Below are positions 1 to 64,000 of a stretch of 64,000 nt of DNA, one piece after another. Under the pieces are notes generated by a model, which saw only the letters and a program-made list of their open reading frames with translations, made no database searches and was not told the DNA's origin. The DNA is from Opitutales bacterium (lineage in GTDB: Bacteria > Verrucomicrobiota > Verrucomicrobiia > Opitutales > UBA953), in the NCBI GenBank assembly GCA_017440935.1, contig JAFSAO010000010.1, positions 1-64,000 on the forward strand, given 5' to 3'. A program made the translations under genes and the position numbers. Every line of letters starts with the position of its first letter. Within the stretch, counting starts at the first letter, position 1.

Positions 1-291
1 ATGCGGCGCGAAAAGTGCCAGGCGGAGAGACTCGCGGATTTGGCGGTTGAGTTCGCAAAAGTGAATCTTGGCTTTTTCTCCTAAGAGTGCTTCGCGGGAA
101 CGCTCCGAAAGCCCGCCGAAGGAGAGAAGTCGCTCCACGGGCGTGGCGGCTTTTTCGTAGCGCGAACGGGTGATGCCGCTGAGGGGATCGCGCGTTTTGC
201 TCAGCAACTTTCGGGACGGAATAAAGTGGTTGTGTCGCAGGTTGCGAGCTCGCAAACACGCTCGATTTGAGGAAACGCGATTCCTAATTCC
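1..291 (-). pseudogene. C-terminal remnant of an integrase-type transposase
   Basis: Reading the minus strand from a stop at 294-292 to the window edge gives an open frame of 97 codons without a convincing start. It contains FIPSRKLLSKTRDPLSG, then RSRYEKAATPVERLLSFGGL, then LNRQIRESL. This order (KTR, basic-Tyr, ATPxxRLL, then a leucine-rich NxxL/RQI end) is that of the C-terminus of DDE integrase-core transposases of the IS481/ISNCY kind. The catalytic domain is missing upstream, where only low-complexity AATTCCT repeats are found, so this is a degraded element. The true C-terminus may lie beyond the window edge. The call is by pattern only. Confidence 0.55.
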
Positions 292-365
292 TCATTCCTA
301 ATTCCTTTTATCCTTGTCCCGTTCCCGCAGAAGTTTAGAATTGGCGGCTTTCACGTTTAAATACA
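270..365. repeat. Low-complexity AATTCCT words and aspS upstream region
   Basis: ATTCCTAATTCCTCATTCCT is a short tandem word array at about 280-307. It resembles low-complexity arrays at 15443-15480 and 43396-43437. Downstream, TTGTCC (314-319) and TAGAAT (336-341) with a 16-base spacer could be the aspS promoter. The CGTTCCCG word lies between these boxes. There is no clear ribosome binding site before the ATG at 366. Confidence 0.4.
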
Positions 366-2159
366 ATGCTGCGCACACATAACTGCAACTGCCTGACAAC
401 TGCCGACGCGGGAAAAAAAGTCACGCTCATCGGCTGGGTCGATACCGTCCGAGACCTCGGCGGCGTTCGTTTCGTTGACCTTCGTGACCGCGAAGGCATT
501 ACGCAAATCGTTTTCAATCCGTCCAATCCCGGCGTTCACGAAGTCGCAAAGAATCTCAAATCCGAAAGCGTGATTGAAGTCACGGGAACGGTTACGCCGC
601 GTGATGCCGACACGATTAACGAAAAACTCGCTACGGGAACAATCGAAATCGTTGCCGAGGAAATCACCGTGCACAACGTTTGCGCGCCGCTCCCGTTCCC
701 GATGGAAGACGACAAGGCGGACAAAGTGAACGAAGACCTTCGCCTTTCCTACCGCTACCTCGACCTGCGCCGCCCGCGCAATCTCAACCTGATGCGCATG
801 CGCGCAAAAGCGGGACACGCGATTCGCAACTATCTCGACGAGCAGGAATTTGTCGAAGTCGAAACGCCGATTCTTTTCAAAAGCACGCCGGAAGGTGCAC
901 GCGAATTTCTCGTGCCGTCCCGACTCAATCCCGGTCAGTTCTACGCGCTCACGCAGTCTCCGCAACAATACAAGCAAATGCTGATGGTTTCCGGCATTGA
1001 ACGCTACTACCAGATGGCGAAATGCTTCCGCGACGAAGACTTACGCGCAGACCGCCAGCCGGAATTTACGCAGGTCGATATCGAAATGTCCTTCATCGAA
1101 CGCGAAGACATCTACGCGCTCATCGAAGGCATGCTCAAACGCGTTTGGAAAGACGTTCTCAACGTCGACATTCCGACGCCGTTCCCGCGCATGCCCTACC
1201 GGGAAGCGATGGACCGCTACGGCGTGGACAAGCCGGACACGCGCTTCGCGATTGAAATCACGGATTTCACGGATCTTTTCAAAAATTCCGCGTTCAAAGT
1301 TTTCAATACCGTCGCCAACACCAAAGGCTGCGTCGTTCGCGCCATCAATGCGAAAGGTCTTGAAGACATCACCCAAGGCGAACTCACGAACCTCGAAACG
1401 ATTGCGAAAACGCTCGGAGCGAAGGGACTTGCGTTCATCAAGGCGGCAAACGGCGAATGGAAATCGCCGATTCTGAAATTCTTCTCCGACGAAGAAAAAG
1501 CCGCGCTCAAGGAAAAACTTAACATCGAAGACGGAGACATCGTGTTCTTCGCCGCCGCGCCGTGGGAACAGGCTTCCGCCATTCTCGGACGCATCCGCCT
1601 CGAAGCGGCAAAGCTCCTCCAAGCACGCGGTCGCCTCGAAATTCCCACCGACAAATACAATTTCCTTTGGGTCATCGAATTTCCGCTGATGCTCTGGGAC
1701 GAAGAACAAAACCGTTTCGTTTCCGCGCACCACCCGTTCACCGCTCCCGTCAAAGAAGACGTTCCGTTGCTCGAAACGAATCCGCACGCGGTTCGCGGTC
1801 AGCACTACGACATCGTCCTCAACGGCGTGGAACTCGGCGGCGGCTCCATCCGTATTCACAATCCGGAAATGCAGAAAAAAGTCTTTGAAGACGTGCTCAA
1901 AATTCCGGCGGACGTCGTCGAAACACGCTTCGGCTATATGCTCAAGGCGTTCAGCTACGGGGCGCCGCCGCACGGCGGGATCGCGCTCGGCTTCGACCGC
2001 CTTGTCACCATGCTCGCGGGACGCACCTCGATTCGCGATTTGCTCGCGTTTCCGAAAACGCAACGCGGTCAGGACCTGATGGCACAATGCCCGTCCGCCG
2101 TGACACCGCGCCAACTCAAGGACGTTCACATCGATCTCCGTGACGAAGAACAGCTCTAA
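366..2159 (+). CDS. aspS: Aspartyl-tRNA synthetase
   Basis: Charges tRNA-Asp with aspartate in the cytoplasm. The 597-residue length is that of the bacterial type: an N-terminal OB-fold anticodon-binding domain (about 1-110), then the class II catalytic core interrupted by a GAD-type insertion. Class II motif 2 is visible as FRDEDLRADRQPEFTQ (about residue 221) and motif 3 as GIALGFDRL (about residue 538). The start at 366 opens MLRTHNCNCLT, a usual N-terminus for the family, but no Shine-Dalgarno sequence precedes it. The gene stands alone and ends in a hairpin terminator. asnS is also in the window (61037-62416), so this AspRS need not supply Asn-tRNA. Confidence 0.97.
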   Translation: MLRTHNCNCLTTADAGKKVTLIGWVDTVRDLGGVRFVDLRDREGITQIVFNPSNPGVHEVAKNLKSESVIEVTGTVTPRDADTINEKLATGTIEIVAEEITVHNVCAPLPFPMEDDKADKVNEDLRLSYRYLDLRRPRNLNLMRMRAKAGHAIRNYLDEQEFVEVETPILFKSTPEGAREFLVPSRLNPGQFYALTQSPQQYKQMLMVSGIERYYQMAKCFRDEDLRADRQPEFTQVDIEMSFIEREDIYALIEGMLKRVWKDVLNVDIPTPFPRMPYREAMDRYGVDKPDTRFAIEITDFTDLFKNSAFKVFNTVANTKGCVVRAINAKGLEDITQGELTNLETIAKTLGAKGLAFIKAANGEWKSPILKFFSDEEKAALKEKLNIEDGDIVFFAAAPWEQASAILGRIRLEAAKLLQARGRLEIPTDKYNFLWVIEFPLMLWDEEQNRFVSAHHPFTAPVKEDVPLLETNPHAVRGQHYDIVLNGVELGGGSIRIHNPEMQKKVFEDVLKIPADVVETRFGYMLKAFSYGAPPHGGIALGFDRLVTMLAGRTSIRDLLAFPKTQRGQDLMAQCPSAVTPRQLKDVHIDLRDEEQL

Positions 2160-2181
2160 TCGGCATCTTCACGCGTAAAAT

Positions 2182-2224
2182 AAAAACGGAAGCCGGCAAT
2201 TTTTCCGCCAGCTTCCGTTTTTTT
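2182..2224 (+). terminator. Rho-independent terminator of aspS
   Basis: AAAAACGGAAGC (2182-2193) pairs with GCTTCCGTTTTT (2211-2222), with a smaller GGC/GCC stem inside, followed by a T run. It lies 23 bases after the aspS stop. Confidence 0.9.
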
Positions 2225-2236
2225 TTGTTTCTCAAA

Positions 2237-2286
2237 AAAAAGCGTTCCCGCGGAGAAACGGCTTTCGCCTCGCGGGAACGCTTTTT
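2237..2286 (-). terminator. Terminator of panD built from two facing CGGGAACG words
   Basis: AAAAAGCGTTCCCGCG (2237-2252) is perfectly complementary to the 16 bases at 2271-2286. Each arm contains one copy of the abundant CGGGAACG word. On the minus strand the stem runs into a run of T, immediately downstream of the panD stop at 2299. Confidence 0.88.
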
Positions 2287-2298
2287 GCGAAGAAAAGA

Positions 2299-2700
2299 TT
2301 ACTGCTTAAATTTCGCAACGATTTCTGCAGGAGCGACATCGCTCTGCAATTTCACGATTTTTGAGTTTCCTTCGCCGAAAACCACCACGCGCGGTGTCCA
2401 CTTCAACGCTTCCGCTTCTTCCATGTGCGCGAACGACATAATGACGATAAGGTCTCCGACTTTCCCGAGGTGGGCGACGGCACCGTTGAGACAGAACTCG
2501 CGGGAACCGGCGGGAGCCGGGATGGCGTAAGTTTCAAAACGATGTCCGTTGGAAATGTTTCCGACGAGAATTTTCTCATTCGGCAGCATTCCGATCATCT
2601 GCATAATTTCACTATCAATGGCGAGACTGCCTTCATAGTGAAGCTGCGCGTCGGTTACTTCGGCGCGGAGAATTTTGGTTCGAAGAATTTCCAGTTGCAT
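2299..2700 (-). CDS. panD: Aspartate 1-decarboxylase (pro-enzyme)
   Basis: Makes beta-alanine for pantothenate and coenzyme A from aspartate. The 133-residue product has the family self-cleavage site exactly where expected: YEGS with Gly24-Ser25, which is processed to the pyruvoyl cofactor. The conserved segments NGHRFETYAI and NGAVAHLGKVGD are present. It stands alone, divergent from lpxK, with a palindrome in the shared upstream region. No other pantothenate gene is nearby. Confidence 0.97.
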   Translation of the reverse strand: MQLEILRTKILRAEVTDAQLHYEGSLAIDSEIMQMIGMLPNEKILVGNISNGHRFETYAIPAPAGSREFCLNGAVAHLGKVGDLIVIMSFAHMEEAEALKWTPRVVVFGEGNSKIVKLQSDVAPAEIVAKFKQ

Positions 2701-2717
2701 AACGTTCTGAACAAATA

Positions 2718-2743
2718 AAGCCGTAATAGGATAACTACGGCTT
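2718..2743. promoter_or_regulatory. Palindrome between divergent panD and lpxK
   Basis: AAGCCGTA (2718-2725) and TACGGCTT (2736-2743) form a perfect 8-base inverted repeat around ATAGGATAAC. It lies in the 86-base gap between two divergent starts. It could be an operator or part of an untranslated leader. No T run makes it an obvious terminator. Confidence 0.4.
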
Positions 2744-2786
2744 GAAAATCGGCAAGCCTCAGATTAGGTTTTTGGGAAGTTTTTCG

Positions 2787-3974
2787 ATGAAACCTCCGCA
2801 AGAAGATCAACGCTCACTCGGCGAACGCTTTGAACAGTTCGTCACGGATGTGATTTACGACCGCGCCCCGGACAGCCCGTCCGCCCGAGCTCTCGCCGCA
2901 TTGTTGCGCGTGCTCACGGTTTTGTTTTCCCGCGTTGTGCAGTTGCGCTTTTTCCTCTACCGCAACCGGATTTTGCGGGATACGCCGCTCGGGTGCAAAG
3001 TCGTTGTCGTGGGCAACCTGACCGTCGGCGGCACGGGGAAAACTCCGGTTGTCGAAAAGATGGCGCGTGTCATGGCATCTCACGGGCGCAAAGTCGCGAT
3101 TCTTTCCCGCGGCTACAAATCCAAAAAAGAACCGCTGTGGCGCCGCGTTTTGCGTTGGCTGAATTTAGCTCAACGCCCGCTCCCGCGCGTGGTTTCCGAC
3201 GGGAAAAATGTCTTGTGCGGCTCGGATGTCGCGGGCGACGAACCGTATATGCTCGCGCGCAACCTTGTTTCCTGCGGCGTTTGCGTCGTCGTCGACCGCG
3301 ACCGCGTTTACGCCGGAGAATACGCCATTCGCCGCTTCGGCGTTGACGTAATTATTCTCGACGACGGAATGCAATACCTGCCGCTTCGCGGGTCTATCAA
3401 CCTATTGCTCGTCGATAAAACAAATCCTTTCGGGAACGGATTGATGCTCCCGCGCGGAATCTTGCGAGAACCCGTCGATCACCTCACGCGCGGAAGTTAT
3501 ATTTTCCTGACTAAATCCGACGGCAAAAACACGCAGCCGCTCATCGACAAAATCCACAGCTACAACAAAGACGTGGAAATCATCGAGTGCACGCACCAAC
3601 CGAAGCGCCTTTGCGCCGTTTTCGGAGACTTGCCGGACATCGAACTCGACGAAATGGACGGACGCAAAGTGGCGACGTTCAGTGGAATCGCCACGCCGGA
3701 CAAATTTGAAGAATTCGTTCGCCGCTACGGAGCCCGCATCGCCTACAACCGCCGCTTCTCGGACCACCACCGCTTTACCGAAAAAGACCTCGAAGAAGTT
3801 TTCTCCGGCGCCGTGCGCGCAGGCGTAGAATTTATCGTAACGACGGAAAAAGACATGGTTCGCCTTTCCCGCGACTTGAAGCCGCCGCTCCCGATTTACT
3901 ACCTGCGTTTAGAAATCGAAATTCTCTCCGCGCACGATTCCTTTGAATCCGCCGTCGAGCGCATTTGCTCTTAA
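2787..3974 (+). CDS. lpxK: Tetraacyldisaccharide 4'-kinase
   Basis: Phosphorylates the lipid A disaccharide at the 4' position, on the inner face of the cytoplasmic membrane. A hydrophobic N-terminal segment is followed by the family P-loop [13 protein letters not shown] (about residues 76-88). Further family segments are [10 protein letters not shown] and LPRGILREP. At 395 residues it is longer than the E. coli protein because of extra N-terminal sequence. An in-frame TTG at 2742 is possible, but the ATG at 2787 has a GGGAAG stretch just upstream and starts MKPPQEDQ. It shares a bidirectional terminator with tsaC. lpxB is elsewhere in the window. Confidence 0.94.
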
Positions 3975-3981
3975 AAAAAAC

Positions 3982-4015
3982 AAAAATCCGCGAGATGAAC
4001 TTCGCGGATTTTTTT
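3982..4015. terminator. Bidirectional terminator between lpxK and tsaC
   Basis: AAAAATCCGCGA pairs with TCGCGGATTTTT around GATGAACT, with A and T runs on both sides. It separates the convergent lpxK and tsaC stops, which lie 43 bases apart. Confidence 0.9.
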
Positions 4016-4017
4016 CG

Positions 4018-5022
4018 TCAATTCGCCGCTCGAGAAAGGCGATCGTTTACGGCGACACCGATTCCGGAATCCGGAGCTTTTTCGATAAATACGGAAGAAA
4101 AATTTTCTCCGTCCAACCGCCGCAAAAGCGCGAAAACCGTGCGTGCGACTTCCGCCGCATCACCGTCCTCAGACAACCAGAAACACTGCGTTCCCGCCGG
4201 AAGTTTCGCCAAGATTTCCGGATTTTTCCGCGCCTGAAAAACGACGGCACAACCCGCACATTCAATTTGCGGGAACGCACCGTGCGCAAAAAGTTTCACG
4301 GGAATACGCGGGCTGTAATGTTTTTTCAACATTCCCGGCGCGAGCTGTGCGCCCGCTGTCGCATCGTCGGCAAGTTTTTCCAAATGCCCTTTCTCCGTCG
4401 CAACGGGAACGCCGAGCACGGCTTCCAGGTTTTCGCGCGTAATCACGCCGGGGCGCAACAAGCGCGGCTCGTCCGCGACAAATACAATCGTCGATTCCAC
4501 ACCGCAAGCGCACGCGCCGCCGTCCACAATCGTCGGAATCCTCTCCCCGAGCGAATCCTGCACGTGTTGTGCGGTGGTCGGACTGACGTAGCCGAACGGA
4601 TTTGCGCTCGGCGCGGCAAGCGGAACTCCCGCCGCACGCAAAATTTCTCGCATCAGCGGATGTGCCGGCATACGCACGGCAACCGTCGGCTCGCCCGCCG
4701 TAACGATTGCGGGAACGCGGTCTTTTTTCGGCAAAACCAGAGTAAGCGGGCCCGGCCAAAACGCGTCCGCAAGTTTTTTGAAAAACGGATGGGAAACATC
4801 TGCCAACTCCGCGACCTGCTCCGCCGAATGAACGTGGACAATCAGCGGATCGATGAACGGACGCCCCTTCGCGGAAAAAATGTTCCGCACCGCAATTTCG
4901 CAAAATGCGTTTGCCGCAAGCCCGTAAACGGTTTCCGTCGGCACGGCGACAAGCTCTCCGGCGCGCAGGAGCGTTCCCGCGCGAGCGATATCCGTTTCGT
5001 TAGCCGTCAAAATTTCCGCCAT
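4018..5022 (-). CDS. tsaC: L-threonylcarbamoyladenylate synthase (TsaC/Sua5)
   Basis: Makes threonylcarbamoyl-AMP from threonine, bicarbonate and ATP, for the t6A modification at position 37 of ANN-decoding tRNAs. The YrdC-type domain carries VPTETVYGLAANA, KGRPFIDPLIVH and LAAPSANPFG. The later half (HYSPRIPVKLF onward) matches the C-terminal Sua5 domain, so this is the long form of 334 residues. The frame is open upstream to 5130, but the ATG at 5022 gives MAEILTANE, a normal start for the family. It is divergent from rmuC. Confidence 0.94.
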   Translation of the reverse strand: MAEILTANETDIARAGTLLRAGELVAVPTETVYGLAANAFCEIAVRNIFSAKGRPFIDPLIVHVHSAEQVAELADVSHPFFKKLADAFWPGPLTLVLPKKDRVPAIVTAGEPTVAVRMPAHPLMREILRAAGVPLAAPSANPFGYVSPTTAQHVQDSLGERIPTIVDGGACACGVESTIVFVADEPRLLRPGVITRENLEAVLGVPVATEKGHLEKLADDATAGAQLAPGMLKKHYSPRIPVKLFAHGAFPQIECAGCAVVFQARKNPEILAKLPAGTQCFWLSEDGDAAEVARTVFALLRRLDGENFSSVFIEKAPDSGIGVAVNDRLSRAAN

Positions 5023-5171
5023 AAAAATTCTTCGGGAGAGAATACTTCGATTCTTGCCGAAACGGAAACCTTTTTGCGCTCCTCCCCAAAAATTCCGTCG
5101 GAAAAACAACTTTCGCCCGCATTCCTGCAAATCATTTTGCCCGACGACACATTTTGTGAAAACATTCCCGC

Positions 5172-6497
5172 ATGATTGAAATTTTTCTGATCGTCCTCCT
5201 TTGCATCACCGCCGTTTCCTCGGTTTTCCTCGCTCTAATTTTTGAAAAAACACGTTCCCGCGACACCAAAGAAAAAACTGCCGCCGCCGATTTTGAAAAA
5301 TTCGCCCGCGAACTCCGCGACGATGCTGAACGCACCCGCGCCGCGCTCGAAAAATCCATCCGCGAATTTCGTGAAGAACACGCGGGAACGACGCTCCGCA
5401 ACGCCGACGCGCTTCAAAACACGCTTGCCGCGCGTTCCCGTGAAATGAACGAAACACTTCATTCCCGCTTCGACACTTTCACGCAAACGCTTTCCGCCGC
5501 CGCAAAAACACAAACGGACACCCTCGACGCCTTTCGCTCCGCTCAGCAAAAATCCGCCGAGGAAAACCGCTCCGCCCTCGCCGCCTCGCTCGAAAAACTT
5601 CGCGAAGAAAATTCCAAAAAACTCGACGAAATGCGCGGTGTCGTTGACGAAAAACTTCAATCCACACTTGAAAAACGTATCGGCGAATCGTTCCGCCTCG
5701 TCAGCGAACGCCTCGAAAGCGTGCACAAGTCGCTCGGCGAAATGCAATCCGTCGCCGTCAACGTCGTTGACCTCAAACGCGTTTTGACCAACGTAAAAAC
5801 GCGCGGAACCTGGGGCGAAGTCCAACTCGGAAACCTGCTCGAATCCATGCTCGCGCCGGAACAATTCGCCCGCAACGTCAAGCCGCGCCCGCGCGGGAAC
5901 GAAATTGTCGAATTCGCCGTAAAACTCCCCGGACGCGGAGAAAACGACGAAAATCCGGTCTGGCTCCCCGTCGACTCCAAATTCCCGAAGGAAGACTACG
6001 AACGCCTTGTCGAAGCTGCCGAACGCGCCGATTCGGAGGCCGTAGACCGCGCCGCGAAACAACTCGCCGACGCCGTCGAAAAATGCGCACGCGACATTCG
6101 CGACAAATATATCGCGCCGCCGCACACAACGGATTTCGCCGTGCTTTTCGTGCCGACCGAAGGGCTTTACTCGGAAATTTTGCGCCGCCCCGGACTCGCC
6201 GAAAAAATCCAGCGCGAATGTCGCGTGCTCGTCGCGGGACCGACCACTTTCGCCGCACTTTTGAACAGCCTGCAAACAGGTTTCCGCACGCTCGCCATTC
6301 AAAAAAATTCCGCAAAAATCGCGAAAACACTTCTCGCCGTGAAAAAAGATTTTGAAACGTTCGGCGAATTTTTAGAAAAAATCGGGAAAAAACTTTCCGA
6401 AGCTCAAACCACGATTTCTCAAACCTCCGAGCGGCATCGCATCACGTCTGCCAAACTCGAAAAATTCGAAGCTCTCGAAATCGACACCGAGCACTAA
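5172..6497 (+). CDS. rmuC: DNA recombination protein RmuC
   Basis: Family implicated in limiting inversions at short inverted repeats. The 441-residue product begins with a membrane segment (residues 2-24), then a long charged coiled coil (about 30-200). The conserved RmuC domain follows, with KTRGTWGEVQLGNLLE, LPVDSKFP and FVPTEGLYSEI. It overlaps no neighbour. A stray PEP-CTERM coding tail begins immediately after its stop codon. Confidence 0.94.
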   Translation: MIEIFLIVLLCITAVSSVFLALIFEKTRSRDTKEKTAAADFEKFARELRDDAERTRAALEKSIREFREEHAGTTLRNADALQNTLAARSREMNETLHSRFDTFTQTLSAAAKTQTDTLDAFRSAQQKSAEENRSALAASLEKLREENSKKLDEMRGVVDEKLQSTLEKRIGESFRLVSERLESVHKSLGEMQSVAVNVVDLKRVLTNVKTRGTWGEVQLGNLLESMLAPEQFARNVKPRPRGNEIVEFAVKLPGRGENDENPVWLPVDSKFPKEDYERLVEAAERADSEAVDRAAKQLADAVEKCARDIRDKYIAPPHTTDFAVLFVPTEGLYSEILRRPGLAEKIQRECRVLVAGPTTFAALLNSLQTGFRTLAIQKNSAKIAKTLLAVKKDFETFGEFLEKIGKKLSEAQTTISQTSERHRITSAKLEKFEALEIDTEH

Positions 6498-6498
6498 C

Positions 6499-6660
6499 CG
6501 GCAGACGCACACCGCGCAACTCCTCCTCCGCGCGGGAATACAAAAACTCCCTGAACCAGAACCCGAGGAACCGGCTGTTCCGGAGCCTTCGGCGTTCGGT
6601 TTGCTTGCAGGCTTGGGTGCGCTTGCGCTTGCGGCATCTCGCCGACGCCGTTCCCGCTAA
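6499..6660 (+). pseudogene. Orphan PEP-CTERM sorting tail
   Basis: In a frame other than rmuC, the stretch up to TAA at 6658-6660 encodes proline/glutamate repeats (PEPEEPAVPEPSAFG), a hydrophobic span (LLAGLGALALAAS) and RRRRSR. That is a complete PEP-CTERM signal: PEP motif, membrane helix, basic end. It closely resembles the tail of the intact protein at 33069-33944. No start codon or upstream domain is present; the frame runs back into rmuC. I read it as the 3' end of a deleted surface-protein gene. Confidence 0.7.
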
Positions 6661-6884
6661 TTGCGAGAGTAGTTTCATTTAGGTTTGGCGGTTCTCCTTA
6701 AAAACCCCACTTTTCATATATTACTTGGCGCTCTCTGACTTAAGTTCAAAAAGACGGAGAACGGGAACTCGCGAGGTTCCGTTTTGACATCGGCAGGCGG
6801 AACATTACCCTTAGCGGGGATTGTAAAATCACAGCAAAACACACACGAAAACCAAGATTTCCCAACACCAAAGGAATAAAATTT
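6661..6884 (+). promoter_or_regulatory. pta upstream region with a sigma-70-like promoter
   Basis: TTGACA (6784-6789) and TACCCT (6806-6811) are separated by 16 bases. AAAGGAA about ten bases before the pta ATG is one of the few Shine-Dalgarno-like sequences in the window. The rest of this stretch shows no gene. Confidence 0.5.
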
Positions 6885-7928
6885 ATGCCGCTTATTAATA
6901 AACTTTCGGCACGCCTCCAAAATCACCCGAAACGCGTTGTCTTCCCCGAAGGCTCGGACGTCCGCGTCATTCAGGCAGCGCGCCAATTCGCCACGCGCCG
7001 CCTCGGCGTTCCCGTGCTTATCGGAGACCGCACGCGCATCAAGGCGATTGCCGCGCGCATCGACATCAAGCTCGACGGTATCCGCATCATTGAGCCGGCG
7101 CGCTCTGCGGAATTGCCCGAATTTGTAAAAAAACTCAAAGGCATGCAACGCTTCAACGGAATGAATGAAGCCGAAGCGGCAGATTACGTGCTTTCGCCGA
7201 ATTATTTCGCCTGCATGATGTTGCTCACGGGAGCGGCGGACGCCATGGTTTGCGGCGCAACGACGATTCCGACCAACGCGTTGCGCGCCGTTTTTCAGCT
7301 CATTCCGCGGCAGGAAGGCGTTGAGACGATTTCCTCCATGCAACTCATGGCGAAAGAAGATTCCAACCTCGGCATCAACGGCACGCTGTTTCTCGCAGAC
7401 TGCGCCGTCATTCCCGAGCCGACGGCTGAGCAACTCGCCGACATCGCAATCACGACATCGATGCTGTGCTACCACCTGACAAACGTGCCGCCGCGCGTCG
7501 CCATGCTTTCCTACACATCAAAGAGCCTGACGCGGAAAACCCCCGTCGTCGAAAAAGTCAAAACCGCGACGAGCATCGCCCGCGCAAAGGCGCGCGACTT
7601 CGACGTTCCCGTGGAAATTGACGGCGAGCTGCAAATCGATGCCGCGCTGGACGCGTTTACGGCAAACGTCAAAGGCGTGGAGGGTCCTGTCGCGGGAAAA
7701 GCCAACGTGCTCGTTTTTCCGGATTTGAACAGCGGAAACATTGCCTCGAAGTTTGCCCAACTCGTTGCCGAAGTTCCCGCCTACGGTCAAATCCTCACGG
7801 GGCTTTCCAAACCGATTGCGGAAATTTCCCGCGGCGCGAGCGCGCACGACATTCTCGGCTCGGCAATCATCGTTGCCGCCCAAGCCGTTGACCGCCACTA
7901 CCTTTACCCGCTGGAAACGGAAAACTGA
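6885..7928 (+). CDS. pta: Phosphate acetyltransferase (catalytic, short form)
   Basis: Interconverts acetyl-CoA and acetyl-phosphate, the step before ATP formation by acetate kinase. The 347-residue product is the PTA/PTB catalytic domain alone (RVVFPEGSDVRV, then DAMVCGATTIPTNALRA, LSYTSKSL, DGELQIDAAL, ANVLVFPDLNSGNI). There is no N-terminal regulatory region. The next gene encodes exactly the domains that sit at the N-terminus of long Pta enzymes. ackA is not in the window. With nifJ (37034-40606) it suggests fermentation of pyruvate to acetate. Confidence 0.95.
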   Translation: MPLINKLSARLQNHPKRVVFPEGSDVRVIQAARQFATRRLGVPVLIGDRTRIKAIAARIDIKLDGIRIIEPARSAELPEFVKKLKGMQRFNGMNEAEAADYVLSPNYFACMMLLTGAADAMVCGATTIPTNALRAVFQLIPRQEGVETISSMQLMAKEDSNLGINGTLFLADCAVIPEPTAEQLADIAITTSMLCYHLTNVPPRVAMLSYTSKSLTRKTPVVEKVKTATSIARAKARDFDVPVEIDGELQIDAALDAFTANVKGVEGPVAGKANVLVFPDLNSGNIASKFAQLVAEVPAYGQILTGLSKPIAEISRGASAHDILGSAIIVAAQAVDRHYLYPLETEN

Positions 7929-7986
7929 TCGCGGGAACGGAAGTAAAGTTTTTTTTTGAAAAAACGCCAAGTAGCTACGAAATTAA

Positions 7987-9150
7987 ATGGCACTCAATCA
8001 GGCATCTTTTGCGCACGACATTCCCGGACTTTTGACGCGTCCGATTAACTCGACGACGCGGCGAATTTTCGTTGCCGCCACGCGACAAAACGACGGAAAG
8101 ACGACGACTTCGCTCGGGCTTTTCGGCGCCCTGCTCTCGCTCGGACACAACGTCAGCTACATCAAACCCGTGGCACAACGCATCGTCGAAGTGGAAAACG
8201 GCGTGGAAGTCGATGAAGACACGTTTTTGCTCAACAGCATTTACGATGTCAAAATCCCGATCGCCGCCATGTCGCCCGTCGCCGTGGACTCGCAATTCAC
8301 GCGTCGCTATTTGGATGACCCGACAAAGCTTGCTCCGCATATTGCCGACACGATTTGCCGCGCGTTTGACCGCGCCGCTTACGAAAAAGACATTATCATC
8401 GTCGAAGGCTCAGGGCACGCGGGCGTCGGGTCCGTTTTCAACGCCTCGAACGCGGACAACGCAAAAATGCTCAACTCGAAAGTCGTCATCGTTGCAGCCG
8501 GCGGAATCGGCAAGCCCGTGGATGAAATCGCGATGAACAAAGCGCTTTTCGACAGCCGCGGAGTGGAATGCATCGGCGTAATTTTGAACAAAATCGTTCC
8601 CGAGAAGATGAACGAAATCCGCAAATACGCATCGGCGGCGCTGGAGCGCCTCGGCGTGCCGCTACTCGGACTTTTGCCGCACGAACAATCGCTTTCAAGC
8701 CCGAACCTTTCGCAAATCGTTCAGGAAATCGGCGGGCACTGGCTCGTTCCGCTCGTCAAAGGAAAATCCCAGCGCGCCGCAAACATCATCGTCGGTGCAA
8801 TGTCCGCACAGCATATTTTTAACTACATCCGCGAAAACACCGTAATTATCGCGCCGGGCGACCGCGAAGACTTGCTCTTTGCGCTCATCGCCGCTGCGGG
8901 AACGGCAGATATTCCGAAAATCACCGGTATCATTCTGACCAACGGGCAAACGCCGCCGCCGCGCATTTTGTCGATGCTCAGCCAAATCGGCGTTCCCGTC
9001 GTCGCCACGGAGCGAGAATGTTTTGAAACGACGCGCCGCATCAATCGCATGATTGTCAAAACGCAACCCGGAGATTCCGACAAGGTTTCCACCATCGAAT
9101 CGCTCATCCGTAAAAACGTCGATCTCGACCGTATTCTTGCAAGTATTTAA
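7987..9150 (+). CDS. BioD-like P-loop plus DRTGG-domain protein (detached Pta regulatory half)
   Basis: The 387-residue product has an N-terminal P-loop domain of the dethiobiotin-synthetase type (RIFVAATRQNDGKTTTSLG, about residues 26-44, and IIIVEGSGHAGVGSV), then a DRTGG-like domain (about 215-330, with VIIAPGDREDLLFALI). This two-domain order is that of the N-terminal half of long phosphate acetyltransferases such as E. coli Pta. It follows pta by 58 bases on the same strand, so it probably acts with Pta, perhaps in nucleotide or metabolite sensing. That role is inferred from domain order. It is not a biotin gene: no bio genes are near. Confidence 0.85.
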   Translation: MALNQASFAHDIPGLLTRPINSTTRRIFVAATRQNDGKTTTSLGLFGALLSLGHNVSYIKPVAQRIVEVENGVEVDEDTFLLNSIYDVKIPIAAMSPVAVDSQFTRRYLDDPTKLAPHIADTICRAFDRAAYEKDIIIVEGSGHAGVGSVFNASNADNAKMLNSKVVIVAAGGIGKPVDEIAMNKALFDSRGVECIGVILNKIVPEKMNEIRKYASAALERLGVPLLGLLPHEQSLSSPNLSQIVQEIGGHWLVPLVKGKSQRAANIIVGAMSAQHIFNYIRENTVIIAPGDREDLLFALIAAAGTADIPKITGIILTNGQTPPPRILSMLSQIGVPVVATERECFETTRRINRMIVKTQPGDSDKVSTIESLIRKNVDLDRILASI

Positions 9151-9265
9151 CGGTAATGAATAACTGACAATGAATAGTGAACAATCCCTGCCTTAAAGGT
9201 TTTGCTTAGGCAAAATCCTCAGATTTAATTATCCACTATCCGTTACCAACTTTCCACTATCCGAC
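9151..9265. repeat. Intergenic low-complexity element with an internal hairpin
   Basis: Short reiterated words (AATGAATAACTGACAATGAATAG on one side, TATCCACTATCCGTTACC and ACTTTCCACTATCCG on the other) flank a small hairpin, GGTTTTGC-TTAG-GCAAAATCC. The layout recurs at 15439-15604 and in part at 13340-13387. It carries no coding frame and directly abuts the lolC start. Confidence 0.5.
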
Positions 9266-10504
9266 ATGCCTTGGTCCATTTATCTGGCTTTAAAACAATT
9301 GTTCCCGCCCGGGAAACGCTTTCCCGCGTTCGCGCTGGTTTCGATTATCGGCGTTGCCATCGGCGTTTGCTCGCTGCTCGTCGTCCAAACCGTGATGAAC
9401 GGTTTTTCGCAGGAACACCGCGAAAATATCCAACGTATGTATGGACACGAAATCGTCCGCAGCGTTGATTATCGCCCGGTCAAAAACTACAAACCGCTGA
9501 TGGAGCAACTTCGCGCCGTGCCCGGCGTCGCTGCCTGCTCACCGTTTGCCGAAGGGCAAGTGATGGTCAAAAACGGAAACGTTCCCGCGCTCCCGTTCGT
9601 GCGCGGCATTCACCTCGAACTCGAAGACAAAGTCGTTCCCGTAAAAAAACTCATCATCGCCGGTTCGCTTGAAGAGCTTGACGACGACCGCGTAATCCTC
9701 GGCGACCGCCTCGCACACACGCTCGGCATTCGCGCACTCGGGCAAAAAATCGAAGTTTACTCGCCGACAATGGTCGACGAACTCAAAGACGATCAGGTTC
9801 CCCTGCCCGCCGAGCTCGAAGTTTGCGGCATTTTTCGCTCCGGCTACGTTCCCGCCGACGAGAATACGATGATTGTTTCTCTGCGCCGCATGCAGGATCT
9901 TTACAATCTCGGTAGCGGCGTCCACGGAATCCGCATTCGCTTGGACGATCCGGAAAAAGCGATTGAACTTTTGCCGGAAATTTCCCGCGCACTCCCGAAA
10001 GGTCTCGAAGCGCTCCCGTGGATGTATGTGAATTTCAATTTCCTCGAAGCGATTCGCTTTGAAAAATCGATGCTGTTTTTCCTGATGTTTATTATCACGC
10101 TCGTCGCGTCGTTTTCGATTGCGAGCACGCTGTTTTCCGCCGTCGTGAAGCGTTCCCGTGAAATCGGAATTCTCGGCGCGCTCGGCGGACGTCCGAGGCA
10201 GATTCTCGTCATCTTCGCGTCGCAAGGACTGTTCGTCGGGCTCATCGGATTCGTTCTCGGATGCGGACTGACATTTCTCATCGTCGCATTCCGCAACAAC
10301 ATTGTCGAAGGCATCAACAAACTTTTCGGTAGCGGAGAAATGGTGGCGCAAATGTATATGTTCCGGGAAATTCCCGTGCATTATAACGGGAACGACTTTC
10401 TGATTGCCGCAATTTTCACGCTCGCGACTACGACCGTCGCCGGGCTCATTCCCGCGATTTGGGCTTCCCGCAAAAAACCCGCCGAAGCCATGCGCGAAGC
10501 GTAG
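9266..10504 (+). CDS. lolC: Lipoprotein-releasing ABC transporter permease (LolC/LolE family)
   Basis: Inner-membrane subunit that, with LolD, extracts lipoproteins for transfer to the outer membrane. The 412-residue product has one N-terminal membrane helix (about 22-42), a periplasmic MacB-like domain (about 45-265) and three C-terminal helices. The segment KRSREIGILGALGGRPRQI is the usual coupling region for the ATPase. Its partner lolD lies 456 bases downstream; the GxxExxY cassette sits between them, where these genes are normally adjacent. One permease is seen, so a homodimer (LolF-like) is possible. Confidence 0.92.
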   Translation: MPWSIYLALKQLFPPGKRFPAFALVSIIGVAIGVCSLLVVQTVMNGFSQEHRENIQRMYGHEIVRSVDYRPVKNYKPLMEQLRAVPGVAACSPFAEGQVMVKNGNVPALPFVRGIHLELEDKVVPVKKLIIAGSLEELDDDRVILGDRLAHTLGIRALGQKIEVYSPTMVDELKDDQVPLPAELEVCGIFRSGYVPADENTMIVSLRRMQDLYNLGSGVHGIRIRLDDPEKAIELLPEISRALPKGLEALPWMYVNFNFLEAIRFEKSMLFFLMFIITLVASFSIASTLFSAVVKRSREIGILGALGGRPRQILVIFASQGLFVGLIGFVLGCGLTFLIVAFRNNIVEGINKLFGSGEMVAQMYMFREIPVHYNGNDFLIAAIFTLATTTVAGLIPAIWASRKKPAEAMREA

Positions 10505-10517
10505 CCGGGGAAAAGAA

Positions 10518-10953
10518 GAAACCACGAATGAACACAGATAAACACGAATTTGAAAAAATTCTTCTACGCGACGAAGTTTTTAAAATCGTCGGCTGTGCGA
10601 TGCGTGTTTCTTCCGCCCTCGGTCCCGGGCTTCTCGAAAAACCTTACGAAAATGCGCTCGTTGTAGAATTTGAAGACGCCGGCATTCCCTACGAACAACA
10701 AAAGCGTATTCAAATTTTTTACAAAGACCGACAAGTCGGAGACTATTACCCCGACTTGGTCGCCTTCGGAAAAATTATTATCGAAACAAAATCCATTTCA
10801 AAAATAACCGATATTGAGAGAGCCCAAACGCTGAATTATATGCGTCTCGCCAAACTCAAGGTCGGAATCATTCTCAACTTTCAAAAATCAAAGCTCGAAT
10901 GGGAACGACTCGTTCTCTGACCCTTCGTGTTTATTTGTGTCTATTCGTGGTTT
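10518..10953. mobile_element. GxxExxY gene cassette bounded by inverted repeats
   Basis: The left end (10518-10550) begins GAAACCACGAATGAACACAG and continues ATAAACACGAATT. The right end (about 10922-10952), read on the minus strand, begins GAAACCACGAATAGACACAA and continues ATAAACACGAAGG. The arms are therefore about 32 bases, inverted, with few mismatches. They enclose a single gene whose first codons (MNTDKHEF) are written by the left arm. The unit interrupts the lolC-lolD pair. Confidence 0.75.
10528..10920 (+). CDS. GxxExxY family protein
   Basis: A 130-residue protein with the name-giving motif GLLEKPY (Gly-x-x-Glu-x-x-Tyr). Acidic and lysine residues follow in a pattern like a PD-(D/E)xK fold: DYYPDLVAFGKIIIETKS and LNYMRLAKLKVGIILNF. 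Function is not established; the family is known for scattered, multi-copy occurrence in PVC and related genomes, and a nuclease-like fold is inference. An upstream in-frame start at 10459 would overlap lolC; the ATG at 10528, inside the flanking repeat, is the usual MNTDKH start. The codon use is more AT-rich than in its neighbours. Confidence 0.88.
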   Translation: MNTDKHEFEKILLRDEVFKIVGCAMRVSSALGPGLLEKPYENALVVEFEDAGIPYEQQKRIQIFYKDRQVGDYYPDLVAFGKIIIETKSISKITDIERAQTLNYMRLAKLKVGIILNFQKSKLEWERLVL

Positions 10954-10960
10954 CTTTTTT

Positions 10961-11638
10961 ATGGAAAGTGTTCTCTGCGCAAAAAATTTAAAAAAATCCT
11001 TCACGACTCCGGCGGGAACGATTGAAGTTCTCCGTGATGTCAATCTCGCCGTCGCCGCCGGCGAAAGCGTTTCCGTGCGCGGCGAAAGCGGCGCGGGAAA
11101 AACAACGCTCCTGCAAATTCTCGGCGGACTCGACACGCCCGACTCCGGCGAGCTTTTTTGGAACGGCGAACGCATCACCAAGCGCGGGAACGCCTTTCTC
11201 GCCAAAGCCCGCACGAAACTCATCGGCTACGTTTTCCAATTTTTCCACCTCGTTCCCGAGCTGACGGCACTCGAAAACGTGCTGCTTGCCGCACGCATCG
11301 CGGGAACGCCGATGCACCAAGCCCGCGCGCAGGCGAAAGAATTACTCGCGCGTGTCGGGCTCGCCGAGCGCATGACGCACCTGCCGACGAAACTTTCCGG
11401 CGGCGAATGCCAACGCGTTGCCATCGCGCGCGCGCTCATCAATCGCCCGCCGCTGATTCTCGCAGACGAGCCGACGGGCAACCTCGACGAGCGCACGGGC
11501 GAAGCGATTATGCAACTCATCATCGATGTTTGCCGCGAGCAAAACACCGCCCTCCTCCTCGTCACGCACAATCTCGACTTCGCCGCGCGCACCGACCGCC
11601 GCCTCGTCCTCCGCCACGGCGTCCTTGAAGAAATCTGA
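10961..11638 (+). CDS. lolD: Lipoprotein-releasing ABC transporter ATP-binding protein
   Basis: Drives LolC-type permeases to release lipoproteins from the inner membrane. The 225-residue product has Walker A GESGAGKTT (41-49), signature LSGGECQRVAIARAL and Walker B LILADEPTGNLDE, as in the LolD/MacB ATPase branch. The ATG at 10961 (MESVLCAKNL) is preferred to the in-frame GTG at 10937, which lies inside the right-hand cassette repeat. There is no ribosome binding site. If the cassette is an insertion, this gene may depend on a promoter brought or left by it. Confidence 0.94.
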   Translation: MESVLCAKNLKKSFTTPAGTIEVLRDVNLAVAAGESVSVRGESGAGKTTLLQILGGLDTPDSGELFWNGERITKRGNAFLAKARTKLIGYVFQFFHLVPELTALENVLLAARIAGTPMHQARAQAKELLARVGLAERMTHLPTKLSGGECQRVAIARALINRPPLILADEPTGNLDERTGEAIMQLIIDVCREQNTALLLVTHNLDFAARTDRRLVLRHGVLEEI

Positions 11639-11679
11639 GAAAGCTTTTTATTTCTGGTTCGCATTCATTTTTCCGCGCC

Positions 11680-13344
11680 ATGCTTCAGTTTCTAAAAATC
11701 CGAAATCTCGCGCTGATGGACGCCGTCGAACTCGAATTTGACGGCGGATTCAACGTCGTAACCGGCGAAACCGGCGCAGGGAAAAGCGTGCTTCTCGGTG
11801 CACTTGCGATTCTCGCCGGCAATCGCGTTGCGAAAACCGTGATTCGCCGAGGCACGGAAGCCTGCGAAATTGAAGCCGTCATCGCGCTCGAAAATCCCGT
11901 TCCCGTAAACGCCGCGCTCGAAGCACACGCGCTCCCGCCCTGTGAGGACGGACAACTTATTTTGCGCCGCACGATTCACGCAACCAAACCCGGACGCATC
12001 AGCATCAACGGCGCGCTCGCCACGCTCGCGCAACTTTCCGAAATCGGCGAAACTTGGATCGATTTTCACGGTCCCGGCGAACCGCAAAAACTTTTTCACG
12101 AAAGCTATCAGCTCGAAATTCTCGATCTTTTTGCCGGGAACGCACCTGCGCTCGAAAAATTTTCCGCTCATTACCGCGAGTGGAAAAACATTCTCGCCGA
12201 AATCGACGCCATCCGCTCGCAGGAAAAAATGTCGCCCGACGAAATTGCGTTCGCGCAATCGCAACTCGACGCGATGAACCGCCTCGACCTCAGCGACGAA
12301 ACCATCGCCGAACTCGAAAACGATTTTGCGAAAATTTCCAACGCGCAGGAACTCGCTTCGCTCCTCGGCGGAATAGATGCCGCCCTCGGAGACGACGGAC
12401 TTGCCAACACGTTCCCGCAGCTTTTGCGCCTTGCGGGCGATATTTCCGAAATTCTTCCCGCAACGGAAAACCTCGCGCGCCGCGCCAATTCGCTCGCCAT
12501 TGAAGCGGAAGATTTGCGCGCCGAATACGCTTCGTTGCTCGGCGAAACCGAAGCCGATCCCGAAACCGCCGCCGAAATTTCCGAAAAAATGAACACGTGG
12601 CTCGAGTTGCGCCGCAAATACGGTCCGGATGCCGCAAGCGTCCGCGCCAAACGCGATGCGCTCGCCCTGCGCATTGAGCGCCAAAGCGATGTCGCGGGAA
12701 CGCTCGCACGCACGCAAGCCGCCGCCGATGCCGCCGAGAAAAACTTGCGCACGCTCGCGGGAACGCTTCACAAATCGCGCCTCGCCGCCGCGAAAAAACT
12801 CGCCGCGGGAACACAAAAAATTCTCGTCGAACTCGGTTTCAAAAAAGCGGATCTCGCCATAAAACTCACCGAGACGAAGGACATTTCCGAAACGGGAACG
12901 AGCGCTTGCGCGTTTTTGTTTTCACCAAATGCGGGACAAGATTTGCTCCCGCTCAACAAAATCGCCTCCGCCGGGGAAACCGCTCGCGTCATGCTTGCGC
13001 TCAAAGCAATGCTTGCGGAAGCCGATGCCACGCCCGTGCTTGTTTTTGACGAAGTTGATGCGAATGTCGGCGGCGAAATCGCCGTGCACGTCGCACGCAA
13101 ACTCGCGGAAGTTTCCCGCACGCATCAGGTTTTCTGCATCACGCACTTGGCTCAGGTTGCCGCACTCGGCGATCACCATTTCTGCGTGACCAAAACGCAG
13201 AGCGACGATGCGACGAAAATCGATATTTCCCGCCTCGACAAAAATTCGCGTTCCCGTGAAGACGAACTCGCCCGCATGCTCGGCGACCGTCATTCGCCCG
13301 CTGCTCTCGCCCACGCTCGCGAACTTCTAACGATTAACTGCTAA
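11680..13344 (+). CDS. recN: DNA repair protein RecN
   Basis: SMC-like ATPase acting at double-strand breaks. The 554-residue product has Walker A GETGAGKS (29-36) in the normal N-terminal setting (MLQFLKIRNLALMDAVELEF). A long central coiled coil of about 150-370 follows, then a C-terminal ATPase half with SAGETARVMLALK, VLVFDEVDANVGGE and the end segment FCITHLAQVAALGDHHFCV. It is convergent with miaB across a shared hairpin. The gene is dense in the CGGGAACG word, often read as Ala-Gly-Thr. Confidence 0.96.
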   Translation: MLQFLKIRNLALMDAVELEFDGGFNVVTGETGAGKSVLLGALAILAGNRVAKTVIRRGTEACEIEAVIALENPVPVNAALEAHALPPCEDGQLILRRTIHATKPGRISINGALATLAQLSEIGETWIDFHGPGEPQKLFHESYQLEILDLFAGNAPALEKFSAHYREWKNILAEIDAIRSQEKMSPDEIAFAQSQLDAMNRLDLSDETIAELENDFAKISNAQELASLLGGIDAALGDDGLANTFPQLLRLAGDISEILPATENLARRANSLAIEAEDLRAEYASLLGETEADPETAAEISEKMNTWLELRRKYGPDAASVRAKRDALALRIERQSDVAGTLARTQAAADAAEKNLRTLAGTLHKSRLAAAKKLAAGTQKILVELGFKKADLAIKLTETKDISETGTSACAFLFSPNAGQDLLPLNKIASAGETARVMLALKAMLAEADATPVLVFDEVDANVGGEIAVHVARKLAEVSRTHQVFCITHLAQVAALGDHHFCVTKTQSDDATKIDISRLDKNSRSREDELARMLGDRHSPAALAHARELLTINC

Positions 13345-13387
13345 CTTTTAGCTTTTAAGGTTTTTCCCCTAACAATCAAAAGTTAGC
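13340..13387. terminator. Hairpin between convergent recN and miaB
   Basis: GCTAACTTTT (13340-13349) and AAAAGTTAGC (13378-13387) are perfect inverted arms, starting inside the recN stop codon. Between them is TTTTAAGGTTTTTCCCC, like the core of other intergenic elements here. It probably terminates both genes, though the T run is internal. Confidence 0.55.
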
Positions 13388-13401
13388 GGTTAACCATTAT
13401 T

Positions 13402-14781
13402 TTAAACCAGTGTTCCCGTGAGAGTGGTAACCGTGGCGGAATCAATGCGGACGCGAACAATTTCGCCGAGGAGCGAAGCATCGCCCTTGAAAACGATTTT
13501 GCGGTCGCCGTCGTTGCGTCCCTGAAAGATATTTTCTCCGCGCTTGGCAGGAGCTTCGACCAAAACTTCCTGAATCGTCCCGACGAGCGATTCGTTGCGC
13601 GCGAGCGAATGTTTTTCCAAAACGGCGAGCAATTCCTTGTTGCGCGCATCTTTGATTTCCTCGGAAATCGGATCACCGAGCGCTTCCGCCGGCGTTCCCG
13701 CGCGCACGCTGTAACGGAAAATAAACGCCATGTCGAATTTGACTTCTTCAAAAAGCGAACGCGTGAGTTGAAAATCCTCTTCGGTTTCGCCGGGGAAGCC
13801 GACGATGACGTCTGTCGAAAGATAAATGCCCGGACGGGCGGCACGCAACGCGTTGACCAATTCGATAAAACGTTCCCGCGAATACGGTCGGCGCATCGCT
13901 TTCAGAATTTTATCCGAACCGCTTTGCGCGGGAAGGTGAATGTAGCTGCAAAGTTTCGGCAAACGGCGATACGCATCGACCAAATCCTCGCGAAACCCGA
14001 CCGGATGCGGCGACGTGAAACGAATGCGCTCCAAGCCCTCAATCGCGTGCAAACGCTCCAAAAGCTGAACGAACGGCGATTTTCCGTCAATCGTCGGAAA
14101 TTCTCGAATGCCGTAGCGGTTCACGATTTGCCCGAGCAACATCACTTCGCGCGTTCCCGCCGCAACGAGTTCTTCGACTTCCGCCGCGATTTCCTCAATC
14201 GGGCGCGCGCGTTCGTGGCCGCGCGTTTTCGGCACAATGCAATACGCGCAACGCATATCGCAACCCTGCATAATCGAAACAAACGCTGAAATTTTCCGCC
14301 CCGGCGTGTGCATTTTAATCGTGTTTTGCGAGCCGGTTTCTTCTTCCAAATCCACGATGGACGACGGTTTCGGTCCGAGTCCGCGCATCGTCGCAAGCAG
14401 TTTATCCAAATGCTCGGGAACGCGGTGGAATTTTTGTGTTCCGACAATCAAATCCAAATCGGGAAGTTTATCGAGCAACGAACGTCCGCGATTCTGCGCC
14501 ATGCAACCCATGATGCCGACGATGCGCTTTTTGCCGTCGGCGGGAACGCCGGGTTCGGTGTCCTTTGCGCGTTTTTTGCGGCTCGGCAAAAGGCGATACG
14601 CCTTGCCGATGGCTTTTTGTTCCGCTTGGTCGCGCACACTACAGGTGTTCAGCAAAATGATGTCCGCGTCAAACTCGTTATCGACAATGGAATAGCCGCG
14701 CCCGCGCAACATTTCCGCGACAGCCTCGCTATCGCGCTCGTTCATCTGGCACCCGTAGGTTTTGATGTAAACTCGATTCAT
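13402..14781 (-). CDS. miaB: tRNA-2-methylthio-N6-dimethylallyladenosine synthase
   Basis: Radical-SAM methylthiotransferase that adds 2-methylthio to i6A37 of tRNAs. The 459-residue product has the N-terminal cluster cysteines Cys11 (TYGCQM), Cys47 (LLNTCSVRD) and Cys93 (GIMGCMAQ). The radical-SAM triad is CDMRCAYC (about residues 167-174), and a C-terminal TRAM domain follows. The motif set and length fit MiaB rather than RimO or MtaB. rsmD lies upstream on the same strand. Confidence 0.95.
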   Translation of the reverse strand: MNRVYIKTYGCQMNERDSEAVAEMLRGRGYSIVDNEFDADIILLNTCSVRDQAEQKAIGKAYRLLPSRKKRAKDTEPGVPADGKKRIVGIMGCMAQNRGRSLLDKLPDLDLIVGTQKFHRVPEHLDKLLATMRGLGPKPSSIVDLEEETGSQNTIKMHTPGRKISAFVSIMQGCDMRCAYCIVPKTRGHERARPIEEIAAEVEELVAAGTREVMLLGQIVNRYGIREFPTIDGKSPFVQLLERLHAIEGLERIRFTSPHPVGFREDLVDAYRRLPKLCSYIHLPAQSGSDKILKAMRRPYSRERFIELVNALRAARPGIYLSTDVIVGFPGETEEDFQLTRSLFEEVKFDMAFIFRYSVRAGTPAEALGDPISEEIKDARNKELLAVLEKHSLARNESLVGTIQEVLVEAPAKRGENIFQGRNDGDRKIVFKGDASLLGEIVRVRIDSATVTTLTGTLV

Positions 14782-14844
14782 AAAAACAGCGATTTTCTCG
14801 AAAACGTCCGCAAAGCGCGATAACGATTTTTGAAAAAACGATGT

Positions 14845-15438
14845 TCAAAGCGCACGCGCAAAGACGTTTGCGGCGGGTTGGTCGTTCCCTTTTTTTCCGA
14901 TGCGTTTGAGCAAAACCCAGCCGGCGGGGGCGCCCGGCTCAAAGCCGGCGGGCGTTTCCAAAATCAGGCGCGCATCCGGGGAATCCTTCCGTGCAAACGC
15001 CGCGAACTTTTCCACGGCAAGCGCCGTTTCCGGCTTTTGCCAAAGTGCCCACGGCGGGTCGCAAAAAATCAAATCCGCCTCCGGCAAATCCGGCGGAAGC
15101 GGTCGTGCGCTCAGCAAATCCGCCGACAAAAAACGCACGGCGGGAACGCTCGCTCCGCGCGATTCCAGGGACTTTTTCAGCGAAGCAAAATTCTTTTTCT
15201 GCGCAACGGATGCCGCAGGATTTTTGTCCGCCAAAATCGCCGAAACTGCGCCGCGCGAAAGCGCTTCCCACGAATACGCTCCCGTTCCCGCAAAGCAGTC
15301 GAGCACCGTCGCGCCGTCGACTAGTGCTCCGAGCGAAGAAAAAACCGCTTCACGCAGATAATCCGTAGCCGGGCGAATCTCGCCCCGCGCAGGCAAAATC
15401 AGCGGAATCCCGCGAGCAATACCGCCTGTAATGCGCAT
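14845..15438 (-). CDS. rsmD: 16S rRNA (guanine(966)-N2)-methyltransferase
   Basis: Methylates G966 of 16S rRNA. The 197-residue product starts MRITGGIARG, has the family segment RPATDYLREAVFSSLG and SAM-binding motif DCFAGTGAYSWEALSRGA (47-64). The catalytic motif is DPPW (127-130), a variant of the usual DPPY. The spacing to miaB is 63 bases and they may share a transcript. Confidence 0.93.
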   Translation of the reverse strand: MRITGGIARGIPLILPARGEIRPATDYLREAVFSSLGALVDGATVLDCFAGTGAYSWEALSRGAVSAILADKNPAASVAQKKNFASLKKSLESRGASVPAVRFLSADLLSARPLPPDLPEADLIFCDPPWALWQKPETALAVEKFAAFARKDSPDARLILETPAGFEPGAPAGWVLLKRIGKKGNDQPAANVFARAL

Positions 15439-15604
15439 TTTGGGAAAAATTAGGAATTAGGAGTGAAAAATTAGAAATTGGTAACTGGAGACCAGAGACC
15501 GGTGACGGGCAATTACCTTTTTAATGAATAGTGAATAATTCAGTGCAAAGGTTTTTGTCTTCGGCAAAAACTTAAGGTGTGCATTATTCATTATTAACTA
15601 TTCA
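15439..15604. repeat. Intergenic low-complexity inverted-repeat element
   Basis: Words such as AATTAGGAATTAGGA and GAGACCAGAGACCGG are followed by outer arms TTAATGAATAGTGAATAATT and its mirror TTATTCATTATTAACTATTC. These enclose GTTTTTGTC-TTCG-GCAAAAAC, a hairpin with a UUCG loop. The layout matches 9151-9265. No coding frame is present. It lies between lpxB and rsmD, both minus strand. Confidence 0.55.
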
Positions 15605-16855
15605 TTAAAGTATTTGTCGGTCTCTCGTCTCCGGGTTCCGGTCACTTTGCCAAACTTTCAACTTAGAAAGAATCCACTCTGCGGCGTCGGGCATTCCCGC
15701 GCGCGGACGCAACAGCGCAAGCAATTCGTCGCGATCCCGCATCATCGTTTCCAAAATTTTCGGATCGTCAAAACACGCGGACAAACGCGCAGCGAGATTT
15801 TCCGGCGTCGCGTCTTTTTGTAAAAATTCCGGATATACGTCGCGATCGAGCAAGATATTCGCCATACCGAGGTAGCGCACTTTATCTCCCACCAAACGAC
15901 GACCGATCGCCCAAGTCAGCGGATTCGCGCTATACAAAATCGCGCCGGGAATCCCCGCCAGCGAACACGTGCGCGACATCGTTCCCGAACTCATGAGCAC
16001 GGCGCTCGCCGGCTGTTGTGTCTCCGCAACGGAATCCACGGGAACGAGCTCAATTCCGGCGGCAGCCTCGGGATCCGCCGCCATCAGGCTCTTCAAAATA
16101 CCGAGCACGGGTTCGCCGGGATGAAGCACAATCGCGCGTTGCTTCGGGTGCGTTGCACGAAACTTTTTCCACGCACCGAGAAGAATCGGGAAAATGCGAG
16201 CAACGGGCTTCGGGCGGCTTCCCGGCAAAAGCAAAACGGGAGCATTCGCATCGTATTTCACGGGCAAAACGTGTTCCGGTTCGGCAAACGGATCACCCAC
16301 GAAATGCACGTCCAGTTTTGTATCTTCGTAGCATTTCAGCTCAAACGGGAACAACACTCCGAGCGAGTCCAACACCTTTTCCATCTCAAACCGCCGATGC
16401 GATTTCCACGCCCAAATTTGCGGAGAAACGTAATGAAAAAGAAATACATCTCCTCCGCCCTTGCAGGAAATTCCTTCTTTCTTCAACGCCTTTGCCAAAC
16501 GCAAATTCATACCCGGAAAATCCGTGAAGCAAATCGCACGAGGGCGATACTCGCGAATCCAAGACAAAATTCGCGAAAAAAGTTTTTTGTAAAACGAAAT
16601 ATTCGAAACGACTTCGATCAGCCCGACGGCGGAAAACGTCGTCATATTGAAGAGCAACTGCGCTCCCGCGTCGCGCATATCGTTCCCGCCGAACGCGGCA
16701 ATTTTTAAACCCGGGTTTTTCGCCAGAAGTTTGGAAATAACGCCGGCAGAAAGCTCATCTCCGGAATGTTCTCCCGCAATAAAGAGGATGTCGGGACGAC
16801 CTCCCTTCTCAGGCGGAGGGAACGCGGCGGGTAGTTCGGGCATAGAGTTTTTCAT
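15605..16855 (-). CDS. lpxB: Lipid-A-disaccharide synthase
   Basis: Joins UDP-diacylglucosamine and lipid X to give the lipid A disaccharide, upstream of the LpxK step. Family segments are ILFIAGEHSGDELSA near the N-terminus, then FGGNDMRDAGAQLLF, FTDFPGMNLRLAKALK, YVSPQIWAWKSHR, VHFVGDPFAE, LLLPGSR and MSSGTMSRTCSLAGIP. The frame is open to 16927, but that extension is basic and lies against a dispersed repeat. The ATG at 16855 (MKNSMPELP) is taken as the start, giving 416 residues; MPELP at 16843 is possible. Confidence 0.94.
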   Translation of the reverse strand: MKNSMPELPAAFPPPEKGGRPDILFIAGEHSGDELSAGVISKLLAKNPGLKIAAFGGNDMRDAGAQLLFNMTTFSAVGLIEVVSNISFYKKLFSRILSWIREYRPRAICFTDFPGMNLRLAKALKKEGISCKGGGDVFLFHYVSPQIWAWKSHRRFEMEKVLDSLGVLFPFELKCYEDTKLDVHFVGDPFAEPEHVLPVKYDANAPVLLLPGSRPKPVARIFPILLGAWKKFRATHPKQRAIVLHPGEPVLGILKSLMAADPEAAAGIELVPVDSVAETQQPASAVLMSSGTMSRTCSLAGIPGAILYSANPLTWAIGRRLVGDKVRYLGMANILLDRDVYPEFLQKDATPENLAARLSACFDDPKILETMMRDRDELLALLRPRAGMPDAAEWILSKLKVWQSDRNPETRDRQIL

Positions 16856-16935
16856 GCGACGAAGCGTAATCCGAAAGCGTGCTCCCGACAATCGGAAATT
16901 CAGCAAAGAACGCATCGATACCTTCACGGGAACGA

Positions 16936-16970
16936 AAAACTCTCACAAAAGCCGCAAAGCCACGGAGATT
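16936..16970 (-). repeat. Dispersed CGTGGCTTTG repeat, copy 1
   Basis: Read on the minus strand it contains CTCCGTGGCTTTGCGGCTTT and then TGTGAGAGTTTT. It is related to 17101-17137 and 52751-52787 on the plus strand. It lies upstream of lpxB. Confidence 0.6.
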
Positions 16971-17072
16971 TATTTGCGATTCCGACTGTTTACGCGGGAA
17001 CGTGCGAAAATTTTTAACCACGGAAACACACCGAAAACACGGAATTTTTTAACACAAAAAAACACAACGTTT
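16971..17072. repeat. AACCACGGAAACACACCG-type intergenic words
   Basis: TTAACCACGGAAACACACCG, then AAAACACGGAATTTTTTAACAC, fills the gap upstream of lpxB. It resembles in style the CCACGAAT/AACACGAA arms of the GxxExxY cassette at 10518-10953. No gene is seen here. Confidence 0.4.
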
Positions 17073-17945
17073 TTACGCTGTGTGGTTCCCGTCCGAAGAA
17101 AAAACCCCGTGGCTTTGTAGCTCCGTGAGAACTCCTGCGTTCCCCCGGGCGAGAAGTGCGCGAAGGGAGAGCGCGTCGGAGCGCTTGGCGAGGCGGCGAC
17201 CGTTTTCATCGAGGACGAGCGGGGCGTGTGCCCACGCGGGCGGTGTTGCCCCAAGCACACGATAAATCAGAATTTGGCGCGCCGTGGATTTGAGTAAATC
17301 CGCACCGCGCACGACTTCCGTAATGCCCATGCGAATGTCGTCGGCAACGACGGCGAGTTCGTATGCGGGAACGCCGTCCCGCCGCCAGACGACGAAATCG
17401 CCGAAATCTTCGCCCGCAACAAAGCGTTGCGGTCCCTGTATTTTGTCAAAAAACTCTATGACTTCTCCGTCGGGAACGCGAAAACGCCAATTATAATCGC
17501 CGGGCTCGGAAAATTCCATTCCCGTTCTCGCCGGCGGACGCCATTGCGGCGGGAAAACCGGTTCTGCGGCTTCATCTTCCGCATGAGGCGCACGCGTCGC
17601 AGCGACAACATCCTTACGGGAACGACGACACGGATAAATCGCTCCCGCGTTTTTCAGTTTTTCCCAAATTTTCAGAAAATACGAAAAATTCTCGGACTGC
17701 ACATACGGAGCAAATTTTCCTCCGATGTCCGGACCTTCGTTCCAGGAAATTCCGATTGCGCGCAAGTCCTCCATTGCGGCATCGGCAAATTCTCTCTTAC
17801 AGCGTTGCGTATCAATATCTTCAATACGAAAAACAAGCGTTCCCGCCGCTTCGCGACAACGTTGAGCAGCAAGCGCGAACGTGCGTGCGTGCCCGAGATG
17901 GAGCAGACCTGTCGGAGTCGGCGCGATTCTTCCGCGATAAGTCAT
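17073..17945 (-). CDS. gluQ: Glutamyl-Q tRNA(Asp) synthetase
   Basis: GluRS-like enzyme that attaches glutamate to queuosine 34 of tRNA-Asp. From the ATG at 17945 it begins MTYRGRIAPTPTGLLHLGHA with a HIGH-type motif (HLGH, 16-19). FRIEDIDTQRCK and VVRGADLLKSTARQI follow, with a KMSKS-type LAKRSDA near the end. It lacks the anticodon-binding domain of true GluRS. The last residues (LTELQSHGVFSSDGNHTA) are encoded partly by a dispersed repeat at 17101-17137, so the C-terminus looks recently extended. The frame is open upstream to 17975. Confidence 0.92.
   Translation of the reverse strand: MTYRGRIAPTPTGLLHLGHARTFALAAQRCREAAGTLVFRIEDIDTQRCKREFADAAMEDLRAIGISWNEGPDIGGKFAPYVQSENFSYFLKIWEKLKNAGAIYPCRRSRKDVVAATRAPHAEDEAAEPVFPPQWRPPARTGMEFSEPGDYNWRFRVPDGEVIEFFDKIQGPQRFVAGEDFGDFVVWRRDGVPAYELAVVADDIRMGITEVVRGADLLKSTARQILIYRVLGATPPAWAHAPLVLDENGRRLAKRSDALSLRALLARGNAGVLTELQSHGVFSSDGNHTA
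17101..17137 (+). repeat. Dispersed CGTGGCTTTG repeat, copy 2, inside the gluQ 3' end
   Basis: CCCGTGGCTTTGTAGCTCCG followed by TGAGAAC matches 52751-52787 at almost every position over about 30 bases. It lies within the last 20 codons of gluQ on the opposite strand. Confidence 0.65.
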
Positions 17946-18113
17946 GTGTCCGGCGCTTTTATCCACGAATTTCAAAAATCTCCACGAATATTTTTTACAG
18001 GGAAAAAATTAAGCTCCTACGCGTATTTGTGTTCCCGAGCGGGAACGCTCACTCCGCGGCGCATCGCTTGCGAACCCTCCCTCTTAAGAAAAGGAAGAGC
18101 GTTATTTCTCCGG
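17946..18113. other. Intergenic region with closely facing CGGGAACG words
   Basis: TCCACGAATTTCAAAAATCT and another CCACGAAT recall the cassette-arm words. At 18031-18047, GTTCCCG and CGGGAACG face each other with only two bases between. The region separates Nif3 from gluQ and shows no gene. Confidence 0.45.
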
Positions 18114-18866
18114 TTAAAGCGGATTGTCGAAATCGAGAAATTCCCACGGGAGCGAGAATTTTTCGGAAAGTTCGGCGGCAAGCGCGCAAACCCCGAATCC
18201 TTCCGTTGCGTAATGACCGCACGGATACAGATTAAAATTCTCGTCTTGAGCCTTAACAAAATTTTCCTCTTTGATTTCTCCTGTCACCAACGTATCGCAA
18301 CCGAGTTTTGCAAGCGACGGAATCGCCGCGTTCCCGCTCCCGGAAAGAAGCGCAATACGCCCGGGATTTTCGCTCCCGCATTCAATCGCTTTAAATGTCT
18401 TCGGGAAAAGTGAGCGGAGTCTTTCCGTCAGTTCTGCACGCGGGATTCCGCGGCAAATTGCGGCAAAAGACGTTCCGTCAAATTCCAATCCCCATTCCAA
18501 GATCTCCAACCCAAGCCGTTTGGCAAGCACGGCATTGTTGCCGATTTCGCGATGGGCATCGAGCGGCAAGTGACTGCCGTAAACGGCGATTCCTGCATCC
18601 ACGCACGTTTTAAACTTTTTGTAAACCGTTCCCGTGACAGGTTGCTGCGCCTGCCAAAACATACCGTGATGCACGATGAGAAAATCGATTCCACGCCGGG
18701 CGGCCTCTTCAAAAACGCGCAATCCGGCATCGACCGAAGCACCGATTTTCGTGACACTCCCGCCGTTTTCAAACTGCAAACCGTTCAATGCGCCGGGGAA
18801 ATCGACTACGCTTTTGCGAGCCGTTCGCTCGTCGCAATAGGCAACAATCTCGCTGAGTAAAACCAT
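18114..18866 (-). CDS. Nif3-like dinuclear metal centre protein
   Basis: The 250-residue protein belongs to the NIF3/YbgI family (often labelled GTP cyclohydrolase 1 type 2). Metal-ligand segments are visible: LIVHHGMFW (about residues 63-71), SHLPLDAH (about 98-105) and the C-terminal GHYATEGFG. It opens MVLLSEIVAYCDE and carries the family phrase NGLQFENGG. The cellular role of the family is not settled. The neighbours are unrelated housekeeping genes in the same orientation. Confidence 0.9.
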   Translation of the reverse strand: MVLLSEIVAYCDERTARKSVVDFPGALNGLQFENGGSVTKIGASVDAGLRVFEEAARRGIDFLIVHHGMFWQAQQPVTGTVYKKFKTCVDAGIAVYGSHLPLDAHREIGNNAVLAKRLGLEILEWGLEFDGTSFAAICRGIPRAELTERLRSLFPKTFKAIECGSENPGRIALLSGSGNAAIPSLAKLGCDTLVTGEIKEENFVKAQDENFNLYPCGHYATEGFGVCALAAELSEKFSLPWEFLDFDNPL

Positions 18867-18951
18867 TTTTTATGAGCTAAAAGCGTCGAGCATCAAGCGC
18901 CAAGCGAATTTGCCTGAGACTTGATGCCCGATTCCTGGTTCTTGAAAAAGG

Positions 18952-19707
18952 TTATTTTTTCTTACGGGAACGCGAGGACTTCGCCGGAAGCTCGCCGGCG
19001 GTGCCCATATCGTCTCCGAAATCCGCATCGGGAGCACCGTCTTCGTCGTCCCATTGCATTGTTTCGTCTTCGTCCAACTTTTCGTCTTCGTAGTCGGGCA
19101 AATCGCGCACGGCGGAAAAATCTTCTTCGCTCTTGGCTTTAATTTTTTCGTCGTCGTCGTCAACACTGAGTTCGTATCCGTCGGGAACGAATTCAAGAAT
19201 ATCGATAATTTCCTGGAAAAGGTGTGTCGCTCGCCCTTCCATAAACGCTTGCGTTTGCGCGTCGCGGATCTGTTCTTCAAGCTCCGTAACCGTAAGTTTT
19301 TGCGCGAACGAGAGCTTGTCGTTCAGGTATTTCATGCGCAACGTCGTGATATGGTCGAGAAATTCTGCGTAAGCGCCCTTTTCTTCGTCGACGATATCGG
19401 GAAGCGCGAAAAGTTCTTCGTTCGTGTCGAAGAATGTTTCATTCACGCGAACGAGGCGTGCCGTCTTATCCGGATTGATCGCCTGAATCTGGAACGGGAT
19501 AAACGCGTTTTCGACGATTTCCGTAACCAAACCGTAATCGCGGAGTGCGTCGAGCAAGTCGAGAATGTAGCCGACTTGGCGCGGGTCAATGATGCTCAGC
19601 GCATCGACATCCCAATGCACGGGATCGCTGATTTCTTTGACCCACCAATTCATGTCTTCGCCGAAGCGAACAGTGCACCAGGTCAATTGCGGGGACGTTT
19701 TTGTCAT
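18952..19707 (-). CDS. Conserved hypothetical protein with acidic tail
   Basis: I do not recognise a named family. The 251-residue product starts MTKTSPQLTWCTVRFGEDMN; the frame is open to 19752 but the upstream codons look non-coding. The first 170 residues are mixed alpha/beta with tryptophans early (NWWVKEISDPVHW). A run of aspartates and glutamates follows (about 185-235), then a basic end (SRSRKKK). An acidic stretch capped by lysine and arginine suggests contact with nucleic acid or ribosomes, but that is a guess. It lies between the OmpA-like lipoprotein and Nif3 genes. Confidence 0.75.
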   Translation of the reverse strand: MTKTSPQLTWCTVRFGEDMNWWVKEISDPVHWDVDALSIIDPRQVGYILDLLDALRDYGLVTEIVENAFIPFQIQAINPDKTARLVRVNETFFDTNEELFALPDIVDEEKGAYAEFLDHITTLRMKYLNDKLSFAQKLTVTELEEQIRDAQTQAFMEGRATHLFQEIIDILEFVPDGYELSVDDDDEKIKAKSEEDFSAVRDLPDYEDEKLDEDETMQWDDEDGAPDADFGDDMGTAGELPAKSSRSRKKK

Positions 19708-19750
19708 AGCGTTTTTTAAAATAGAAAAAAATAACGAAAAATTATTTGTC

Positions 19751-19790
19751 AAAAAAGCTCCGGCGAACGTAAATTGCCGGAGCTTTTTTT
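19751..19790 (-). terminator. Terminator of the OmpA-like lipoprotein gene
   Basis: AAAAAAGCTCCGGC (19751-19764) pairs with GCCGGAGCTTTTTT (19776-19789), with an A/T run on each side. It lies directly after the 19803 gene end on the minus strand. Confidence 0.9.
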
Positions 19791-19802
19791 GCGTCGGTAA
19801 AA

Positions 19803-20378
19803 TTACTGCGCGTTCCCGTCAACCACGATGACTTTGCGGTCTTCGGCGACTTCGGATTTGGTTCCGTTCTGAACGGCGTAAGCCTCGCCGAGAGCCTGAA
19901 TTTGAGCGGAATCGTCCGCACCGAGATTTTTCAGGTAATTTTTGACCGCCTGCGCGCGCTTGTCGGAGAGCGCAAGGTTGTATTCTTCGGTTCCGAAGTA
20001 GTCGGAATAGCCGACGATGTAAACGTTCCCGCGATTGACGGCATCGATGATGGCATCGAGCTTGGCGCGTTCGCCCGCTTCAACGTTAAATTTGTCAAAG
20101 CCGAAATAGATGACGGCGAGTTTTGCACTTTCCGGGATGTTATTGGAGGAAATCCAATTCGCCACCTTATCGCCGGCGGGCGAATCGTCGCGCGCATCCG
20201 TTTCGTCCAAGACTTCACCCGTCAGGGATTCGTCTTCACCCGAAATTTCTTCCGGAACGCTCGAAACTTCCGTTCCCGTCTGAGGAGCGCCGCGCCATGA
20301 GTTGGGATGACTTTTGGGACCGCAACCCGCGAAAATAAGGGCGGCAGCGGCAAGGAGTGCAATTTTGGTAACGTTCAT
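19803..20378 (-). CDS. OmpA/Pal-family outer-membrane lipoprotein
   Basis: A 191-residue protein with a lipoprotein signal ending LIFAGC, so the mature protein begins at Cys19. A linker rich in acidic residues, serine and threonine follows, then a C-terminal OmpA-type peptidoglycan-binding domain (about 85-185; IYFGFDKFNVEAG and LALSDKRAQAVKNYLKNLG). It probably tethers the outer membrane to peptidoglycan, as Pal does; no tol genes are in the window. The ATG at 20378 is chosen because it starts the signal peptide; the frame is open to 20432. Confidence 0.9.
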   Translation of the reverse strand: MNVTKIALLAAAALIFAGCGPKSHPNSWRGAPQTGTEVSSVPEEISGEDESLTGEVLDETDARDDSPAGDKVANWISSNNIPESAKLAVIYFGFDKFNVEAGERAKLDAIIDAVNRGNVYIVGYSDYFGTEEYNLALSDKRAQAVKNYLKNLGADDSAQIQALGEAYAVQNGTKSEVAEDRKVIVVDGNAQ

Positions 20379-20432
20379 AAATGGAATCAATTTTTTAGGG
20401 ATTATGAAAAAACAAAAGGAGATTGCCCGCAA

Positions 20433-21077
20433 CTACATTTTCGGACCGGGAGGCGGTTCTAACTCGGCGATTCTTTCCATGAAGCGGCGAGATGCCTCGC
20501 GGAAGCGGTCCGGGTGATTTTTTCCGGGGTCAAATTCTTTCGGATAAATCGGTTTTCCGAAAGCGACTCCCAAATCCGCACGTTGCGGGAACGCCGAACC
20601 GCGCGGCAAAACGTCTCCCGTTCCGAAAACGCGAGCCGGCACGACGGGAACGCGCGCCATGCAGGAAATCAGTCCCGCGCCGCCCTGCGCTTTCCCGAGT
20701 TTTCCGTCTTTGCTGCGTGTGCCTTCCGGAAATAAAATCAAAGCGTGTCCCTGCTTCAGCACGGCAAAAACCTTTTTGAACGCGCCCACGTCGCTCCCGC
20801 CGTCGCGGTCCACCGGAATCACGTTACAATACGGCAAAACGCGTTTGAGAATAGCGTTGTCGAGCAAGGTTTTGCGCGCAAAAAAGTACATTTCGCGCGG
20901 GATCACGCACCCGATCAGCGGCGGATCGATAAAACTCACGTGATTGCTCGCAATCAGAAATCCGCCCTCGGGAAGGTTTTCCAGCCCGCTGACTTCGACG
21001 CGCCCGAATGCGCCCATAAACATACGCGCACCATGATAAACCAGAGAGTAAACTTTTTTGTCGGTATAGAGCTCCAT
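20433..21077 (-). CDS. plsC: 1-acyl-glycerol-3-phosphate acyltransferase (PlsC family)
   Basis: Adds the second acyl chain in phospholipid synthesis at the inner membrane. The 214-residue product has the catalytic HX4D box NHVSFIDP (His46, Asp51) and the phosphate-binding FPEGTRS (116-122). VPVVPARVFG follows as in the family. It is preceded by cmk on the same strand (49 bases), a common pairing of cmk and plsC-like genes. Confidence 0.92.
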   Translation of the reverse strand: MELYTDKKVYSLVYHGARMFMGAFGRVEVSGLENLPEGGFLIASNHVSFIDPPLIGCVIPREMYFFARKTLLDNAILKRVLPYCNVIPVDRDGGSDVGAFKKVFAVLKQGHALILFPEGTRSKDGKLGKAQGGAGLISCMARVPVVPARVFGTGDVLPRGSAFPQRADLGVAFGKPIYPKEFDPGKNHPDRFREASRRFMERIAELEPPPGPKM

Positions 21078-21126
21078 CTTTTTTTGTTATCGGTTACAGA
21101 AAGAAGAAAGTCAGAAAAATCGGAAA

Positions 21127-21792
21127 TTACAAAGCCGAAATCATGGCACTGATTTTTTCGACGACCTGCTCAAGCGTCAAATCCGTGCTGTCGATTTTTG
21201 TCGCGCCTTCCGGACAAGCCAGCGGAGCCGCCTTGCGGGAAGAATCCAGCTTGTCGCGCTCGGCAATGGAATCGGCAATACCTTCCGCCGCGCGACGGCG
21301 TGCGCGCGCTTCCGGATCCGCCGTCAGGAAAACCCGCAAATCCGCATCGGGAAAAATCACGCTACCGATATCGCGCCCGTCCATAATCAGCCCGTCGAAA
21401 CCGTGTTCCCGCGCCACGTCTTTTTGTGAACGCTGGTAATTAAAAAGGAATTTACGCACTTCGGGAATCGCCGCGAACTGAGAAACGACGGCGTTGACCG
21501 TGTCGTTGCGAATTTCCGAATCCGCAGGAACGATTCCGCCGATACTCATCGCCGCTTCGCGTTCCCGCACCTCCGTGCCGAGATCGAGATTTTCCAGCGG
21601 ATTTTCAGTTGCCGAAAAAACGTCCGTTCCCGTGATTCCGCGCCGCAAAAGCGAAAGCGCCACCGTGCGATAATGCGCACCCGTGTCCACGTGCATCAGG
21701 TTGTGCTTCGCGGCGAGTCCTCGCGAGGTCGAAGATTTTCCCGACGCCGCACCGCCGTCCACCGCAATCACCAAAAACTTTTTCCCGCTCAT
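21127..21792 (-). CDS. cmk: Cytidylate kinase
   Basis: Phosphorylates CMP and dCMP. The 221-residue product has P-loop GGAASGKSS near residue 14 and the family segments HVDTGAHYRTVAL and GLIMDGRDIGSVIFPDADL. Its ATG overlaps the stop of the upstream endonuclease gene (ATGA, 21789-21792), so translation of this normally essential gene is likely coupled to a restriction gene. Confidence 0.95.
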   Translation of the reverse strand: MSGKKFLVIAVDGGAASGKSSTSRGLAAKHNLMHVDTGAHYRTVALSLLRRGITGTDVFSATENPLENLDLGTEVREREAAMSIGGIVPADSEIRNDTVNAVVSQFAAIPEVRKFLFNYQRSQKDVAREHGFDGLIMDGRDIGSVIFPDADLRVFLTADPEARARRRAAEGIADSIAERDKLDSSRKAAPLACPEGATKIDSTDLTLEQVVEKISAMISAL

Positions 21793-22556
21793 GATTTCAG
21801 TTGTCCTAAGATTATATTGATTATTGAAAGCACGTCTCGGCGATGATTTTCGCTCAACATTCCAAATAATTTTAAAATCTCCAAAAACACGCTCGCGTTG
21901 TCCCGATTTACAACGAAGTCGGCGTATTCCTTAGATTTTGCCGTGCGCCCGAGCAAACACTCTTCTGCATGAAGTTCCGTCACCGGAAAACATAAATAAA
22001 GCATCGGTTGCACACCAACCGCCCTCTGTTTTTCGCGTGTAATAATTTCTGCAAATACTTCAAACGCTCCCAATTTTCGCACAATCAACGGATACTCCAA
22101 AGTCGTTGCCCAAAACGAAATCCCGTTGATTTCCTTTTCGACGAAATTGCGCCGCCGGATTGCCATATCCGGGTGAGCGTCAAACAACGCCTCCCGTTTC
22201 AGCCCCGAAAGCTCTTCCGCAAGTTTGCACAAGCGTTCCCGCGGAATAAATCCCCATTTAGCGCAGTAAAAAACATATTCCGAGAGTTCATAAAGAGACT
22301 TTTCTTTTCCGTTCGCACCGACGAAACGCAACTCCGGCAATGTCGAAAGTTTCAATTTTTCCGTATCTTTTACGGGAACATCATAGCCGATTTGCCACTC
22401 AACATAACAGGATTGAGAAAACGGAACTTGGCAGGTTGCCACGGGAATACCGTATTCGTTGAGCATCGTGCGTTTTTTGATGCGAATCTTTCCGCTTGTT
22501 GACGTAAGAGGAATAGCAACACGAAGACGATCTTCGTTTATCTTCCGGATATACAT
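21789..22556 (-). CDS. Probable type II restriction endonuclease (partner of adjacent methyltransferase)
   Basis: A 255-residue protein starting MYIRKINEDRLRVAIPLTST, then GKIRIKKR and CYVEWQIGYD. I recognise no certain catalytic motif. The context is strong: its ATG follows the methyltransferase stop by one base (TAG-T-ATG), and it ends overlapping cmk. The N-terminal pattern makes me think of the R.PabI-type family (GTAC-specific, glycosylase-like), but I cannot verify this. The codon use is more AT-rich than in cmk or pheS, and the CGGGAACG word is rare here, as expected for acquired DNA. The frame is open to 22652; MYIRK is the better start. Confidence 0.55.
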   Translation of the reverse strand: MYIRKINEDRLRVAIPLTSTSGKIRIKKRTMLNEYGIPVATCQVPFSQSCYVEWQIGYDVPVKDTEKLKLSTLPELRFVGANGKEKSLYELSEYVFYCAKWGFIPRERLCKLAEELSGLKREALFDAHPDMAIRRRNFVEKEINGISFWATTLEYPLIVRKLGAFEVFAEIITREKQRAVGVQPMLYLCFPVTELHAEECLLGRTAKSKEYADFVVNRDNASVFLEILKLFGMLSENHRRDVLSIINIILGQLKS

Positions 22557-22557
22557 A

Positions 22558-23703
22558 CTATGCGACTCCTTTAAAAAGATTTTTAAAGTAAAAATCCACG
22601 CGCCGAAAGGCTCTGTTTGACACGTCTTTCGGAACAGGCAGAAACTCTTCACTAAAAATTTCTGGATGCTTTTCGATACTCAAAACCAAAAAATCGTTCT
22701 TTATCTTTTCAAATTCGTCCCGATTAATCATCACATCAAAATTTCCTAAGAAATAAGGAAGCTTTTGGGAGTAATCCTTAAAAATATCGACATAGCAATA
22801 AAGCTCTAACTTTTCCGTCGGAATATAGATTGTGTTTGCCGTATCATCGGAAATAAACGTGCGGGAACGCTTCAGCGCATTCACATCGCGCATGGTAAAA
22901 AATTTGTATCGGGAAATTCCCGTGTTTCGTTGAAACCGTGACGGGTATTTTGAAATATAACGGCAAACGTAATCATAATCCGAAATCGAAAACGACACGC
23001 CTTCAAGCGTCATAAATCGGCGACGAACAATATCCGTATAAGTCGTCCCAAAAGTATTTCGCTCGTAGACGGCAACGACAATCGGGAATCCGTTATTTTT
23101 TGACGTATCCGAAAATTCACGGCTGTTGAGAACCAATGCCTCACGCAAGGCATATTTACGCATAAACGGTTCCAGCAACTTGAAATTTGCCTGCTTTATC
23201 AAATACGAAAGCGGATGCAAAACAACGACATACTCGGGAGAAAGTTTTTCAAACGAAAGCAAAAAGGAAATCCCCAAATCACGCGTGCGAACATCCGAAT
23301 CCATTTCACACGGATTTTCGCGTTTGATATGATTTTTCACGCGGGAAGTCACATCGTTGTATGGCGGATTTCCGACAATTACCAAGCGCTCATGGGAGAA
23401 AATACCATACTTTTCACGATTAATATTTTTTAGCGCATTTTCATGAAGAAAGTGCACCCGAGAAAAGTTCTCTGTTGCGACATTAAGCGCAACCTCATCA
23501 ATATCCGCCCCTATAAACCGCACATTTTTTTGCGGAAACGGCACCGAAAAAAAAGCCCCGTACCCGCAAGAAGAATCGAGCACGACATCCACCGCTCCGG
23601 AAACTCGCGCAAATAAATCGTATGCAAGACCGACCAATCGAGACGGAGTGTAAAAACTCCCCAAATTGGTTTTCTCCCGAAAACTGAGATGCGCGACATC
23701 CAT
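22558..23703 (-). CDS. DNA adenine-N6 methyltransferase
   Basis: A 381-residue modification enzyme. The N-terminus has NLGSFYTPSRLVGLAYDLF, typical of methylases with a YTP box. SAM motif I is DSSCGYGAFF (43-52), the acidic ADIDE follows (66-70), and catalytic motif IV is NPPYND (112-117), which marks methylation of adenine N6. The long C-terminal half is probably the target-recognition region. It lies between pheS (32 bases upstream) and the putative endonuclease. The base composition is more AT-rich than in its neighbours. Confidence 0.85.
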   Translation of the reverse strand: MDVAHLSFREKTNLGSFYTPSRLVGLAYDLFARVSGAVDVVLDSSCGYGAFFSVPFPQKNVRFIGADIDEVALNVATENFSRVHFLHENALKNINREKYGIFSHERLVIVGNPPYNDVTSRVKNHIKRENPCEMDSDVRTRDLGISFLLSFEKLSPEYVVVLHPLSYLIKQANFKLLEPFMRKYALREALVLNSREFSDTSKNNGFPIVVAVYERNTFGTTYTDIVRRRFMTLEGVSFSISDYDYVCRYISKYPSRFQRNTGISRYKFFTMRDVNALKRSRTFISDDTANTIYIPTEKLELYCYVDIFKDYSQKLPYFLGNFDVMINRDEFEKIKNDFLVLSIEKHPEIFSEEFLPVPKDVSNRAFRRVDFYFKNLFKGVA

Positions 23704-23735
23704 GCGTAATGCGTGAAGCGTTCCCGCGAGAAAAA

Positions 23736-24776
23736 TTATGCGAACTGGCGCAGGAAGCGCAAGTCGTTGGCGTAGAAGTGGCGAATGTCGTCAATCCCGT
23801 GAACGAGCATCGCGATACGTTCCAAGCCGACGCCGAACGCAAGTCCGCTCCACTCGTTCGCGTCAATTCCGACATTTTCAAAAACCTTCGGATCGACCAA
23901 ACCGCAACCCATAATTTCGAGCCAGCGGTCGCTCAAACGACCGAGATTCGGGGACTTGATGTCCATTTCAAAACTCGGTTCGGTGAACGGGAAAAAGCTC
24001 GGGCGCAAACGTGTTTCGACGGACCTTCCGAAGATTTCGCGCACGAAGGAATCCAGCACGCTCTTCAGATCCTTGAGCGTGACGTTTTTGTCCACCCAAA
24101 GCCCTTCGATTTGGTGAAAGTTCGCGGAGTGCGTCGCGTCCACCGTGTCGCGGCGGAAACAGCGTCCGGGTGCGATAATGCGAATCGGCGGTTTGCGCGA
24201 AAGCATTGTGCGAATCTGCACGGAAGAGGTGTGAGAGCGCATCACATAGGCTTCGTCGCCTTTTTTCGGAGCGTCTTTCGCGACCGTTCCCGCGGGAAGG
24301 AACAGCGTATCCTGCATATCGCGCGCAGGGTGCGATTCCGGCGTATTCAGTGCGTCGAAGCAGAACCATTCGCTTTCGAGCTCAGGACCTTCCGCAATCG
24401 TGAAACCGAGGCGGTGGAAAACGCGGCAAATTTCCTCGCGCACCTGTGTGAGCGGGTGAACCATGCCGGAAAAATCGTCGGGAGAAGAAAGTGACGGATC
24501 AATCGGCTCACCGAGTTTCGCGGCGAGTTCGTTTTCCTCAATCCGCGCGAGCGCCGCCGCCAAAGCTGCGTCGATGCGCTGTTTTGCCGCATTGATGAGC
24601 TTTCCCGCCGCCGGCTTTTCTTCCTTGGGAAGTTTGCCGATGGACTTCATCACTTGCGTAAGTGCGCCGTTCGGTCCCGAAATGCGAGCCTTAAACGCAT
24701 CAAATTCCGGACGCGTCTGAATGCCGGGAGCGGCGGATTCCGTTTCTAAAATAATTGCTTCGAGCTGTGCCTGCAT
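23736..24776 (-). CDS. pheS: Phenylalanyl-tRNA synthetase alpha subunit
   Basis: Catalytic subunit of the tetrameric PheRS. The 346-residue product has the N-terminal coiled-coil arm, EGPELESEWFCFDALN, the class II motif 2 region LRSHTSSVQIR and motif 3 AFGVGLERIAML. The beta subunit gene pheT, usually next downstream, is absent: a DNA methyltransferase follows instead. The start gives MQAQLEAIILETES. Confidence 0.96.
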   Translation of the reverse strand: MQAQLEAIILETESAAPGIQTRPEFDAFKARISGPNGALTQVMKSIGKLPKEEKPAAGKLINAAKQRIDAALAAALARIEENELAAKLGEPIDPSLSSPDDFSGMVHPLTQVREEICRVFHRLGFTIAEGPELESEWFCFDALNTPESHPARDMQDTLFLPAGTVAKDAPKKGDEAYVMRSHTSSVQIRTMLSRKPPIRIIAPGRCFRRDTVDATHSANFHQIEGLWVDKNVTLKDLKSVLDSFVREIFGRSVETRLRPSFFPFTEPSFEMDIKSPNLGRLSDRWLEIMGCGLVDPKVFENVGIDANEWSGLAFGVGLERIAMLVHGIDDIRHFYANDLRFLRQFA

Positions 24777-24836
24777 GAATAAAAAAGTTTTGAAAAAGTT
24801 TATGCGGGAAGGAAGAAAAATGAAATAACGAATAAT

Positions 24837-26663
24837 TTATTCCACGATGCGGACGCCGCCCTTGTCTGCGGAAGCGACCATTTTCGCGTAAGCGCGGAGC
24901 GCTTTGGAAATCTTGCGGTTGCGCGTTTTCGGTGTCCACGCCGCGTTCCCGCGAGCTTCTTCCTCGGCGCGGCGCGCGGCGAGTTCTTCATCGGAAATGC
25001 AAACGCGAATCGTGCGCGCGGGAATGTCGATTTCAATCAAATCGTTGTCGCGAATGAGTGCGACGTTCCCGCCTGCCGCCGCTTCCGGCGAAATGTGCCC
25101 GATGGAAAGCCCGGAAGTTCCGCCCGAGAAACGACCGTCCGTAATCAGCGCGCAAAGCTCACCGAGGTGCTTCGACTTGATATACGATGTCGGATAAAGC
25201 ATTTCCTGCATGCCCGGGCCGCCGCGCGGACCTTCGTGCGTGATGACGACGACGTCGCCCGGACCGACCTTGCCGCCGAGAATGCCTTCGCACGCGTCGT
25301 CCTGCGATTCAAACACGCGCGCCGTGCCTTTGAATTTGAAAACCTTTTCGGAAACGCCCGCCGTTTTGACGATGCAACCGTCCTGCGCGATATTGCCGAA
25401 GAGCACGGCAAGCCCGCCGTCACGCACATAAGCGTGTTCGACATCGCGAATGCAACCGTTTGCGCGGTCTGTATCCAAATTTTCATAACGCGTTTCCTGC
25501 GAAGCCATTTCGATGTTGCGCGTTCCCGCGGGCGCGGCATGAGCGCGTTCGAGTGCCTCGGCGGAGACGGTCGGCGAATCGATGTCGTTTTGCGCGATGG
25601 CTTCGGCAAGCGTCAGCCCGTCGGCGCGGTAAACGTTCCCGTCGATAAGCCCTTCGGCGGCGAGGCGTCCGATAATCGTCAAAATTCCGCCCGCGCGGTT
25701 TACGTCTTCGATGTGATATTTTTTCGTGTTCGGTGCGACTTTACAAAGCACGGGAACGCGGCGGGAAAGGAAGTCGATGTCCTTCATCGTGAAATCCACG
25801 CCGGCTTCCTGCGCAATGGCGAGCAGGTGAAGCACCGTGTTGGTCGAACCGCCCATCGCGATGTCGAGCGTCATTGCGTTCAGGAACGCGGCGCGCGTGG
25901 CGATCTGGCGCGGAAGCACGGTGGCGTCGCCTTTTTCGTAATAGGCGTAAGCCATTTCGACGATGCGCTTTGCGGCTTTTTCAAAAAGTTTCATGCGCTC
26001 TTTGTGCGTCGAGAGCACGGTGCCGTTGCCGGGAAGCGCCATACCGAGCACTTCGTTGAGGCAATTCATAGAATTTGCCGTAAACATGCCGGAGCAGGAG
26101 CCGCAAGTCGGGCACGCGAGGCGTTCGAGCTCGGCGAGTTTTTCGTCGGAATAAGATTCGTCCGCGCCCTTGACCATCACGTCAATCAGGTCGTATTTTT
26201 CGCCTTCAAAATCGCCGGCTTCCATCGGTCCGCCGGAAACGAAAATCGCGGGAATATTCAGGCGCATTGCCGCCATGAGCATTCCGGGCGTAACTTTGTC
26301 GCAGTTGGAAATGCAAACGATAGCGTCCACGCGGTGCGCGTTGCACATGTATTCGACGGAGTCGGCGATGAGGTCGCGCGACGGGAGCGAGTAAAGCATG
26401 CCGTCGTGCCCCATTGCGATGCCGTCGTCGATGGCGATGGTGTTAAATTCTGCGGCGAAGCAGCCCTGCGCTTCTATGAGCGCCTTAATCTGTTGCCCGA
26501 TTTTGTGCAAATGCGTGTGCCCGGGAACAAACTGCGTGAATGAATTGACGATGCCGATAATCGGCTTGCCGAGTTGTTCTTCTTTCATGCCGTTGGCGCG
26601 CCAAAGTGCGCGCGCGCCCGCCATGCGGCGACCTTCCGTGCTGAGTGAACTGCGAAATTTCAT
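24837..26663 (-). CDS. ilvD: Dihydroxy-acid dehydratase
   Basis: Iron-sulfur dehydratase in valine, leucine and isoleucine synthesis. The 608-residue product has the cluster cysteines in [11 protein letters not shown] and [17 protein letters not shown]. Active-site segments include [19 protein letters not shown] and [21 protein letters not shown]. It starts [23 protein letters not shown], 12 bases before the ATG, may be its -10 box. No other ilv gene is in the window. Confidence 0.96.
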
Positions 26664-26726
26664 AGTGGAGAAAAATCATACGCCCGTTCCCGCGCCAACG
26701 CAAAGACTTTTACGGGGGAGGAACGG

Positions 26727-26794
26727 CGTTCCCGCAACGGGAACTTCGTGTTTCGTGATTAAAAATCGTAAACAAATGAGCTATAATTTGTCGC
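26727..26794 (+). promoter_or_regulatory. Promoter of the alcohol dehydrogenase gene, likely leaderless
   Basis: A perfect -10 box TATAAT (26782-26787) is followed by seven bases and then the ATG, so transcription should begin at or next to the start codon. No Shine-Dalgarno sequence fits. Upstream, CGTTCCCG and CGGGAAC face each other across CAA (26727-26744). The -35 box is weak. Confidence 0.6.
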
Positions 26795-27997
26795 ATGGAA
26801 AATTTCACCTATTTTTGCCCCACGCATTGGATTTTCGGACGCGACACGCAAGCACGCGTCGGAGAGCTCGTCGCCCGCTTCGCCGGGAAAAATGCAACTG
26901 TCCTCCTGCATTTCGGAGGGAACAGCATCAAGCGTAGCGGACTTTACGACACAACGGTCTCCGCGCTCCGCGAACGCGGAGTGCGCTTCGTCGAGCTCGG
27001 CGGCGTCGTGCCGAACCCGCGACTGAACCTCGTTCGCGAAGGGATTCGCCTTTGCCGCGATGCCGGCGTGTCGTTCATTCTCGCCGTCGGCGGCGGAAGC
27101 GTCATCGACTCTGCAAAAGCGATTGCGGCAGGCATTGATGCGGACAACGGCGACATTTGGGAAACCTTCGTCTCGCGCCGCCCGCTCAAAACCGCCGTTC
27201 CCGTGGCGACGGTGCTAACGCTTCCCGCAACCGGTTCCGAAATGAGCCCGAACACCGTCATTACCGACGAAGCAAGCGGCTACAAACTCGGCTACGGTGA
27301 CGAAAAACTCCGCCCCGTTTTCAGCATCGTCAATCCGGAGCTTTTTTTCACGCTCCCGCCCGACCAAATCGCAAACGGCGTGAGCGATATGATGAGCCAC
27401 ATTTTCGAACGTTATTTTTCAAACACGCCGCATTGCGACATCACCGACGGGCTTTGCGAAAGCGTTTTGAGAACCATTATCCGCAACGCGCCGTGCCTGC
27501 TCGAAAATCCGGAAAACTACGACGCTTGGGCCGAAATCGGCTTCGCGGGAACAGTCGCGCACAACAATTTGCTCGGACTCGGGCGCGAGCAGGATTGGGC
27601 GTGCCACGGCATGGAGCACGAAATCAGCGCAATTTACGACGTGGCACACGGCGCCGGGCTCGCCGTCGTTACTCCCGCGTGGATGAAATTCGTCCTTCCG
27701 GAAAAATCCGCCAAGCTCGCTCAGTTTGCGAAAAATGTTTTCGGCGTTCCCGCGGGAACCACCGATTCCGAAACCGCGCAGGCGGGAATCAATGCGCTCA
27801 CGGCATTTTACAAAAAAATGGGATTGCCGACCACAATGCGCGAACTCGGCATTCCCGACGCTTCGCGCTTTGAAGAAATGGCGAAAAAAGCCGTCCTCGG
27901 ACGTTCCCGCGACGGCAACGAAATCCCGCAGGGCAATTTCCGCAAACTCTTCTCCGGCGACATTGTCGCAATCTATAACCTCGCCCAACACGATTGA
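26795..27997 (+). CDS. Iron-containing alcohol dehydrogenase (BdhA/YqhD-like)
   Basis: Probably NAD(P)H-dependent reduction of aldehydes to alcohols, to re-oxidise cofactor in fermentation. The 400-residue product has the Rossmann segment AVGGGSVIDSAKAIAAG and TLPATGSEMSPNTVIT. The metal ligands lie in SDMMSHIFERY, CHGMEHEISAIYD and VAHGAGLAVV. The segment CHGMEHEISA is typical of the YqhD/BdhA branch. Substrate is not determinable. The next gene's frame touches its stop (an unlikely TTG overlapping TGA). Confidence 0.93.
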   Translation: MENFTYFCPTHWIFGRDTQARVGELVARFAGKNATVLLHFGGNSIKRSGLYDTTVSALRERGVRFVELGGVVPNPRLNLVREGIRLCRDAGVSFILAVGGGSVIDSAKAIAAGIDADNGDIWETFVSRRPLKTAVPVATVLTLPATGSEMSPNTVITDEASGYKLGYGDEKLRPVFSIVNPELFFTLPPDQIANGVSDMMSHIFERYFSNTPHCDITDGLCESVLRTIIRNAPCLLENPENYDAWAEIGFAGTVAHNNLLGLGREQDWACHGMEHEISAIYDVAHGAGLAVVTPAWMKFVLPEKSAKLAQFAKNVFGVPAGTTDSETAQAGINALTAFYKKMGLPTTMRELGIPDASRFEEMAKKAVLGRSRDGNEIPQGNFRKLFSGDIVAIYNLAQHD

Positions 27998-28026
27998 CAC
28001 GAACCGTGCCCGCCAAAGGTTTTCCC

Positions 28027-29049
28027 GTGAAGTTTCTCCTTTTTCTTTTGTGTTACGTTCCTGTGCTGTGCGGATTTGCGAAAGAAAATCTGTTCATTAT
28101 CGCAGGTTCGGATTTTCAGGCAAAAACGCATGAAGCGAGCGCAAAAAATGTTGACGGAATTTTGAAAAAAATTCGCTCACACAACGCGTTTGATGCGGAG
28201 CGCGTTCTTTTTTGCGGCGACTACACCGTGCAACTCCGAAACCTGCCGGAAGACAGCGAAAACGGAATTTCCGCGCTCAAACAAACGCTTTTTTCGGCGC
28301 AACTCGGAATCGCGCCCGAAGAAATTGTCCTCGTTCAGGGAAACCACGATCCTGCGGGAACGCGGGGAATCTCACCGAGCGGCGCGCACGATCCCGAGCA
28401 CAATCGCTACGGCGTTTTCGTCATCAACGAAGATGATTTCATGTGGATGCAGGGACGACGCGCGACCGACGGGAACGCCGATATTTCTGACGACGAAGCC
28501 GCCGTCGCGAAAACCGCAGCCAAGCTCGATGCGTATTTGAAAACAAAATACACGTCCGGTTTCCGGGCGCCGGTTTTTGTGCTCTCACACCTTCCGCTTC
28601 ACTACTCGATGAGAACTTACAACGACGGAGACGGATGCTTCGCAAAGTTTATTTTCGATGTTTTAAACCGCTACGGGAAACTCGGCATGAAACTGATTTT
28701 CCTCTACGGTCACAACCATTCCAACGGCTGGGATAATTACCTCGGCGGCGCCTCCGTTTTTCTTTCGCCCGGCGAAAAAATCCCCGTCGCCGTTCCCGCA
28801 GACCGAAAAGCGTGCACGCAGGAAACTCTCGCGTTCACCTACATGAACGCCGGATACACGGGCTATTACTCGACAACGAACCCGAACGACGGAGCCGACC
28901 GCACGCTTTCCATGACTGTTTTTGAAATTGCTCCGGGCGGAGAGGTCAAAATTTGCCGCTTTTCGAGCGAAGGAATTTGTCCGCTCAAAGCACCGGGCGT
29001 CCCCAACACGCGCAGCGACAATCAGGAGCAAAAACTGAATTTATACTGA
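28027..29049 (+). CDS. Exported metallophosphoesterase
   Basis: A calcineurin-like phosphoesterase with all five metal-binding blocks in order: GSDFQ (first block, variant), CGDYT, QGNHDP, SHLPLHY and YGHNHSNG. The chosen GTG start at 28027 gives a signal peptide MKFLLFLLCYVPVLCGFA, so the 340-residue protein probably acts in the periplasm or at the cell surface. A TTG at 27994 would add ten non-signal residues and is less likely. Substrate unknown. It lies 29 bases after the alcohol dehydrogenase gene. Confidence 0.85.
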   Translation: MKFLLFLLCYVPVLCGFAKENLFIIAGSDFQAKTHEASAKNVDGILKKIRSHNAFDAERVLFCGDYTVQLRNLPEDSENGISALKQTLFSAQLGIAPEEIVLVQGNHDPAGTRGISPSGAHDPEHNRYGVFVINEDDFMWMQGRRATDGNADISDDEAAVAKTAAKLDAYLKTKYTSGFRAPVFVLSHLPLHYSMRTYNDGDGCFAKFIFDVLNRYGKLGMKLIFLYGHNHSNGWDNYLGGASVFLSPGEKIPVAVPADRKACTQETLAFTYMNAGYTGYYSTTNPNDGADRTLSMTVFEIAPGGEVKICRFSSEGICPLKAPGVPNTRSDNQEQKLNLY

Positions 29050-29132
29050 TTTCCGTTCTGCTTTCAAACGCCCCGGAAAATTAAAGTTTGCGGGAACGGT
29101 TTTGTTCCGATTTATTCGCTCGTTCCCGTGTT

Positions 29133-29149
29133 TGCCTCACGGTGAGGCA
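29133..29149. promoter_or_regulatory. 17-base palindrome upstream of the small gene at 29182
   Basis: TGCCTCAC-G-GTGAGGCA is a perfect inverted repeat with a single central base. It is 32 bases before the start and has no T run, so a protein-binding operator is more likely than a terminator. Confidence 0.45.
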
Positions 29150-29181
29150 GCGATCCAAACATTAACCCACGAAATTGCAAC

Positions 29182-29427
29182 ATGAGCGAAAATCAGACCA
29201 AAGACGTGACTCGCGTGGTTAGAGTTTCCCGAATCTTCGGGCACACGCCCGTAGCCGTGCTCGTCCACACGGACGACGGTCGCCGCGAACAAATTCGCAT
29301 CCCGAACTGGGAACACGTCAACACCGATACCGGCGGACTGAACGAGTCCGGATGGGAATTTGTCGAAGACGAATTGGCTCGTATCTTCGGCGAATTTGAA
29401 TGGGCAATGCCCGGCTTTGCCCGCTAA
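29182..29427 (+). CDS. Small conserved hypothetical protein
   Basis: An 81-residue protein, MSENQTKDVTRVVRVSRIFG at the start, then HTDDGRREQIRIPNWEHVN and an acidic, aromatic C-terminal half (EFVEDELARIFGEFEW). I do not recognise the family. Regular codon use, a lone position between intergenic spacers, a palindromic site upstream and 27 bases of spacing to the helicase gene support a real gene. Confidence 0.65.
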   Translation: MSENQTKDVTRVVRVSRIFGHTPVAVLVHTDDGRREQIRIPNWEHVNTDTGGLNESGWEFVEDELARIFGEFEWAMPGFAR

Positions 29428-29454
29428 ACCTTAGCGTGCGGATAACTTGTCGCC

Positions 29455-31617
29455 ATGGCAGACAAACCGACGTTCCCGCCGATTGATTTTCGTTCCGAGC
29501 TGAACGAAGATCAGTTCGGCGCGGTAACGTCGCAGAGCCGCAACGCGTTGGTGCTCGCGGGAGCAGGCTCGGGAAAAACACGCACGCTGACATACCGCGT
29601 TGCGTGGCTTCTGGAGCAAGGCGTTCCGCCGTGGCGAATCCTGCTCCTCACGTTTACGAATAAGGCGGCGGGCGAAATGCTCGAGCGCATCGAAGATCTG
29701 ACGGGAATCCCGCGCTCGCAATTCTGGGGCGGCACGTTTCACAGCATCGGGCAACGCATTCTGCGCGCCAACGCCTACGCCGTCGGGCTCAATCCCGATT
29801 TCACTATTTTGGATGCCGACGATGCCGACGCGCTTTTTAGCAATGTTTGCAAGCAGGTCGCGCCGGATTTTATCAAAGGGAAAAACTCGCCGACGCCGCG
29901 CGTAATTTTCGATGTCGTGAGCTACGCGCGCAACACGCGTTCTCCGATTGAGAAGATCGCCAAAGAACGCTTGGAATGGGCTCCCCGAGCGGAGGAAATC
30001 GTTCCCGCGCTGTGGAAAGAATACACGGCGGCGAAACGCCTGCAAAACTCCTGCGACTACGATGATTTACTCGAACTTCTCTGCGAATTGCTCCGCAACG
30101 ATCCGCCGGCGCGGGAACGCTACGGAAACCGGTTTCTCCACATTCTCGTGGACGAATTTCAAGACACCAACTCCCTGCAATCCGAAATCGTGCGCCTGAT
30201 TTCCGGCCCGGAAACGCACGTCATGGCGGTCGGCGACGACGCACAATGCATTTACACTTGGCGCGGAGCCAACTACAAAAACATTGTCGATTTCCCGATA
30301 AATTTTCCGGACACGCAACTGCACAAAATCGAAATCAATTATCGCTCAACACCGGAAATTCTCGATTTTTCAAACTCAATTCTAAGTGCGCGCACGGAAG
30401 AATCCGGCTTCTCCAAACAGTTGCGCGCCACACGGGAACACGGCGCGCCGCCCTACGTTATTCCGCAACTGGATTCCTTTGCGCAAGCACACGCCGTCGT
30501 CTCAAAAATCCGCACACTCGTCGAGGATGAAGGCTACTCGCTTTCCGACATTATCGTGCTTTACCGGGCACATTTTCAGGCAAAAGAACTCCAACTCGAA
30601 CTCACCAATCTTTCCGTTCCTTTCGTTATCACGAGCGGGATTCAATTCTTCCAGCAGGCGCACATTCGAGATTTTGTCGCGCAACTGCGTTTTGTCCAAA
30701 ACCACAACGACCGAGTCGCGTTCACGCGTATTCTCAATCTCATCGACAAAATCGGTCCGCGCACAGCGGAGCGTATTCTGGAAGCAGGGAACAACGTCGC
30801 ATCGAACAAAAACATAAAACTACTCACGGCGCTTTTGGACAAACTCGTTTTGAAAAAGGTTCCGGAAGTTGCACGCGACGACTATCAGGACTTGATTCTT
30901 ACGCTGCAGGATATGTCGGAATCACTCCACGGAAAGGAAATCCAAACAGGAGCGACCGCCGCCGAACTTTCGCAAAAAATCGCCAAAACGCCCGACGAAG
31001 AAAACTCGTTGGGAGAACTTTTTGATTTTTTTGCCGACGGGAACGAATACGCAAATTCCGTTCTCACGGAAAACGATATCGCCAAAACGGAAAACACCGT
31101 CCTTGCCACTCCGGCGGAAGTAGTCCGCATCGGCATCGACGGCTGGTATGGCGATTTCCTCAAAAAAATCTATCCGAACTGGCAACAGCGCTACGACGAC
31201 CTTGAAAGTTTGATCGGGTTTGCGGAAAAGTTTGAAAATCTCTCCGATTTGCTCGCCCAACTCGCACTTTTCAGCACGGAAACCACGGACAAAGACGTGC
31301 GGGAACGCAACGGCGGGAACGATTCGTTGCGCCTTTCCACGATTCACCAAGCGAAAGGCTTAGAGTTTCCGGTCGTTTTCGTCATCGGATGCGCAGACGG
31401 ACTTTTCCCGCTTCGGCGAGCCATCGAAGAAGGCGATTTGGACGAAGAACGCCGGCTTTTCTACGTCGCCTGCACACGGGCAAAAGAAAAACTCTTCATG
31501 CTCTACCCGAAAATTTCTTCGGGACGCGATTCCTCTCTCCTCGACGTTTCCCAATTTATCCGAGAAGCGGAACCGTCATCCTATCGTATGTTTTACGGCT
31601 CGCCCCGCTCTTTCTAA
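29455..31617 (+). CDS. UvrD/PcrA/Rep-type ATP-dependent DNA helicase
   Basis: Superfamily 1A 3'-to-5' helicase. The 720-residue product has the Q-motif region LNEDQFGAV, Walker A AGAGSGKT (35-42), TFTNKAAGEM and GTFHSIGQRILR. DEAD-type motif II is VDEFQDTN (about 232), then GDDAQCIYTWRGA, NYRSTPEIL, and late motifs LSTIHQAKGLEFPVVFV and EERRLFYVACTRAKE. Whether it is the UvrD, PcrA or Rep equivalent cannot be told from the sequence; nucleotide excision repair or replication restart are the candidate roles. Confidence 0.93.
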   Translation: MADKPTFPPIDFRSELNEDQFGAVTSQSRNALVLAGAGSGKTRTLTYRVAWLLEQGVPPWRILLLTFTNKAAGEMLERIEDLTGIPRSQFWGGTFHSIGQRILRANAYAVGLNPDFTILDADDADALFSNVCKQVAPDFIKGKNSPTPRVIFDVVSYARNTRSPIEKIAKERLEWAPRAEEIVPALWKEYTAAKRLQNSCDYDDLLELLCELLRNDPPARERYGNRFLHILVDEFQDTNSLQSEIVRLISGPETHVMAVGDDAQCIYTWRGANYKNIVDFPINFPDTQLHKIEINYRSTPEILDFSNSILSARTEESGFSKQLRATREHGAPPYVIPQLDSFAQAHAVVSKIRTLVEDEGYSLSDIIVLYRAHFQAKELQLELTNLSVPFVITSGIQFFQQAHIRDFVAQLRFVQNHNDRVAFTRILNLIDKIGPRTAERILEAGNNVASNKNIKLLTALLDKLVLKKVPEVARDDYQDLILTLQDMSESLHGKEIQTGATAAELSQKIAKTPDEENSLGELFDFFADGNEYANSVLTENDIAKTENTVLATPAEVVRIGIDGWYGDFLKKIYPNWQQRYDDLESLIGFAEKFENLSDLLAQLALFSTETTDKDVRERNGGNDSLRLSTIHQAKGLEFPVVFVIGCADGLFPLRRAIEEGDLDEERRLFYVACTRAKEKLFMLYPKISSGRDSSLLDVSQFIREAEPSSYRMFYGSPRSF

Positions 31618-31727
31618 CGCGTCCGAAGCCACCTTTATTCCTGCGGGAACGCCGCCCGAAGCCGAGCTTCTTGCGGACAACTAAAACGTTGCCGCGGGAA
31701 CGCAAAACCGACAAAATTTTCGGCACT

Positions 31728-32921
31728 ATGGCAAAACAAGTCGTTTCTCCCCGCGTTCGCGGATTCGTTTGCATTACGGCTCATCCGGAAGGTTGCGCCG
31801 CTCACGTTCGCGAGCAAATCGCCTATGTAAAAAGCCGCCCGACCATGAAGAACGGCCCGAAAAACGTTCTCGTCATCGGTTCTTCCACGGGCTACGGGCT
31901 TGCTTCGCGCATCGCTGCCGCTTTCGGCTCGGGTGCAAACACGTTCGGCGTTTATTTTGAACGCCCGAGCGCCAACAACAAACCCGCTTCCGCCGGGTGG
32001 TACAACACCGCCGCGTTTGAAGCCGAGGCGAAAAAAGCCGGGCTCTACGCCGCTTCCGTCAACGGCGATGCATTTTCCGCCGAGCTTAAAACGCAAGTTA
32101 TTGAGCGCCTCAAGAAGGAAATGCCGCAAATCGACCTCGTTGTTTACTCGCTTGCCGCACCGCGCCGCACCGATCCCGTTACGGGCGAAGTTTACAAGTC
32201 CGTTTTGAAAACCGTCGGAGAACCGTTTGTATCCAAAAATTTAAATACGGACCAAAAACTCGTTAACGAAGCGACGATTGAGCCCGCAAACGAGGAAGAA
32301 GTTAAAGCGACGATTAAAGTCATGGGCGGCGAAGACTGGAAGCTCTGGATTGACGCGCTCGACGAAGCCGGGCTTCTCGCCGAAGGTTGCCAATCCGTCG
32401 CGTATTCTTACATCGGACCGTCGCTGACTTGGCCGATTTACAAAGACGGTTCTATCGGACAGGCGAAAAAAGACCTTTACGCCAAGGCGAAAGAAATCGA
32501 TGCGATTTTGAAAATCAAACGCGGTCGCGCTTTTGTTTCCGTCAACAAAGCACTCGTCACGCAGGCATCGTCGGCAATTCCGGTCGTTCCGCTTTACATC
32601 TCGATTCTGTTCAAAGTGATGAAAGCAAAAGGCTTGCACGAAGGTTGCGTTGAGCAAATTCAGCGCCTCTTTGAAACCCAGATGTACAACGACAACGCGC
32701 TTAACTACGACGAAAACGGACTCGTCCGTATCGACGATTGGGAAATGCGCGAAGACGTGCAGAAGGAAGTCTTTGAAATTTGGCCGAAGGTTTCGACGGA
32801 AAATCTTCTCGAACTCACGGATTTCAACGGCTACCAGACGGACTTCCTGAAACTCTTCGGTTTCGGTGTCGACGGAGTCGATTACACAGCGGAAGTCGAA
32901 GTCGAAGTTCCGATCGGATAG
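31728..32921 (+). CDS. fabV: Enoyl-[acyl-carrier-protein] reductase, FabV type
   Basis: Last step of each fatty-acid elongation cycle, or trans-2-enoyl-CoA reduction in fermentation. From the ATG at 31728 the product is 397 residues, the family length, and begins MAKQVVSPRVRGFVCITAHP. It has the cofactor loop VIGSSTGYGLASRIAAAFG and the FabV active site TWPIYKDGSIGQAKKDL, where Tyr and Lys are separated by eight residues. FabV is known to resist triclosan. The frame is open further upstream, but that part overlaps the helicase gene and is non-coding in character. Confidence 0.95.
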   Translation: MAKQVVSPRVRGFVCITAHPEGCAAHVREQIAYVKSRPTMKNGPKNVLVIGSSTGYGLASRIAAAFGSGANTFGVYFERPSANNKPASAGWYNTAAFEAEAKKAGLYAASVNGDAFSAELKTQVIERLKKEMPQIDLVVYSLAAPRRTDPVTGEVYKSVLKTVGEPFVSKNLNTDQKLVNEATIEPANEEEVKATIKVMGGEDWKLWIDALDEAGLLAEGCQSVAYSYIGPSLTWPIYKDGSIGQAKKDLYAKAKEIDAILKIKRGRAFVSVNKALVTQASSAIPVVPLYISILFKVMKAKGLHEGCVEQIQRLFETQMYNDNALNYDENGLVRIDDWEMREDVQKEVFEIWPKVSTENLLELTDFNGYQTDFLKLFGFGVDGVDYTAEVEVEVPIG

Positions 32922-32953
32922 TGAAAAAGATTAAAGCTTAAAGATTAGAGCTC

Positions 32954-32985
32954 AAAGAGCGTTCCCGCGCGGGAACGCTCTTTTG
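32954..32985 (+). terminator. Terminator of fabV: a perfect palindrome of two CGGGAACG words
   Basis: AAAGAGCGTTCCCGC (32954-32968) is followed directly by its exact complement GCGGGAACGCTCTTT (32969-32983), a 30-base palindrome ending in T. It stands 33 bases after the fabV stop, behind low-complexity AAAGCTTAAAGATTAGAGCT words. Confidence 0.85.
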
Positions 32986-33012
32986 TTTCTGCCGGGAAGT
33001 TTTATCCGAACA

Positions 33013-33050
33013 AAAAAAACGTTCCCGCGAAATATCTCACGGGAACGCGA
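33013..33050 (-). terminator. Terminator of the PEP-CTERM gene: facing CGGGAACG words
   Basis: CGTTCCCG (33020-33027) and CGGGAACG (33040-33047) enclose CGAAATATCTCA. On the minus strand the stem is followed by eight T. It begins 22 bases after the gene end. The same 28 bases recur at 34198-34225. Confidence 0.82.
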
Positions 33051-33068
33051 AACTTTAAAATCGGCAGA

Positions 33069-33944
33069 TTATTTGCGCCGGCGGCGCGAAGCGACGAGAG
33101 CCAACGCACCTATGCCTGCGAGCAAACCGAACGCCGACGGCTCGGGAATGTTTTCCGCCTTGCGAGTCCACTTTGTAAACGAGTTCTGAGGTATTCCGTT
33201 TTCGGAGCCGATAAAAGTAACGTCACCCATGCTTGATTTATTTCCTCCGGAGGTCGTTGCGTCTCCGATGAGATGAAATCCGATATCATCAAAAACCTTT
33301 TGCGTATGTCCTCCGGCTCCGAGGTGTGATGAGTTCAGTTTGAGAAAGTATGTGTTGGCTCCGGTCGTCTCGTTTTTCACTCCGAAGTAGATTTTGTCGT
33401 TAATGGACGAGTCGGCAAATGTTTCAAAAATGATTGTATATTGATAATGTCCATCCCCGTAATTGAAGTTGTTGGCCGATGTCCAAACTTGTGTTCCGGC
33501 GGAACCGAAAGCAAGAGATTCAACTGCAGGCGTATTTGGAACGTCTTTATACAACAAAACTCCGGCTTGACACATTACAGTCGGAGAATTTCCGAAAACG
33601 ATACAAACATCATTGGAAGTGGTTACCATCGAGAGCATTCCTGATGCGGGTTGTGTGTCGCCAAGCCCCTTGTCATGAACCATTTCAAATGTGATTTCGT
33701 AGCGGGCATCTTGGGTGAAGTCCACTTTCATGTTTGAGTTTCCGTGGATTTGGACTTCGTTAGCCGCGCCTGTTGAGCTCGTGTTTGTTCCCGTGAAGGT
33801 GAGTTTTTGTTCTTGGGTGTAAGTGTATTTCACCTTGTCGGTGTCCTGTTCCCAGATTTTTGTTTTTTGAGATTCCGTCCAAGCGGCGGCGCTGAGCGTT
33901 CCCGCGAGAAGGAGAGTTGGTATCGATAAGAATGATTTTTTCAT
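33069..33944 (-). CDS. PEP-CTERM sorting domain protein, exported
   Basis: A 291-residue surface or exported protein. From the ATG at 33944 it has a signal peptide (MKKSFLSIPTLLLAGTLSAAA), then a beta-rich region with many Thr, Asn and Gly, including a pattern like a laminin-G or concanavalin fold (my reading of the beta pattern only). It ends with the complete sorting tail IPEPSAFGLLAGIGALALV followed by RRRRK. In PEP-CTERM systems this tail is processed by an exosortase; none is in this window. The gene is more AT-rich than its neighbours and has a 245-base AT-rich region upstream. Function unknown. Confidence 0.85.
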   Translation of the reverse strand: MKKSFLSIPTLLLAGTLSAAAWTESQKTKIWEQDTDKVKYTYTQEQKLTFTGTNTSSTGAANEVQIHGNSNMKVDFTQDARYEITFEMVHDKGLGDTQPASGMLSMVTTSNDVCIVFGNSPTVMCQAGVLLYKDVPNTPAVESLAFGSAGTQVWTSANNFNYGDGHYQYTIIFETFADSSINDKIYFGVKNETTGANTYFLKLNSSHLGAGGHTQKVFDDIGFHLIGDATTSGGNKSSMGDVTFIGSENGIPQNSFTKWTRKAENIPEPSAFGLLAGIGALALVASRRRRK

Positions 33945-34189
33945 ATGTATTTTTGTTGTTTCAATTGAGAGCAAGAGACCGTCTCCTGACAAACAGACCC
34001 AATTGTGATTTTAATTCTCGCAAAAAAAAAAAGCATAGTGTCAAATAAAATCTACAAAAATGGTAGTATAAATAAGCATGGGGAAAGAATTTTAGGAAAA
34101 ACCTTCGCTGCTCTTTATTGATAAGATAGTGTGCAATCTTTTACATTTGTTTTCGTAAAAACTCTGCACTGAAAAATAAATTTACGGAT
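33945..34189 (-). promoter_or_regulatory. AT-rich upstream region of the PEP-CTERM gene
   Basis: A long A/T-rich stretch holding runs of A (around 34021-34031), several TATAAAT-like words and no open frame of note. It is probably the promoter region of the PEP-CTERM gene. I cannot pick one promoter with confidence. Confidence 0.4.
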
Positions 34190-34232
34190 AAAAAAAGCGT
34201 TCCCGCGAAATATCTCACGGGAACGCTTCTTT
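34190..34232 (-). terminator. Terminator of leuS: facing CGGGAACG words
   Basis: GCGTTCCCG and CGGGAACGC enclose CGAAATATCTCA (core 34198-34225), with an A run at 34190-34196 that becomes the T run on the minus strand. The core is identical to 33020-33047. TTAAGCCTTAAGCTCTAACC words lie between it and the leuS stop. Confidence 0.85.
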
Positions 34233-34260
34233 AAGCCTTAAGCTCTAACCTTTAAGCTCT

Positions 34261-36858
<2,598 letters not shown>

Positions 36859-36975
36859 GTTGAAAAAATATTTCGCGCAATCATAGATTTTTCGCGGGAA
36901 CGGCGCAAATTGAAATTCAGAGCTCTTCGCGACCTCTTTTTCGCACCTATTTATTCTTATCTTTAATTTTGAACA

Positions 36976-37017
36976 AAAAAAAATCGGCACACGCAGACCG
37001 CGTATACCGATTTTTTT
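36976..37017 (-). terminator. Terminator of nifJ
   Basis: ATCGGCACACGC pairs with GCGTATACCGAT (two G-U pairs) around AGACC, with A runs on the left and T runs on the right. It begins 16 bases after the nifJ end, on the minus strand. Confidence 0.8.
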
Positions 37018-37033
37018 GTTTCAAAGAAAAGAC

Positions 37034-40000
37034 TTATTTCTTTTCTTCGGTCTTGGGCTCGGGTGCGTAAGTTCCGACGAGCGCCTTGTAATAGTGGAAT
37101 CGACGGGTGACCATTTCCTGAGCCGCCGCGTAAAGTTCCGCCGCGTGTTCCGGATTGGAGCGCTTGAGCCCCTTGAAGCGCGTTTCGGACTGCATGAAGT
37201 CGTCGAGCGCAGTCTTCATCGCGGGAACGTCGAGCGAGAACGGATTCTTGCCTGCCGCGATGTTTGCCGGATTATAGCGGAAGATCGGCCAGTAGCCGGA
37301 TTCCACAGCCACCTTCTGGTGTTCGGCACCGTCTGCAAGATTACGAAGACCGTGCGCGATGCAGTGTGAGTACGCGATAATCAACGCGGGCCCATCGAAT
37401 GCTTCCGCTTCCTTCATCGCCTGCAAAAGCTGCGTATCCTTGTAGCCGATTGCAACGCGAGCGACGTAGACGTTCCCGTATTGAACCGCGATTTGCGCGA
37501 GGTCCTTCTTCGGGAGTTGTTTACCCGCCGTAGCGAATTTGGCAACCGCCGCCATCGAAGTCGATTTCGACATTTGCCCGCCCGTGTTGGAATAAACTTC
37601 CGTATCGAGAACAAGAATCTTGATGTTCTTGCCGGACGCGAGCGCGTGGTCGACGCCTCCGTAGCCGATGTCATACGCCCAGCCGTCGCCGCCGACGATC
37701 CAAACGCATTTCTTGACGAGGAATTCGCTGACACCGAGGAGGGATTTCGCTTCAGGCGTTCCCGCGGCTTCGAGCTTTTTGTTCAGCTCGGCAACGCGTT
37801 CGCGCTGTGCAGCGATATCGGCTTCCGTAGCCTGCGGCGCTTCGAGAATGGCTTTCGCCAAATCCTCACCGACGACCGGCGCGAGAGCGGCGAGTTCGCG
37901 GCGCGCGATGTCCGTTTTCTTGTCGACGGCATAGCGCATCCCGAGACCGAATTCGGCATTGTCTTCAAAGAGCGAATTTGCCCAAGCCGGACCGCGTCCG
38001 TCCTTGTTCGTCGTGTAAGGTGTGGTCGGAAGGTTCCCGCCGTAAATCGAAGAACAGCCCGTTGCGTTGGCGATGTAAGTGCGGTCGCCGAAGAGCTGCG
38101 TCATGAGCTTGATATACGGTGTTTCGCCGCAAGCCGCGCACGCGCCGGAGAATTCCATGAGCGGCGTCATAAACTGAGCGTCGCGCATCGTGTTCCCGAG
38201 TTTCGTGCGATCCGGATCCGGGAGATTCAGGAAGAAGTCCCAATTCTTGGCTTCGGCTTCGCGCAACGGCGGTTGCGGAGCCATCATAATCGCCTTGCGG
38301 GTCGGATCATTCTTGTCCTTGCCCGGGCAGACCTGCGTACAAATCGTGCAACCCGTGCAATCTTCCGGAGCGACCTGAATCGTGAAGAGATTCTTGATAC
38401 CGTCCTTCGCGGGAGCCTTAAACGGAACGCTCTTGAACGTTTCGGGAGCGCCGGCGAGAGCCGATTCCGGGTAGAACTTGGAACGAATTGCTGCGTGCGG
38501 ACAGATGCTGACGCACTTATTGCACTGAATGCAAAGTGAAGCGTCCCAAACCGGAATTTCCGCCGCGAGGTCGCGCTTTTCGTATTTCGTCGTGCCGGAC
38601 GGGAACTGCCCGTCTGCCGGAAGAGCGGAAGTCGGGAGCAAATCGCCCTTGTTGGCAATCATCATCGCCTGAACTTTCTTAAAGAAGTCCGGAGCGCCTT
38701 CATAGGCGGGAGCGACCTGCGGTTTCGCATCGGCGTCCACCGTCGCGGGAACGTTGATTTCGTGCAGATTTGCGAGGGAATTATCCACCGCCTTAAAGTT
38801 CATCTGAACGATTTCTTCGCCCTTCTTCGCGTAGGTTTTTTCAATGGATTTCTTAATCTGCGCAATCGCTTCGTCCTTCGGAAGAACGTTTGCAAGCGCG
38901 AAGAAGCACGCCTGCATAACCGTGTTCGTGCGACCTTTCATGCCGGATTCCGCCGCCACGCGAGATGCGTCGATGACGAAAACTTTGAGCTTCTTGGCAA
39001 TGATTTCTTCCTGCCATTCCTTGGAGAAACGCTTCCAGGTTTCTTCCGGCGAGAACGGAGAGTTCAAAAGCACCGTCGCGCCTTCCATCGTGTATTCAAG
39101 AATCGGCTGACGACCGATGAACACATACTGCGAGCAGGCGACGAAGTTTGCCTTCTTGATAAGGTAAGCGGAACGGATCGGTTTCGGTCCGAAACGCAGG
39201 TGGGAAACCGTCGAGGCTCCGGATTTCTTGGAGTCGTAGACGAAGTAGCCCTGCGCGTAGTTCGGCGTTTGTTCGCCGATAATTTTGATGGAGTTCTTGT
39301 TCGCTCCAACCGTCCCGTCTGCGCCGAGACCGACAAAGACCGCACGCTTGACGTCGTCCGATTCGATATCAAAGCCGTCGTCCCACGGGAGCGAAAGGTT
39401 CGTAACGTCGTCGTAAATACCGACCGTAAAGCGTTTTTTCGGAGCGTCTTTCGCGAGTTCGTCGTAAACGGATTTGACCATGCCCGGGTTGAATTCCTTC
39501 GAGCCGATCCCGTAGCGACCGCCGATAATCGTCGGCATCACGCCGCCCTTTTCCATGTAAGCGGCAAAGACGCTGAGCAGGAGAGGTTCGCCGATGGAAC
39601 CGTTTTCCTTCGTGCGATCGAGCACGGCGATTTTCTTCGCCGTCGCGGGAACGACCTTGAGGAACGCCTGCACGTCAAACGGCAGGAACAAACGCACCTT
39701 GACGAGACCAAGCTTTTCGCCCTTCGCATTCAAAGCATCTATTGTTTCTTCAATCGTTTCGCAGGAGGACCCCATGGAGACGATGATGCGTTCGGCGTCC
39801 GGTGCTCCGTAGTAATCAAAAATGTGATACTGACGCCCCGTTGCGGCAGCGAATTTGTCCATCATTTCCTGAACAATCGCAGGAACGGCGTCGTAGTATT
39901 TATTTCCGGCTTCACGCCCCTGGAAGTAAACGTCCGGATTCTGAGCGGTGCCGCGGATGCTCGGGCGATCCGGCGACATGGCGCGGGAACGGAACGCGGC

Positions 40001-40606
40001 GATGTCGTTTTCGTCCACGACGGCTTTGATGACATCGTCGGAAATCGTTTCGATTTTGGAAACTTCGTGAGAAGTGCGGAAACCGTCGAAGAAGTGCATG
40101 AACGGAACGCGGGAACGAAGCGATGCCGCATGCGCGATGAGCGCCATGTCCTGCGCTTCCTGACCGGATGTCGAGTTGAGCATCGCAAAACCCGTCGAGC
40201 GGCAGCTCATAACGTCGGAATGGTCTCCGAAAATGGAAAGAGCATGAGTCGCAAGCGCGCGCGCCGTCACGTGCATCGTGAACGGAATCAGTTCGCCGGC
40301 GATTTTATACATATTCGGGATCATGAGCAGGAGCCCCTGAGACGCTGTAAACGTCGTCGTGAGCGCGCCCGCGAGCAACGAGCCGTGAACGGCGCCCGCT
40401 ACACCGGCTTCGGACTGGAGCTGTTCCACCACGGGAACGTTGTTCCAAAGATTCGGCATTTGTTTTGCGGACCACTCGTCACAGGATTCCGCCATCGGGG
40501 AAGACGGCGTAATCGGGTAAATAGCGATGACTTCGCTGAGTCGATAAGCCACGGAAGCAACGGCTTCATTGGCATCCATCGTTTTGAACTTAGGTGATTT
40601 TGCCAT
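37034..40606 (-). CDS. nifJ: Pyruvate:ferredoxin (flavodoxin) oxidoreductase
   Basis: Oxidises pyruvate to acetyl-CoA and CO2 with ferredoxin as acceptor, the main anaerobic route. The single 1190-residue chain carries all domains in order. They are pyruvate binding (NEAVASVAYRLSEVIAIYPI), a domain II loop (GAVHGSLLAGALTTTFTAS), and a two-cluster ferredoxin domain (CIQCNKCVSICPHAAI and CTGCTICTQVCPGKDK). The last are the third cluster cysteines (GACAACGETPYIKLM) and thiamine pyrophosphate binding (VWIVGGDGWAYDIGYGGVDH). The ATG at 40606 (MAKSPKFKTMD) is chosen; an upstream extension to 40690 is non-coding in character. It supplies acetyl-CoA for Pta. Confidence 0.97.
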   Translation of the reverse strand: MAKSPKFKTMDANEAVASVAYRLSEVIAIYPITPSSPMAESCDEWSAKQMPNLWNNVPVVEQLQSEAGVAGAVHGSLLAGALTTTFTASQGLLLMIPNMYKIAGELIPFTMHVTARALATHALSIFGDHSDVMSCRSTGFAMLNSTSGQEAQDMALIAHAASLRSRVPFMHFFDGFRTSHEVSKIETISDDVIKAVVDENDIAAFRSRAMSPDRPSIRGTAQNPDVYFQGREAGNKYYDAVPAIVQEMMDKFAAATGRQYHIFDYYGAPDAERIIVSMGSSCETIEETIDALNAKGEKLGLVKVRLFLPFDVQAFLKVVPATAKKIAVLDRTKENGSIGEPLLLSVFAAYMEKGGVMPTIIGGRYGIGSKEFNPGMVKSVYDELAKDAPKKRFTVGIYDDVTNLSLPWDDGFDIESDDVKRAVFVGLGADGTVGANKNSIKIIGEQTPNYAQGYFVYDSKKSGASTVSHLRFGPKPIRSAYLIKKANFVACSQYVFIGRQPILEYTMEGATVLLNSPFSPEETWKRFSKEWQEEIIAKKLKVFVIDASRVAAESGMKGRTNTVMQACFFALANVLPKDEAIAQIKKSIEKTYAKKGEEIVQMNFKAVDNSLANLHEINVPATVDADAKPQVAPAYEGAPDFFKKVQAMMIANKGDLLPTSALPADGQFPSGTTKYEKRDLAAEIPVWDASLCIQCNKCVSICPHAAIRSKFYPESALAGAPETFKSVPFKAPAKDGIKNLFTIQVAPEDCTGCTICTQVCPGKDKNDPTRKAIMMAPQPPLREAEAKNWDFFLNLPDPDRTKLGNTMRDAQFMTPLMEFSGACAACGETPYIKLMTQLFGDRTYIANATGCSSIYGGNLPTTPYTTNKDGRGPAWANSLFEDNAEFGLGMRYAVDKKTDIARRELAALAPVVGEDLAKAILEAPQATEADIAAQRERVAELNKKLEAAGTPEAKSLLGVSEFLVKKCVWIVGGDGWAYDIGYGGVDHALASGKNIKILVLDTEVYSNTGGQMSKSTSMAAVAKFATAGKQLPKKDLAQIAVQYGNVYVARVAIGYKDTQLLQAMKEAEAFDGPALIIAYSHCIAHGLRNLADGAEHQKVAVESGYWPIFRYNPANIAAGKNPFSLDVPAMKTALDDFMQSETRFKGLKRSNPEHAAELYAAAQEMVTRRFHYYKALVGTYAPEPKTEEKK

Positions 40607-40761
40607 ATCGCCGCTGATGATGATAAAAGACGGCGTTTCTTTCAAACTTTTTCGCCTCCGAAACGGGGGAAAATGAGTTCGTAAAAACACGCATTTTCTC
40701 CCCTTGAAATCAGCATTGACAAGCCGTCGAAAAACATATTTGCTTAGTCAGACATTTTCAC

Positions 40762-40839
40762 GGTGGATGTAGCTCAGTTGGTTAGAGCATCGGATTGTGG
40801 TTCCGGGGGTCGCGGGTTCGAATCCCGTCTTCCACCCCA
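40762..40839 (+). tRNA. tRNA-His (GTG)
   Basis: A complete cloverleaf with CCA encoded. It shows the tRNA-His hallmark: an extra G at -1 (40762) facing C73. The acceptor stem is GTGGATG/CTTCCAC, with one T-T mismatch at 6:67. The anticodon loop is TTGTGGT (anticodon GTG) and the T arm GCGGG-TTCGAAT-CCCGT. A terminator follows immediately. Confidence 0.95.
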
Positions 40840-40843
40840 TTTA

Positions 40844-40869
40844 AAAAGCCCGCAGAAATGCGGGCTTTT
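40844..40869 (+). terminator. Terminator of tRNA-His
   Basis: AAAAGCCCGCA, GAAA loop, TGCGGGCTTTT: a strong stem, four bases after the tRNA end. It may also serve the GH13 gene on the minus strand, which ends at 40893. Confidence 0.92.
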
Positions 40870-40892
40870 CGTTTACGGATTTTGCGGAATGC

Positions 40893-43382
40893 TTAGTCCC
40901 GATTTATCCAAAGCGAGCTCGAGAGCGGCGGAAGCGTAAGGATATTGCCGGAAAAGCCGAAACCGTCTTCGACGGGAACGCCGTCCGCATCAAACGCTTC
41001 GGAGGTTGCCACACAGCGAAACCCGGAGAAGCGCGCCTCGGGAATTTGCACCTGCGCGGGAACGGTGCGCGGATTCAGCGTCAGAATATACTGCAAGCGT
41101 CCCTGTGCATGATTGTCGTTATAAACGGCGACAACGGCAGTATTTGTCTGGTCCGGATAAAACCGGAAAAATCCCCTGGAAACATTTGAGCGTTGGCGGA
41201 AAAGCCGTCCGTCGGGCGAAAGCCGGAATCGAATCCATGCGGAGACAAATTCCTGCGTTCCCGCGAATTTTTTCATGCGCGCGTAATCGAGGGCGTTTTC
41301 CTCGCCGTCGAGATAGGTGTTGTTTTTTCCGTGCTTTGTGCGCAGAAAATCCTGCCCTTCCGCAATCATCGGCGTGCCGAGCGACGCCAGCAGGAAAGCG
41401 AACATCAAATGCGTGCGGCGTTTATCGTTGCGCGTCGGGTTGGCGGCATTACCGTTCCCGCATTCGGTAATTTTGTCGAGCCAGCAACGGTCGTCATGCG
41501 ATTCCGTATAATTAACGGTTTGCGCCGGGAACGTGGCGAAATATTCCGGCGAGCCGGAAATGAAGTAGCGAAGCCCGTCAAGATTTACACAGTTGTGAAC
41601 GAATTTTGCGGCGTAATCGCGATAGCCGTCGTTCCAGGAAGAAAACGTTGTTGATTTCAGCGCGCCGGCGATATGCCCGCGGAAGCTCCACGGCTCGGCG
41701 ATGAGGATACAATCGGGATGGCGTTCCCGCACGGCATTTTCGATGCTGCGCAAAGCCGGAATCCCGATAAGTTCGGCGAGGTCGAAGCGGAAACCGTCCA
41801 CGCCGTAGCGTTCAATCATCCAAAGCAGGCTGTCGATAACGAGGCGTTTGCTCATCGGACGGTCTGCGCGATAATCGTTCCCGCAACCGCTCCAATTGGT
41901 AAAGTTGCCGTGAAAATCGAGATTGAAATAATAATTTTTATCGATACGGAAAAGATGATTCGGCTCGCCGACGTGATTGTAAACGACGTCGAGAATCACG
42001 GCGAAGCCCTGCTCGTGAAACGCCGCCACGAGATCGCGAAATTCTTCGATTTGGCTCGCATTTGCGGGATCGCTCGCATAGGCGGATGCCGGCGAAAACC
42101 AATTCGTCGTCATGTAGCCCCAGTGATAATCTTCGGCTTTAAGCGAATCAAATTGCTGAATCGGCTGAAGCTCCACGGCGTTCACGCCGAGTTTTTTCAA
42201 ATAACAATCGTCGGAGCGCACCCATTCCGCAAGATCGCGAAAACCGAGCGGACGCTTCAGATTGCGGAATCTCGGATGCCGCGCAATCAAATCGCGCAGG
42301 TGCACTTCCGAAATCACCAAATCCGAAAGATGCGGCGGCGTAAATTTTTTCGCCGGATAGCCGAAGCGATATTCATCGATAACAATGGCGGGACCTTCCC
42401 GCGCAACGCAGGCTTTGGCGTAAGGATCCAAAATCGGCTCGTCGGGCGCGAACGCCGTCGTGTTGTCGCTGTTTCGCCCGTCGACGAAAAAGTCGTAATG
42501 CCGCCCGTGAAGATTTCCGGGAACGTCCGTCTCCCAAACGCCATTGAGAATCGGTTTAAGCTCGGCATTTATCTCGGGCGAGTTTTCGTTCCCGCGCACA
42601 CGGACGCTCACGCGCATTGCGCGCGGCGCAAAAAGGCGAAAAGCCGTCGTGCGACCGTTGCGTGCGACCGTTGCGCCGAGCCGTGCGTCCGAATAAAGTA
42701 GCGAGAGGAAAAATCCCGTCTTCACCGGAAGGCTGTGCCGTTCTTTCGGAACGTCCCAAACCACTTCTTCCTGCCGGGAAACGTCCAATGCCTTTTCGCA
42801 AACGATGCGGAACGAGTTCCAGCCCGTGCGCTCCGAATCGAGGCAAAGATTGCGGTTGCCGTTCCCGTCGTCGACGAGGGAAAACGTTCCCGCCGGCGGC
42901 TCAATCCATTTTCCGTCCGCCGTGATAAATTTGAAAAATTCCTTTGTTTTTTTTCCGCCGTCAAAAAAACGGCGTTGAGGCACGCGCACCGCCCACGCGC
43001 CGAATTGCCCGAACGAGTGATGGCGCATCGCCCACTCGGACGCGCCGGCGGGATTCCATCCGTTGAACGTTCCCGCGACGTAAATCACGGAATCTACCGG
43101 CAAATAGTAATCGCGGTAAACCGACGGGTGGAGGATGAAAATAATGTCGTTCCCGTCAAAATAGTAGCCGGACATTCCGCTCCAGAAAATCGGCGGCATG
43201 CGCGAAATACTGCTGATTTTGCTTCCGGACTTGAGCGCGAGCGGCGGCATTTTCCACGAATTTTTCCAGTCGCGGTCAAGCGAAACGAGAATCGTGCTGT
43301 TCGTTCTCCAATAGGCGGCTTCGAGCTTCGGCGATTCGGTTTTCGGAAGCAGGGAAGACAATTTTTTCAGGAAACCGGGCAT
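40893..43382 (-). CDS. Glycoside hydrolase family 13 (amylase or debranching-type) protein
   Basis: Probably acts on alpha-glucans such as glycogen or starch. The 829-residue product has an early carbohydrate-binding-like module (VAGTFNGWNPAG, about 103-114), a second beta module (about 240-300), then the GH13 barrel. All four barrel motifs are present: DVVYNHVGEPN (about 462), GFRFDLAELIG with the nucleophile Asp (about 528), LIAEPW with the acid Glu (about 560) and YTESHDD (about 624). There is no signal peptide, so it is likely cytoplasmic. The order of modules recalls pullulanase or isoamylase-type enzymes; the exact bond specificity cannot be read. It stands alone. Confidence 0.85.
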   Translation of the reverse strand: MPGFLKKLSSLLPKTESPKLEAAYWRTNSTILVSLDRDWKNSWKMPPLALKSGSKISSISRMPPIFWSGMSGYYFDGNDIIFILHPSVYRDYYLPVDSVIYVAGTFNGWNPAGASEWAMRHHSFGQFGAWAVRVPQRRFFDGGKKTKEFFKFITADGKWIEPPAGTFSLVDDGNGNRNLCLDSERTGWNSFRIVCEKALDVSRQEEVVWDVPKERHSLPVKTGFFLSLLYSDARLGATVARNGRTTAFRLFAPRAMRVSVRVRGNENSPEINAELKPILNGVWETDVPGNLHGRHYDFFVDGRNSDNTTAFAPDEPILDPYAKACVAREGPAIVIDEYRFGYPAKKFTPPHLSDLVISEVHLRDLIARHPRFRNLKRPLGFRDLAEWVRSDDCYLKKLGVNAVELQPIQQFDSLKAEDYHWGYMTTNWFSPASAYASDPANASQIEEFRDLVAAFHEQGFAVILDVVYNHVGEPNHLFRIDKNYYFNLDFHGNFTNWSGCGNDYRADRPMSKRLVIDSLLWMIERYGVDGFRFDLAELIGIPALRSIENAVRERHPDCILIAEPWSFRGHIAGALKSTTFSSWNDGYRDYAAKFVHNCVNLDGLRYFISGSPEYFATFPAQTVNYTESHDDRCWLDKITECGNGNAANPTRNDKRRTHLMFAFLLASLGTPMIAEGQDFLRTKHGKNNTYLDGEENALDYARMKKFAGTQEFVSAWIRFRLSPDGRLFRQRSNVSRGFFRFYPDQTNTAVVAVYNDNHAQGRLQYILTLNPRTVPAQVQIPEARFSGFRCVATSEAFDADGVPVEDGFGFSGNILTLPPLSSSLWINRD

Positions 43383-43519
43383 AAATTTTTATATGAAAGA
43401 AAAATTAGAAATTCGGAATAAAAAATGAGAAATGACGAAGAAGAAATCAGCGCGCGGGAACGTTTTTTTTTTCAGCACTTTTTTCTAAATCCTCATTTCT
43501 CATTTCCGGACAGAAACAA
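43383..43519. repeat. Intergenic low-complexity words between GH13 and S9 peptidase genes
   Basis: AGAAAAATTAGAAATTCGGA and the mirrored CCTCATTTCTCATTTCCGG form weak outer arms around one CGGGAACG word and a T run (GGGAACGTTTTTTTT). The composition is like 270-310 and 15439-15480. The TATAAA at about 43389-43394 may be the GH13 -10 box on the minus strand. Confidence 0.4.
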
Positions 43520-46180
43520 TTACCAATTTTTCTCCGGATAGAGCGTATTCCACCAGTCGCCGTCGTCCTTGAGCCAGCGGGCAAACCAAGCGAGGTGGGA
43601 TTTAATCCACTGCTTGCGGCGGTTGTAATTCATGATGCCGTGGTCTTCGCCCGTGAACGTGAGCAATTCGACCGGTTTTCCCAAAAGCTTGAGTGCCGTA
43701 AACATTTGAACGGATTCTCCGACGGGAACGTTTTTATCCACGATCCCGTGGCAGAGCAAAATCGGCGTGTTAATTTTATCTGCGGAAAAAAGCGGGCTCT
43801 GCTCAATGTAAATATCCTTGTCCTTCCACGGGAACGAACCGGCAGCGGCAATCGCATTGTAGGAGTAGCCCCACATTCCTTCGCCCCAGTAGCTCGTAAT
43901 ATCGCTGATCCCGGCGTGAGCGACGGCGGCGGAGAAAATATCCGTGCGCGTTTGCAGATACATCGTCATGAAGCCGCCGTAGGAAGCGCCGATACAACCG
44001 ATTTTCTTCGGATTGACGAAATCGTGTTCCGCACAAAACTGTTTCACGCCTTCAATAATATCGTCCGCCGTGCGTTTTCCCCAAGCGTTGAGGTGGCGCG
44101 CGGAAAATTCCTGCCCGTAGCCGATGGTTCCGCTCGGATTGACAACGTAAACGACATAGCCCTGCGCCGTGTAGAGCGGGAACGGATAATGCGCGCCGAG
44201 CACGCGGGACGTCGGCGTCGTTCCGCTGTAATAGTAAACGATCATCGGGTATTTCTTGGTCGGATCAAAATCCGCCGGCAGGAAATAATGCCCGTCAATC
44301 GTCGTTCCGTCCGACGCGGTAAACGTCCACTGCTTCACTTCCGGAAATGCCAATTCATTTTCGACTTTGCTTGAATTATCGACAAAAACCGTCGAAACGT
44401 TCTTCGACAAATCGACTTTGTAAACCTTCGGGAACGCCGTCGAATCCGAGCCGAGCGCGTAAGCGACAGACGCAAAATCCGCCGGATTTTCCTGCACGTT
44501 AAATGCAGAAACGATGTTCGCGGGAACGCTGATTTTTTCAAATTTTTTCGTCGCGGGAACGTAACGATAGATATTTTCCATGTCGCGATCGGCAGTGGAG
44601 AAATAAATGTTTCCGTCGCCGCCCCACACGCCGGAATCGATTGCCGGGTCAAATTCACGCGTAATCGGTTCCAGTTTTTTCGTTCCCGTATCGTAAAGAA
44701 ATGCCTGCGTGTCGAACGAATTTGCCCTTACGCCCTCGGGAAGCACGGAGCCGATACCGCCAAACGCGTCCGGTCCCGCAAGGAAAAGCATTTTCTTGCC
44801 GTCGGGCGACCATCCGCAGAACGCGGGACCGTATTTTTCATTTTCAAAAATCGTCGAATTTTCCAGCGTTTTCAAATCCAACTCATAAACGTTGTATGTA
44901 GAAAACTCCGGCTGTGAGTAATCGATATCGCTTGTCGCAAAAAGGATTTTTTGCGAATCGGGACTAATGCCCAAGAGTTTTGTGGATTTTGCGCCCGCGG
45001 TAAGAGGCTCAAAAATTCCTTTTTTCAAATCGTAGCGATACAGGAAAGATCGGTCGCGCCAACCGTCCGAGCGGTCCGCCATGTTCAAAACGCGCTTCCA
45101 GTCGGAAGATTCTTTCGACCATTTTTCCGTTTTGGTAACGATGAGACCGCTTTCGTCCGGCAACCATTTGTAGCTGTAATTCGAGTTCGGAAGATTTTCC
45201 GCAAGCACGGTTTCTTCGCCGGTTTTAAAATCATACGCAACGTAGGAGCACAGATCACCCGGCTCCGAGCGACGGAAATACAAGCGGGAACCGTTCGGCA
45301 TCCACGCGTAAGTGCGGCTCATGTCGTCCGCCCAAAGCGTTTTCCCTGTTGCCGTTTCCCGCACTTCCATTTTTCGCGAAAAAGAACCGTCGTCGCGCAG
45401 GTAAGAATACGTGATCATGATGTATTTTCCGTCGGGAGAAAGCGCAAGTCCGCCGATACGGTCAACTTCATTCACGTCCGCAATCGTTACCGGGCGTTTT
45501 TCCTTCCCGTCGGAAAACGCTACCGCGGGAACGTCTTCCTTTTCCGCTTCAAATTCGACTTTGACCATCGGCGGGAGCTTGGAATCTTTTTGCGTGAGCA
45601 CCTTGACCCAAACTTCTGCCCGATCAACTTCCATCTTCAAGTGTGCCGTCGCCGTTCCGTGCTTGGAAACATCAGCGTCCACGCCCAATTTGTCCGCAAC
45701 CTTTTTCCCGTCCACCCAGACTTCCAATTTTTGCGGTGAAGAGACGAAAAGTTTCCCGCGCGTAAATGCCTTCGGCGTAATAAATGTGCGGAAAAGCGTC
45801 AGCGTATCCGCTTTTGCGGGAACACTTTCCGAAATCTCGGACGGCGCGACAAAAAAGTTCTTTTCGTCCTTCTTCACGACGGAATACGCCAATTTCCCCG
45901 GAGCCGGAATCACCGTGCGCAACTTCGCGTCCGCGTCAAACGTCTTGTCCTGAAGGTTTTTCACATCGGCAAAAAGCGGCGTGGGAACGACAATTGAGGA
46001 CGACACCTCCACGCTTTCCGGCATCTGCAATTCCTTTTTCTTCGGCGCTTCCGGCGCTTCTTTTTTTACTTCCGGCACCGCATCACAAGCGGGAATCGTC
46101 GTTGCCGCGGGAACTGTCGACGCAGAAACCGACGCGCAGGCGCAAAGAAAAGAAAGTCCTAAAATTTGAAGTTTCATCAT
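43520..46180 (-). CDS. Exported S9-family prolyl oligopeptidase-like peptidase
   Basis: A serine peptidase of the dipeptidyl-peptidase/acylaminoacyl-peptidase type. From the ATG at 46180 it has a signal sequence (MMKLQILGLSFLCACASVSA), in which LCAC could be a lipoprotein box, and a Lys/Pro/Glu-rich linker. A beta-propeller region with repeated SPDGKYIM, SPDSQKILF and SPDGKKMLF blades follows, then the alpha/beta-hydrolase. The catalytic triad is visible: GASYGG (Ser, about 732), GIVDKNVP (Asp, about 814), GEDHGI (His, about 846). The length is 886 residues. The frame is open to 46396, but that part has no signal peptide. It probably digests peptides in the periplasm. Confidence 0.9.
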   Translation of the reverse strand: MMKLQILGLSFLCACASVSASTVPAATTIPACDAVPEVKKEAPEAPKKKELQMPESVEVSSSIVVPTPLFADVKNLQDKTFDADAKLRTVIPAPGKLAYSVVKKDEKNFFVAPSEISESVPAKADTLTLFRTFITPKAFTRGKLFVSSPQKLEVWVDGKKVADKLGVDADVSKHGTATAHLKMEVDRAEVWVKVLTQKDSKLPPMVKVEFEAEKEDVPAVAFSDGKEKRPVTIADVNEVDRIGGLALSPDGKYIMITYSYLRDDGSFSRKMEVRETATGKTLWADDMSRTYAWMPNGSRLYFRRSEPGDLCSYVAYDFKTGEETVLAENLPNSNYSYKWLPDESGLIVTKTEKWSKESSDWKRVLNMADRSDGWRDRSFLYRYDLKKGIFEPLTAGAKSTKLLGISPDSQKILFATSDIDYSQPEFSTYNVYELDLKTLENSTIFENEKYGPAFCGWSPDGKKMLFLAGPDAFGGIGSVLPEGVRANSFDTQAFLYDTGTKKLEPITREFDPAIDSGVWGGDGNIYFSTADRDMENIYRYVPATKKFEKISVPANIVSAFNVQENPADFASVAYALGSDSTAFPKVYKVDLSKNVSTVFVDNSSKVENELAFPEVKQWTFTASDGTTIDGHYFLPADFDPTKKYPMIVYYYSGTTPTSRVLGAHYPFPLYTAQGYVVYVVNPSGTIGYGQEFSARHLNAWGKRTADDIIEGVKQFCAEHDFVNPKKIGCIGASYGGFMTMYLQTRTDIFSAAVAHAGISDITSYWGEGMWGYSYNAIAAAGSFPWKDKDIYIEQSPLFSADKINTPILLCHGIVDKNVPVGESVQMFTALKLLGKPVELLTFTGEDHGIMNYNRRKQWIKSHLAWFARWLKDDGDWWNTLYPEKNW

Positions 46181-46328
46181 AAAAGTTTTCCGAAAAAAAC
46201 AGGTTAAATCCGTGAATGAAAAATTGCGGGCGATATTATCGGCGCCGGAGCCTTCCCGCGAGACAAATTTTGACCGCGCATTTGCTTCGCAAAACGCAAT
46301 TTTAGTGTTTATTGTCCCGTCGTTCCTC

Positions 46329-46994
46329 ATGAAAAAACGGACAAAAATTTTCATTCTCTCGGGCTTGGCACTATGCCTTGTTGCCAGCGCCGGCACCTTT
46401 TTTACGGTAAAAAAAATCCGCTCGGCAGAATACGCCTATGCGCAAAGCCTTGAGGCACGGGAACGCGGAGACGGCGATACGATGTTGCGCTGGCTTAGCG
46501 TCGCGGGCGCACGCGGAGACGTTCGCGCACAAATGCAACTCGCCGTCGGATTTGAAACCGGGGCATTCGGCGGCATCAAAGACGAAAAAATCGCCGCCGG
46601 CTGGTATGAAAAAGCTGCGCAATCCGGCAACGCCGTCGCTCAATTTAATTACGGAACATTTTGCTGGACCGGACGCGGCGGCGTTCCCGCAGACCGCAAA
46701 CAAGCCGTGGAATGGTGGGAAAAAGCCTCCGAAAACGGCATTCTCAACGCAAAAACCAATCTCGGTATTTGCTACCGCGACGGACTCGGCGTGGAAAAAG
46801 ACATCGACAAAGCCCGCAACCTTTTCATCGATGCCGCCACCGGGAAACATCTCGAAGCGCAATACCAACTCGGCCAACTTTTCGAGAGCGAAAACAACCG
46901 CGAACGCGCCCTCTACTGGCTGGAAAAAGCCGCATCCGGCGGACACGAAAAAGCGAAAAAACGCTTCGAACAACTCGCGGGAACGCACCTCTGA
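46329..46994 (+). CDS. Sel1-like repeat protein, membrane-anchored
   Basis: A 221-residue protein starting MKKRTKIFILSGLALCLVAS, with a single N-terminal membrane segment or signal, then about four Sel1/TPR-like repeats. Repeat signatures are AAGWYEKAAQSGNAVAQFNYG, AVEWWEKASENGILNAKTNLG, ARNLFIDAATGKHLEAQYQLG and ALYWLEKAASGGHEKAKKRF. Such repeats usually bind other proteins; partner unknown. The earlier in-frame start at 46212 would put the signal inside the protein and is rejected. It is divergent from the S9 peptidase. Confidence 0.85.
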   Translation: MKKRTKIFILSGLALCLVASAGTFFTVKKIRSAEYAYAQSLEARERGDGDTMLRWLSVAGARGDVRAQMQLAVGFETGAFGGIKDEKIAAGWYEKAAQSGNAVAQFNYGTFCWTGRGGVPADRKQAVEWWEKASENGILNAKTNLGICYRDGLGVEKDIDKARNLFIDAATGKHLEAQYQLGQLFESENNRERALYWLEKAASGGHEKAKKRFEQLAGTHL

Positions 46995-47071
46995 CGAAAT
47001 TCGCCCGAAATCGACGGGCGGCAAATTTCTGTTTTCCTGCGCCTAAATTCGGGCGTATACTCCGCCTCGTT

Positions 47072-49387
47072 ATGGAATTGGAAGAAAAAATCCTCGAATT
47101 TATGCGGCGCAAGGATTACTCGCCGCTACGCCTTGACGAACTTCACAAAGCCCTCGGCGGCGACGGAAAACTTTTCCGGAAATTGAAAAAAATCCTTCCC
47201 CGTATGGTGCGCGCGGGAACGATCGCCCAAGTCAAACGCGACCGCTACTGCCTGCCGTCCGACGCAGACCTAGTCAGCGGACGCCTTCTCTTCCGCAACA
47301 GCGGAAGTGCCAAACTTTTGCCCGACACGCCCGCCGACGGCTCGCCTCCGCCGCCCGCAATTCACGTTCGCGCCGAAGACACGGGAACGGCGTTTCACGG
47401 AGACCGCGTCGTGGTGCGCATTGAGCGAAAACGCCGCCGCGGCGGATTCCGCGAACGCTACGCGCAAGGCGACGATTTGCCTTTCGGCAGCGTTGTAAAA
47501 ATTCTCGAACGCGCCTTCGCCTCCACCACGGGAACGCTTATGCACACGCGCTACTATTGGACCGTGCGCCCGGACGATCCGCGCATCGCCAAAGATATTC
47601 TCGTGCCCGATCCCGCGCGCTCGCCGCTGTTCCCGCAACCGAAAGACGGTGAAAAAGTGGTCGTGCGCCTCAACGAATGGGTTCGCCGTAGCGAAAATCC
47701 GACGGGAGAAATCGAAAAAGTGCTCGGAGAATCCCACACGCCGCTCGCCGAATATCGCGCCATTCTCTTCCGCTATCACCTTTCGCCGAAATTTCCGGAC
47801 GCCGTCGCCGCAGAACTGCGCAGCATTCCCGAAAAGGTCGATCCGAAGGAAATGCGCGGACGCCTCGATTTGCGGAAAGTTTTCACGCTCACCATCGACC
47901 CCGACGACGCAAAAGATTTTGACGATGCCCTTTCCGTAGAAAATCTTCCCGACGGAAAAACGCGCATCGGAATCCACATCGCCGACGTTTCGCACTACGT
48001 CCGCACGGGAACGGCGCTCGACGTCGAAGCCCGCGCTCGCGGAAACTCCACCTACCTCGTCGGCACCGTCATTCCGATGCTCCCGCACGCACTCTCGGGC
48101 GGAATTTGCTCGCTCGTCGAAGGCGAGCCGCGCCTCACAAAATCCGTTTTTGCCACTTTCGACTCCGACGGGAACGTTCTCGAAACGCAGTTTGCCAACA
48201 CCGTCATAGCCTCGCGCAAACGCCTGACTTACGGACAAGCCCTCGCGCTAATGACGGAGGACGAGAACCGCGCTATCCGCGCCCTGCCCGCCGTTCCCGC
48301 GCACCGCTCCGGGCATCCCGGACGCGCCCTCGCAGATCTGAACGACACCGAAATTTCCGAGCTCCGGAAAAACGTCCGCAAACTCGCGGACATCGCCCGC
48401 AAGCTCCGCGCCAAACGGATGCACGCGGGAGCGCTCGACCTCGATATGCCGGAAGTCAAAATTTATGTGGATGCCGACGGCTTCGCCGAACGCATCGAAC
48501 AACTCCCGCACGACGAATCCCACCAGCTCGTCGAAGAATTTATGCTGCTCGCCAACGAAACCGTCGCCCGCGAGCTCCGCCGCGTAAAACTTCCGTTCAT
48601 TTCCCGCGTTCACGACGCGCCGGATGCAGAAAAACTCATCGAACTGCGCGAGGAAATGCTCGCTTCAAGCCTCAAAATCGGAGACCTCTCCAAGCGCAGC
48701 GAAATGATGAAGTTGCTCGAAATTTTGAAAACGCGCGACGACGCCTACCCGCTTCGCATTCGCGTTTTGCGCAGTCTCAAACAGGCGTGTTACCGCCCTA
48801 GCCCCGACGGACACTACGGCTTGGCGAAAACGGATTACGCGCATTTTACTTCGCCGATTCGCCGCTACGCGGACCTCACCGTCCACCGCGTATTCGATTT
48901 CTACCTACAGAAAAATCATCTTCCGACCGCTCCCGCGAAAAAACTTCCGGTGCCGGCGCTTGCCGAACTCGCGGGAACGTCTGATCACGTTTCGGAAACG
49001 GAACGTTCCTCGATGGAAGCCGAACGCGAATCCGTAAAAGTCAAGCTGCTGGAATTTTTTGAACGCGAAGTTGAGCGCAAAAAGAAAAACGTGTTTGAAG
49101 CGATTATCACGGATATCCGTAGTATCGGGCTTTTCGTCGAACTCAAAGTTTCGCAGGCGTTCGGACTGATTCCGCTCTCGTCGATGACGGATGATTTGTA
49201 TCAGGTTACGCCGGACGCTTCCGCCGTTGTCGGGCGGCGTTCCCGCAAGCGCTATGCGCTCGGGCAAATCGTTCCCGTAGTGGTTTGGCGCGTGGATCGC
49301 TTCCGCCGCACCATGGATTTCCGTTTGGTTTCGGAAAACGAATCTGAAAAATCCGCTCGCGGAAATGCTCGCAGGAAGCGGCGCTAA
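47072..49387 (+). CDS. rnr: Ribonuclease R (RNB-family exoribonuclease)
   Basis: Processive 3'-to-5' exoribonuclease for structured RNA. From the ATG at 47072 the product is 771 residues: an N-terminal winged-helix region (MELEEKILEFMRRKDYSPLR), cold-shock domains, the RNB catalytic domain with TIDPDDAKDFDDALSV (acidic metal ligands), GIHIADVSHYV and FTSPIRRYADLTVHR. A C-terminal S1 domain (FEAIITDIRSIGLFVEL) and a basic tail (NARRKRR) follow. TATACT (47057-47062) just before the start is a likely -10 box. Confidence 0.95.
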   Translation: MELEEKILEFMRRKDYSPLRLDELHKALGGDGKLFRKLKKILPRMVRAGTIAQVKRDRYCLPSDADLVSGRLLFRNSGSAKLLPDTPADGSPPPPAIHVRAEDTGTAFHGDRVVVRIERKRRRGGFRERYAQGDDLPFGSVVKILERAFASTTGTLMHTRYYWTVRPDDPRIAKDILVPDPARSPLFPQPKDGEKVVVRLNEWVRRSENPTGEIEKVLGESHTPLAEYRAILFRYHLSPKFPDAVAAELRSIPEKVDPKEMRGRLDLRKVFTLTIDPDDAKDFDDALSVENLPDGKTRIGIHIADVSHYVRTGTALDVEARARGNSTYLVGTVIPMLPHALSGGICSLVEGEPRLTKSVFATFDSDGNVLETQFANTVIASRKRLTYGQALALMTEDENRAIRALPAVPAHRSGHPGRALADLNDTEISELRKNVRKLADIARKLRAKRMHAGALDLDMPEVKIYVDADGFAERIEQLPHDESHQLVEEFMLLANETVARELRRVKLPFISRVHDAPDAEKLIELREEMLASSLKIGDLSKRSEMMKLLEILKTRDDAYPLRIRVLRSLKQACYRPSPDGHYGLAKTDYAHFTSPIRRYADLTVHRVFDFYLQKNHLPTAPAKKLPVPALAELAGTSDHVSETERSSMEAERESVKVKLLEFFEREVERKKKNVFEAIITDIRSIGLFVELKVSQAFGLIPLSSMTDDLYQVTPDASAVVGRRSRKRYALGQIVPVVVWRVDRFRRTMDFRLVSENESEKSARGNARRKRR

Positions 49388-49638
49388 CGCCGCAAATGTT
49401 TGTCGAGAAGGTCGGAAATTTCGCGCGGGTCGGCATCGTCGAGGTCGCGCCCTTTCCGTTTCAAATCTTCGCAAGTTTTGATAAATGTTTCCGCCATCTT
49501 GTCGTGCGTTTCTTCGCTTCCGCCGACAACGGAAAAGCGTTCTGCCTGCGTAATACGTTTTTGCCCGTCTTTGGCATCAAGCCCCAAGCCGAGCAAAAAA
49601 GATTTTCCGCCGCGGGAACGCTTTTCGGAACCGCCCAC
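49384..49638 (-). CDS. Small conserved hypothetical protein
   Basis: An 84-residue protein with GGKSFLLGLGLDAKDGQKRIT, VVGGSEETHDKMAETFIKTC and a charged end (LKRKGRDLDDADPREISDLL). Function unknown. The ordered pattern of hydrophobic and charged residues and the fit between rnr (convergent, overlapping by 4 bases) and infA (same strand) make it credible; I have the impression that similar short proteins exist in related genomes, which I cannot check. Confidence 0.65.
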   Translation of the reverse strand: MGGSEKRSRGGKSFLLGLGLDAKDGQKRITQAERFSVVGGSEETHDKMAETFIKTCEDLKRKGRDLDDADPREISDLLDKHLRR

Positions 49639-49664
49639 TTTTTACGGAAAGAAAAAAATGCGGA

Positions 49665-49943
49665 TTAGCGACGGCGCGCGCTCGCGCTGTGCATCTGCGA
49701 CTGCATTTGCTGCATGGCGGGCGATGCGTTGCGAAGGCGGTAAGTGATGCGCGCCTGTGTCAGGTCTTTCGGGTCCATTTCGACGCGCACGGTATCTCCG
49801 ACGAAGATTTTGATAAAGTTTTTGCGGAGTTTTCCGGAAATGTGTCCGAGAACCACGTGCTTGTTCGGCAACTCAATACGGAACATCGTTCCGGGAAGAA
49901 CTGCGATAATTTTGCCTTCTAATTCAATAAGACCGTCTGCCAT
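49665..49943 (-). CDS. infA: Translation initiation factor IF-1, with C-terminal extension
   Basis: An OB-fold factor that binds the ribosomal A site at initiation. The 92-residue product begins MADGLIELEGKIIAVLPGTM and contains FRIELPNKHVVLGHISGKLR and the core end DLTQARITYRLR. Typical IF-1 ends near residue 72; here about 20 more residues follow (MQQMQSQMHSASARRR). The open frame extends to 50063, but MADG is the family start. It is divergent from clpB. Confidence 0.95.
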   Translation of the reverse strand: MADGLIELEGKIIAVLPGTMFRIELPNKHVVLGHISGKLRKNFIKIFVGDTVRVEMDPKDLTQARITYRLRNASPAMQQMQSQMHSASARRR

Positions 49944-50055
49944 TCTGATTATTGGTGAAAAAAAAGTGGGAAGTATTTTCTTTTTATTGCGTTCCCGCGT
50001 CAAGGTTTTGTTCTTTGCATCTAAATTCCTACATATCGATTTACAAAAATCCGAT

Positions 50056-50090
50056 TCTGGCACGGCAAATGCTGACGCTTATAAAGTATT
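50056..50090 (+). promoter_or_regulatory. clpB promoter candidate
   Basis: TATAAA (50080-50085) lies five bases before the ATG, so the transcript would start at about the first codon. TGGCAC (50059-50064) is 15 bases upstream as a possible -35. TGGCAC with a GC ten bases after the GG also resembles a sigma-54 site, but the -12 element is ATGC rather than TTGC. No CIRCE heat-shock operator is seen. Confidence 0.4.
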
Positions 50091-52697
50091 ATGGATTTCA
50101 ATAAATTTACCGAAAAAAGCCGCGAAGCGATTACCGCCGCGCAAACAATCATGGCAGAGCACGGCAATCCGATGCTCGAAACCTGGCATTTGCTCGCAGC
50201 CCTGCTCAAGCAGGACGGCGGCATCGTTCCCGCGCTTCTTACCAAAATGAAAATCAACGCCGACGGTCTCGACGAAAACGTTGAGCGCGAAATCGCCCGG
50301 CTCCCGCGCGTCAGCGGCGGCGGGAACGTCCAACAGGGCGCGGCTTCGGGAGCAGTTCAGAAAGTGCTCGGAAAATCCGTCGACGAAGCCCGCGCGCTCA
50401 ACGACGATTTTGTCAGCACGGAGCATCTTTTCCTCGCGCTCATCGCCGCCGCGCCGGAAATGAAGGAAATTTTCAACGCATTCGATATTTCCCGCAATTC
50501 CGTGCTTGCCGCGCTCAAGGAACTGCGCGGGAACCAGCGCGTGACGACCGATAATCCGGAAGCGACTTACGACGCACTCGGCAAATACGGTGTCGATTTG
50601 GTCGAAATGGCGCGCAAAGGCAAACTCGATCCCGTGATCGGGCGCGACGAGGAAATCCGCCGCGTCATTCGCATCCTTTCCCGCAAAACGAAAAATAATC
50701 CCGTGCTCATCGGCGAGCCCGGCGTCGGCAAAACCGCCATTGTAGAAGGTTTGGCGCAACGCATTGTGCGCGGCGACGTTCCCGAGGGGCTTCGCGACAA
50801 AACCGTGTTTTCGCTCGACATGGGCTCGCTGCTCGCAGGCGCAAAATATCGCGGTGAATTTGAAGAACGCCTCAAAGCCGTTTTGACCGAAATCAAAAAA
50901 TCTGACGGGCGCATTTTGCTTTTTATCGACGAACTTCACACGCTCGTCGGCGCGGGAAAAACCGACGGAGCAATGGACGCCGGGAACATGCTCAAACCGA
51001 TGCTCGCGCGCGGCGAATTGCACTGCATCGGCGCAACCACGCTCGACGAACACCGCAAATACATCGAAAAAGATGCCGCGCTCGAACGCCGCTTCCAGAG
51101 CGTTCTCGTCGAACCGCCGAGCGTCGAAGACACCATTTCCATTCTGCGCGGCTTACGGGAACGCTTCGAAGTGCACCACGGCGTGCGCATCATGGACAGT
51201 GCCATCGTCGAAGCTGCCGTGCTTTCCAACCGCTACATTTCCGACCGCTTTTTGCCAGACAAGGCGATCGACCTCGTCGATGAAGCCTGCGCACAAATCC
51301 GCACCGAAATGGATTCCATGCCGGAAGAGCTCGATTCGCTTTCCCGCCGCGTCATGCAACTCGAAATCGAAGAAACTGCGCTGAAAAAAGAAACCGACGC
51401 CGCCTCGAAAATCCGTCTCGAAGCTCTGCGCAAGGAACTGACCGAAGCACGCTCCGAAGCGACCGCTCTGCGCGCGCGTTGGGAAGCGGAAAAGGAAAGC
51501 GTCGGAAAAATTCAAAAAATCCGCGCCGAACTCGAAACCGCGCGCCACGACGCCGAAGCCGCCGAGCGTTCCCGCAACTACAACAAAGTCGGTGAACTGC
51601 GCTACGGAAAAATCCCGCAACTCGAAGCGGATTTGAAAAAATACGAAAAAATCGCCGAAGAAAAATCCGGCGGGAACGACAAACTTTTCCGCGAAACCGT
51701 TTCGCCCGATGAAATCGCCGAAGTCGTTGCGCGTTGGACCGGCATTCCCGCGACCAAACTGCTCGAAGGCGAAAAACAAAAATTGCTCGGGCTTCAAAGC
51801 GAACTCGAAAAACAGGTCATCGGACAGGAAGAACCCGTGCGCCTTGTTTCCGAAGCGATTCTGCGTTCCCGCGCCGGCGTGCAGGACCCGCGCCGCCCGG
51901 TCGGCAGCTTCCTGTTTCTCGGACCGACCGGAGTCGGCAAAACCGAGCTCGCCAAAAGCCTCGCGCGCCAGCTTTTCGACAGCGAAGACGCGATGATTCG
52001 TATCGATATGTCCGAATACATGGAAAAACATTCCGTGTCGCGCTTGGTCGGCGCACCTCCGGGCTACGTCGGTTTCGAGGAAGGCGGACAACTCACCGAA
52101 GCCATTCGCCGCAAGCCGTATTCCGTCGTTTTGCTCGACGAAATCGAAAAAGCACATCCGGATGTATTTAACATTCTTTTACAAATTCTCGACGACGGAC
52201 GCCTGACCGACGGACAGGGACGCACGGTCGATTGCCGCAACGCCGTGTTTATTCTCACGTCCAACATCGGCTCGCGCTTCCTCGTCGAAGGCGTGGAAAA
52301 CGACGCAATTCCGGAACGCGTGCGGGAACAGGTCATGGCGGAACTGCGCGCCGGATTCCGCCCGGAATTTTTGAACCGCATCGACGACATCGTTTTGTTC
52401 AAACCGCTTGGCTTGAAGCAAATTTCGGCGATTGTCGATCTGATGATTGCGTCTCTGAACAAGCGCTTGGAAGAGCACCGCATCACGGTTTCGCTCGACA
52501 AATCCGCGCACGCGTGGATTGCCGAAAACGGCTACGATCCCGTTTACGGGGCGCGTCCGCTGCGTCGTTTTATCCAAAAAGAAATCGAAACGCCGCTGGC
52601 GAAGGAAATCATCGGCGGGAACGTTGCCGACGGGCAAACCGTCAAATTTTCCAAGCCGAAATCCGACACGCCCGGCTTAAAACTTTCCTCAAAGTAA
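50091..52697 (+). CDS. clpB: ATP-dependent disaggregase ClpB
   Basis: A hexameric AAA+ chaperone that re-solubilises aggregates with DnaK. The 868-residue product has the N domain (1-150), first ATPase module with GEPGVGKTA (about 207) and [15 protein letters not shown], and a middle coiled coil (about 410-530) that identifies ClpB rather than ClpA or ClpC. The second module has GPTGVGKTE (about 610), [20 protein letters not shown] and the end region [20 protein letters not shown]. The start [14 protein letters not shown] is the family N-terminus. Confidence 0.97.
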
Positions 52698-52715
52698 ACC
52701 CGCCCCGCGGGAACG

Positions 52716-52742
52716 GGAGGACAGGCGTCTCACCTGTCCTCC
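52716..52742. terminator. ACAGG/CCTGT hairpin after clpB
   Basis: GGAGGACAGG and CCTGTCCTCC are perfect 10-base arms around CGTCTCA. It lies between convergent clpB and nspC. No clear T run follows, so termination is uncertain; the same wording reads like a dispersed repeat. Confidence 0.5.
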
Positions 52743-52750
52743 AATAAATA

Positions 52751-52787
52751 AAAACTTCGTGGCTTTGTGGCTCCGTGAGAGTTTTTG
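52751..52787 (+). repeat. Dispersed CGTGGCTTTG repeat, copy 3
   Basis: TTCGTGGCTTTGTGGCTCCG followed by TGAGAGTTTTTG, nearly identical to 17101-17137 and related to the reverse copy at 16936-16970. It sits ten bases before the nspC stop. Confidence 0.65.
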
Positions 52788-52797
52788 TTCCTGCACG

Positions 52798-53973
52798 TTA
52801 GCTCAGTTTGTTTTTGTAGTCGGCGTAGCCGAAGCGGCGAATGAGTTTGTATTCGCCCGTTTCGGGAACGTAACTTGCAATGGCGGGCAAGCAAATGCCG
52901 TTGAAAGTCGTGTTTTTCACCATCGTGTAATGCGACATATCGAGTAAGGCAAGGCGTTGCCCGGGAACCAACGGTTGCGGGAACGAGTAGTCGCCGAGCA
53001 CGTCGCCCGCGAGGCAGGTTCCGCCCGCCAAGCGATACGTATGCGGAAATTCTCCGGGCGTTCCCGCGCCGAGAATTTCCGCACGATACGGCATTTCGAG
53101 CGTATCGGGCATATGCGCGCTCGCCGAAGTATCGAGCACCGCAATCGGCACGCCGTTGTTGACGATGTCGAGCACCGTGCAGACAAGCACTCCCGTGCGA
53201 ATAGCAACGGCTTCGCCCGGTTCCAGATAAATTTGGATGTGTTCGCCCCATTTCTTGCGGAACGCGAGAATCGTTTCGCAAAGCAAATCAACGTTGTAGC
53301 TCGGATGCGTAATCCAGTGCCCGCCGCCAAAGTTAATCCATTTCATCTGCGGAATAAATTCGCCGAATTTTTCCTCAAAGTGCGGGATCGTTCGCGCAAG
53401 CACATCCGCGCCCTGCTCGCACATCGTATGCATATGAAGCCCTTCAAGCCCGTCCAAATCGCCGGGATGAATTTCCGAACGAATTGTGCCGAGGCGCGAT
53501 CCCGTCGCGCAGGGATTATAGATTTCGTGTTCGACTTCCGCGTATTGCGGATTCACGCGCATTCCGCAGGAAATTTTGCGTCCGCTCGCCGCAACGACAT
53601 CGCGAAAACGCTTCCATTGCGACGGCGAATTAAACGAAATATGATCGACGAATTTCACTAATTCGTCCATGTCCGCCGGCGGGAACGCGGGCGAATAAAC
53701 GTGGCATTCTCCGGGGAAAAATTCATTTCCGAGCAAGGCTTCGTGCAAACCGCTCGCCGTCGTTCCCGCGAGGTATTTTGAAATCAGCGGGAACTCGCTA
53801 AACTGCGCAAAACCTTTGAGTGCGAGCAAAATTTTCGCACCCGTCCGATCCATCACCGAGCGCAAAACGCGGCAGTTTTCTTCAAGCAACCCGCGATGAA
53901 TCAAATGGCACGGCGACGGCACGCGCAACAAATCCAATTTAGAAAATTCTTCGATGAAACGATCCTGACCCAT
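52798..53973 (-). CDS. nspC: Carboxynorspermidine decarboxylase
   Basis: PLP enzyme of the alternative polyamine pathway, giving norspermidine or spermidine from the carboxylated form. The 391-residue product has the PLP lysine in ALKGFA (Lys53), then YNPCATGSRLG, LHMHTMCEQGAD, INFGGGHWIT and LEPGEAVAI. The late substrate cysteine region is LAGGTCLAGDVLG. These are NspC rather than diaminopimelate decarboxylase features. Its usual partner, carboxynorspermidine synthase, is not in the window. It lies 62 bases downstream of ftsI on the same strand. Confidence 0.93.
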   Translation of the reverse strand: MGQDRFIEEFSKLDLLRVPSPCHLIHRGLLEENCRVLRSVMDRTGAKILLALKGFAQFSEFPLISKYLAGTTASGLHEALLGNEFFPGECHVYSPAFPPADMDELVKFVDHISFNSPSQWKRFRDVVAASGRKISCGMRVNPQYAEVEHEIYNPCATGSRLGTIRSEIHPGDLDGLEGLHMHTMCEQGADVLARTIPHFEEKFGEFIPQMKWINFGGGHWITHPSYNVDLLCETILAFRKKWGEHIQIYLEPGEAVAIRTGVLVCTVLDIVNNGVPIAVLDTSASAHMPDTLEMPYRAEILGAGTPGEFPHTYRLAGGTCLAGDVLGDYSFPQPLVPGQRLALLDMSHYTMVKNTTFNGICLPAIASYVPETGEYKLIRRFGYADYKNKLS

Positions 53974-54035
53974 GCGCGTATTCTCGCAAAACGCGCAGGA
54001 AATTTCAATTGAGCAAACAACGAAGCCGACGGATT

Positions 54036-55931
54036 TCAGTCTTCCCGTGATTTCGGGATTTCAAGCCAACTGATAACTTTTTCCGCAACTTCCTTAAACG
54101 CCGGGGCGGCGACCGTTCCGCCGTAAGCGCGCGTCGGCAAAACTTTTTTCTCCATCATCATCGTCCCGTTCGGATAATACATGACACGGCCGTTCGCATC
54201 GCGCTTCGCGACCCAGCGTTCCGCGTGGTAGCGCGGTCCGTCCACGACAACCGTTATGACAATTCTCGGATTTTCCGCCGGAAAAAATCCCGAAAACGAA
54301 ACCACATAAAAGTCGTCATGATAACCGCCGGTTTCCTTGATTTTTTGTGTCGTTCCCGTCTTTCCGGCAACATTGTAGCCGGGAATATCCGCTTTTTTCC
54401 CGGTATTGCGCTTCTGAGGAATATCCGCAACGGCGCCGCGCAACATTCCCGCGAGAAGTTTTGCCGTTTTTTCTGAAACGACGCGCCGGCGCGGAGCCGA
54501 CGGATACGGGAGCACGTTCTTGTTCTGCTCGTCAATAATCCGCTCCACGATGCGCGGCTGGTGCAAAATTCCCCCGGAAGCAATGACACTCATCGCGTAA
54601 TGCGCCTGCAACGGCGTGACGGAAACGGCGTGCCCCATCGGCAAACGCGTAATGGTGAGTCCGTCCCAACTTTTCGGTCGATGCACGATTCCGCGTTGTT
54701 CGCCGAATCCGCCGACGAAATACGATTTTTCGCCGAAGCCGAACTTGCGAATATAATCGACGTAGGCTTCTTCGCCGAATTTTTCGCAAAACTTCATTGC
54801 AATCTGTGCCGTGCCGCGATTGGAAGATTGCTCTATGATTTCTCTCACGTTGAGGCGCGCCATTTCGTGGTCTTCCCGCGGGAGGCGACGCATTTTTCCG
54901 CGGTAGGGAACACTCGTTTTTGCGCAATCGAAAACGGAATTTTCCGTGACAACACCCTCTTCGAGCGCAGCGGCAACGGAAACGATTTTAAAAACGGAAC
55001 CGGGTTCGTAAATGTCGGTCAGCGCACGATTGCGCTGATTCTCCGTCGGCTCGGTGTTAAATTTGTTCAAATCGAAAGTCGGAGCGTTTGCCAAAGCGAG
55101 TATTTTCCCGGTTTTTGCTTCGCTGACAATAATCGATGCCGAAATCGGCGTAAGCTCACGAACGATTTTTTCGCAGGCGTCTTCCGCAAAGCCCTGAATT
55201 GTGGAGTCGAGCGTGAGTTGCACGGTATAGCCGTCGCGCGCGGGGACGTCGCGGGAACGCATTCGCGGCTGTTCCTGCCGCCTGCCGTCACGCTTGCTTT
55301 CGCGCCAACCGTCCTCCCCTTTGAGAAAGCCGTTCAGGGCGAGTTCGATTCCCTGGACACTTTTGTTTTCCCGGTTGATGTAGCCGATGATGTGAGCGGC
55401 GCGCTTGCCGAGCGGATAGGTGCGAACGAATTTGCGTTCAATTTGGATCGGGAAATACGAACGTGTCATTTTCCGCCCCTTGGCATCTACAACCGTGCGC
55501 GGCAAAAGCGCAACCACCGCCCGTGCAGTCGCCTCACTCACGTCTTCCTGCAAAAGCACGAAGCGCTTCGGGCGTTCGTTGGACGACGTCGGCGGCTCCA
55601 ACTTTTCCCGCAAATCCTCTTCAGAAATTTTCAGCAACTTTGCAATTTCGGGAAATTTTTCACGGTCTTCGTTCGTGAGCAATTCCTGGTCTCCGCGTAA
55701 GCTGAAAACTTCGCGATTCTGCGCAAGCACGTTCCCGCGGGAATCAATAATTTTTCCGCGACTTGCCGGATAAGTCTCGCTCATACTGCGATTTTCATCC
55801 GCAGCACGACGATAACGGTCTCCCGTGTAAACTTGCACATACCAGAGCCGAGCCACCACCGCGGCAAAACAAAGGCTGATGCCCGCAGCAATCAGCCAGT
55901 ATCTCCATGTCGATGTTGTAAGATTTCTCAT
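54036..55931 (-). CDS. ftsI: Penicillin-binding protein 3 / FtsI (division transpeptidase)
   Basis: Cross-links septal peptidoglycan. The 631-residue product has one N-terminal membrane helix, the dimerisation region (SRGKIIDSRGNVLA) and the transpeptidase motifs EPGSVFK (SxxK), SSNRG (SxN) and KTGTT (KTG). The ATG at 55931 gives MRNLTTSTWRYWL; a GTG at 55952 (MRSREAG...) is also possible. It follows the FtsL-like gene closely, as in dcw clusters. murE, usually next, is replaced by nspC. Confidence 0.95.
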   Translation of the reverse strand: MRNLTTSTWRYWLIAAGISLCFAAVVARLWYVQVYTGDRYRRAADENRSMSETYPASRGKIIDSRGNVLAQNREVFSLRGDQELLTNEDREKFPEIAKLLKISEEDLREKLEPPTSSNERPKRFVLLQEDVSEATARAVVALLPRTVVDAKGRKMTRSYFPIQIERKFVRTYPLGKRAAHIIGYINRENKSVQGIELALNGFLKGEDGWRESKRDGRRQEQPRMRSRDVPARDGYTVQLTLDSTIQGFAEDACEKIVRELTPISASIIVSEAKTGKILALANAPTFDLNKFNTEPTENQRNRALTDIYEPGSVFKIVSVAAALEEGVVTENSVFDCAKTSVPYRGKMRRLPREDHEMARLNVREIIEQSSNRGTAQIAMKFCEKFGEEAYVDYIRKFGFGEKSYFVGGFGEQRGIVHRPKSWDGLTITRLPMGHAVSVTPLQAHYAMSVIASGGILHQPRIVERIIDEQNKNVLPYPSAPRRRVVSEKTAKLLAGMLRGAVADIPQKRNTGKKADIPGYNVAGKTGTTQKIKETGGYHDDFYVVSFSGFFPAENPRIVITVVVDGPRYHAERWVAKRDANGRVMYYPNGTMMMEKKVLPTRAYGGTVAAPAFKEVAEKVISWLEIPKSRED

Positions 55932-55953
55932 TCCCGCTTCTCTCGAGCGCACG

Positions 55954-56343
55954 TTAGTAGCCGGAAGCCACTGCCAGCTCGCTCAGCTCCACGGCAAGAG
56001 TTTTCGGCGTGCGTGCGGACGAAGAACGCCCGGCTCCGTAAGGTGTGCTCATCGGGCGCACACGAATAATACACTGAGACGGAACTTCTTCCGTAAAATC
56101 CTCGGGCAATGCCGGATTCCGTTTCAACAACGCCGCATTTTGCAGACGATCCTTGAGCGCTTCCAGTGATTTAATGCGCTCTTGCCGCACAACACACTCT
56201 TTCTCAATGCGGCGAATGGAGTTGCTGCGCGCATCACGGCTCGCATTCACGGAAACCAACTGAAAAATAAAGACGAAAAACGACACCACGATTACGCAGG
56301 TCATTAAAATACCGGAGAAATATTTGGAGATGAAGGGGTGCAT
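55954..56343 (-). CDS. ftsL: FtsL-like cell division protein
   Basis: A 129-residue protein with a single membrane helix (about 11-32) followed by a charged coiled coil (DARSNSIRRIEKECVVRQER, LEALKDRLQN). The sequence itself is not diagnostic. The topology, and the position between rsmH (22 bases upstream) and ftsI, is that of FtsL, which holds the FtsQLB complex. The C-terminal third (SSSARTPKTLAVELSELAV) is unusual in length for FtsL. Confidence 0.7.
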   Translation of the reverse strand: MHPFISKYFSGILMTCVIVVSFFVFIFQLVSVNASRDARSNSIRRIEKECVVRQERIKSLEALKDRLQNAALLKRNPALPEDFTEEVPSQCIIRVRPMSTPYGAGRSSSARTPKTLAVELSELAVASGY

Positions 56344-56365
56344 GAGATACGGTAAAGGAGAAAGA

Positions 56366-57286
56366 TTAAATTTTTTTCACGGCTCGCAGACGCGAACTGC
56401 GGGAACGGGGGTTAACGGCGAGTTCCGCCTCGGACGGACGGACGGCTTTGCGAGTCAGCATTTCCGCTTCGCGGGAACGCTCATCTTGCGGACGGGAATC
56501 CGAACGGTCGACGGGGCGACCGCAAATCTCGTTGAAAAAGCGTTTCACGATACGATCTTCCAACGAGTGAAAACTGATAACAGCGAGAACGCCTCCGGGC
56601 TTAAGCGCGGAAAAAGCCTTCGGCAAAGCTCGGCGAAGTTCGCCCAACTCGTCATTAACGGCAATGCGAACGCCCTGAAACGTCCGCGTCGCCGGATGAA
56701 TTTTTTCGCCGGGGCGCTTCCCCACGGCGTTTTCAATTAACGCGGCAAGCGCCGTCGTCGTGGAAAGTTTTCCGGTCCCGCGAGCGTCAATAATCGCATC
56801 GACCACACGGCGCCAACGCAATTCTTCCCCGTAATCGCGCACGGCTTCCACGAGGCGTTCCCGCGAAGCTGTTTCGAGAAACTCCGCCGCATCGCATCCG
56901 GAATTCGTATCCATGCGCATATCGGCGCGCGCTTCCTTACGGAAAGAAAAGCCGCGGGATTCGTCGTCGAGTTGAAAAGAAGAAACTCCGATATCCATCA
57001 GCACACCGTCAAACGGAGCATCCGGCACCTCGTCCAAACGAGAAAACGGTAGAGCGTAAAAGCGGAAACGTTCGCCGAAATCCCTTTTCATCGCCTCTGT
57101 CCGCGGGACCGCCGCGGGATCGCGATCGATTGCGGAAAGCGTTGCGTTCCCGCCGGCACGTTCGAGAATCGCGCGAGAATGCCCACCGCCGCCAAAAGTA
57201 CAATCCAGATAGTTCCCGTCGGCGCGAGGCGCAATTGCGTCCAGCGTTTCGCCAAGAAGAACGGGGATGTGCTTTTGTTCACTCAT
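56366..57286 (-). CDS. rsmH: 16S rRNA (cytosine(1402)-N4)-methyltransferase
   Basis: Methylates C1402 in the ribosomal P site. The 306-residue product starts MSEQKHIPVLLGETLDAIAP and has the SAM motif TFGGGGHSRAIL (30-41). LMDIGVSSFQLDDESRGFSF, ISFHSLEDRIVKRFF and the C-terminal RKAVRPSEAELAVNPRSRSS region follow. It is the usual second gene of a dcw cluster, after mraZ. The intergenic space to mraZ holds DnaA-box-like repeats. Confidence 0.96.
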   Translation of the reverse strand: MSEQKHIPVLLGETLDAIAPRADGNYLDCTFGGGGHSRAILERAGGNATLSAIDRDPAAVPRTEAMKRDFGERFRFYALPFSRLDEVPDAPFDGVLMDIGVSSFQLDDESRGFSFRKEARADMRMDTNSGCDAAEFLETASRERLVEAVRDYGEELRWRRVVDAIIDARGTGKLSTTTALAALIENAVGKRPGEKIHPATRTFQGVRIAVNDELGELRRALPKAFSALKPGGVLAVISFHSLEDRIVKRFFNEICGRPVDRSDSRPQDERSREAEMLTRKAVRPSEAELAVNPRSRSSRLRAVKKI

Positions 57287-57295
57287 CCGTGAAAA

Positions 57296-57359
57296 TGTGA
57301 ATAACCTGTGGATTTTGTAATTAACTTTTAATTACCGATTGTGAATAACTTGTGGGTAA
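57296..57359. promoter_or_regulatory. Pair of direct repeats with DnaA-box-like sequences
   Basis: TGTGAATAACCTGTGGATTT (from 57296) and TGTGAATAACTTGTGGGTAA (57340-57359) are direct repeats 44 bases apart. Each begins with TGTGAATAA, an exact match on the minus strand to the DnaA box TTATNCACA. Each is followed 11 bases on by a weaker box. An AT-rich stretch lies between them. Confidence 0.6.
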
Positions 57360-57391
57360 TGTAAATAAAATCGAGATACAATTCTGAATTC

Positions 57392-57853
57392 TTACAATCC
57401 GAGCTCTGCCAACGTCGCGAACATTTCTTCAGCAGAGACATTCTTTGCGTCTTCCGCTGCGAGTTTATCCGGATTCCAGATATGGAATTTTTTAAATTCA
57501 CCGACGAGCACGGCTTCGCCGGAAATTCCGGCGTGTGCAAGAAGGCGAACGTCAAGGCTGATGCGCCCGGCTTTGTCGCAGGTAACTTTGCTTGCACTTC
57601 GGGCGAGCATCATTAACGCGCGCTGTTTTGCGGGAGCGCTCAAATTCGACTGCGAAGCGGCTTCGATGAGTTTTTGCACCACGGCAGGCGGGCAAACGGT
57701 AATGCAACCGTTCGGATTCGGAATTGCCAGATACACGGAGCGCACGTCATCACTCGCCTCGAAGCGCCAATCTGACGGAATCGTCAGGCGGTTCTTCGCG
57801 TCAAGCTTATGTCGAAATTCTCCGACAAATAACTGTGCATTTTCCGTAAGCAT
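57392..57853 (-). CDS. mraZ: Transcriptional regulator MraZ
   Basis: AbrB-fold DNA-binding protein that represses its own dcw operon. The 153-residue product starts MLTENAQLFVGEFRHKLDAK and has the two DxK-R SWIM-like repeats typical of the family: KNRLTIPSDWR and DKAGRISLD. The frame is open to 57901, but that ATG lies inside the operator boxes, so 57853 is chosen. A small hairpin (CGGGA-GGAAA-TCCCG on the minus strand, 57866-57880) lies in its leader. Confidence 0.93.
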   Translation of the reverse strand: MLTENAQLFVGEFRHKLDAKNRLTIPSDWRFEASDDVRSVYLAIPNPNGCITVCPPAVVQKLIEAASQSNLSAPAKQRALMMLARSASKVTCDKAGRISLDVRLLAHAGISGEAVLVGEFKKFHIWNPDKLAAEDAKNVSAEEMFATLAELGL

Positions 57854-57885
57854 CGATGATTTTTTCGGGATTTCCTCCCGATAGA

Positions 57886-57918
57886 CAACACTTTCCCCCA
57901 TTTCGCCCCACTTGTCAA
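57886..57918 (-). promoter_or_regulatory. MraZ operator boxes and TTGACA element upstream of mraZ
   Basis: On the minus strand, TGGGG occurs at 57910-57906 and again at 57900-57896. The 10-base period with five-base spacers is that of the known TGGGN boxes. A degenerate third (TGTTG) is at 57890-57886. TTGACA (57918-57913) lies just upstream of the boxes, so MraZ bound here would cover the promoter. Confidence 0.75.
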
Positions 57919-57957
57919 CAAATCAAGCCCATTTTCTTCCAAAAAATTATTGACAAT

Positions 57958-57966
57958 TTATTCACA
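57958..57966 (+). promoter_or_regulatory. DnaA box TTATTCACA upstream of mraZ
   Basis: An exact TTATNCACA match in the divergent region between mraZ and the hexosaminidase gene. With 57296-57304 and 57340-57348 it is the third exact box within 671 bases. Confidence 0.5.
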
Positions 57967-58046
57967 AAATCGGGTTTTCTCTTCCGAAAACGCCACCAAA
58001 TTTCAATTTGCGGGAACGCGGCGAGAATGCGCATACTTATTTCTCT

Positions 58047-59666
58047 ATGAAGTATGCGTTTTTTTCGGTTTTAGTTTTTTGGGCGGGTATTGTTTGCGGA
58101 TTTGCCGCACCCGTTCCCGTAGAAGATTTGCCGCTTGTTCCCGCGCCGAAGGAGATTCAAAGCTCCGGAAAATCGTCTTTCAAAATGCCGCCGACGGTTA
58201 CAATTGCCGCACCGAAAGCACTCGGAAGCGAAGCCGCGATTCTTAAAAGAATTTTGAAAAAGCGCCTGAACGTTACGGCGAGCCCGGCGGCGGGAACGCG
58301 CGGCACGATTACGCTTTCCGTTTCTCGGCGCATCAAAAACCGCGAAGGCTACGAGCTGAAAATTTCCCGTAACGGGATTTCCGTCTCGGGCGGTTCGCCC
58401 GCCGGCGTGTATTACGGCGTGCGCACGCTTGAACAACTTTTTATTACGCAAAAAAAGAATTTGCCGGAGCTGAAAATCGTCGACGAACCGCGCTTCGCTT
58501 ACCGCGGACTGATGCTCGATCCCGCGCGGAACTTTCTCCCGGCAGAGGACGTGAAGCATTTCATCGAAACCATGGCGGCGCACAAGCTCAACACGTTGCA
58601 TTTTCACCTCAGCGACGACCAAGGCTGGCGCGTTGAAATCAAAAATCCGAAATACAAAAAGCTGATGAGCGTCGGAGCGCAGAAAAACAAACCTGCGGGA
58701 ACGCGCGGCTACTATACGCAAAAGGAAATTCGCGACATCGTAAAATTCGCCGCTAAGCACCACGTTGAAGTCGTTCCCGAAATCGATATGCCCGGACACA
58801 ACATGGGGGCGATTTCCGCCTATCCGGAACTCACCTGCGAATACGTCCGCCGCGTAAACGACGATCCCGCCCTGCTCCGCCAATTCCCGAAAATGGAAAT
58901 CGAGATTTGGAGCAAAGCCGGCGTGTCCGAGGCGCTTCTCTGCGCGGGGAAAAAATCGACCTACGCGTTCTTTGACGATGTTTTGGGCGAACTCTGCGCG
59001 CTGTTCCCGTCAAAACGCTTCCACCTCGGCGGCGACGAAGCTCCCGCCAAATGCTGGGATCACTGCAAGGATTGCCAAGCCTTCATGAAAAAAGAAGGGT
59101 TGAAAAACACGCAGGAACTCATGGCTTACTTTTTCCAACGCAATTTCGACGCTCTCGCCAAGGCGGGGAAAACCGCGTTGTATTGGTATGAACTCGACGT
59201 TCCGAATTACCCGAAAAATGCCGTGATGTATTCTTGGCGCATGGGACACACGCAACAAGCAATCGATCGGGCTCTGAACGAAGGCTACAAAGTCATTTGC
59301 TGCCCGGGCGAATACGCGTATTTTGACTACCCGCAAGTTCCGGGCGAACCGAATCACGGTTGGATGCCGCTGACAACGCTCAAACGCGCCTACGAATTTG
59401 ACCCCGGCTACGGACGTCCGGAAAAACAGCAACACTCAATTCTCGGTTGCGAAGGAACACTTTGGGCGGAACACTTGAACTCACTTGATAAAATTTATGA
59501 AAAGGCGTTCCCGCGCGCGCTCGCTCTCGTCGAAGCCGGATGGACTCCGATGTCTCGCCGCGACTGGGAAAACTTCAAACGCCGCGCCGCTCCGCTCGTG
59601 CGCGATATGCGCAAAAACGGCGTTCCCGCCTACTGGCCGAAAGACGATTTCGGCATCGAAAAATAA
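58047..59666 (+). CDS. Beta-N-acetylhexosaminidase, glycoside hydrolase family 20, exported
   Basis: Releases terminal N-acetylglucosamine or galactosamine, for example from host glycans, chitin fragments or peptidoglycan. From the ATG at 58047 the 539-residue product has a signal peptide (MKYAFFSVLVFWAGIVCGFA), a GH20b-type N-terminal domain (about 30-155) and the barrel starting YRGLMLDPARNF. It then has NTLHFHLSDDQGWR, EVVPEIDMPGH and the catalytic pair in HLGGDEAPAKCW (Asp-Glu about 330-331). The earlier in-frame ATG/GTG at 58008 is not a signal start. It probably works in the periplasm or outside the cell. Confidence 0.94.
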   Translation: MKYAFFSVLVFWAGIVCGFAAPVPVEDLPLVPAPKEIQSSGKSSFKMPPTVTIAAPKALGSEAAILKRILKKRLNVTASPAAGTRGTITLSVSRRIKNREGYELKISRNGISVSGGSPAGVYYGVRTLEQLFITQKKNLPELKIVDEPRFAYRGLMLDPARNFLPAEDVKHFIETMAAHKLNTLHFHLSDDQGWRVEIKNPKYKKLMSVGAQKNKPAGTRGYYTQKEIRDIVKFAAKHHVEVVPEIDMPGHNMGAISAYPELTCEYVRRVNDDPALLRQFPKMEIEIWSKAGVSEALLCAGKKSTYAFFDDVLGELCALFPSKRFHLGGDEAPAKCWDHCKDCQAFMKKEGLKNTQELMAYFFQRNFDALAKAGKTALYWYELDVPNYPKNAVMYSWRMGHTQQAIDRALNEGYKVICCPGEYAYFDYPQVPGEPNHGWMPLTTLKRAYEFDPGYGRPEKQQHSILGCEGTLWAEHLNSLDKIYEKAFPRALALVEAGWTPMSRRDWENFKRRAAPLVRDMRKNGVPAYWPKDDFGIEK

Positions 59667-59695
59667 AAATCAAAAAAACACACGCGACAAAAGCC

Positions 59696-60073
59696 ATGAA
59701 CGAAAACGATTTTGAAAAAGCCGTAGCCGAGATTACCGAACGCGACTCACGCTTCGCGCCCGCCGCCTACGTCTTCGTCTCCGGCGCGCTCACGGAAACG
59801 GCGCGCCGCCTCGGGCGTTCCCGCAAGTCTCCGGTAAAGCAACGCCACATTTCCGGACAGGAACTCGCCGAAGGCGCGGCAGACTTTGCCGAAGAACAAT
59901 TCGGCTCACTCGCCTATTCCGTTTTGCGCGAATGGGGCGTAAAAACCACGCGCGACATCGGAGACATCGTCTTCAATCTCATCGACGTCGGAATTTTTTC
60001 AAAAACCGAGGAAGATTCCATCGACGACTTCGACAATGTCTTCGATCTGCGTTCCCGCCTCCTCAAAAAGTAA
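59696..60073 (+). CDS. Minf_1886 family protein
   Basis: A 125-residue protein of a family found across Verrucomicrobia and relatives. The family pattern is clear: RDSRFAPAAYVFVSGALTET, RHISGQELAEGAADFAEEQF, LREWGVKTTRDIGDIVFNLI and an end with KTEEDSIDDFDNVFD. Function is unknown. It starts at the ATG at 59696, 29 bases after the hexosaminidase stop. Its presence supports placement in the PVC superphylum. Confidence 0.85.
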   Translation: MNENDFEKAVAEITERDSRFAPAAYVFVSGALTETARRLGRSRKSPVKQRHISGQELAEGAADFAEEQFGSLAYSVLREWGVKTTRDIGDIVFNLIDVGIFSKTEEDSIDDFDNVFDLRSRLLKK

Positions 60074-60094
60074 GTTGCGGGAACGGCAAAAAAG

Positions 60095-60721
60095 TCAGTC
60101 AACGAGCCAATATTTCAGCCACGCAAGGTAGGAATAAAAAATATCAAGCGCGCCTGCCGGTCCTTCCGAAATCTCCTTTTCGACTTTTTCCGGGAAACGC
60201 ACTTCGTGCGTCTGCGAGTAAATCTGAAAATTCGTATACCCGGCCTCGCGAAAAAGACGCGCCGCGCGGCGTTCCTGAAGCCGTGTGCTCGTAATGATGA
60301 TTTTTGTTTCCGGTGTGATTCCGTGTTCCAAAATCGTCCGCGGGTGGTCGATTGTCCGCAGAGGTTTCGGATCGACGGAAATTTTTTCCGCAGGAATTTT
60401 TGCTCCGAGCAGAACATCAAGCATCGCGCGCTCGTCCGCGCTGACAATGACACGGCGCGCCTTTCCCGCATTGAAAACCTTGACAGCATCCGCCGCGCGC
60501 TGAGAATCCCCTCCGAGAATCACCACCGCCTCCGCATCGTCCCAAAGTTCCTCAAACGGAGTCGACTCAATCTGAAGCGCCTCCAACTTATAACCGAGCG
60601 GCGTATACGCTACCGCCAAGAACAGTGCAAAAAACATGAGCGTTCCCGCGACGTAAATTCGCACGCCCCATTTCAGCGCTTTTTTCAACCCGTTTCGGGA
60701 AAAGAGGTTATTCGGATTCAT
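60095..60721 (-). CDS. SanA/YdcF-like membrane protein (DUF218)
   Basis: A 208-residue protein with an N-terminal membrane helix (about 18-40) and a DUF218-type domain. That domain shows AVVILGGDSQRAADAVKVF, ARRVIVSADERAML and IIITSTRLQERRAARLF. Family members (SanA, YdcF, ElyC) are linked to envelope integrity and peptidoglycan precursor handling; the reaction is not known. It is convergent with the Minf_1886 gene. Confidence 0.82.
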   Translation of the reverse strand: MNPNNLFSRNGLKKALKWGVRIYVAGTLMFFALFLAVAYTPLGYKLEALQIESTPFEELWDDAEAVVILGGDSQRAADAVKVFNAGKARRVIVSADERAMLDVLLGAKIPAEKISVDPKPLRTIDHPRTILEHGITPETKIIITSTRLQERRAARLFREAGYTNFQIYSQTHEVRFPEKVEKEISEGPAGALDIFYSYLAWLKYWLVD

Positions 60722-60770
60722 CGTAAAAAAAGAAAAAACGGAGCGACAAACTCCGGTTTCGCGTCAAAAA

Positions 60771-60845
60771 TGGCGCTCCCGCCGAGATTCGAACTCGGAT
60801 CGCCGGCTTCGGAGGCCAGAATTCTATCCATTGAAATACGGGAGC
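60771..60845 (-). tRNA. tRNA-Arg (CCG)
   Basis: On the minus strand: acceptor GCTCCCG/CGGGAGC with discriminator G and encoded CCA. The anticodon stem is CTGGC/GCCGG with loop CTCCGAA (anticodon CCG), and the T arm contains GTTCGAAT. The D stem (TTTC/GAAT) has one T-T pair. It decodes CGG. Confidence 0.93.
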
Positions 60846-60886
60846 GAAAAGATTCGCCAATGAAATGCGTTCCCCGCGGCGCCGTC

Positions 60887-60929
60887 AAATTGAAATTTAG
60901 CGACGCTGGAGCTTCGCTAAATTTCAATT
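60887..60929. repeat. AAATTGAAATTTAGCG hairpin repeat, copy 1
   Basis: AAATTGAAATTTAGCGACGC and its mirror GCTTCGCTAAATTTCAATT form a long imperfect hairpin. It is followed by AATTTCGAATCTCGAATTCC words and GAATGATTACCC. Copy 2 is at 63540-63581 with the same flank. The rest of the stretch to 61036 shows no gene. Confidence 0.7.
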
Positions 60930-61036
60930 AATTTCGAATCTCGAATTCCGAATTGAGAATGATTACCCAACGGCATTAAAGCAAAGGGCAACTTCTATTA
61001 TTGCTCCTGCACTTTACTCGAAATTTGGAATTCAAT

Positions 61037-62416
61037 TTACGCGTGCCCCGGCGTGCGCGGGAACGGAATCACGTCGCGGATATTGCCTTCGCCCGTAACA
61101 AACATCAGCATTCGCTCAAAACCCAGCCCGAATCCCGCGTGCGGCACGCTCCCGAAGCGACGCAAATCAACATACCACGCATAATCTTTTTCCGAAAGTC
61201 CGTGCGCTTCCATTGCAGCGAGCAATTTTTCCAAACGTTCTTCACGCTGGCTTCCGCCGACGATTTCTCCGATCCCGGGCACGAGCAAATCCGTTGCGGC
61301 GACGGTTTTTCCGTCGTCGTTCTGGCGCATATAAAACGGTTTTGCCTCGCGCGGGTAATCGTAAACTGCGACCGGAGATTTAAAATGTTTTTCCGTGAGA
61401 AAACGTTCGTGCTCGCTCTGCAAACCTTCGCCCCAAACGATCGGAAACTCAAATTTCTCGCCGGATTTTTGGAGAATTTCAACGGCATCCGTGTAGCTCA
61501 CGCGCACAAACGGTTTTTCGACAACGTGTTCGAGGCGTTCCCGCAACGTTTTGTCGACAAACTTGTTGAAAAATTCAATTTCGTCCGGACAATTTTTCAG
61601 AATATCCGAAACGAGATATTTAATCAGCGCTTCGGCGACATCGATATCGCCATGAATATCGCAAAACGCCATTTCCGGCTCAATCATCCAAAACTCGCTG
61701 GCGTGGCGCGAAGTGTTGGAATTTTCCGCACGAAAAGTCGGTCCGAACGTGTAAACTTTTCCGAGAGCACACGCGAGCGTTTCCGCTTCGAGCTGACCGC
61801 TAACGGTAAGAAATGACGGACGTGCAAAAAAGTCTTGGGTAAAATCGACGTTCCCGTCGGCATCTTTCGGAGCGCCTTCGGGCGGAAGCGTCGTCACGCG
61901 GAAAAGTTCTCCGGCACCTTCACAATCGCTCGCCGTAACAATCGGTGTATGCACATACGCAAAACCGCGTTCCTGAAAAAACTGATGCACCGCAAACGCG
62001 AGGCGGGAACGCACGCGGAACATCGCACCGAAGCGGTTTGTGCGCGCACGCAAGTGCGGAATCGTTCGCAAAAATTCTACCGTGTGCCCTTTTTTCTGGA
62101 GCGGGAAATTCTCCGGTGCAACACCGAGAATTTCGACTTTCGTCGCGTGAATTTCCCAACTCTGCCCTTTTCCCTGAGAAGCGATCAGTGCACCTTCAAC
62201 GGAAACGCTCGCGCCCGTCGCCGCATTTTTCAGCGTTGTGTAGCCGTCGCAGTTTTCGTCCACCACGCATTGGAGATTTTTCAGGCACGACCCGTCGTTA
62301 ATTTCCAAAAACGAAAACGTTTTGGAATCGCGGCGCGTGCGCACCCAGCCTTGAACAAGAACAGAATCCTCGGGAAATGCAGCCCCGAGCGCTTCTTTCA
62401 CGGAAAGTTTTTTCAT
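61037..62416 (-). CDS. asnS: Asparaginyl-tRNA synthetase
   Basis: Charges tRNA-Asn directly. The 459-residue product starts [14 protein letters not shown] and has an N-terminal OB fold ([20 protein letters not shown]). Motif 2 is [22 protein letters not shown]-like (about residue 215) and motif 3 is [15 protein letters not shown]. The [15 protein letters not shown] form marks AsnRS rather than AspRS. The frame is open to 62620, but that part runs through the tRNA-Leu gene. Its presence argues against a need for the transamidation route to Asn-tRNA. Confidence 0.96.
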
Positions 62417-62527
62417 GCCGCAGAATTTAACGCTTCCGCCCCGCAAAAAGCAACAAACAGAAATTCGGCGTAGTTTCGTTCGGAAAGAAAACCCGAACGT
62501 CTTGTGCGAAAGAAAGGTTCGCTGCAC

Positions 62528-62570
62528 AAAAAAAAACGTCGTTCCCGCAATATGCGAATCCGACGTTTTC
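62528..62570 (-). terminator. Terminator of tRNA-Leu
   Basis: AAAACGTCG (62533-62541) and CGACGTTTT (62561-62569) form the stem; on the minus strand a T run follows. It lies nine bases beyond the tRNA-Leu 3' end. One CGTTCCCG word lies at the base of the loop, in a single copy. Confidence 0.82.
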
Positions 62571-62578
62571 TTCTCATC

Positions 62579-62662
62579 TGGTGCCGAAAGCGGGACTCGA
62601 ACCCGCACGCCCGAAGACAACGGATTTTAAGTCCGCAGCGTCTACCATTCCGCCATTCCGGC
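62579..62662 (-). tRNA. tRNA-Leu (TAA)
   Basis: A class II tRNA with a long variable arm. Acceptor GCCGGAA/TTTCGGC, discriminator A, encoded CCA. The anticodon stem is GCGGA/TCCGT-like with loop CTTAAAA (anticodon TAA), and the T arm contains GTTCGAGT. It decodes UUA. Confidence 0.95.
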
Positions 62663-62730
62663 AAAAAGATGAGTTCGGGGAATACTGCCTTTTGAGGCGT
62701 TCCCGTGCGAGATTTTTTTCAAAAAAAATC

Positions 62731-63492
62731 TCAAAAGCGGGCGGGCACGCCCGCGTCGCGGAGCGCTTCTTTGGCTTCGCGAATGGAATACGTTCCGAAA
62801 TGGAAAATCGAAGCGGCGAGCACGGCGCTGGCTTTGCCGATTTTTACGGCATCGACCATGTGTTGTAGGTTTCCTGCTCCGCCGGAGGCAATCACGGGAA
62901 CGCCGACGGATTCGCTCACGCGCCGCGTCAGTTCCAAATCGTAGCCGGTTTTTACGCCGTCGCAGTCCATACTTGTAAGCAAAATTTCCCCTGCGCCGAG
63001 CGAAACGACTTTTTTCGCCCATTCGATGACATCGATTCCGCAGGGTGTGCGCCCGCCGTGCGAATAAACCTGCCAGCTGTCCGTTCCCCCGTTGCGCCGC
63101 GCGTCGATGGCAACGACGATACATTGGTTGCCGAAGCGTTTTGCCGATTCAAAAACAAGGCTCGGGTCGGAAATAGCCGCCGAGTTCAGCGAAACTTTGT
63201 CGGCTCCGGCGTTGAGCATCGCGCGAATGTCTTCAACCGAACGCAAGCCGCCGCCGACCGTGAGCGGCATGAAAACCTGATCAGCAGTGCGCTCGACGAC
63301 ATCGCGCATGATATTGCGCCCGTCGGAGGACGCCGTGATATCGAGGAAAACGAGCTCGTCCGCGCCCTGTTTTTCATAGGCGCGGGCGCAATCGACGGGA
63401 TCGCCGGCATCGCGCAGGGACTCAAACTGGACGCCTTTGACGACGCGTCCGTCTTTGACATCGAGGCAGGGAATGATTCGAACGGAAAGCAT
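62731..63492 (-). CDS. hisF: Imidazole glycerol phosphate synthase subunit HisF
   Basis: Cyclase subunit of histidine synthesis, a TIM barrel. The 253-residue product starts [20 protein letters not shown] with the catalytic Asp11, and has the second catalytic Asp in [11 protein letters not shown] (about 130). [17 protein letters not shown] and [16 protein letters not shown] are the phosphate-binding loops. An upstream in-frame start (63510) adds six residues and is less likely. No other his gene is near. Confidence 0.96.
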
Positions 63493-63539
63493 TTTTCGCA
63501 GAAAAAGCAATAGTTTGCCCGAGATTCCCTCTGTTTTTC

Positions 63540-63787
63540 AAATTGAAATTTAGCGAAGCGTTGGCTTCGCTAAATTTCAATCAATTGCGAATCCCGAATG
63601 ATTACCAAGGATGGAAAAAGGAATGTATGGCTACGAGTGATTCTCGGGAACGAACAAGAGTTGAAGTTCTTTCCCGCCACGACGAAGACCGGAAGGTCTT
63701 TGTTCCCAATTTTTGACGGCACCTCATTCGCAATTCGGAATTTGAAATTCGAGATTAATTGAAATTTGCCTGCGGCAAATTTCAATT
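63540..63787. mobile_element. Composite element with hairpin ends (MITE-like)
   Basis: The left end is a hairpin, AAATTGAAATTTAGCGAAGC / GCTTCGCTAAATTTCAAT (63540-63581). It is followed by CAATTGCGAATCCCGAATGA. The right end has CATTCGCAATTCGGAATTTG and a second hairpin, AATTGAAATTTGCC-TGC-GGCAAATTTCAATT (63757-63787). The ends are therefore inverted relative to each other. The middle (about 63610-63720) holds a 29-codon frame beginning MATSDSRERTRVEVLSRHDE, of unknown status. No transposase is present. It lies between hisF and the epimerase gene. Confidence 0.5.
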
Positions 63788-63826
63788 TGCTTTTCCGCAG
63801 AGTGCGGGATTTTAATTTCCGGTGCT

Positions 63827-64000
63827 ATGAAAACTTTCGAAAAAGACGGATTAACCTTTCAGGAATGGCGTGTCGGCGCCTCAACATTTACGGCGTGCAT
63901 GACGCTCGGTGCGCGTTTGATGAGCTGGGATGTAGAAGTCGCGGGAACGCGCCGAAAAGTCATTCTTTGGCCGGAAAATGCGGATTTTTCCCAATACCGA
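63827..64000 (+). CDS. Aldose 1-epimerase-like protein (partial, 5' end)
   Basis: The first 58 codons of a gene that runs off the window. It reads MKTFEKDGLTFQEWRVGAST, then TLGARLMSWDVEVAG and VILWPENADFSQYR. A conserved GARLMSW and WPENADFS early in the chain suggests the galactose-mutarotase/aldose-epimerase fold. The evidence is short, so the call is tentative. Confidence 0.55.
   Translation, partial: MKTFEKDGLTFQEWRVGASTFTACMTLGARLMSWDVEVAGTRRKVILWPENADFSQYR

Follow-up and report, generated by a model that had tools for sequence, protein, structure and literature searches.

At four places in a 64,000-nt stretch of the genome of an uncultured gut Verrucomicrobiota bacterium (the window, by which we mean the whole stretch of DNA that was analysed), two copies of the octamer CGGGAACG face each other beyond the end of a gene. 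This raises the questions of whether such pairs are transcription terminators, and of what keeps the word so common. CGGGAACG is non-palindromic, its reverse complement being CGTTCCCG, and the window carries 196 copies counted on both strands, or 1 per 326 bp, where shuffled sequences predict 7. The 1.84 Mb genome contains 5,274 copies (~2.9 per kb), divided evenly between the strands (2,654 and 2,620), and the reversed word, used as a control, occurs 85 times (54 and 31). An earlier note on this DNA had read the facing pairs as terminator stems, and had taken this to support an uptake-type origin of the word over an explanation by codon bias.

Facing octamers at gene ends in the window

All four of the pairs that the note had listed (CGTTCCCG followed by CGGGAACG) are present, the T-run that it described lies on the terminating strand in each case, and its gene names panD, fabV, PEP-CTERM gene and leuS are upheld by profile matches (Table 1). 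The hairpins lie 18-38 nt after the stop codons and have predicted folding energies of -21 to -31 kcal/mol. When folded as sense RNA their z scores range from -4.4 to -7.4, with no shuffled sequence being equally stable. We note that a word-free terminator of aspS stands back to back with the word-built terminator of panD.

Table 1. Genes, terminators and facing word pairs in the window (dG in kcal/mol, from sense-RNA folds for the four word-built terminators)
Feature	Coordinates	Strand	Remarks
aspS terminator, word-free	2186-2226	+	dG -21.6; aspS is at 366-2159
panD terminator, facing word pair	2243-2280	-	gap 22; T8 run on the - strand at ~2234-2241; 18 nt past stop; dG -30.9, z -4.9
panD (aspartate decarboxylase, Asp_decarbox)	2299-2700	-	PF02261, E 2e-40; ended by the 2243-2280 hairpin
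fabV-type trans-2-enoyl-CoA reductase	31671-32921	+	PF12241, E 5e-112
fabV terminator, facing word pair	32960-32977	+	gap 2; 38 nt past stop; dG -22.3, z -4.8
PEP-CTERM gene terminator, facing word pair	33020-33047	-	gap 12; dG -21.3; identical to 34198-34225
PEP-CTERM motif protein gene	33069-33992	-	inserted between two identical hairpins
leuS terminator, facing word pair	34198-34225	-	gap 12; 35 nt past stop; dG -28.8, z -7.4
leuS (leucyl-tRNA synthetase)	34261-36990	-	profile match
Fifth facing pair	60050-60085		no T-run; overlaps gene end; not terminator-like

A more complex relationship is seen around the PEP-CTERM gene. The sequences at 33020-33048 and 34198-34226 repeat each other exactly over 29 bp in direct orientation, and they bracket a 1,178-bp segment holding the gene (window 33020-34226). 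A related contig (L030, 7637-7790; SIG76) contains the empty site, with a single hairpin in which the leuS terminator runs straight into that of fabV. The four examples of the earlier note are therefore all real, but the hairpins at 33020 and 34198 are one hairpin that was duplicated around the PEP-CTERM segment, such that the window provides three independent examples. It may be that terminator hairpins provide sites of recombination at which genes are inserted.

Orientation, structure and conservation of the paired words

Genes were called in 464 kb, approximately a quarter of the genome, with a home-made hexamer caller (90% coding). The intergenic regions of this sample contain 34 facing pairs within 30 nt, compared with 6.7+-2.3 expected and a maximum of 18 among 500 shuffles in which the words were re-placed at random, in position and orientation, within their own intergenic regions. 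Divergent pairs are as frequent as chance predicts (6 vs 6.7), and there are three tandem pairs. Eighteen of the facing pairs lie between genes arranged tail-to-tail, where just one divergent pair is found, 14 lie tail-to-head and two head-to-head. Pairs within coding DNA are near random in orientation (18 facing, 11 divergent and 43 tandem), and the whole genome has 184 facing and 79 divergent pairs, with none for the reversed-pattern control. The earlier note had proposed to look for an enrichment of facing pairs 0-100 nt after stop codons; 34 are seen there and 7.5 are expected from the local density of single words, so inverted pairs clearly exceed the single-word expectation. Words outside facing pairs occur in the same 100 nt at 3.6 per kb, which is near background.

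The intergenic pairs also have the anatomy of intrinsic terminators: a stable, GC-rich hairpin stands close behind the stop codon and leads into a T-run. Base pairing extends beyond the words by 2.75 bp inward and 4.9 bp outward, compared with 0.54 and 0.85 bp in coding pairs, and the adjacent 10 nt contain 6.95 T residues on the terminating side vs 4.95 on the other side. Where a facing pair serves the genes to its left and right, both of its flanks are rich in T, and the distance from the stop codon is 13-76 nt. Single copies of CGGGAACG have only a weak flanking bias (C then G/A before the word, C after it) and their flank composition reveals no A/T tract, and the T-runs are therefore specific to the terminators. 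Among terminators predicted by a heuristic hairpin-plus-T scan, CGGGAACG is present in 50 of 98 (51%) at dG <= -15 and in 38 of 60 (63%) at <= -20.

Comparison with related genomes shows that pairing is kept while the sequence changes, albeit in small numbers. A facing-word hairpin follows leuS in four congeners (contigs L029, L030, L031 and L034), and the loops in L029, L031 and L034 are unrelated. The leuS hairpin of RGIG7497 (G001), a congener with few words, has lost one word but retains pairing through a G-U change (CGTTCCCG/CGGGGACG), and compensated arms (CGCTCCCG/CGGGAGCG) are found in G000 and G001. The note's terminator reading is well supported: the pairs follow stop codons, they have T-runs and extended stems, they are directional, and they are conserved although their loops have changed. 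It is very probable that the facing octamers function as intrinsic (Rho-independent) terminators, with two opposed copies of CGGGAACG supplying the arms of the stem. From these features we infer that the hairpins terminate transcription in the cell.

Distribution and decay of the word in the genus

CGGGAACG is restricted to, and spread across, one genus, which leuS places near Candidatus Spyradosoma (Opitutia) and whose close relatives by leuS derive mostly from animal gut metagenomes. In a comparison made mostly with draft metagenome assemblies, six of eight congeners (genomes of 1.6-2.1 Mb) have ~5,200-6,550 copies, and two are depleted at similar GC content, G001 with 1,362 and G006 with 546. 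Elsewhere in the family and the order, counts of the word match or nearly match those of the reversed control. No one-letter dialect of CGGGAACG was confirmed in the sister genera. CGGGTACG appeared to be such a dialect in one of them (g2) and was rejected, being confined to one repetitive gene region on a single contig (L131, G008) rather than dispersed; this region spans at least ~19 kb with 31 copies of CGGGTACG and probably encodes a giant surface protein rich in repeats. G006 (L109-L115, L162, L166) and AH.B6_3 (L033) have a further dispersed repeat, built around ACCACCAACC. In G006 it is present at ~0.65 per kb and clustered, both between genes and within them (as TTNP repeats), and it is absent from the samples of our genome and of G001. 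Thirty-eight viral contigs with word hairpins were considered as viruses of the genus, but their word density reaches at most 0.91 per kb, below that of the host, and none is a clear case.

A tree of 12 proteins makes G001 and G006 sisters, with the high-word G004 adjacent (98/97 and 99/100), so that loss of the word on their branch is the simplest account. The leuS tree conflicts with this and was discarded as a species tree, because the leuS of G001 looks transferred. That gene (L032, 5034-7733) is 88% identical to ours and falls within our clade, whereas aligned genes of G001 average ~74% identity, and the excess suggests recombination between species.

Words in aligned genes are maintained above the neutral expectation in high-word congeners of our clade. 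The fractions of our words that are kept in G005, G003, G002 and G007 are 0.91, 0.74 (51 of 69), 0.62 and 0.62, compared with 0.54, 0.30, 0.25 and 0.24 for permuted control octamers. G004 is more distant and keeps just 1 of 10, reflecting positional turnover despite its rich word content. In G001 and G006, by contrast, 15 of 97 (0.15) and 3 of 81 (0.04) are kept, vs 0.16 and 0.08 for the controls, and the lost words often differ by 1-3 substitutions at the same place, showing that words are gained and lost through point mutations.

In G001, facing pairs outnumber divergent ones by 75 to 7, which is about as large an excess as in the high-word genomes, although single words are four times fewer. 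Word density is 2.9/kb in the 100 nt after stop codons vs 0.57 in coding DNA, and of its 12 coding words in diverged genes, 8 fall where our genome also has one, as relics would. Dispersed words in G001 and G006 have decayed at the neutral rate and paired terminators have persisted, and the terminator role is therefore a constraint separate from the force that spreads the word.

Alternative origins of the word

Four other explanations for the word and its pairs were weighed. The word could be held in place by a methyltransferase or by methyl-directed repair, with its use in terminators being secondary. The cyanobacterial octamer HIP1 (GCGATCGC) is likewise dispersed at high frequency and is linked to methyltransferases (PMC4390886), and word loss in G001 and G006 could reflect loss of such an enzyme. 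However, HIP1 and its alternates are palindromic and CGGGAACG is not, and terminators are unmentioned in PMC4390886; we regard this origin as unlikely.

A Chi-like or other signal oriented with respect to replication or recombination would similarly be short, dense and non-palindromic. It should nonetheless prefer one strand, and the G-rich strand of 20-kb blocks carries 676 of 1,369 copies (in a draft genome with its origin unmapped), matching the overall balance between strands. E. coli Chi is also far sparser than the ~3 per kb seen here, and an explanation of this type is quite improbable.

It is harder still to credit that a small mobile repeat of the REP or MITE type gave rise to the hairpins by copying, and that they did not form independently as terminators. 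The two identical hairpins flanking the inserted PEP-CTERM gene are what such an element might leave, but 44 of 46 hairpins differ from one another outside the word, with varied loops, and so are not copies of one element; moreover, most words stand alone within genes, and they appear and vanish by substitution at aligned positions.

The explanation by codon or amino-acid usage, with facing pairs arising by chance, has a negligible probability and is refuted by intergenic density (4.81 per kb vs 2.77 per kb in genes, over the 464 kb) and by the excess of facing over divergent pairs after stops: 84% of copies do lie inside genes with sense frame 1 and antisense frame 2 favoured, but all six frames are used, and two congeners are depleted at similar GC content.

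Sequence-selective DNA uptake as a probable source of the word

The earlier preference for an uptake-type origin over codon bias is thus borne out in its second half, codon bias being rejected by the use of six frames, the greater intergenic density and the neutral-rate loss in two congeners. Use in terminators does not by itself point to uptake, since a stem could be made from any abundant non-palindromic word. The case for uptake is built instead on several properties together. Like the DNA uptake sequence (DUS) of Neisseria and the uptake signal sequence (USS) of Haemophilus, CGGGAACG is a short non-palindromic word with at least about 1,000 copies on both strands, both genic and intergenic, and it is lineage-restricted. 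Its density, symmetry, genus restriction, maintenance (in trans, as its positions turn over in the distant G004) and co-option into terminators are best explained by sequence-selective DNA uptake, which we consider the probable means by which it spread. The sample has no long CGGGAACG-free island, the longest gap being 3.0 kb vs 2.4 kb expected, in which the depletion in mobile DNA that is usual for uptake words could show.

Genes of kinds used in natural transformation are present in all eight genomes, including ComEC, DprA, PilB/PilT-type ATPases and prepilins. ComEC and DprA are retained in both low-word genomes, as are all seven kinds of prepilin-type gene found in the others, and word loss is therefore not explained by the loss of these genes. 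A stand-alone ComEA was not detected; a strong match to PF12836 (HHH_3) lies in a frame of ~800 aa that is probably Tex, and was set aside. None of the prepilins shows higher conservation in the high-word genomes than in the low-word ones, and no receptor for the word emerged from this comparison. Extra pilins in the low-word genomes proved to belong to a type II secretion system. G006 and G001 (L162, L164, L165, L166) encode this system in full (GspE and, by position and prepilin motif, GspG/H/I/J/K/L/D-like proteins), and it is missing from the six high-word congeners.

A plausible scenario is that something recognising CGGGAACG in trans holds ~3 copies per kb across the genome, most probably through sequence-selective uptake of DNA during natural transformation and its subsequent homologous recombination. 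With copies so dense on both strands, two opposed copies would often come to lie close together after a gene, and those gaining complementary flanks and a T-run would be selected as terminators, independently of the genome-wide pressure. We give the whole explanation, in which CGGGAACG pairs are terminators and the word is held by an uptake-type drive, a probability of approximately 0.72.

Comparison with known uptake words

The closest parallel is in Neisseria, where pairs of the DUS (GCCGTCTGAA) serve in terminators (Kingsford et al. 2007, PMC1852404; Frye et al. 2013, PMC3630211). There too, thousands of non-palindromic copies occur on both strands, one pair orientation is strongly preferred (226 vs 5 for pairs within 10 nt in N. 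meningitidis Z2491; PMC1852404) and tail-to-tail regions are enriched. The share of strong predicted terminators containing CGGGAACG (51-63%) is close to the 54-57% of likely operon ends that use DUS in Neisseria, and above the 16-29% of terminators with USS (AAGTGCGGT) in Haemophilus and other Pasteurellaceae (PMC1852404). CGGGAACG differs in being another, shorter and GC-rich word, in another phylum. It is also more numerous, as N. meningitidis has 1,892-1,935 copies of DUS (PMC1852404) and Kingella denitrificans up to 3,603 (PMC1852404; PMC3630211), and the high-word congeners exceed both; per Mb, CGGGAACG reaches roughly three times the count of DUS in N. meningitidis. In H. influenzae, with a similar genome size (1.83 Mb), paired USS likewise form terminator stems, but the orientation preference is weaker (50 vs 25; PMC1852404) and the extended AT-rich motif of USS is absent around CGGGAACG.

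No report of uptake words in Verrucomicrobiota was found in our search of open papers and, as far as the literature searched shows, such words have been described in just two groups of proteobacteria. On balance we favour the view that an uptake-word system arose independently in Verrucomicrobiota, denser than any in that literature, and that its words were co-opted as terminators; in one sister pair the pressure would then have lapsed, leaving dispersed words to decay neutrally and terminators as fossils. A third case, from another phylum, would bear directly on whether transformation generally gives rise to uptake words or does so only by rare accident. Since one genus holds both high-word and decayed species, the order of events can be put to the test, with the genome-wide word coming first, the terminators second, and the terminators outlasting loss of the word. 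If the uptake reading is true, CGGGAACG would serve to recognise natural transformation among those Verrucomicrobiota of the gut that have not been cultured.
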